Below are positions 1 through 26,165 of a stretch of 26,165 bases of DNA, in pieces. The notes beneath the pieces were generated by a model. It saw only the letters and a program-made list of their open reading frames with translations, did no database searches and had not been told where the DNA came from. The DNA is from a virus: positions 1 through 26,165 of the IMG/VR virus record IMGVR_UViG_3300045286_000110. The stretch is one strand, 5' to 3'. The position numbers were made by a program, and so were the translations under genes. How positions within the stretch are numbered: position 1 is the first letter of the stretch; each line of letters starts with the position of its first letter.

Positions 1-1
1 A

Positions 2-463
2 GGCGGCTCAGCAGCGGCCCGGGGCGGAAACGCTACCTCGTCAACAAGTTCGCAGTCCGGCGACGCCTTGTCATCGAGCACCGGCGGGTCGAACGCTTTC
101 AGCGACAACAGCCGAAGCTTCGGCTACGTCTTCCCTGCGCCTGTTTACGCCACACCGTTACCGGCTAACCTGTGCCCGAAGGGTGACAGCATCGCCTGGT
201 CGATCGGCTGGAACTTCTTCAGCTACGCCCGCAGCAGCACGCGTACCGAAATCGAATGCCTGGACAAGTGGCTCGAAGCGAATCGTCGGCCCCCGCCGCC
301 CGAGCCACGCATCGTCATCGTTCCTGGTGAACCGATTCATCCCCCTGCCGCCATACCCCCGGCACCTGCCGAGCCGGCGCCCATCAAGAAGCCCGTAGCC
401 AAGAAAGTAAAGTCTCCGTGCCCTGCAGGGCAGACGAAGCAATGCGTCCCGACTGGTCGCTGA
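2..463 (+). CDS. Partial Ser/Gly- and Pro-rich protein, truncated by left edge
   Basis: The frame is open from base 2 to the stop ending at 463, giving 153 visible residues with no convincing start codon; the first start-like codon is a TTG at 68. The gene therefore begins left of the window. The visible N-terminal part is low-complexity, rich in Ser, Gly, Ala, Thr and Asn. The middle has a compact segment with two cysteines (around NLCPKGD and IECLDKW). A proline-rich stretch (PPPPEP) follows, then a basic tail with two more cysteines. The Cys pattern and Pro-rich tail would suit an exported or virion-exposed protein, but no signal peptide can be judged without the N-terminus. I do not recognise the family. 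It overlaps the next gene by 22 bases, so it is probably part of the same transcript. Confidence 0.6.
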   Translation, partial: GGSAAARGGNATSSTSSQSGDALSSSTGGSNAFSDNSRSFGYVFPAPVYATPLPANLCPKGDSIAWSIGWNFFSYARSSTRTEIECLDKWLEANRRPPPPEPRIVIVPGEPIHPPAAIPPAPAEPAPIKKPVAKKVKSPCPAGQTKQCVPTGR

Positions 464-1044
464 ACACCGCGGTTGTCGTCGGTGCAGGCCCGAGCCTCAC
501 CAGCGAGCAGCTGCTGCACGTACAGCACGCTGACTTCGTGCGCGTCATCGCGGTGAACAACGCGTACAAAATGGCGCCCTGGGCCGACGTGTTCTACGGC
601 GGTGATTTCCTGTGGTGGAAGAAGCACTTCGCGCGCATCAAAGCCCTCAAGGTCGGCGCGCAGCTTTGGACACAGGACGGTGCTGTGGCCGAACGTTGGC
701 AGATCAACCGCATCCGCGGCGTGAACCGAGAGGGGCTTGGCCGCCATGACATCCACATGGGTGGCAACTCCGGCTACCAGGCTGTCAATCTGGCCTTCCT
801 GTGGGGCTGCAAGCGCATCCTGCTGCTCGGCTTCGACATGAAGGAAGGTCCGAACGGTGAGAAGCACTTCGATGGCGACCACGAAGAGCCGCTGGTGCAA
901 CGACAGACCTTTGACCAGTGGCTCTTGCGTTTCGAGAAGATGGCCACCGACCTGAAAAGCGTGGGCGTATCCGTCACCAATTGCACGCCGGGGAGCGCGT
1001 TGAAGTGCTTCCCGGTGGCTGACATCAGCGAGGCTTTGCGATGA
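442..1044 (+). CDS. GT42/DUF115-like Rossmann-fold protein, putative glycosyltransferase
   Basis: This encodes 200 residues from the ATG at 442; an upstream in-frame GTG at 418 would lengthen it but extends further into the previous gene. Residues 10-19 contain a nucleotide-binding-type motif (VVVGAGPSL), residues 128-133 read LLGFDM, and near the C-terminus there is NCTPGSALKCFP. This order (GxGPSL at the N-terminus, SGYQAVNLA then a GFDM strand mid-protein, a Cys-containing end) is that of CstI/II-type sialyltransferases (GT42) and DUF115/MptE-like proteins. It probably binds a nucleotide sugar or similar nucleotide, but the exact reaction is not readable. It overlaps the previous gene by 22 bases and the next by four (ATGA), and it opens the glycan cassette. 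Confidence 0.75.
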   Translation: MRPDWSLNTAVVVGAGPSLTSEQLLHVQHADFVRVIAVNNAYKMAPWADVFYGGDFLWWKKHFARIKALKVGAQLWTQDGAVAERWQINRIRGVNREGLGRHDIHMGGNSGYQAVNLAFLWGCKRILLLGFDMKEGPNGEKHFDGDHEEPLVQRQTFDQWLLRFEKMATDLKSVGVSVTNCTPGSALKCFPVADISEALR

Positions 1045-1202
1045 CCAAAGAAGAAGTCGCCGTCTACGAGATCGTCAGTTCGCCCTTTCGCTTCCTGTTC
1101 AACATCGCGTGGACGCAGCCGATCTTCGGCCGTTGGTTCGCGGCGCGTGTCAACGCGAAGTGGGATCGGTACCAGGCCTTCTTGCGGAGGAATCCGCAGT
1201 GA
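1041..1202 (+). CDS. Small coupled protein of the glycan operon (53 aa)
   Basis: This encodes 53 residues. The ATG at 1041 overlaps the preceding stop as ATGA, and its own stop overlaps the next GTG start as GTGA, so it fills the gap between two genes exactly. The protein is rich in aromatic and basic residues, with Phe and Trp clustered in the middle (FRFLF, AWTQPIFGRWF) and an Arg-rich C-terminus (FLRRNPQ). The middle could form a short amphipathic or membrane-associated helix, but it is too short and interrupted to call a membrane segment. Function unknown. The exact stop/start overlaps on both sides are the main evidence that it is real. Confidence 0.7.
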   Translation: MTKEEVAVYEIVSSPFRFLFNIAWTQPIFGRWFAARVNAKWDRYQAFLRRNPQ

Positions 1203-1966
1203 AACTCGCTGTCCTCAACATCCGCCAAGAGCCGTACTACCGGCGCAACGCTTTCGAGCAGGGGCTGAAGCGGCTTGGCTACACGCTGATCCCGCAGCCT
1301 CCTGCACGGCCTGAGCTCAGCCGCGATAGCCTGCTGATCTCCTGGAACCTCAAGCGAGGCGCTGAAGAAGAGGCGGCACGTGACTGGGAACGCCGCGGCG
1401 GCACAGCTATCGTGGTCGAGAACGGCTACTTGCAGAAGATAGACAAGTCGCGCTACGCCATAAGCACGCACGGCCACAACGGCTCGGGCTGGTTTCCTGT
1501 AGGCGACGAGGACCGTTTCACGTCGCTGGGCTTCGCGTTGAAGCCATGGCACGAGAAAGGCACGGAGATCTTGGTGCGTGGTCAGCGCGGCATCGGTTCA
1601 AGCATCATGGCCAGCCCGCCGCAGTGGGGCGAGAAGATGACCGAGAAGCTACGCGCACGAGGCGCGAAAGTGCGTTTCATCCCACACCCAGGCAACTTGG
1701 CGCCACGGGTGCCTGAAGACGAAGACCTGAAGAACGCGAAAGAGCTCCACATCTGGTGCAGCGCGATGGGCGTGCGTGCGCTTGTTGAAGGCGTACCGGT
1801 GAAGCATCATGCACCGTACTGGGTGTGTGGTCTCGCCTGCGCCATGGGTGCCCGTGAAGCAGCGTTGCATGAGATGTCGCACGGACAGTGGCACTTCGAG
1901 GAGATCGCCACGGGCGAGCCGTTTGCGCGCATGGCCGTCAAAGACTGGGGGCCTCGGTGGCCTTGA
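1199..1966 (+). CDS. Putative GT-B/capsule-polysaccharide-type glycosyltransferase, copy 1
   Basis: This encodes 255 residues from the GTG at 1199, which is preceded by a strong GGAGG eight bases upstream and overlaps the previous stop as GTGA; this settles the start. Residue landmarks are VVENGYL, a GHNGSGWFP loop, the block LGFALKPWHEKGTEILV, QRGIGSS, a HPG motif, and near the C-terminus ELHIWCSAMGVRALVEGVPV. The last block (a strand, Ser/Ala-Gly turn, then helix and EGVP) is the donor-side arrangement seen in GT-B enzymes of the capsule polysaccharide/Kdo-transferase-like type. Function is inferred from this pattern and from the neighbours. It is paralogous to the next gene: the ENGY/DNAY, PW/DW and EGVP blocks align in the same order. 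Confidence 0.65.
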   Translation: MKLAVLNIRQEPYYRRNAFEQGLKRLGYTLIPQPPARPELSRDSLLISWNLKRGAEEEAARDWERRGGTAIVVENGYLQKIDKSRYAISTHGHNGSGWFPVGDEDRFTSLGFALKPWHEKGTEILVRGQRGIGSSIMASPPQWGEKMTEKLRARGAKVRFIPHPGNLAPRVPEDEDLKNAKELHIWCSAMGVRALVEGVPVKHHAPYWVCGLACAMGAREAALHEMSHGQWHFEEIATGEPFARMAVKDWGPRWP

Positions 1967-2703
1967 CGCTTCATCCTGTCGCCGGCAAGTTGAAGTCGGT
2001 GGTCATCTGTGACGCCTTCGCTGCCGGCGCACCGAAGAACGCAGAGGGTGACGTGTTTTTCGGAGTCAACGACAGCAACGTGGCGGCCTATCGTCGCGCG
2101 CTCAGAGAAGGCCACGACTGGTACTACATCGACAACGCGTACATCGACAAGTGGCGTGGCACGTACTTCCGGGTCACGAAGAACGCGCTGCAAGTCGACA
2201 TCCGAGACAAGGCCTCTGACGGCAAGCGCTTCGCTGCTCTGGGTGTGCCCATCAAGGATTGGCGCAAGACGCCAGGAGCACGGATCCTGCTGTGCGCGCA
2301 GTCTGAGTCGTTCATGCGAACGGCAGTCGTCGGGTATCGAGGCACCTGGGTCGACAACGTGTTGACGCAGCTGGAGAGTTTTCCACACCACTACCCGATC
2401 CGCGTGCGCCCGTGGAGTCCCGACAAGATCAAAGTGAGCATCGCCTTATTGGATGAACTGCCGGAACTCCACCTACTGGTCACGCACTCTTCGGCCGCAG
2501 CTATCACAGCGCTGCTCGAGGGTGTGCCAGCCATCAGCGAAGCCGGCGCAGCACACCACTTGACAGGCAAGTTGACGCGCGAAAGCGTGGAGAACCCACC
2601 CCAACCTGCAGGCCGTGAACACTTCGCTGCTGTGTTGGCCGACAATCAGTTCACTCTCGCGGAATTCAAGAAAGGCTTGGCATGGCGACACCTCAACCCG
2701 TGA
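1957..2703 (+). CDS. Putative GT-B/capsule-polysaccharide-type glycosyltransferase, copy 2
   Basis: This encodes 248 residues if translation starts at the GTG at 1957, ten bases inside the previous gene. A TTG at 1963 (overlapping the upstream stop) is an alternative, so the start is uncertain by a few codons. Landmarks are VVICDAFAAGAP, FFGVND, DWYYIDNAYIDKW, RFAALGVPIKDWRK, ARILLCAQSES and LVTHSSAAAITALLEGVPAI. The final block is typical of the donor-binding half of GT-B capsule/Kdo-transferase-like proteins. The order of blocks matches the preceding gene, so the two look like a tandem duplication that has diverged. It is probably a sugar transferase acting in the cytoplasm; no membrane segment is seen. 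It overlaps the next gene by 22 bases. Confidence 0.65.
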   Translation: MALTLHPVAGKLKSVVICDAFAAGAPKNAEGDVFFGVNDSNVAAYRRALREGHDWYYIDNAYIDKWRGTYFRVTKNALQVDIRDKASDGKRFAALGVPIKDWRKTPGARILLCAQSESFMRTAVVGYRGTWVDNVLTQLESFPHHYPIRVRPWSPDKIKVSIALLDELPELHLLVTHSSAAAITALLEGVPAISEAGAAHHLTGKLTRESVENPPQPAGREHFAAVLADNQFTLAEFKKGLAWRHLNP

Positions 2704-3245
2704 AAGAAGGCTGGTTCCACACACCGGGTCGCCCGGGTGATCGGCGCCTCGACCAACAACTGACCGGTCTCTATCCAGCGCTTGCCTATTGCGTCAACAA
2801 ATCGATTCTCGATGTGGGTTGCGCAGAAGGCCTCATTTCGCACTCACTCGCCGAACGCGGTGCTGCTGCCGTTCATGGCTTGGAGATCGTGCCAGGGCAC
2901 GTCGAGGTAGCCAACAAATTTCGTGGAGATCTCCCCTGCACGTTTGAAGTGGCAGACGTCAACGACTACGTGCCGGTGCGACGCTACGATATCGTGCTTC
3001 TGCTGGGGATCCTGCACAAGTTACGCGATCCAAGTGCTGTGTGCCGTCGATTTGCTGCCGCGGCACGATCGATGGTCGTCATACGCTTGCCACCCGTCCG
3101 AGCACCATTCATCGTTGACCCCCGATCCGACAATCGGCCCCACGACATCGAAGCCGTCATGGATGACGCCGGCTTCAAACGCATGAGCGTCGGTTGTGGG
3201 CACTTCAACGAGTGGGTCGGCACGTATAGGAGAAAAGTGCTGTGA
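2682..3245 (+). CDS. Class I SAM-dependent methyltransferase
   Basis: This encodes 187 residues from the ATG at 2682, with AAAGG just upstream inside the preceding gene. SAM-binding motif I is ILDVGCAEG at residues 42-50, followed by the acidic motif II region (HGLEIV). Motif III corresponds to VADVND, and YDIVLLLGILHKL is the post-motif strand and helix. This is a complete small class I Rossmann methyltransferase without extra domains. Given that it lies among glycosyltransferases, methylation of a sugar or glycan is the most likely role, but the substrate cannot be read from the sequence. It ends by overlapping the next GTG start as GTGA. Confidence 0.85.
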   Translation: MATPQPVKEGWFHTPGRPGDRRLDQQLTGLYPALAYCVNKSILDVGCAEGLISHSLAERGAAAVHGLEIVPGHVEVANKFRGDLPCTFEVADVNDYVPVRRYDIVLLLGILHKLRDPSAVCRRFAAAARSMVVIRLPPVRAPFIVDPRSDNRPHDIEAVMDDAGFKRMSVGCGHFNEWVGTYRRKVL

Positions 3246-3763
3246 GGGAAGCCCTCATCCCCCTGTATCGCCAGATGGCGGCCGAAGGCCTGAACTTCAT
3301 GGGCCTGTCGATCCTTCAGCATGCTGAAGTCATCGGCACGCTGGTCAAACGTCACGGCGCCCGCCGGCTGCTCGACTATGGTTGCGGCAGAGGGGATGCC
3401 TACCGCGAGCCACACTTCCTGCACCGCAAATGGAAGCTTCGGTGGTTCGATGTTGAACTGTACGACCCCGCGTTCCCTGAGACCGAAGAGAAGCCGCATG
3501 GCAAGTATGACGGGGTGCTGTGCAGCGATGTACTCGAGCACGTCTACGAAGACGAGCTCGATGCGCTGATCGAAACGCTCTTCGCGCATGCTCGCACTTT
3601 CGTGTGGGCTTCGGTGTGCTGCCGTGAAGCGAAAAAGTTCTTCCCCGACGGTGTGACGAACCTGCATGTCACGGTGAAACCAATGGACTGGTGGCGGGCA
3701 AAGTTCCAAGAGCACTCGCTGAAGAACCCGGAGTTGTCGGTGTACTTGACGGAGACGCCGTGA
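3242..3763 (+). CDS. SAM-dependent methyltransferase, second type
   Basis: This encodes 173 residues from the GTG at 3242, which overlaps the previous stop as GTGA and has AGGAG nine bases upstream. Motif I is LLDYGCGRG at residues 43-51, followed by a segment with VELYDPAF. The sequence YDGVLCSDVLEHV is the usual strand preceding the active-site region of class I methyltransferases of the methyltransf_23 kind. Two adjacent cysteines (VCCREAKKFFPDG) and a MDWW motif lie towards the C-terminus. It is not close to the preceding methyltransferase beyond the shared fold, so the operon carries distinct enzymes rather than a recent duplicate. The acceptor is unknown; a glycan is inferred from context. 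Confidence 0.82.
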   Translation: MREALIPLYRQMAAEGLNFMGLSILQHAEVIGTLVKRHGARRLLDYGCGRGDAYREPHFLHRKWKLRWFDVELYDPAFPETEEKPHGKYDGVLCSDVLEHVYEDELDALIETLFAHARTFVWASVCCREAKKFFPDGVTNLHVTVKPMDWWRAKFQEHSLKNPELSVYLTETP

Positions 3764-4506
3764 TGGGAATCGGTGATGCGATCATGGCCGCGGGCGAAGC
3801 GCGCGTGCTGTACGAACAGCAGAAACTACCAGTGCTGATCACCGGCATCGACGGCCGTCCACGGTGGTCTGAGGTGTATGAGGGCAACCCTTACCTGATC
3901 AAGTGGAATCAGCGCGCACGCCGGCACGTTCGGATGGTCAACGGCCCACACGCGCGACCCTATATCGCCGGCAAGACTGCGAAGCAATGGGAGTGGAAGC
4001 CCTACCGTCCCAAGCTGGCTGAAGTCTTTCTCACCGACACCGAGAAGGCTTTCGCCGAGCCATACCGTGGCCTGATCATGATCGAGCCCAACGGCAAAGC
4101 CATCGGCCACAACAACAAGTTGTGGTTGTGGGATCGGTGGGAGCAGTTGGTGCAAGGTTCGACGCTGAAGTTCGTGCAGTGCAACTACGGCCCTGGTGGG
4201 GGATTGTTGGGCGTCACCAACGTGGTGACGCCAACCTTCAGGCATGCCATGGCCGTACTGTCGGTCGCCAGGGCCTTCGTGGGCATCGAGGGCGGCCTCA
4301 TGCATGCCGCGGCCGCATTGGGCGTGCCTAGCGTCATCCTGTGGTCCGAGTTCATCAGCCCGGAGATTACTGGCTACTCGCACTTCAAGAATCTGCGGCA
4401 CGCCGGCAAGCCTTGCGGCATGCGCGTCGACTGCGCCGGTTGCCGTAGATCGATGGAAGCGATCACCGTCCTCGAGGTGGCGCACGCATTGGGGAGTCTG
4501 CTATGA
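3763..4506 (+). CDS. GT9-like (heptosyltransferase-type) glycosyltransferase
   Basis: This encodes 247 residues. I choose the ATG at 3763, which shares its A with the upstream TGA (TGATG) and has GGAG nearby; upstream in-frame starts lie inside the previous gene. The N-terminus MGIGDAIMA is the glycine-rich first loop typical of GT-B heptosyltransferases. Residues 174-189 (GIEGGLMHAAAALGVP) match the GT9 donor-site signature, followed by VILWSEFISPE. The C-terminus has cysteines at 218, 224 and 227. At about 250 residues it is shorter than bacterial WaaC/WaaF-type enzymes (about 320-350), so the N-terminal domain is reduced. It would transfer a sugar from a nucleotide donor in the cytoplasm; sugar and acceptor are unknown. 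Confidence 0.8.
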   Translation: MGIGDAIMAAGEARVLYEQQKLPVLITGIDGRPRWSEVYEGNPYLIKWNQRARRHVRMVNGPHARPYIAGKTAKQWEWKPYRPKLAEVFLTDTEKAFAEPYRGLIMIEPNGKAIGHNNKLWLWDRWEQLVQGSTLKFVQCNYGPGGGLLGVTNVVTPTFRHAMAVLSVARAFVGIEGGLMHAAAALGVPSVILWSEFISPEITGYSHFKNLRHAGKPCGMRVDCAGCRRSMEAITVLEVAHALGSLL

Positions 4507-4706
4507 ATGTCTACCAGGTGAGCGTTGAAGAGTCTGCTAACCGTTTAGGAGACTTCTGCCGCCTCTCCCTGCGTCTGGCACGTGATGCTGAGGCGCGGTT
4601 CAGCCCCAGAGCGCGCATGCTGCAGATCACGTTTGTGTTGGGCGAGCCCGCCCAAAGCGTCGCAGCACTGCTGCGGCGCTTGGCTGATGAGCTGGAGAGA
4701 GCATGA
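4503..4706 (+). CDS. Small coupled protein of the glycan operon (67 aa)
   Basis: This encodes 67 residues between the GT9-like gene and the next small gene, with ATGA overlaps at both ends (4503/4506 and 4703/4706). The protein is mostly predicted helix, rich in Arg, Leu and Ala, with segments such as LSLRLARDAEARF and VAALLRRLADELERA that look amphipathic. No membrane segment, no cysteine pair and no recognised motif is apparent apart from one Cys. An antisense frame over the same bases is open too, but only this frame has the exact overlaps. Function unknown. Confidence 0.6.
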   Translation: MNVYQVSVEESANRLGDFCRLSLRLARDAEARFSPRARMLQITFVLGEPAQSVAALLRRLADELERA

Positions 4707-4960
4707 AGCACGCATTAACCAGAGAAGACATACGCATCATCCGGTATGCTTTCAAACGCTACGAAGACGAGACATTCGCGGGTTCTTCAGGAGACCTATT
4801 CGATGAAGAAAGGTACGCGATGCGCGTGGCGTTACGTCATCTTCCGAAGATGAAAGACCTGCCAGAAGAAAAGGTTCTTGCCACCTATACCTGCGAGGTA
4901 AGGCGCAGCGATCTTCTCGCGTTTCGTAAGTGGAAACAGAAAAGAGGTTTGGAAGAATGA
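4703..4960 (+). CDS. Small charged protein of the glycan operon (85 aa)
   Basis: This encodes 85 residues, starting within the previous stop (ATGA) and ending in an ATGA overlap with the FkbM gene. The product is highly charged with many Lys, Arg, Glu and Asp. It begins MKHALTREDIRIIRYAF and ends in a basic-acidic helix (FRKWKQKRGLEE). No catalytic motif or membrane segment is visible. It could be a small cytoplasmic partner protein. Function unknown; support comes from the coupled overlaps. Confidence 0.62.
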   Translation: MKHALTREDIRIIRYAFKRYEDETFAGSSGDLFDEERYAMRVALRHLPKMKDLPEEKVLATYTCEVRRSDLLAFRKWKQKRGLEE

Positions 4961-5610
4961 AGCAAGTACACGGTTGGTGGTTCCCAAACCACGAGTTGCA
5001 TCTTCCGGTGTGGATGGACCATCCGAAGAACAAGCTTGTGCTCAACGGTCGGCAGGCATATCAGGGCAAGAAGCAACTCGCTGCGCTCAAGTACGTCAAG
5101 CAGCACCGCGTGGCCCTCGACGTCGGTGGGCACATCGGCCTGTGGTCCTACAACCTGGCGCACGAGTTCGCGGCCGTCATCGCCTTCGAACCGGTGGCCG
5201 AGCACCGTGCGTGCTTCGAGAAGAACATGCAAGGCGTCGGCCAGCATGTCCATTTGAAAGCCTTGGCGCTGGGTGCTGAAGCCGGCAGCGTGTCGATCGT
5301 CACCGAAGCCGGCAGCAGCGGCAACTCGACGGTGAAGGGCAAGGGTGACATCCCGATGGTCACGCTCGATAGTCTCGAGATCCACAACGTTGATTTCATC
5401 AAGATCGACTGCGAAGGGTACGAAGAGAACGTGTTGCGGGGTGCCGTCGAGACGATCGAAGCCTTCCGACCCGTCGTCATCGTGGAGCAGAAGCGCGACA
5501 TGGCTTCACGCTTCGGCTTGCCCATCCTCGGCGCGGTGGACTTCCTCAAAACGTTGGGGTACCGTGTCGCGGAAGAGATCTCGGGTGACTACATCATGGT
5601 GCCGACATGA
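4957..5610 (+). CDS. FkbM-family SAM-dependent methyltransferase
   Basis: This encodes 217 residues from the ATG at 4957, which overlaps the preceding stop as ATGA; further in-frame starts upstream lie within the previous gene. Landmarks of FkbM methyltransferases appear in order: motif I ALDVGGHIG (residues 53-61), the strand-end FEP (77-79), a VTLDSL segment, and IKIDCEGYE (148-156) followed by VLRGA. The family is known for O-methylation, often of sugars or polyketide-type glycoconjugates. The protein is complete for the core domain and has no fused glycosyltransferase. Placed between glycosyltransferases, it most likely methylates a sugar hydroxyl of the glycan made here. Confidence 0.88.
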   Translation: MKQVHGWWFPNHELHLPVWMDHPKNKLVLNGRQAYQGKKQLAALKYVKQHRVALDVGGHIGLWSYNLAHEFAAVIAFEPVAEHRACFEKNMQGVGQHVHLKALALGAEAGSVSIVTEAGSSGNSTVKGKGDIPMVTLDSLEIHNVDFIKIDCEGYEENVLRGAVETIEAFRPVVIVEQKRDMASRFGLPILGAVDFLKTLGYRVAEEISGDYIMVPT

Positions 5611-6296
5611 AGGTCTACATCGGCTACGATCCTCGCGAGCACGAAGCCAGCGTTGCCGCTGTCAAGTCCCTACTTAAAGTCACTAACGGCAGAGTCGAGC
5701 CTGAGCTCCTGTGTTTGCCCAAGCTGTATGCCCAAGGGTTGCTGACGCGCGTGCGCGACGAGCGAGGCTCACGTGACTACGATCTCGTTTCCAATGCGCA
5801 CTACAGCACGCGCTTCAACATCAGCCGCTTCTTGACCCCGATTCTGTGCCAAGGGGATTTCGCTCTCTTCGTGGATTGCGACGTCGTCTTCGTGCGCGAT
5901 CCGCGCGAGATGTTGGCCACAGTCAACGAACGGTATGCTGTCAACGTCGTGAAGCACGAGCACCTGCCTACGCGCACCGTCAAGATGATGGGGCAAGCGC
6001 AGAACATGTACCGACGCAAGAACTGGTCGAGTGTGATGCTCTTCAATTGCAGCCATCCCGCCAACCATCGGCTCACGTTGTGGGATGTGAACCATCGGTC
6101 ACGTGAGGAGTTGCACAACTTCTACTGGCTGCACGACGATGAGATCTGTACTCTCACTCTAGCCTGGAATTGGCTTGTCAACGAGCAACCCAAGCCTGAC
6201 AATCTCGGCATCGCGCACTTCACCAACGGAGGCCCTTTCAACGAGGGCTGGCCAGGTGCTCCGCACGATGATCTGTGGCTTAAAGCAAGGGGTTGA
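5607..6296 (+). CDS. GT-A (GT8-like) glycosyltransferase with DxD motif
   Basis: This encodes 229 residues, coupled to the FkbM gene by ATGA (5607/5610). The N-terminus MKVYIGYDPRE is the first strand of a GT-A fold. The metal- and nucleotide-sugar-binding DxD is DCD at residues 90-92 within LFVDCDVVFVRD. Later blocks are KNWSSVMLFNCSH (around 138-150), WLHDDEI, and AHFTNGG near the C-terminus; the last resembles the second metal-binding histidine region of GT8-like enzymes. No membrane segment is present, so it probably acts in the cytoplasm. Donor and acceptor are not readable. It is followed two bases later by the small basic protein that ends the operon. Confidence 0.83.
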   Translation: MKVYIGYDPREHEASVAAVKSLLKVTNGRVEPELLCLPKLYAQGLLTRVRDERGSRDYDLVSNAHYSTRFNISRFLTPILCQGDFALFVDCDVVFVRDPREMLATVNERYAVNVVKHEHLPTRTVKMMGQAQNMYRRKNWSSVMLFNCSHPANHRLTLWDVNHRSREELHNFYWLHDDEICTLTLAWNWLVNEQPKPDNLGIAHFTNGGPFNEGWPGAPHDDLWLKARG

Positions 6297-6298
6297 TC

Positions 6299-6478
6299 AT
6301 GGCCAAGAAGTGGATTGCGGGTGCGATCAAGAACCCAGGCGGTTTGCACCGCGCGCTGGGGGTGCCGGAAGGCAAGAAGATCCCGAAGGGAGAAGTCGCC
6401 GCGGCAGCCAAGCGGCCGGGCAAGGTGGGCAAAGAAGCTCGCCTGGCGCAGACCCTGGGCAAGATGCACAAGAAGTGA
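6299..6478 (+). CDS. Small very basic protein (59 aa), last gene of the plus-strand operon
   Basis: This encodes 59 residues from the ATG at 6299, preceded by AAGGGG with a six-base spacer. The protein is strongly basic (start MAKKWIAG, end KMHKK) with few acidic residues, a VPEGKKIPKGE segment in the middle and a helical basic C-terminus. Lys-rich miniproteins of this kind are frequent in phage genomes and are often of unknown function; nucleic-acid or virion binding is conceivable. The stop ends at 6478, two bases from the end of the convergent Rz gene. Confidence 0.72.
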   Translation: MAKKWIAGAIKNPGGLHRALGVPEGKKIPKGEVAAAAKRPGKVGKEARLAQTLGKMHKK

Positions 6479-6501
6479 TCTAGCGCGGCCAGGCCGCTAG
6501 A
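6479..6501. terminator. Hairpin at the convergent operon junction, possible bidirectional terminator
   Basis: The bases TCTAGC at 6479-6484 pair with GCTAGA at 6496-6501. The stem continues with two more G-C pairs across a two-base bulge, leaving a five-base loop. The hairpin begins just after the plus-strand stop (6476-6478) and overlaps the minus-strand stop of Rz (6480-6482). There is no T-run on either side, so this is not a canonical intrinsic terminator. Its position between converging operons is the reason to suspect a role in ending or stabilising both transcripts. Confidence 0.4.
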
Positions 6502-6974
6502 AGCGCTCGCACGGCGTCGCCGTTATCTTCAGCGTCTCTTGTACGGTCTGCATCAGACTGCAATGCTTTTGCCAGTAGGCCCCCGAGGGCAGCGGCGCGG
6601 CTACTGCAGGCGGCGACGGTATCTTCGGTGGGGCCACCACTACTGGCGGCATAGGCGGCGAGTTGGTCGCGCAGCTTGTCATTGCCAGCCCGAGCAGCAG
6701 CCAGAGCAGCAGCATTCTTGCGTTGTGATGCGTTGTACTCATTCTGCGCTTGCTCCTTGACGGCGGCCATCTGTTGCTCGAGCTTACGGTACTTCTCGGT
6801 TTCCTTGGAAGCCGTTTCTGCCGCCTCCGCGCGGGAAACAGCCCAGGCCTTCTGAACTTCAGCAAGGTGTACCTCCGCGGTACGCAGCCGAACGGTCTGA
6901 ACGCCGATGATGGACAGCAGTACAGCGGCGACGATCAACGGCCCGGCGAGCCGGGCCAACAAGCCGGCGAACAC
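6480..6974 (-). CDS. Rz: Rz-like inner-membrane spanin subunit
   Basis: This encodes 164 residues from a GTG at 6974. An N-terminal membrane segment (about residues 10-28, GPLIVAAVLLSIIGVQ) is followed by a long helix rich in Ala, Glu, Lys and Gln (about 30-105), expected to form a periplasmic coiled coil. A Cys-containing C-terminal region follows. This is the architecture of i-spanins, which join an outer-membrane lipoprotein to fuse the two membranes at the last step of lysis of Gram-negative hosts. The Rz1 gene lies entirely inside it in another frame, which supports the call. It starts just after the small membrane-protein gene, with only a weak ribosome-binding site. Confidence 0.85.
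   Translation of the reverse strand: MFAGLLARLAGPLIVAAVLLSIIGVQTVRLRTAEVHLAEVQKAWAVSRAEAAETASKETEKYRKLEQQMAAVKEQAQNEYNASQRKNAAALAAARAGNDKLRDQLAAYAASSGGPTEDTVAACSSRAAALGGLLAKALQSDADRTRDAEDNGDAVRALLAAWPR
6497..6742 (-). CDS. Rz1: Rz1-like outer-membrane spanin lipoprotein, embedded in Rz
   Basis: This encodes 81 residues from the ATG at 6742, with GGAG about ten bases upstream inside Rz. The protein has a short basic N-terminus, a hydrophobic stretch (MLLLWLLLGLAM) and a lipobox-like end (MTSC), with the Cys as the probable lipidation site. A proline-rich segment follows (PPMPPVVVAPPKIPSPP). This is the classic Rz1 layout: signal peptidase II lipoprotein with a Pro-rich linker to the C-terminal region that contacts Rz. 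The gene is fully nested within Rz in another frame, ending 17 bases before the Rz stop. The -3 residue (Met) is not ideal for a lipobox. Confidence 0.83.
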   Translation of the reverse strand: MSTTHHNARMLLLWLLLGLAMTSCATNSPPMPPVVVAPPKIPSPPAVAAPLPSGAYWQKHCSLMQTVQETLKITATPCERF

Positions 6975-6976
6975 CT

Positions 6977-7195
6977 TCAGCCGCCACTGACTTTGTTCTT
7001 GAACTCCATCAGCTTGGCTTGTGCCGCTTCACCGTACTTGGTGCCGACAGCGTCGAGCAATGCGGCCTCGTTGGGCCACCGCTTCTCGGCGTACTTACGC
7101 ACCACCCAGCCGGCGCCGCCACCAAGAACGAAAACACCGAGACCCTTCAGGCTCAAGAGCAGCCCGAAGAAAGCCGAGACGAGGGTCCATTCCAT
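6977..7195 (-). CDS. Small membrane protein of the lysis cassette, holin candidate
   Basis: This encodes 72 residues from the ATG at 7195 with a good site (AGGAG, seven-base spacer). The N-terminal half is one hydrophobic segment rich in Gly and Leu (about residues 5-33, SAFFGLLLSLKGLGVFVLGG). A basic and then charged helical tail follows (VRKYAEKRW, AKLMEFKNKV). A single membrane segment with a soluble tail between endolysin and spanin genes fits a class III holin or a lysis accessory protein. Two other membrane proteins in the same cassette compete for the holin role, so the assignment is open. Confidence 0.7.
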   Translation of the reverse strand: MEWTLVSAFFGLLLSLKGLGVFVLGGGAGWVVRKYAEKRWPNEAALLDAVGTKYGEAAQAKLMEFKNKVSGG

Positions 7196-7224
7196 GTCGA
7201 TCTCCTAGAGTGCGCCGCAGCGCG

Positions 7225-7791
7225 TTACGAAAACTTCGCGTAGGCAGCAGCGAGTTTAACGTCGTACTGGTTCGCCGCATAGCCCGGCCCGTTGTATGCC
7301 TTGGCAAAGTCCGCCCAGCGCCGATCGCGCAACTCATCGGCCAGGCCACGGTGCTCAATGAACTCGATGAAGGCCATCAGGTGCTCGTGCTCGCCGAGGG
7401 ACAACGAGTGAACGAATTCATCGACACTGGTGAAGCCGCACATCGGAAAGTTGAAGCCCATGATCTGGAACTTCCCGAAGCTGGTCGACAGCAAGGCGGC
7501 CACGGGATCGAGCTCCACGGCAGCCTTCAGCCGGCAGTGCTCGGCGAACTGGTTCGCGCCGTAGAACTTCCGTGTCCACACCGGATAGCTCAGCGTCGGG
7601 TGCGTCACATCGAAACGGCCTTGTGTGTAGCGATGGAAGTGGTGGCCTTCGAAGAGGATCTTCAGGCTGTCGTCGGCGTTGAAGCCCCCACCAGACGACT
7701 CGACTTCGGCCACCGCTTTGATGGCTGCTACGTCGCAACCCAAGGCGCCGGCAGCCTCTTCGTAATCCGAGTCGATGAGCACGGGCTTCAC
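7225..7791 (-). CDS. Endolysin, N-acetylmuramidase (DUF3380/PF11860-type)
   Basis: This encodes 188 residues from a GTG at 7791 that overlaps the preceding stop as GTGA. The sequence runs like the N-acetylmuramidase family of Gram-negative phages: IKAVAEVESSGGGF near residues 24-37 with the likely catalytic Glu (E29 or E31), then ILFEGHHFHRYT, YPVWTRKFYG, a SFGKFQIMGFNF block, and FAKAYNGPGYAANQYDVKLAAAY at the C-terminus. It should cleave the glycan chains of peptidoglycan. There is no N-terminal signal or membrane anchor, so release through a holin is expected. It is a single-domain enzyme without a separate wall-binding domain. Confidence 0.9.
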   Translation of the reverse strand: MKPVLIDSDYEEAAGALGCDVAAIKAVAEVESSGGGFNADDSLKILFEGHHFHRYTQGRFDVTHPTLSYPVWTRKFYGANQFAEHCRLKAAVELDPVAALLSTSFGKFQIMGFNFPMCGFTSVDEFVHSLSLGEHEHLMAFIEFIEHRGLADELRDRRWADFAKAYNGPGYAANQYDVKLAAAYAKFS

Positions 7792-8228
7792 GGTGCCTTC
7801 TCCGTTGCTGGTGGGGCGCCATCAGGTACACCGTACTTGTGCTGGATGAAAGCTTTGCCTGAAGCCGTAGCGCACCAGAAACCCAAGTACGTCAAGTACG
7901 CTTCGGTCACGATGTTTGGTAGCGCGAAGATGATGATCGTCAGCACCGCGGAAGAAACTACCCAGGTGCCTATCGTGAGAATGCGTTCACTCGAAGCCTT
8001 CCCTTGCGCATCCAGCAAGACTTCAGCGATGTTGAAGGCGGGATCCTTTTGCGCGCGTGCGATCAGCACCCACATCAGGAACACTGCCAGGCCCATGATC
8101 AGCAAGGGCATCATGACACCCACCGTCAGCGATGACACCAGTGCCTCCAGGTAGCCTGGCACTGTCATGCTGGCTGCTGGCGCGCTGGTCGTCACCAGTT
8201 CGGTCAATGCTTTTGCCGCTTCGCTCAT
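7788..8228 (-). CDS. Membrane protein upstream of endolysin, holin candidate
   Basis: This encodes 146 residues. The ATG at 8228 overlaps the small upstream gene as ATGA, and the stop overlaps the endolysin start as GTGA. Two strong membrane segments are visible, about residues 30-57 (GVMMPLLIMGLAVFLMWVLIA) and 83-104 (TIGTWVVSSAVLTIIIFAL). A third, weaker aromatic segment lies around 108-127. The loop between the two strong segments is charged (ARAQKDPAFNIAEVLLD). Coupling to the endolysin makes a holin or antiholin role plausible, but the segment spacing is wider than in most class II holins. I do not recognise a named holin family. Confidence 0.7.
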   Translation of the reverse strand: MSEAAKALTELVTTSAPAASMTVPGYLEALVSSLTVGVMMPLLIMGLAVFLMWVLIARAQKDPAFNIAEVLLDAQGKASSERILTIGTWVVSSAVLTIIIFALPNIVTEAYLTYLGFWCATASGKAFIQHKYGVPDGAPPATEKAP

Positions 8229-8389
8229 CGCGTTCTCCTGACCTGCGCATCAACAGCGCGTTGAAGCCACTCCACCTGCTCGTCGTTCCGCTTCTGCTCT
8301 TCGGGCGAGTAGCCCACACGTTTGTGGGCGTGCTTCCCCGGCCGGTAGGGAACCTGGTAGTTGAGCGGTTTGGGCTTCTTGCGCTCCAC
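8225..8389 (-). CDS. Small basic protein (54 aa) between lysis genes
   Basis: A short reading frame of 54 residues starts at the GTG at 8389 and ends in an ATGA overlap with the next gene (stop at 8225-8227, next ATG at 8226-8228). It fills the otherwise empty gap in the cassette. The protein is hydrophilic and basic: it starts MERKKPKPLNYQVPYRPGK and continues with a Glu/Gln/Arg-rich helix. There is no membrane segment. GAGAG lies upstream as a weak ribosome-binding site. Function unknown; the tight fit and the coupled stop support it. Confidence 0.6.
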   Translation of the reverse strand: MERKKPKPLNYQVPYRPGKHAHKRVGYSPEEQKRNDEQVEWLQRAVDAQVRRTR

Positions 8390-8398
8390 TTTTGACTC

Positions 8399-8719
8399 TC
8401 AATGCCCTTGGCCTTTCAGCCACGTTGCGAGTAGCGCCCAGCCACCGATGTAGTAGATGATCATGCCGACGCCGACGATGAAGATGGCCTTGCGGAACAA
8501 CGCGCCGATGAAGTTGAAGGTGAACCTGCCAGCTTGGCGCTGCGCACCATCCTTCATCGCGCTGAAGGCTGCATCCCACGTTGCGGGGTCTTCGACGACA
8601 GTGCGAATCCCTTTGGAAATTGCTTGCTCGATCATTTCGGACATCCCTCGCTCAATTGCATCTTGGCGTAGCTTCAGGAAGATGATCTGTTCGCTCGCGG
8701 CCTCACGTTCCTCGTCCAC
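8399..8719 (-). CDS. Membrane-anchored helical protein (about 106 aa)
   Basis: This encodes 106 residues if it starts at the GTG at 8719, six bases after a GGAGG. In-frame GTG (8725) and TTG (8731) starts are alternatives. The gene overlaps the end of the large ejection-protein gene. The N-terminal two-thirds is charged and helical (EREAASEQIIFLKLRQDAIERG), followed by one membrane segment near the C-terminus (about residues 74-98, FIVGVGMIIYYIGGWALLATW). It may belong to the lysis genes or to the internal virion set. A tail-anchored membrane protein just before a lysis cassette could be a holin partner, but no family is recognised. Confidence 0.68.
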   Translation of the reverse strand: MDEEREAASEQIIFLKLRQDAIERGMSEMIEQAISKGIRTVVEDPATWDAAFSAMKDGAQRQAGRFTFNFIGALFRKAIFIVGVGMIIYYIGGWALLATWLKGQGH

Positions 8720-11700
8720 TTCCACCTCCAAAGGCCATCAACTTTTCTGAGCGCATTTGACCGGTATTTTTCTCCGGGTTCAGCATGTCGTTGAGTGCCT
8801 TCAGGATCGGCGCATCTGAGCGCAGACCGACGGTGTCTTTGATGTGCGCGAACATCTCGGTGAGCCATTGTCGCGCTTGCGCACGCCAAGAGCCTCGGCC
8901 AGTGAAGCGTTCGTGCATGATACGCGCGCCATTGACAGCCCAGAACTCGGACGGGTCAACGTACTGGTAGAACTCGTTGGGGTCGATCACTTCATCTTTG
9001 ACGACTTGGCGAACACGCGTCTGGGCTTCCGTGTCCCCGCGCGCGGCCTTACGCATGTCCTCGAGCGCTGTTCTCTGCTCCGGCGTCGCCTTGGCCATCG
9101 CGTCATCGCGCGCACGCTCCCAAGCACGACGGATCCCCTCCTGCACCGCTTCCGGCATCATGCGCTCACTGTGATGCAGGACTTCATGCATTGCGGTGCG
9201 GGGATTGTCCTTGCCCTGAACGAGCGTGATGATCTGCGAAGCAGAGTTGTAGCTGCCCTTGGCGATGTTGTCGGCCCGCGCTTCAAGACTCTGGACCTTC
9301 AACCCCTCCATGACACCATCGACGCCGCGGGCCAGATTCGGATTCTTCCCGAGCGCCCACAAGGCAAGCGCAGCACCATCCTTGTCGATCGTGCCTTTGG
9401 CAGCACCATCTTCGAGGACCTTGCGCACTGCAGCGAGTCCGCGCCCACTAGGCGGCGGCGCTTCCTTCAACTGCGTGCGCTGTTGCTCGCGCATGAAGGC
9501 TTCATCGATCTTCGGCAACGCGATGTCTAGAGCTTCATGCCCCCCTGCAGTTTCGGTAGGCTTACCACCATTGGCGGCTGCGGTGCTGCCACCCCCGGCT
9601 TCTCGCTCGCCTTGTCCGCCGGCAGGCGCAGTTTGGCTGCGTTCGGTTCCGGTCGCTGCAGCGCGGTTGGCCCCGGATTGTTCGCCGGTGGCTGCAGTTG
9701 CGCCAGCGGCTTGGACATTGGCAGCGGCAGGCTCTTGGCCAGCGCCAGCAGTTTGCTTGGTTTGAGCATCATTGGACTCACCTTTCTCGATGATCGCTTC
9801 AATCGCTTTTGCGTAGCGTGCAGGGCTGCTCTCGTGCTTCTTGGTCAACTGCTCGACGGCTTCTGGATCGATCCGGTGCGCTAGGGAGACCCGCTCGACC
9901 AACTTGGCGTTCTCGGTGCCGTGCTGCTTGCCGATGGCTTTCACCGCGGCGTCGTACGCCTTGGTGTTGGGCAGTTCCTTGACTTCAGGCACCGGAATCG
10001 GCTCGGGCTTGGGCTCGGCCGCCTTTGCCTGCTGTTGGCGCGCTAGCGCCGCTTCAGGCGTCTGCATGGCTGCGCCGGTGGCCGCGGTAGCACCAACCTC
10101 TTTGGGAGCGCCTGCGATCATCGTCTCGGGCAGATCCGGCCGGCCGGGGACGGCAGGAATTTGCAGCCCCTGGCGCAAGTCTTTGGCCGGGCCTGTCGTC
10201 GGCCGTGGTTCACCCAGCGCTGGCACCAAACCTTCAGCGGGAAGCGCTTCCACAGCGGGCCCAGGCGAGGCACCAGGCGTCGTTTCCCAGTTCGGCGTCA
10301 GGTCGCCCAGCGGCCCGGGTTCCGGCGCAGCCTTGGGCGCCTGGTTGACACCCAGACTGGTGGTGGGCTCGGCAGGAGCGGCCGCAGGTTCTGGCGCCTT
10401 GGGCGCAGCTTTCAACGGCTTCCCACCAGCCATGCGCTTCTGCGCGAATTCACTGCCCAACAATGCTCGCGCGGCTGGCCGAGCGAAGATCGCTGCCCCT
10501 CCCGCAAGCGCCGAGGGAGCGTGGATTAGCGCGCCGAGTACGATGTCGTGGAAGGTGGGCCCGGTAGCGCCGGAGCGACCCTTCTTCTGCGCCAGACCTT
10601 CGTCACCGAACTGCTTCGCGAACTGAGCAATCTGAAGCGCTTCGCCTGTCAGCGGCACGCCTTTGTCCAAAGCACGCCCATAGACTCTCGCATTCACCTC
10701 GCCCGGTTTGCCATCCATGGCATCGTCGAGCAGGTATGTCTTGGCGATGCGCACACGCGCAGCACGGTACTTGTCAACAGCATCAACGAGTTCTGGGTCT
10801 CCCCCTGCATTGGCCATCTTGCCCAGTGCACGATCCATCGCGTTGTCGACAGCCGAAGAGGCTGCGCGGTAATCCACACCCAGCTTTTTGTCGCCGGCAC
10901 GGAAAGCCTTGTCGGCTTCGTTGCGCAGATCCTTCACCACTTCGATCGCTGATGAGGTGCTCACCTCTTCTTTGCGCAGCCCTTCAATCTTTTTGATGAT
11001 CGGGTTGTCTGCGAGCTCCGGGAAGTCTTCCGCAGCTTTCAACCGGGGGCCGATGATGGCATCAAGATCTTTGCCATACTGGCTATCGAGCTCGAACTTA
11101 CCCACGTCCTTGACGGCGGCGTAATCTTGCCCTGCTTCCTTGCGGATCGCTGCAGTGGCCTCGGGTGTAGCTGGCACATCTTCAGGCAAGCCAACATCTG
11201 CGCGCGCTAGACGTGCAGTATTCTCGGCATTGTGCGCTGAGAGTTCTTGCGCTAGCCGTGGTGCCCCTGCAGCCGTCTCGGCCACACGTGCTGCCACTCC
11301 TGCTTTCGCCGCCTTCGGTGAAAGCTTATAGCCCGCATCGTAGGCAGCGCGAATGCCCTCGAGTTCAGGTTGTGCGAGTTTTTCTTTGGCTACTGCGGCA
11401 GCAACCTTCGTCGCAGCAGCGGCAGTCTGCGGGCGCAGTGTCCCGGTTTCTTGCGCTGCACGCGCCACAGTACCTAGCCCTTTGCCAAGCATGCTGACCT
11501 CGGGGCCAAGACCCATGAGCGCAGGCCCGTGTGTCGCCAGTGCTTCCCCGACGGCACCGAGTTGCTCCTGCCCGCTTTCCGTCCGTGGTGCATACGTTCC
11601 TGCTTGCATGCCTGTGAGGAAAGCTTGTTCAGCTCCCGGACGCTTTGAGATGTCCTTGCCTTGCAATGCATTGGCGAGCCTAGCGCCGATCTCGTTGGCC

Positions 11701-12176
11701 ACACCGAGAATGCCGCCGGCCATCCCTGTGGTGCCGCCTGAAAGTACGGACAACCCTGTTTCAACGCTGCCGAGAATCGTGTCCAGTGGCCCAGGTTTAG
11801 GCTTCGCAGCCTGCGCCTGCGCTTCTGCCTGTACGCGCCCTGCCGCTTCCGGTTCTTGAGGGAGCTGGAAACCTGTGCCGGGAGTTCCTTGCGGCGCAGC
11901 AGCCGCAGGGCTTTTCTTGGTGTAGTTCTCCCACGGTGGCCGTTCAGCCGCTGTCGGTTGCGACTGTTTTTGCGCTTCGGCTACCAGGAGAGCACGTCGC
12001 TGAGGGTCGTGCTCTCCTGCGATGGCGTCGTACAGATCCCCAAGATTCTGCGGGCCCTTCTCGTAAGCATCGCTGCGTGCTCGTTCTTCAGGTGTTTCCA
12101 CCGCAGCCAAGCGCAACCCCGCCATCGCAGGATCTTGTCCTGGAGAGGCTTGGTACGCTTCCCACGGGCCGGCCAT
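8703..12176 (-). CDS. Large internal virion/ejection-type protein with HExxH metallopeptidase domain
   Basis: This encodes 1157 residues from the ATG at 12176, which shares its A with the upstream TGA (TGATG); a GTG three bases earlier is less likely. The N-terminus carries two PWExY-type motifs (GPWEAY and RPPWENY). A Gly/Ala-rich hydrophobic region (about 135-190) and long helical segments follow. A low-complexity region rich in Ala, Pro, Glu and Gln covers roughly residues 590-900. Near the C-terminus, MHEVLHHSE holds HExxH at about 997-1001, and SEFWA about 75 residues later could give the third zinc ligand. Size, composition and position after other internal proteins fit a podovirus ejection protein. 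The usual enzymatic module of such proteins is a lytic transglycosylase; here it appears to be a zinc peptidase. Confidence 0.78.
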   Translation of the reverse strand: MAGPWEAYQASPGQDPAMAGLRLAAVETPEERARSDAYEKGPQNLGDLYDAIAGEHDPQRRALLVAEAQKQSQPTAAERPPWENYTKKSPAAAAPQGTPGTGFQLPQEPEAAGRVQAEAQAQAAKPKPGPLDTILGSVETGLSVLSGGTTGMAGGILGVANEIGARLANALQGKDISKRPGAEQAFLTGMQAGTYAPRTESGQEQLGAVGEALATHGPALMGLGPEVSMLGKGLGTVARAAQETGTLRPQTAAAATKVAAAVAKEKLAQPELEGIRAAYDAGYKLSPKAAKAGVAARVAETAAGAPRLAQELSAHNAENTARLARADVGLPEDVPATPEATAAIRKEAGQDYAAVKDVGKFELDSQYGKDLDAIIGPRLKAAEDFPELADNPIIKKIEGLRKEEVSTSSAIEVVKDLRNEADKAFRAGDKKLGVDYRAASSAVDNAMDRALGKMANAGGDPELVDAVDKYRAARVRIAKTYLLDDAMDGKPGEVNARVYGRALDKGVPLTGEALQIAQFAKQFGDEGLAQKKGRSGATGPTFHDIVLGALIHAPSALAGGAAIFARPAARALLGSEFAQKRMAGGKPLKAAPKAPEPAAAPAEPTTSLGVNQAPKAAPEPGPLGDLTPNWETTPGASPGPAVEALPAEGLVPALGEPRPTTGPAKDLRQGLQIPAVPGRPDLPETMIAGAPKEVGATAATGAAMQTPEAALARQQQAKAAEPKPEPIPVPEVKELPNTKAYDAAVKAIGKQHGTENAKLVERVSLAHRIDPEAVEQLTKKHESSPARYAKAIEAIIEKGESNDAQTKQTAGAGQEPAAANVQAAGATAATGEQSGANRAAATGTERSQTAPAGGQGEREAGGGSTAAANGGKPTETAGGHEALDIALPKIDEAFMREQQRTQLKEAPPPSGRGLAAVRKVLEDGAAKGTIDKDGAALALWALGKNPNLARGVDGVMEGLKVQSLEARADNIAKGSYNSASQIITLVQGKDNPRTAMHEVLHHSERMMPEAVQEGIRRAWERARDDAMAKATPEQRTALEDMRKAARGDTEAQTRVRQVVKDEVIDPNEFYQYVDPSEFWAVNGARIMHERFTGRGSWRAQARQWLTEMFAHIKDTVGLRSDAPILKALNDMLNPEKNTGQMRSEKLMAFGGGSGRGT

Positions 12177-14377
12177 CACTGCACCCGTTCCCAGCTATTC
12201 TGGTCGCCAGGATCACCACCCTTGAAGCGGTAACCACTCTGCACGGCGCCGACTTGCGGAGCTGCCGATGCAGCAGAAGTGGTCGCGGCGGTCACTGAAG
12301 TGCCACGGCCACGACCGAGAGCACGCATCTTGTCGGTGACACTCTGGAGTGCCTCGTTGCCAGCATCACGACCGTTCTTGGCCTCGGTGCGCATTACGCC
12401 GATGATCCCGCGGATCTGCGTTGGCGTCATGTCGGCATTAACGAGCTTGTCGCCTGTCGCTTGCGATTGCACGTGCAACTGTGCATTCGACATTGGCGAC
12501 GTCAGCACTCGTTGGTGCTCACGTGACAAGCCGATGAGCGTAGCTTGCAAGTTGGTGAAGTCAGTGTCGCCCAAGGCCGAGCGAAGGGCGTTGATCGGCT
12601 TGTTGAGGATTGGCGCTCCACCTTTGGCTGCGCCCTTGTCGAGCAAGTCTTCGACCAGTTTGCCTTGCTTATCCAGCGTGCTCTGCAGCTGCTCGACAGC
12701 AGTGACGTACTTCTGCCGATCGCGCATTGTCGCGCTCAAAGCAACCTGTTGTGCGTGCGTTGTGCCAATGTCTTGTGGCTCGAGCCCCATCTCTTTGGCA
12801 AGTTGGGGAACACGCCGCTTCACTGCTTCAATTAAGCCGCTGCCACCCTTGCTGCGCGCAAGACCGATCTGCCAGGTCCGATCACCTGCGATGACGGCTT
12901 TGGCCCAAAAGTCGACTGTCTCCTGGTCTCCGGCGCCTTTGCCGACACTCCCCGCGCCAACAGACAAGGACCCCGGTTCTGCTTCTGCACCTCTCACGCC
13001 AAGCGCGGCAACACGTTTAGCTGCGGCCTTGTCTTCAGGACTCAGTGAAGAGGAATCGATGTCGGCTATTTTTTGTGCGAGGGGGCCGAGCTTCTCAGGC
13101 TTCTCCAAGTTCGGCATCACGCCAATACTTTGCAGGTACTTGACCGAGGTTTCCAGATCCAATCCGTTTTCTTTGGCGTACTGCTGTGCCGTAGCAAGAT
13201 TCTGGGCGAGCGGACCTACAGGTTTCGGCGCTTCAGGCATCTTGCCACCGGTGGCATAGAACGCATTCAGGAAGTTTTGCGGCACGGGGCCTGCATCTTT
13301 GACGCCTTGCTGCAGCTTCGCTTGCGCATCGGGATGCGACAGCGCTGTGGCGAGCACACCCATCTGCCCGATTCGATCCATCGCTTCCTGCATGCTGATG
13401 TGCGCAACAGGATCATTCGGGTCGGTGGAGCGGTTCTCGGTGATCGGAGCGTCATAGTGACCTGTTGCACCGGGAGGGGCGCCGTACTGTGCCTGCTCGT
13501 TCGACTGCATGCGCTGAGACTCACCCACACCGGCTTGCGTGTCACCCTTGCCAACGAAGACACGGACGACCGGAGTTACCTTGGCATTGCTCGCGTCTTG
13601 CGGCGCTCCTTGCGCCGCGGAGGCATCTGGAGGCGCTGGTAGTAGTTTGACGATCTGTTTCCCGACGATGACGCCACCATGCGGACTGGGTTGCCCCACC
13701 CCGACTTTCAACTCAGGCGCGAAGAGACCGTTCACCGACTTGAGCAGCAAGCCTTCGTTGCTGGGGTCATTCATCGCGGCATGCCAGTCATCGAGTTTCT
13801 GCTGGATGGGCATCTTGCCATCCGACCCCGCGATGTAGTCCGTCACCGGCGCGCGCGTGGTGGCCGTCACGGCTTGAACCAATTTTGCGGGCGGAATGCT
13901 TGTGAGATCCAGTTGCCCTGCCTTCGCTTTGGACGCGATGTCCAGCCCTTCTTGCTGGTACTGCTGCGCAGGACCGACGAGTTTCTGCAAGAGTGCATCA
14001 CGCGTTGCCTTCACTTGCGCTTGGCGCTGCGTGTAGCTTGATTGAACCTCCTGGGGGATGTTTTCTGCTGAGCCGTACTGTCTCAGGTACCCAGCACCTT
14101 CCGTTGCCAGGTCACCGAGTTGCATGTTGCTGGCTGCCAAAGCTTCATGCGTCTGCGAAGTGTCGGTCAAGCGATCCTCGCGGGCCTGCCGGCGAGCTTC
14201 GGCATCTTGCGCGCGCTGGTCGGCGGCGGCTTGCCGCTCATTCAGTAGTTGCTGCTGTTGGCGGCGCTCATTCGCAGTGTCGACGTCCATGCCGAGGCGA
14301 ACACCGCTCTCGAGCGAGTTCGCCAGCGCACCGCCAACACTGTAGTGCGAGGGGCCGATTCCGTAACCAGAAGCCAT
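12176..14377 (-). CDS. Internal virion/ejection-type protein (733 aa)
   Basis: This encodes 733 residues from the ATG at 14377 (TGATG with the upstream gene, GGAG eight to nine bases before). An upstream in-frame start at 14431 would lie inside the previous gene. The N-terminus is Gly/Ser-rich (MASGYGIGPSHYSVGGALA). A Gln/Arg/Ala-rich coiled-coil region follows (about 35-75, with QQQQLLNERQAAADQRAQD), then long Ala/Gln/Lys helices. The C-terminus ends in GYRFKGGDPGDQNSWE plus three residues, a short aromatic/Gly motif seen at the ends of internal virion proteins. There is no catalytic motif. It lies between the small glycine-zipper protein and the 1157-residue protein, matching the gp14-gp15-gp16 order of T7-like ejection proteins in general logic only. 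Confidence 0.72.
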   Translation of the reverse strand: MASGYGIGPSHYSVGGALANSLESGVRLGMDVDTANERRQQQQLLNERQAAADQRAQDAEARRQAREDRLTDTSQTHEALAASNMQLGDLATEGAGYLRQYGSAENIPQEVQSSYTQRQAQVKATRDALLQKLVGPAQQYQQEGLDIASKAKAGQLDLTSIPPAKLVQAVTATTRAPVTDYIAGSDGKMPIQQKLDDWHAAMNDPSNEGLLLKSVNGLFAPELKVGVGQPSPHGGVIVGKQIVKLLPAPPDASAAQGAPQDASNAKVTPVVRVFVGKGDTQAGVGESQRMQSNEQAQYGAPPGATGHYDAPITENRSTDPNDPVAHISMQEAMDRIGQMGVLATALSHPDAQAKLQQGVKDAGPVPQNFLNAFYATGGKMPEAPKPVGPLAQNLATAQQYAKENGLDLETSVKYLQSIGVMPNLEKPEKLGPLAQKIADIDSSSLSPEDKAAAKRVAALGVRGAEAEPGSLSVGAGSVGKGAGDQETVDFWAKAVIAGDRTWQIGLARSKGGSGLIEAVKRRVPQLAKEMGLEPQDIGTTHAQQVALSATMRDRQKYVTAVEQLQSTLDKQGKLVEDLLDKGAAKGGAPILNKPINALRSALGDTDFTNLQATLIGLSREHQRVLTSPMSNAQLHVQSQATGDKLVNADMTPTQIRGIIGVMRTEAKNGRDAGNEALQSVTDKMRALGRGRGTSVTAATTSAASAAPQVGAVQSGYRFKGGDPGDQNSWERVQ

Positions 14378-14655
14378 CAAAAGAGCCCTCCAGCGAGCGC
14401 ACCGAGCGCACCGCCTATCAACGAACCCCAAGGCCCAGCAGCGCTACCGAACTGAGCACCAGCCAAGGCGCTGCCGGCCAGGCTGCCGACAACGGTACCA
14501 AGGGACTGGTTGCCTTCTCTCGCAGCTGCTTTTTGCCGTGTGTTGAAGACATTGCGATCTTCTTCTTGTTTCGCAGCTGCTCCCATCAGGCTTGTGGCTT
14601 CCTGTTGCTGGCCTTGGCCGTAGCTGGCCAATGATGCGCCTACGCCAAATGCCAT
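14377..14655 (-). CDS. Glycine-zipper small internal virion protein (92 aa)
   Basis: This encodes 92 residues from the ATG at 14655 with GGGAG upstream. The N-terminal half is helical and hydrophilic (SYGQGQQQEATSLMGAAAKQEED). The C-terminal 40 residues are a Gly/Ala-rich hydrophobic stretch with regularly spaced glycines (SLGTVVGSLAGSALAG, then SLIGGALGALAGG). Glycine zippers of this kind can insert into membranes, which suits a small ejection protein that helps form the DNA channel. Its neighbours are the other internal-virion-type genes. The membrane role is inferred from sequence only. Confidence 0.68.
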   Translation of the reverse strand: MAFGVGASLASYGQGQQQEATSLMGAAAKQEEDRNVFNTRQKAAAREGNQSLGTVVGSLAGSALAGAQFGSAAGPWGSLIGGALGALAGGLF

Positions 14656-14656
14656 A

Positions 14657-15109
14657 TCAAACGCTCCCCTGCGGCGCTGGATTGCCGATGATCGATTGCT
14701 GCCGTTGTGTCGTCAGTTCGCGCGCAATGTTCTGCCCCTGCACATCGGCCAGTGATCGCGCCAGACCAGTCTGCCGCTTGATGTCCGTCTGCTCTTCGGC
14801 CGTTGGCGTCACGCCCATGCCGCGCAAGCGCCGCTGCGTGGCACCTTCTTGCGCATCGAAAGCTCGGTTCACATCCATGCTTGCGTTGGCCATCGCTTTG
14901 TTGGCAACGGTTGGATCGGTGGCGTACTGGATCAGTTGGTTCTCGATCGGCACGAACGTGCTGACGTACTGCGCCCACTGGGAACGCGTCATGGCCGAGT
15001 ACGACTGCGAAGCATAGTCCTTTGCCCCGGGGTCGATACCGAAGGGGTTCTGCTGCACCCCACCACCGAGCGTGCCGCTGAGTCCTGACGTCACACCACC
15101 GACAGGCAT
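14657..15109 (-). CDS. Virion protein, paralog of the preceding gene product (150 aa)
   Basis: This encodes 150 residues from the ATG at 15109, preceded by GGGAGGATGAC and one base after the upstream stop; an in-frame start at 15157 lies inside the previous gene. The product is mostly helical and Ala/Gln-rich. Landmarks are FVPIENQLI, then ANASMDVNRAFDAQEGATQRR, GVTPTAEE and ARELTTQRQQSIIGN. Its pattern of Pro, Asp/Thr-x-Phe and G..P.S blocks matches the preceding 218-residue protein, so the two look like diverged tandem copies. Position suggests an internal virion or ejection role; no motif proves it. Confidence 0.68.
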   Translation of the reverse strand: MPVGGVTSGLSGTLGGGVQQNPFGIDPGAKDYASQSYSAMTRSQWAQYVSTFVPIENQLIQYATDPTVANKAMANASMDVNRAFDAQEGATQRRLRGMGVTPTAEEQTDIKRQTGLARSLADVQGQNIARELTTQRQQSIIGNPAPQGSV

Positions 15110-15110
15110 G

Positions 15111-15767
15111 TCATCCTCCCGGGTTAAACGCTGAGATGTTGTTGATCCGAGTACCACTTGGGTTGATGCTTTGTCCTACCGCACCCCCAGCGCCGTTGTT
15201 GCCTTGCAGGCCTTTGGCCCACTGCTGCAAACCGAAACCTCCCAGTGTGCCAACCATGCCGGCTTCACCGATGCGGTTTTGCAAGGATGCCGACGCATCG
15301 GCTTGAGCTTGTCGGCCGCTTTGCGCTGCCTGGTCGGCCAGTTCACCGCTCACTGCGGCGCGTTCGCCTCGACCTGTGGCCATGAGTGCGGATAACCCTT
15401 GGGTGTACGCCTGATCAATCTGCTGATCGGCGATAACGCCGCCCAGGCCTGTGGCTGCGGCACGATCAGCGCCCATGCCGGCCTCAGCCGTCGTTGCTCT
15501 GGCTGAGCCAGGCAGCGCGCCGGTATTCGACAGGCCTTTCTCGAGTGCACCTTGTGCACGGCCGAATTGGATCGCGGTGTCAGTCGAAGCCTTGCCGGCG
15601 GCGAGTTCACGCGCAGCGGAGCCTGGTTTGCCCATCGCTTCGATCTGGCTGGCCAGATGCTGCTGTACCGGCAGCCAACGCTGCTGGTAGTCAGCAAACA
15701 GTTGCGTTGCGTGCTGCGCCATCGCACGTTGCTGTGGCGTTTCACTTTGCTCTGCCGGCTTGCCCAT
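15111..15767 (-). CDS. Internal virion protein candidate (218 aa)
   Basis: This encodes 218 residues from the ATG at 15767, inside the end of the GNAT-like gene (26-base overlap). It is Ala/Gln/Gly-rich and mainly helical. Landmarks are RWLPVQQHLA, KASTDTAIQFGRAQGALEK, TGALPGSAR and a Gly-rich hydrophobic segment near the C-terminus (MVGTLGGFGLQQW). The order of blocks parallels the following 150-residue protein. Such Ala/Gln-rich helical proteins next to large ejection proteins are typical of internal virion components. The exact function is not recognisable. Confidence 0.66.
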   Translation of the reverse strand: MGKPAEQSETPQQRAMAQHATQLFADYQQRWLPVQQHLASQIEAMGKPGSAARELAAGKASTDTAIQFGRAQGALEKGLSNTGALPGSARATTAEAGMGADRAAATGLGGVIADQQIDQAYTQGLSALMATGRGERAAVSGELADQAAQSGRQAQADASASLQNRIGEAGMVGTLGGFGLQQWAKGLQGNNGAGGAVGQSINPSGTRINNISAFNPGG

Positions 15768-16161
15768 TCACTTCTCGCTCGAAAGCCACATATCGCAAAC
15801 TCCACTCTGGCCCCAGGGCATGCTCCAATCCCCTACGTGCAGTGAAGCACACAATCTTGTGTGCCCCGAGCTCACGGGCAATGGCATCTAGGTGCTCATC
15901 GTTTCGTTGGATGGCTCCGTGCTCCCCCCACGAGGCTCCAAGCCTCACGAAGAGTTCGGTTCCGCGTCCGTACCGATCGGAAATCAAGCTCAAGACCAGC
16001 ACTGCATCGTCTGAGACGAGGCACAAAGCCCCGCCGCTGCGGCAGGTCTGGCGTAAGTGCTCACCCTCATTATCACTCGGATCGGCCTTGAGGGCTAGGG
16101 GCTTGATCCGGTGCCACTCCTCATCGATGTTCGCAATGTGAAACGGCGTGCCGGAGATCAT
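15742..16161 (-). CDS. GNAT-like acetyltransferase-fold protein
   Basis: This encodes 139 residues from the ATG at 16161, coupled to the upstream gene as ATGA. The layout suggests a compact GNAT-type fold. A central strand (ALCLVSDDAVLVLSLIS) precedes ELFVRLGASWG, then HLDAIARELGAHKIVCFTARRG and a final ALGPEWSLRYVAFERE. The last blocks (LGA, RRG, W..L...F.R) are common in the GNAT-like proteins found in phage virion gene clusters. The acetyl-CoA loop (R/Q-x-x-G-x-G/A) is not clear, so it may be non-enzymatic, in keeping with T7 gp13, which sits in the internal-protein gene set. Function is inferred. Confidence 0.6.
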   Translation of the reverse strand: MISGTPFHIANIDEEWHRIKPLALKADPSDNEGEHLRQTCRSGGALCLVSDDAVLVLSLISDRYGRGTELFVRLGASWGEHGAIQRNDEHLDAIARELGAHKIVCFTARRGLEHALGPEWSLRYVAFEREVNGQAGRAK

Positions 16162-17126
16162 GCCCGCACCCAGCCATTGAAGCCTGCTGCCAGCAGCGTC
16201 ACGCTGGTTTCGTTGGCCAACGTGATGCCGCTGAGGGTATCGTCGATGCTCTCTCCGGATTGCGGTTGGATCGTCACCACAGGGTCAGGCCCGATCGCGC
16301 TACCGGTATCGTGCCTGTGGATCGTCACGACCGCAGTGTCGGCGCCGGCCAGCGAAGACGCGGCCAAGGTAATCGACAGCGCGCCGGCAACTGCGTTGAC
16401 TTCCACCAGACGGGTGTTGATCGACAGCGTTGCATCGAGGGCAACGTACTCGCGGCCGCGGTTCCAGTGATCGTTGAGCAGATCCTTGACGAGCTCATAA
16501 GTGATGGGTAGGTACCGCAGGTAGGCATCATCCACTGCAGAGGCAAAGGGTCGGTCGAGCAGCGCCGGCCAATCTGGTGCCAGCCACAAAGCGCCCGTGG
16601 TGATAGCCACGCCTACAGGGACTGCCGTGGCTTCGTAGTTCGGTGTCTGCGTCAGCGCACCGAAAGAGGCGTAAACGGCCCGGCCAACGCTGAAGACCGC
16701 ACCAGGAATGGCCAAAGGCCCCCGTCGTTGGATGGTGACAGCCGTACCGGCGCTCCCTCCATTCAATGCGATGCCGATGATCCCGAACATGCGGTTCGGA
16801 TCGCTGGGGTCTGCCATCTCGCAGGAGTTCGCTCCTACAGCTAGTACGGGGGCGAACTGAGTAATTGCTTCAGCTGCTGTCAAAGAGACCGTGTCCGCAG
16901 TGCTTGCGTTCTCCAGCAACCGGACACGCGTAGCGAGTGCTGCCAACTGCGTGCGAAGATCGCCAATCTGCGTAGTCAGCTGATTGACTTGCGCGATCGA
17001 TGCACCGACAACAGCCGAAGACTCGATCTTCTCGATGCGTTCACGGATGTTGTTGATCGTGACCTGCAACGAACGCAATTCAAGCGCACGCGGCGTGGGG
17101 ATCGCTGGCGCGCCTAGCGTGGCCAT
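16158..17126 (-). CDS. Virion protein with coiled coil and beta-rich tail-fibre-like domains (322 aa)
   Basis: This encodes 322 residues from the ATG at 17126 (TGATG with the upstream gene). Residues 15-75 form a heptad-like helix (IRERIEKIESS and QLTTQIGDLRTQLAALATRVRLL), expected to trimerise. Residues 80-185 are beta-rich, with VGRAVYASFGALTQTP and GVAITTGALWL; similar repeats occur in phage decoration and fibre domains. The C-terminal part (about 225-322) is another beta-rich unit (ALSITLAASSLAGADTAVVTIHRHD ends near HRHD) finishing in GFNGWVRA. A trimeric stalk followed by beta domains suits a tail fibre or head-fibre protein, possibly receptor-binding. No enzymatic residue set is visible. 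Confidence 0.68.
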   Translation of the reverse strand: MATLGAPAIPTPRALELRSLQVTINNIRERIEKIESSAVVGASIAQVNQLTTQIGDLRTQLAALATRVRLLENASTADTVSLTAAEAITQFAPVLAVGANSCEMADPSDPNRMFGIIGIALNGGSAGTAVTIQRRGPLAIPGAVFSVGRAVYASFGALTQTPNYEATAVPVGVAITTGALWLAPDWPALLDRPFASAVDDAYLRYLPITYELVKDLLNDHWNRGREYVALDATLSINTRLVEVNAVAGALSITLAASSLAGADTAVVTIHRHDTGSAIGPDPVVTIQPQSGESIDDTLSGITLANETSVTLLAAGFNGWVRA

Positions 17127-17611
17127 CAGGTCACCTCTTCGATCATCTCCGCGACCTGGATTCGGCGCACACGTGATGTGCCGATCAGTTCCAACTCGTA
17201 GGTGACGTAGGCGTCGAGTGTCGGCAAGGTGAACTCAAGTTGCGAGAGCACTGCAGTCTCGAAGATGACGACGCCGTTGCCGTACAGCCGCAGCACGAGA
17301 TTGGAGTAGTCGTCGGCCTGCACCTGGCAGTATTGCGGCGCAGCAGGTCGTGACAAAAGGTTCAACTTGCCTCGCCACTGGTAGACCAGGTGGCTCGTCT
17401 CGTCACCATCGAACAGCACGATGGTTGTGGTGTCCGCGAGCGGTGCTGTGCTCGGCAACACCAAGTAAACCTCGGCAGGCTCGTTGACTTCATCCAACAC
17501 GAGATACAGCTTGTCGGTCAGCGGCGGAGCATGCGCAGCCTTCGCGTGATAGCTCAACGCGATCAGGCCGAAGCCGGAAGCCTTCATGTCGAGTGCGTAC
17601 CCACCTGCCAT
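17126..17611 (-). CDS. Hypothetical virion protein (161 aa)
   Basis: This encodes 161 residues. I take the ATG at 17611, which overlaps the previous stop as TGATG; a TTG at 17623 is a weaker choice. The sequence looks beta-rich, with alternating hydrophobic residues (KLYLVLDEVNEPAEVYLVLP, then TTTIVLFDGDE and FETAVLSQLEF). No Cys pair except one Cys, no membrane segment and no catalytic motif is seen. It lies between an SPRY protein and a coiled-coil fibre-like protein, so a structural tail role is likely. Family not recognised. Confidence 0.62.
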   Translation of the reverse strand: MAGGYALDMKASGFGLIALSYHAKAAHAPPLTDKLYLVLDEVNEPAEVYLVLPSTAPLADTTTIVLFDGDETSHLVYQWRGKLNLLSRPAAPQYCQVQADDYSNLVLRLYGNGVVIFETAVLSQLEFTLPTLDAYVTYELELIGTSRVRRIQVAEMIEEVT

Positions 17612-18090
17612 CAGGGCCACCAAGGAGAAAAGCCAGAAGGTACAGGATACGTGAATTGCCCCGCGTGGTTGTGCAGTGTCAGCGTTAGCGTCCCGGTACT
17701 AGAGGTGCTGACCGTCGCTCCAACATAATACGTTGTTGCTGGAACAAGAGAACCAACGCTGATGGGGTCAGTGTCCGTGGCGGGATCCCCCGTCAACCAC
17801 ACACCGTTGACTGAAATCCATGCTTCTTGCGTGTCGAAGTTCACTGCAAAACCGATGACATCCCCTGCACTCAAGGCTGCTGCTGGGGTGTTAATGAAAG
17901 ACCCAAATTCGTAGTAGTCCCCGAGAGTCGAAAGAGCGATCCCGTTATCCGACACGCCGTTTGAGGAGTTGGCCGGGTTGTCTGAAGTGATTCCAATGAA
18001 AGACTGCGCGCTGATGACGTCGCACACGACTTCAACGTATCTTTTCCCCGCAATAACGGGGTTGACGGAGACAACGTTTCGGTTGGTCAT
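17611..18090 (-). CDS. SPRY (B30.2)-domain virion protein
   Basis: This encodes 159 residues from the ATG at 18090, with a very strong GGAGG upstream and an ATGA overlap with the preceding gene. The whole protein is one domain. KRYVEVVCD near residue 16 and FIGITSDNP near 31 are followed by the diagnostic block GDVIGFAVNFDTQEAWISVNG (about 76-96). YYVGATVS comes next, and the end reads FTYPVPSGFSPWW. This order (edge strand, GD.IG..VDF, W...NG, P..GF..W) is that of SPRY domains, a concanavalin-like fold used for protein and sometimes glycan binding. In a virion it may bind a receptor or join tail parts. Confidence 0.82.
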   Translation of the reverse strand: MTNRNVVSVNPVIAGKRYVEVVCDVISAQSFIGITSDNPANSSNGVSDNGIALSTLGDYYEFGSFINTPAAALSAGDVIGFAVNFDTQEAWISVNGVWLTGDPATDTDPISVGSLVPATTYYVGATVSTSSTGTLTLTLHNHAGQFTYPVPSGFSPWWP

Positions 18091-20048
18091 GGACCACCTC
18101 CACCAGTCACCACTGTAGTCACGGTGAAGTTGGCATTAGAGAAGGCCCAAGCACCCACTTCATTCGCGTCATTCCAGCCACTCGGCGCAGCCACGGTGCC
18201 ATACCAGAAGTGGTACACATCATCGTGCGCGATGCCCAAGATCGTCTCGGGCATCAAGGCCTGCCACTGGTGTCGCGTGAAGACCGTCTCGGTCAAGTTG
18301 CGCACTTGTCCTGTGCCGGCGACAGCGATCAATCCATCAGGAGACGCGAAGACAACACCAATGCCAACGAGGTACGCGAAGCTGCGCTTGCTCACACAAG
18401 CCTGCGGTACCTCCAACTTGCTCATGCTGTACGCGGCGGGATCATTGCCGAAGGCAAGATACGGGAAGCTTTCAGTGCCGATGACGATCGTGTTGTCGAT
18501 GTTCGCAATGCCGACGATATCGGTGTCGGTGTTTAACCGGTAATCCAACGGCCAGGCATGTGGGTGGTTCTGCGCAGACAGGCACAGTTGGTTGCGGCGG
18601 AAGCCGACCATCACCCCATTAGGGAGTGCCAAGATGCCGCGCATATCGTCTGGAGGCAGATCCCAGTTGTCGGATGCCAGCACCTCGCCGAGTTCAGCAT
18701 CGGTAAGCACATCCACGTAGTTGGCTGTCGCGAGAGGGATCTCAGCGACGAAACGGAAGACCGTGCCTGTGTTGCCCGTGGCAGCACGATAGATGCGCTT
18801 CGCCGTGATGTTGTAGTCGGTGCTGACACCCGTGGGCAGCCCCGTCGGTGTGGTGACCGTGACGGACACGCCATCAGGCCGCGTGATGGTTGCACTCGGC
18901 AGGCTCGGCCCGCTTTCCTCGCCAATGCTGTTGACGTAGGTAAAGACGTAGCTAGTGGCCAGATTCGTCGGCACATAGCCGAGTGAACCGCTGGCTTGCA
19001 CTAGGAAGTTGTCGTAAAGCAGTGTGATGCGATCGTCGCCTTTGGCTACGCAGAAACCGCAGTAGCCGCCCTTCTCGAAGGTGTTCGTCGCAGTGACAGT
19101 ACCGAGCAAAGCACTGCCCAAAAACAACTCGGCGACGATCGTCGATGTACCGTCAGCCTTGATGGTCTTCGTGGCCTTGACCGTGTACCAGATGTTCTGT
19201 GTCAGCACTCCGGTGCAGGCAGCCGAAGCGAGAATGCCACCGGCGCCAGCCGCGAAGTCGACACCGTTGGTGATTGCGATGTCCAGTGAGCCGCCGAACT
19301 GACCGAAGAAGATGACACGTGCACCTCCACCCACTGCATTGGTGCCGAACATCACCGGGTTGACACTGCCGGCATTGCCACCGGCATCACCGACATAGAC
19401 ATCGACACTGATCGTCGAAACCGTGGCATCTGCGATGCCGAAGTCGCGGATAGCGTAGGCAGGATTGCCGTTGTTGTTCTCAGCGCCCAACTCAAAGCAT
19501 GGCGTTGGGTTCCCCAGCGTGTTGTTCTGGATGACCAGCGAGGTGTAGTTGGCGGTGTTCGCCTGGCCCGAAGACACGATCCAGTTGGTCGATAGGTCAT
19601 TGCACTCGTCGAGGATGTCAACTGAGAAGGATGTCGGTGAAGTGTCGACGCCAGTGACCAGTGTGGGCACGCTATCGGGGTTTGGCACCCCCAAGGGGTA
19701 CGTCACGACAGGATAAGGTTCAGCGCCTGTCGTGGCCAGTGCGTAGTTCGTCCAGCGTGGCTGCGCATACTGCGCCGGCCCGGTCAGGTACACACGGAAG
19801 GTGCTGTCTCCAGGGATGATCCCACGAGCAACGTCAACATCAGTGATCCATGACAACCACTTGCCGTTGAGCAGGTAGATCGTCTGCGGTGCGTTCGCGA
19901 GGGTCTTGATGCCGAGAAACTGCCGCCAGGCTTCCAGATCTCCGCTGAGCAACCGCGCGTTAATCGCGTTCTGCGCGGCGTTGTCGGGCAGCAGCTGCGG
20001 CGCCAGGCGCGGCACCATACCGCGGAACGAGGCGACTTCGAGTTTCAT
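18087..20048 (-). CDS. Nozzle-like tail protein with lectin-like insertion (653 aa)
   Basis: This encodes 653 residues from the ATG at 20048 (ATGA overlap). The N-terminus (SFRGMVPRLAPQLLPDNAAQ, residues 7-26) is the opening found in many podovirus tail tubular/nozzle-type proteins. The nozzle part resumes at about residue 357 with ATSYVFTYVNSIGEESGPS and runs to the C-terminus. Motifs there include RIYRAATGN, LPNGVMVGFRRNQLCLS and VFTRHQWQALMPE. Between them, residues 145-353 form a separate beta-rich module (CNDLSTNWIVSSG, TISVDVYVGD, NIWYTVKATKT, LLYDNFLVQAS) that reads like a LamG/concanavalin domain. The protein ends in a Gly tail (TGGGGP). It is the likely distal tube of the tail. Confidence 0.78.
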   Translation of the reverse strand: MKLEVASFRGMVPRLAPQLLPDNAAQNAINARLLSGDLEAWRQFLGIKTLANAPQTIYLLNGKWLSWITDVDVARGIIPGDSTFRVYLTGPAQYAQPRWTNYALATTGAEPYPVVTYPLGVPNPDSVPTLVTGVDTSPTSFSVDILDECNDLSTNWIVSSGQANTANYTSLVIQNNTLGNPTPCFELGAENNNGNPAYAIRDFGIADATVSTISVDVYVGDAGGNAGSVNPVMFGTNAVGGGARVIFFGQFGGSLDIAITNGVDFAAGAGGILASAACTGVLTQNIWYTVKATKTIKADGTSTIVAELFLGSALLGTVTATNTFEKGGYCGFCVAKGDDRITLLYDNFLVQASGSLGYVPTNLATSYVFTYVNSIGEESGPSLPSATITRPDGVSVTVTTPTGLPTGVSTDYNITAKRIYRAATGNTGTVFRFVAEIPLATANYVDVLTDAELGEVLASDNWDLPPDDMRGILALPNGVMVGFRRNQLCLSAQNHPHAWPLDYRLNTDTDIVGIANIDNTIVIGTESFPYLAFGNDPAAYSMSKLEVPQACVSKRSFAYLVGIGVVFASPDGLIAVAGTGQVRNLTETVFTRHQWQALMPETILGIAHDDVYHFWYGTVAAPSGWNDANEVGAWAFSNANFTVTTVVTGGGGP

Positions 20049-20731
20049 CGCCAGGTGTGGAAGATGATCTGTCGCGGCCTCGCGCGCACCGGACCTTGGT
20101 TGTACCCGCGCTGCTCATCGCCCTTGGCGTTGTTGATCCCTGCACGGAATGCTTTGCCGGCCACCACGGCGCTGTTCGCGTTGCTCCACTTTTGCTCGGG
20201 GATCCCGAACAAATACTCAAGCGCACCGGCTTCGATCACCTCTTTCCACTTCGTGATCAACTCGCTCGGCAACGTCGCACTCGGTATTAGCGCTGGGGAT
20301 GGGAACACTGGCTGCACCGCCACCACGATGTTTACGGCGTAAGCCTTCTCTGGAGTTGGGAAGAAAGTGATCTTCGCATCAGGGATGTAGGCGTACTTCG
20401 TCGGCGAACCGGGCCCAACCCAAGGCGAGAACAACGTCTTATCCAGTGGTCGAATGATCCAGGAGTTCAAAGGCAAGCCAACCTGCGCGCCCTTCACATC
20501 TCGCACACCGACGATCTCGAGTGCCGGATCCGTGATCTGCAGGTCGTAGATAGCCACGTTGGCGATCGTGTTCGGGCCGCCAACCAGCGTCGCATCAGCA
20601 CGCAACCAGCGCGTCTGCGCGCAGAAGTTGCGTGCTGCACGCAGATATGCACGCGTCAATGTCAGCGTTGGGCAGCGCCGGACGATCTGTCCGACTTCCG
20701 GTACCAGATCGATGATGCTGATGGCGCTCAT
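20045..20731 (-). CDS. Probable head-tail adaptor/tail protein (228 aa)
   Basis: This encodes 228 residues from the ATG at 20731, overlapping the previous stop as ATGA, with GGAG upstream. Landmarks are IIDLVPEVGQIVRRCP at the N-terminus, AYLRAARNFCAQTRW, and a beta-rich middle (ANVAIYDLQI, KYAYIPDAKITFFPTP). A C-terminal helix (ITKWKEVIEAGALEYLFGIP) follows. An N-terminal helix bundle, beta middle and C-terminal helix resemble the layout of podovirus adaptor proteins. Position between capsid-region genes and the nozzle-like protein supports a connector or tail-ring role. Family name not certain. Confidence 0.65.
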   Translation of the reverse strand: MSAISIIDLVPEVGQIVRRCPTLTLTRAYLRAARNFCAQTRWLRADATLVGGPNTIANVAIYDLQITDPALEIVGVRDVKGAQVGLPLNSWIIRPLDKTLFSPWVGPGSPTKYAYIPDAKITFFPTPEKAYAVNIVVAVQPVFPSPALIPSATLPSELITKWKEVIEAGALEYLFGIPEQKWSNANSAVVAGKAFRAGINNAKGDEQRGYNQGPVRARPRQIIFHTWR

Positions 20732-21384
20732 TTTTCTCCTTCGGAGACGGTGACTTTGGGCGCCACTGCCACTTGGCCTTGGGACTTAATGCCGAGCGAT
20801 GCACGCGCCTCTTGTGTCAGCGCAGCGCTTTTGGTCAGATCTTGCTTCTTGGTGTTCTTGCGGTACGCATCAGCCAGCGTCAAGCACTTGAGCACGTACT
20901 CATAGGTGTCGACAAGAGCGATCGTATCGCTCAGGTTTGCCAAGTTCGGTGGAACCGCACCGTAGTGGATCAACACCTCACCAGTGCCATCGTTCGGCGG
21001 TGCCACATTGAACCGACGCGGGTTGCGTGGATCCGCAGAGTAGTGCTCGACGTCACGTTGAACGTTCGTGACTGGCCAGAAGCGCTGCGTTTCGTCCAGC
21101 AACTCGTCATCGACAAGCGTGATCCGCATGCCTGTGTACTGGTTCTGGCCGATGTCGAACAGCGCAATGCCGTCGGCAGGCAGATCTTGATTCGTGCCCT
21201 GCACCAGCGGCACGAAAGCACGTATCGTGTACGCGTCAGGTTTCCAGAAGCAGAGAGTGCGCTGGGCCTGCGCTAGCGCTTCGAGAAGAGTGGCATCGGA
21301 CCACGTGACCTTTGCGGTGTCCAACAACTGCTCCCGAACACCGTTCGGGCCGTTGATGATCTGCGCGCCGGTCAACGTGCCCAT
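20728..21384 (-). CDS. Probable head-tail adaptor protein, DUF6682-like (218 aa)
   Basis: This encodes 218 residues from the ATG at 21384, with GGAG six to seven bases upstream, just after the previous stop (TGACATG). The sequence starts with a helical region (WSDATLLEALAQAQRTLCFWKPDAYT). A beta segment (TRYTGMR-like region, reading QYTGMRITLVDDELLDE) follows, then a block with DPRNPRRFNVAPPNDGTG and EVLIHYGAVPPNL. A C-terminal helix (YEYVLKCLTLADAYRKNT) comes last. This order matches a common phage structural family of about 200 residues (DUF6682-like from memory, not searched) that sits between capsid and tail genes. An adaptor or connector role is likely. Confidence 0.65.
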   Translation of the reverse strand: MGTLTGAQIINGPNGVREQLLDTAKVTWSDATLLEALAQAQRTLCFWKPDAYTIRAFVPLVQGTNQDLPADGIALFDIGQNQYTGMRITLVDDELLDETQRFWPVTNVQRDVEHYSADPRNPRRFNVAPPNDGTGEVLIHYGAVPPNLANLSDTIALVDTYEYVLKCLTLADAYRKNTKKQDLTKSAALTQEARASLGIKSQGQVAVAPKVTVSEGEK

Positions 21385-21385
21385 G

Positions 21386-21838
21386 TCACTCCGTGAGGTT
21401 CAACCCCACACCCTTTTCCTTGGCGAGTGCACGTGCGGCGTCGACGGCCGAGCCACGGCCTTCCGACAAGCGCGACAGTTCCATGACCTTGGCGCGCAGT
21501 TTCTTCGCCGGCAGCGTCACATCAAGCGCGGCGCCGAACTCATCCATCGCGAAAGCCACCAGTTCTTCAACGCTGGCCGTGCCAACGTCAAACACCTCGT
21601 CTGGTGCGCTGTTCACGATGCGGCGCTTGCCGCTGAGGCCTTGGAGAAAGGCCTGGCGCGTCGGCAAGTCATCCCCTGGGTTGCCATGGTACGGCATGTA
21701 GTTCTTCATCTTGCGGATCCCTGGGACATTGGGCATCAGCCGTGCGTCGTCGGTGCAGATGAGGAAGGGAACGGTCTTGTCCTGCCGCTTGTTGACGGCG
21801 TTGGCCAGGTTCGCTTCTTGGGTTTCGGTCATTGCCAT
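21386..21838 (-). CDS. Hypothetical head-region protein (150 aa)
   Basis: This encodes 150 residues from the ATG at 21838, preceded by GAGG with a seven-base spacer; a second ATG two codons later is possible. The N-terminal part is hydrophilic (ETQEANLANAVNKRQDK). The middle has PFLICTDDARLMPNVPGIRKM and GNPGDDLPTRQAFLQGL. The C-terminal half is helical (VEELVAFAMDEFGAALDV, AKKLRAKVMELSRL). It has no membrane segment and no catalytic motif that I recognise. Gene position after capsid suggests a virion or head-completion role. Confidence 0.62.
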   Translation of the reverse strand: MAMTETQEANLANAVNKRQDKTVPFLICTDDARLMPNVPGIRKMKNYMPYHGNPGDDLPTRQAFLQGLSGKRRIVNSAPDEVFDVGTASVEELVAFAMDEFGAALDVTLPAKKLRAKVMELSRLSEGRGSAVDAARALAKEKGVGLNLTE

Positions 21839-21866
21839 GAGTTGCCTCGAGTGGTTGGTTGCGGGA

Positions 21867-22019
21867 TCACTTCTTGCCGCGTTTCATCGGCATTTTCTTC
21901 GACATGGCCTTCATCTGCTTCTTGTCGCGGGCCATGTCCTCTTTGGACCCTTCCTTGACGCCTTTCTTTTCCTTGTCGAAGGGGGACTTCTCGAACTCTG
22001 CTTTGGTCATCTTCGCCAT
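21867..22019 (-). CDS. Small Lys/Met-rich protein (50 aa)
   Basis: A 50-residue frame starts at the ATG at 22019, with CGGAGAAAACC just upstream as a clear ribosome-binding site, and stops at 21867. The product is extremely basic and Met-rich (begins MAKMTKAEFEKSPFDKEKKG, ends with MPMKRGKK), with no hydrophobic core. It starts 26 bases after the intrinsic terminator stem, so it depends on read-through or on a promoter I cannot see. It could bind nucleic acid or the capsid interior; function unknown. Confidence 0.68.
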   Translation of the reverse strand: MAKMTKAEFEKSPFDKEKKGVKEGSKEDMARDKKQMKAMSKKMPMKRGKK

Positions 22020-22044
22020 GGTTTTCTCCGGTTGGCGGACGTGG

Positions 22045-22068
22045 AAAACCGGCGCCCGAAGGCGCCGG
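22045..22068 (-). terminator. Intrinsic terminator after the capsid region
   Basis: Read on the minus strand, an eight-base perfect stem (CCGGCGCC pairing with GGCGCCGG) encloses a TTCG tetraloop and is followed directly by TTTT. On the plus strand the stem arms are 22049-22056 and 22061-22068, and the A-run is 22045-22048. A GC-rich stem, stable UUCG loop and short U tract are the textbook form of a Rho-independent terminator. The U tract is short, so partial read-through into the following virion genes is likely. It lies between the 69- and 50-residue genes. Confidence 0.8.
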
Positions 22069-22088
22069 CACGAGCAGTTGACGGGGCC

Positions 22089-22298
22089 TTACGCGCCGTC
22101 AGGAATGCCACTTAGACCTGGCGTGTACGCCGGGGTCTGCTTCTTGCCCGAGTCGCTGTTGTCCTGGTCGGGACCCAGCGGCGTGTGCGGATAGCGCGCC
22201 TTGGCCTTGCCGCTGGCCTGCGCGTTTTCCTTCTGGATCGTTTCAGGCGGCACCTTGACGCCGTAGTTCGCGCCGTACGGGTTCTTGGTCACTTTCAT
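22089..22298 (-). CDS. Small hypothetical protein downstream of capsid (69 aa)
   Basis: This encodes 69 residues from the ATG at 22298 with a strong AGGAG six to seven bases upstream. The protein is hydrophilic, rich in Lys, Gly, Pro, Gln and Asn (MKVTKNPYGANYGVKVPPE, then GPDQDNSDSGKKQTPAYTPG), and looks disordered with no hydrophobic core. It is flanked by two hairpins, one before it and one after. A minor capsid or decoration-related role would fit the position right after the major capsid gene, but nothing in the sequence proves it. Confidence 0.68.
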   Translation of the reverse strand: MKVTKNPYGANYGVKVPPETIQKENAQASGKAKARYPHTPLGPDQDNSDSGKKQTPAYTPGLSGIPDGA

Positions 22299-22323
22299 CT
22301 TTGAACTCCTGTGTTGCCGGGGC

Positions 22324-22351
22324 GGATGGGGACCATCGCAGGCCCCAATCC
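22324..22351 (-). promoter_or_regulatory. Stable stem-loop between capsid gene and the following small gene
   Basis: On the minus strand, two 11-base arms pair at ten positions (one G-U, one mismatch) around a six-base loop; the plus-strand arms are 22324-22334 and 22341-22351. It starts eight bases after the end of the capsid coding region. No T-run follows, so it is not a simple intrinsic terminator. It may protect the 3' end of the capsid message or tune expression of the genes after it. Confidence 0.55.
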
Positions 22352-22359
22352 TACTCCGA

Positions 22360-23292
22360 TTACGAGCGACGGACCACTGCCAGACCGATGTACTTCGACT
22401 CGACGACCTTGAATCCGAAGACCATCAGGCCCCGGATGATGTAGCCGAAGTCCGAAGGGTTGTCGATCATCTGGCACTCGACGATCTGCGCCGCGAACGT
22501 CAGGCCGGCCGCGTGGCCGAACAAGATGTACGACGCCGGGCCGGGCGAGGTCTGCGTGAGCAGATTGCGCGACTGGTAGATCGTGAAGCGATCGATCTCA
22601 CCCACCTTGCCGTTGCGCAGGATCGAAACCCCGTCGCCGGCCAGCGAAGCGATACGCAGATCGGACTTCTTGATCAAGGCCACGAACCAGGGCGGCACGA
22701 CCATCCAACGGCCTTCGTCCGAGACGTTTTGCTCGTCCATGACGGTGCCGCAGTCAACGATGAACTCGACCACAGTGGTCTTGCTCACGCTGACAGGGTT
22801 CGTGCTGTCGCCGAGGTTGATGCTGACCGAGTCGACGCCCGCGTTCGGCCCGTGGTTGTCGGCTCCGACCGAAGCCGGAATCGTCGTCAACAGGTCCGAG
22901 TCAGCGGCGATGCGCAGCTGGATCGAGCCATCATTGGCGAACACGTCCGCCATGTCGATGTCCGATTGCCGCGAGTCGACCGTGGACAATGCCACGGCAA
23001 AGCTCTTCGCCTGATCGATTGCGAGGGTGACCGAGTTGTTCGACGGGTACTGGGACGTGAGGCCCGCACCGATGACGTAGTCGGAGACCGTGACAGTCGG
23101 AATCGTGCGGATTTTGACCTGCGCGCCGTAGCCCGCGATCTCGCCCTCGTAATCCGTGCTGCAAATCTCACCGAAAACGGTTGTCTTGTAGAACTTCTCG
23201 ACCAGCTTGCCGGAGTAGATCTCCGGGTTGAAATTGATGGTGCCTGACGGGCCATAGTCCGGGACACCACCTGCACGAGCAACGCCTGACAT
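22360..23292 (-). CDS. Major capsid protein
   Basis: This encodes 310 residues from the ATG at 23292, with AGGAG upstream. It directly follows the scaffold gene, the usual order. The N-terminus contains FNPEIYSGKLVEKFYKTTVF, followed by an ICSTDYEGEIAGYGAQVKIR segment. Further landmarks are SRQSDIDMADVFAND, the block RWMVVPPWFVALIKKSDLR, and a C-terminal region DFGYIIRGLMVFGFKVV. These are features of the phage coat proteins with HK97-like fold that end in a beta-rich strand pair. Size and composition are normal for this group. No protease maturation site is visible, in keeping with a separate scaffold. Confidence 0.87.
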   Translation of the reverse strand: MSGVARAGGVPDYGPSGTINFNPEIYSGKLVEKFYKTTVFGEICSTDYEGEIAGYGAQVKIRTIPTVTVSDYVIGAGLTSQYPSNNSVTLAIDQAKSFAVALSTVDSRQSDIDMADVFANDGSIQLRIAADSDLLTTIPASVGADNHGPNAGVDSVSINLGDSTNPVSVSKTTVVEFIVDCGTVMDEQNVSDEGRWMVVPPWFVALIKKSDLRIASLAGDGVSILRNGKVGEIDRFTIYQSRNLLTQTSPGPASYILFGHAAGLTFAAQIVECQMIDNPSDFGYIIRGLMVFGFKVVESKYIGLAVVRRS

Positions 23293-23330
23293 GGTGTGTT
23301 CTCCTAAAGGTTAGGCGTGTTGAGGCCGCA

Positions 23331-24323
23331 TCACTGCGACCCTCTTAGCTTCTCCAGTCGTTGCTCAAACGCAACCCGTTCTGCATCCTTCACCCTGCCG
23401 AGTGCTGCACGCTTGTAGAAGTCCCGGATCTCCTCTTTCGTGGGGGCCTTCACTGCCACATCCGAGGCCGCCGCAGGCGTCTCTGAGGGAGTGGGGGCCG
23501 CAGCAGGAGCAGCGGTGACCGGTGGCACTGGCGTTGCCGCCTTGGTGCTGAGAAAGGCCTTGAACATCTTGGCGACTCGCGCTGCGTCAAACGCAGCAAC
23601 GTGCCGATCAAGCGTGGCTTGGCGTTGTTCTCCGAATTCCGACTCGGGTTGCGCGAGCCAGGCATGCCAGTCCTCACCGACGTCGATTTCGGCGTAGTTC
23701 GGGATGCTCTCAGCGAGTTTTTCCCTGAACACCGCCTTGCGGTCTTCCAAATCCTGCGCAGTTTCCCGCTTGCGCTGATCACGAAGGGGCTGCACTTCAG
23801 CCTCGATCGCGCGCTGCACGGATGTCTGCGCGGCTTTGTGGGCCGCGAGCGCCATCGCTTCACACTGGGCTTCGCCGAACTGCTCGATCTGTTCCGGGGT
23901 GAAATAATCACCTGGATTCAACTTCGCAGCCGGTGCCTTGGCTTGCAAATCGCGAATCTGCGTTTGCAACTCGTCAAACCGTTGCTGGTACTGCTCGCGT
24001 TCTGTCACGCGCTCGCGCCGAACGGAGTCCAGGACACCGGCAGTCGCTTTGAAGCGTTGCTTCCAGTATTCGGGATCGCTCTCGCGCGGGTCTGCAGCCG
24101 GCGCCGAAGCGGGAGCGGCAGGAATCGCGGGTACGGGCGGCGCAGTCGCCGCAACGGGGGGTGTGGTCTCTGCTGCGTTCGGCGCGGGGGCCGGAGGCGC
24201 GCTTGATTCCAGGGGAGCAGCCTTCGATTCGGCTTGTGCTTTCAGCGCATCAGCAATTGCTTGCGAGCGGCGGATCACAGCGCGAGGAAGACGGGTTTCG
24301 TTCGAGGTAGGGGAAGCTTGCAT
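23331..24323 (-). CDS. Capsid scaffolding protein
   Basis: This encodes 330 residues from the ATG at 24323, six bases after GGAG; a GTG at 24335 has no well-spaced site. The N-terminal third is Ala/Pro-rich and probably disordered (around residues 35-80). A central coiled-coil-like region follows (RRERVTEREQYQQRFDELQ). Acidic helices come next, and a second Ala/Pro linker (about 265-295) precedes a short charged C-terminal helix (EEIRDFYKRAALGRV, ending EQRLEKLRG). A disordered and helical protein without enzyme motifs placed just before the major capsid gene is the standard form of a scaffold. The basic C-terminus may bind the coat. Confidence 0.82.
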   Translation of the reverse strand: MQASPTSNETRLPRAVIRRSQAIADALKAQAESKAAPLESSAPPAPAPNAAETTPPVAATAPPVPAIPAAPASAPAADPRESDPEYWKQRFKATAGVLDSVRRERVTEREQYQQRFDELQTQIRDLQAKAPAAKLNPGDYFTPEQIEQFGEAQCEAMALAAHKAAQTSVQRAIEAEVQPLRDQRKRETAQDLEDRKAVFREKLAESIPNYAEIDVGEDWHAWLAQPESEFGEQRQATLDRHVAAFDAARVAKMFKAFLSTKAATPVPPVTAAPAAAPTPSETPAAASDVAVKAPTKEEIRDFYKRAALGRVKDAERVAFEQRLEKLRGSQ

Positions 24324-24367
24324 TTGGTTCTCCACGGTCCTGGTCTAGCAGGGCGCCGGTAAGAGGT

Positions 24368-24622
24368 TCAAACCTGCCGAAATTCGCGTGCCGGCGAAGG
24401 TTTGCTGCGCACGAGCTTCAGGGATGCGCCTTCGATATCTGCCAGCAGCTTATCCAGCCGCTGTGCGTGCCCTTGCTGGCGATAAACCTCCTCGCCCACA
24501 CTGGTCCGCAGCTTCATCTCGACGTCTCTCAAGTCGGCTCGTAGAAGCTCACATAGCTTTTTCGCGTCTGGCGACGCTGCGAAACGTGCCAGGAACTCGA
24601 GATCTTCGCCAGTGAGCCGCAT
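24368..24622 (-). CDS. Small helical protein upstream of scaffold (84 aa)
   Basis: This encodes 84 residues from the ATG at 24622. The upstream ribosome-binding site is weak. The protein is helical and charged (LTGEDLEFLARFAAS, AKKLCELLRADLRDVEMKL, QRLDKLLADIEGASLKLV) with one Cys and a basic C-terminal end. No membrane segment is seen. Genes of this size often sit just before the scaffold in phage head modules. Family not recognised. Confidence 0.65.
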   Translation of the reverse strand: MRLTGEDLEFLARFAASPDAKKLCELLRADLRDVEMKLRTSVGEEVYRQQGHAQRLDKLLADIEGASLKLVRSKPSPAREFRQV

Positions 24623-24655
24623 GGGGCTCAGTGTACTGGAAGTGGGCGCTTACCG

Positions 24656-26165
24656 TCAATCCAACCCCAACATGCGCAGCGCAAGGATCTCCGCGGCATG
24701 CTGGTTGCGGAGTTTCTTGATGCGTTCTTCAGCCTGTGCTTTGTCGGCCCTGCTTTGCGTCGTCAAGGTTTCGATCTCCTGCTCCAAGATGTGGATGCGC
24801 GCCAGGATCTCTTCCACCCGTGCTCGTTGCCTGTCGCGATCTCCTGCCACGATGCGCAGTTGTTTTTGCACCTGTGCAAGTTCTGCCGTGGCTTTGTCTC
24901 GTGCATTGCCGAGAGTGCGCAGCCGCTTGTTGGCCAGATCGAGTTCGGCTCGCAGCGCAAGAATTTCAGCCGCAGAAGTGTCCTCTGGCACCGGCACAGG
25001 GACCGGTGTTGGCGCTGCAACGGCTGTAGGTTCGGGTTGCGGTTCTGGCTTTGCTTCCGGCCAGTTGAATGCCGATCCGAGTTTCCGTTCTTCACGAACA
25101 GGCGGCGTGACTGGGGGCACCGTCGCGATCGTCGGTGCTTGCGTTTCCTGCCGCTTCGCTTGCTCTTCGCGCTTCTTGCGCTCGAGACGCATCCGCACGT
25201 TCGGGTAGCCGATCAACCGCGGATCGAGTTCTTCTGGCGGCGGTGTTGGAGGTACGCCTTCTTCACCCAATGGCTGTTCAACGAAGCCGAAGTCTTCGGG
25301 TTCTGGATCCGCTGGTTGCTGCGAAGCGTCCTCAACCAGCGAGAGCAGCGGTTCATCTTCTGTCGCTGCATCCGCTGACAGCGGTGCCTCTACAAAACCT
25401 TCGGCGAACTCATCTTCTTCGAGTTGCAATGAGGCATCATCGAATGATGTGAGCGCTTCTTCGGCGTCTGCAGACAGCGGCGCATCGCTGAAGCCTTCAA
25501 GTTCATCCTGCTCATCGGGTTGTTGCGCTGCATCCTCGACGATCGCCAACATGGGCGCGTCTTCAGCCAGCGGGGCATCTGCAAAGCCTTCAACCTCTTC
25601 ATCGTCTTCAGGCTGCGCGAAATCTGCCGCAGGAACTTCTTCGGCGGCCTCTTGGAGAGGTTGGTCTACGAAACCTTCGAGTTCCTCCTCAACATCCTCG
25701 GGCTGCGCGATCTCCTGAGCACCTTGGTCGTCTTCCTGGAGGGGGCCGTCGGTGAAACCTTCGGCGTCCTCATCCTCTTCGGGTTGCGCGAGCTCGGGCA
25801 GTACCAAGGGCTCTTGCACATCGGCTGGGCGAGGATCATCGGAGAAGCCTTCTGCCGGCTCGTCTTCGTACTCGGGCTGCGTCGAAGCGTCTTCGATCAG
25901 CGCGAGTTGTGGAGAGTCTTCAGGACGAGGCTCATCTGAGAAGCCCTCTACGTCCTCAATATCCTCGGGTTGCGCGATCTCCTGAGCACCCTGATCGTCT
26001 TCCTGCAAGGGCTTGTCGGCGAAGCCCTCGGCATCCTCATCCTCCTCGGGCTGTGCGAGCTCGGGCAGCGCCAAGGGCTCTTGCACATCGGCCGGGCGAG
26101 GATCGTCGGAGAAGCCTTCTGCCGGCTCGTCTTCGTACTCGGGCTGCGTCGAAGCGTCTTCGATC
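24656..26165 (-). CDS. Acidic tandem-repeat protein with C-terminal coiled coil, truncated by right edge
   Basis: The frame stays open to the right edge, so the true start lies outside; 502 residues are visible. The N-terminal visible half is a very acidic array of ten modules of about 27-37 residues. Each begins with EGF and then x[DE]xP[LR] (last copy degenerate, FGF), and each is filled with Glu, Asp, Pro and Gln. A Pro-rich and basic linker follows (LERKKREEQAKRQ). A long coiled coil ends the protein (AEILALRAELDLANKRLRTL, LEQEIETLTTQ, KLRNQHAAEILALRML). It sits before scaffold and capsid. It is probably a virion or assembly protein; the repeat may bind basic partners. Family not recognised. 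Confidence 0.75.
   Translation of the reverse strand, partial: IEDASTQPEYEDEPAEGFSDDPRPADVQEPLALPELAQPEEDEDAEGFADKPLQEDDQGAQEIAQPEDIEDVEGFSDEPRPEDSPQLALIEDASTQPEYEDEPAEGFSDDPRPADVQEPLVLPELAQPEEDEDAEGFTDGPLQEDDQGAQEIAQPEDVEEELEGFVDQPLQEAAEEVPAADFAQPEDDEEVEGFADAPLAEDAPMLAIVEDAAQQPDEQDELEGFSDAPLSADAEEALTSFDDASLQLEEDEFAEGFVEAPLSADAATEDEPLLSLVEDASQQPADPEPEDFGFVEQPLGEEGVPPTPPPEELDPRLIGYPNVRMRLERKKREEQAKRQETQAPTIATVPPVTPPVREERKLGSAFNWPEAKPEPQPEPTAVAAPTPVPVPVPEDTSAAEILALRAELDLANKRLRTLGNARDKATAELAQVQKQLRIVAGDRDRQRARVEEILARIHILEQEIETLTTQSRADKAQAEERIKKLRNQHAAEILALRMLGLD
25690..26164 (-). repeat. 267-base higher-order tandem repeat (89 residues) inside the acidic gene
   Basis: Unit 1 spans about 25898-26164. 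The next copy, starting at 25897, stays nearly identical for about 200 bases before diverging. The spacing is exactly 267 bases, so the reading frame is kept. Each unit contains three shorter modules of 30, 27 and 32 residues that themselves share the EGF/[DE]xP[LR] pattern. The window edge falls within the array, so the number of copies is unknown. Confidence 0.88.

Follow-up and report, generated by a model that had tools for sequence, protein, structure and literature searches.

A predicted gluzincin-like metallopeptidase domain at the C-terminus of a phage ejection-type protein represents a modular sequence family

Zincin metallopeptidases are the commonest domain of the polyvalent proteins that phages inject into their hosts, and 12 clades of such MPTases have been published (Iyer 2017, PMC5512222). 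Two roles have been proposed for these domains, namely self-processing, for which DdrB of phage P1 provides a precedent, and attack on the host (Iyer 2017, PMC5512222). The vRNAP of phage N4, a virion-packaged and ejected protein, is packaged unprocessed, and a region encompassing a comparable domain is required for its encapsidation (PMC5512222). Ever since N4 vRNAP and P1 DdrB, it has been debated whether phages inject metallopeptidases for self-processing, virion maturation or host attack. These two proteins are large, whereas the domain described below also occurs on proteins of 500–1500 residues and has clear boundaries and catalytic residues, so that short constructs and a single point mutation would allow the question to be tested.

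The domain was found in a 26,165-nucleotide fragment of an uncultivated virus (IMG/VR record IMGVR_UViG_3300045286_000110), referred to here as the window. Its carrier, P0001 (Table 1), ends the virion block and is followed by the lysis genes, a location between virion and lysis genes that is also that of the giant protein of Erwinia phage PEp14. The ATG start of P0001 overlaps the stop of the adjacent upstream gene, and this neighbour is kept in the same slot order beside the metallopeptidase gene in five related loci (L008, L009, L010, L012 and L013). In tblastn searches, a stretch of P0001 upstream of and separate from the protease matched Xanthomonas phage PBR31 and Acidovorax phage AP1: residues 275–581 share 31% identity with the internal protein C of PBR31 (E 5e-35), whose annotation is itself putative, and 32% with the AP1 protein. 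By homology (the PBR31 match) and by its place among the internal virion proteins in the gene order, P0001 is classed as an ejection protein, and it is probably injected into the bacterium along with the DNA.

Table 1. Location of P0001, its parts and the neighbouring genes within the window.
Feature	Position	Strand	Basis or remarks
Ejection-type protein P0001	8703..12176	(-)	1157 aa, ATG start
N-terminal ejection ('internal protein C'-like) module, residues 275-581	10434..11354	(-)	Sequence similarity
Pro-rich linker between head and protease	10032..10319	(-)	45-75% identity among window-type proteins
Linker motif PLGDLTPxWET	10281-10313	(-)	Kept where heads are unrelated
Linker motif IPAVPGRPDLPET	10122-10160	(-)	Kept where heads are unrelated
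Metallopeptidase (zincin/gluzincin) domain, residues 904-1147	8736..9467	(-)	tblastn, 72-sequence alignment, AlphaFold2 model, structure comparison
HEVLHH, residues 997-1002	9171..9188	(-)	Two predicted zinc ligands and general-base Glu; invariant 72/72
SEFWA, residues 1076-1080	8937..8951	(-)	E1077 candidate third zinc ligand; E and W invariant 72/72
Upstream gene, probable internal/ejection protein	12176..14431	(-)	phrog_601, unknown function
Lysis genes after P0001	6480..8228	(-)	Same position as in PEp14
Probable holin	7788-8228	(-)	Sequence appearance and position only
N-acetylmuramidase	7225-7791	(-)	PF11860
Rz-like	6480-6974	(-)	PF10721

The original prediction placed a zinc metallopeptidase at the C-terminal end of this ejection-type protein, reading HEVLHH as an HExxH block and suggesting the Glu of SEFWA, some 75 residues later, as a possible third ligand. 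Motif, conservation and predicted fold now support this assignment. The position of the HEVLHH block was confirmed, and SEFWA starts 75 residues past the second His of HExxH. By composition, 0.013 HExxH motifs would be expected in P0001, which has only 14 His, and one was found. The motif is not a chance occurrence because HExxHH and the Glu of SE[FY]WA are invariant in 72/72 aligned homologues; the conservation of HExxH, on which the prediction was said to stand or fall, is thus complete. The positions that never vary in the 72 domains are H997, E998, H1001, H1002, E1004, R1005 and M1007 and likewise Y976, Y1070, E1077, W1079 and W1104. E1077, which is helical in the predicted structure, is the candidate third ligand.

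These homologues were collected with a degenerate scan, which yielded 73 IMG/VR loci and two bacterial MAG contigs. Its pattern favoured HH[ST]ERMM; a second scan was therefore seeded with the downstream region only (E[FY]WA[VKI]N), leaving the HExxHH block unused, and HExxHH was present in 79/79 confirmed hits. Many of the contigs in this second set overlap the first, so that the scan controls for bias and does not add 79 independent cases. HExxHH is also present in six first-set members that lack HH[ST]ERMM (L007, L028, L038, L051, L053 and L079). Comparison of the window domain with its nearest relatives gave dN/dS values of about 0.13–0.26, which are rough since dS exceeds 1 and is near saturation; on these sequence comparisons, purifying selection acts on the domain. 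Computational support is good for the domain, for its catalytic residues and for their conservation. Weak extra HExxH stretches were also seen upstream of the main domain in L024, L040, L069 and L080 (HELLHA, HEWGHA, HEVGHI and HEWMHA, respectively), which suggests a second, different zincin in some of the large relatives.

Structure prediction of the C-terminal region, one of the checks originally proposed, returned the zincin arrangement of HExxH and Glu helices. The AlphaFold2 model computed with the window sequence first (pLDDT 88.6, pTM 0.82) consists, in order, of helices, three short strands, the HExxH helix (110–122 in model numbering), four backing helices and a helix (191–208) that starts at the Glu of SEFWA. 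A second model, from L015 (pLDDT 89.4), agrees with the first, and both contain the polyvalent-MPTase zincin core of N-terminal helix, three-stranded sheet, HExxH helix and Glu helix. Ranking with VIA-align returned almost exclusively zincins, headed by the catalytic domain of anthrax lethal factor (Z 8.8 and 7.8) and followed by PPEP-3 (7.2), IrrE (5.5–5.7) and, at about 4, thermolysin-type enzymes, LTA4H and plasmid ArdC. Absolute Z values are modest, with Z 8–9 just modestly above background, and Foldseek against the PDB gave no significant match on its own (best E about 0.2). The case for a zincin fold therefore rests on the agreement of match list, motif and topology instead of on one match. 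Taken as predictions, the models give the domain a confident zincin topology, with gluzincins as the best structural matches. Lethal-factor/PPEP-type gluzincins (MEROPS M34) and IrrE (M78) share the predicted fold and the order of catalytic elements with the P0001 domain; at about 10–14% identity, this is a resemblance in fold only and implies no common substrate or role.

At the sequence level, the sole tblastn matches of residues 904–1147 among annotated phages lay in the giants of Erwinia phages PEp14, Stean and Pavtok, at 34% identity across about 244 residues (E about 3e-29). No relatives were found among the plasmids searched, Pfam and NCBIfam hold no family model for the metallopeptidase domain, and a sequence search of the PDB returned nothing relevant to it. 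PHROGs has no domain-level family either, phrog_10089 spanning most of the PEp14 giant. Scattered weak hits to KfrA_N, TerB, CLCA_X and DUF5700 were discarded, as they did not recur consistently from one member to the next. Searching gluzincin and polyvalent-protein metallopeptidase families had been part of the original prediction, and here the outcome was divided: gluzincins lead the structure comparison, but PF18818 (MPTase-PolyVal) gave no window match at E<=10 and is not listed for P0001 or for alignment A2. The sequence family is widespread in viral metagenomes, and its members now bear the labels 'hypothetical' or 'DarB-like'.

With the MPTases of Iyer 2017, the P0001 domain has in common the HExxH helix with a Glu on a later helix, the three-stranded sheet and a variable insert between these two helices. 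Fusions to SLT, ART, methylase–helicase, ddrB-ParB and LPD domains within late-gene proteins of phages occur both among the published MPTases and among the relatives of P0001. What distinguishes the P0001 family are the signatures HExxHHxERMMP and SE[FY]WA, along with the missing PF18818 match in the window. The 'DarB-like' giants of PEp14, Stean and Pavtok carry a homologous domain, and that of PEp14 likewise lies just 5′ of the lysis genes; at 4914 residues, however, it bears SLT, methylase, helicase, LPD37 and LPD39 domains, whereas a single enzymatic domain was detected in the 1157 residues of P0001. The C1 domain of N4 vRNAP has an HExxH with an E-F-x-A motif 82 residues further on, compared to 80 in P0001 (PMC12633501). 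Profile comparison of the P0001 family with N4 C1 was weak (Prob 32–38%, pairwise E about 3e-4): the score of 34.8 compares to a shuffle maximum of 31, and masking of the HExxH block removes the signal. Direct homology to N4 C1 was thus not demonstrable outside the HExxH block. The P0001 domain adds to a class of phage-delivered proteases that had been proposed before; it is a known kind of domain, and what is new is an unmodelled sequence family with a clearer, smaller and modular architecture.

Three arrangements of protease-bearing proteins can be distinguished. In the window type (L008, L009, L013, L079 and L081, and the partial sequences L004, L007 and L082–L084), complete proteins measure 1147–1486 residues and carry the protease at the extreme C-terminal end, with about 6–25 residues after it. 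In the giants, the protease lies mid-protein, usually at a fairly constant 820–1120 residues before the C-terminal end. Apart from the domains of PEp14, where the methylase is of the Eco57I type, companions in the giants comprise ART-PolyVal (L015), GH108 (L073), LPD38 (L010 and L069) and ddrB-ParB (L055, in which about 196 residues alone follow the protease); LPD1 is likewise among the polyvalent domains fused to the protease in relatives. None of the polyvalent domains of the relatives was found in P0001 itself. The third arrangement consists of small proteins of 505–560 residues, again with the protease at the C-terminal end. In five loci (L104, L124, L128, L130 and L153), a conserved gene of 645–1089 residues lies directly 3′ of the small protease gene; the copies of L124, L130 and L153 were run against Pfam and gave no match. 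We also asked whether split genomes break a giant at the protease end; the following gene is roughly as long as the C-terminal part of the giants but has no detectable homology to it, and this idea was dropped.

The heads of window-type proteins vary independently of the protease. The P0001 head is 73% identical to that of L009, yet it has no significant similarity to those of L008, L013, L079 and L081, which have another head in common (about 45–60%). Between L009 and L008, the proteases are 81% identical whereas the heads are without significant similarity. Upstream neighbours are conserved in L008, L009, L010, L012 and L013 (50–59% for orf15111 and orf14657, 28–38% for orf12176), which points to a single slot in the genome whose heads have been exchanged. 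This slot encodes, in L010 and L012, a longer protein with about 876 residues after the protease, LPD38 being identified in L010. Within the slot, the metallopeptidase is what stays constant as the ejection heads before it and the effector tails after it change, an arrangement that is new here. Likewise new is the window-type protease behind a Pro-rich linker with two conserved motifs (Table 1); an obvious guess is that these mark a putative cleavage or docking site.

The reading we favour, and consider probable, is that P0001 is an ejected virion protein with an active gluzincin-type protease that cuts proteins around genome entry; packaging, ejection, activity, timing and substrate are what we infer. 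Zinc would be held by His997, His1001 and Glu1077, and water would be activated by Glu998. P0001 would be packaged in the head and exit with the DNA, and the first substrates may be P0001 itself, within the Pro-rich linker, or its ejectosome partners. Such cleavage could let the compact domain pass or free it from the head, and the freed protease may then act on a host protein. That the domain is retained on proteins without C-terminal cargo argues that freeing such cargo cannot be the only job of the protease. This retention, seen in the window type, also speaks against an enzyme for maturation alone, which would trim polyvalent or ejection proteins while the head is assembled and be dispensable once ejection has taken place. 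The processing of P1 DdrB is a precedent for such an enzyme (PMC5512222), and the fairly constant distance to the C-terminal end in many giants would suit it; N4 vRNAP, packaged unprocessed (PMC5512222), speaks against it as well as against our favoured reading, and we regard pure maturation as unlikely. Somewhat doubtful, if clearly conceivable, is an injected cargo that chiefly cuts a bacterial protein of defence, stress or transcription and is delivered by the head. The swapping of heads on a constant protease cassette (L009/L008) resembles polymorphic toxins, the companion domains of the relatives are effector-like (ART-PolyVal, ddrB-ParB and methylase–helicase), and in some phages the small protein leaves nothing large to process. 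Yet a catalytic domain that is constant across very different phages would require a very conserved target, no host target is known, and the constant-protease pattern also fits a processing enzyme. It seems unlikely that the protease is a mobile, polymorphic-toxin-like podovirus warhead, recombined onto unrelated ejection heads within a single genome slot, self-released at the Pro-rich linker of the window type during ejection and then attacking a host protein.

The original prediction had further suggested that the metallopeptidase stands in for a transglycosylase and might cut peptide cross-links. For the P0001 polypeptide the first part stood, as Pfam detected no SLT or lysozyme domain in it and no transglycosylase in it or the other window ORFs scanned. 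This, and a gene order that puts P0001 at the end of the putative internal proteins, would fit a peptidoglycan peptidase that cuts cross-links for passage of the ejectosome through the wall. The idea of a replacement did not hold, given that the domain coexists with SLT in PEp14 and with GH108 in L073 and that the window encodes its own muramidase; since relatives have both a protease and a peptidoglycan hydrolase, the domain does not stand in functionally for cleavage of the wall. In fold, the domain comes closest to gluzincins that cut proteins, and cross-link cleavage is the least supported of the options and highly improbable. A zincin fold without catalysis, retained for a structural or packaging role, would accord with the N4 region needed for encapsidation (PMC5512222); it is improbable too, as none of the catalytic residues varies among the homologues examined, unlike in typical pseudo-enzymes.

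Several further observations concern the surroundings of the protease. Near the N-terminus of P0001, PWExY occurs twice (PWEAY at residues 4–8 and PWENY at residues 81–85; window 12153–12167 and 11922–11936), and the L146 and L147 giants have it at residue 4 of the ORF. It could be a packaging signal; as an enriched motif it was rejected, with four found in related loci versus 2.6 expected. Between P0001 and the holin-like gene, a small ORF (8399–8731, (-)) contains a hydrophobic stretch, is 71% identical to its L004 counterpart and is possibly a membrane or lysis protein. On the opposite (+) strand, a run of glycan- and methyl-type ORFs (window 418–6478) adjoins the lysis genes and is possibly a surface-glycan or phage-glycosylation cassette. 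It includes an MptE-like match slightly below the cut-off (418–1044), an FkbM methyltransferase (4930–5610; PF05050, E 1e-18) and, by sequence appearance, SAM methyltransferases (2682–3763) and glycosyltransferases (3691–4506 and 5607–6296).
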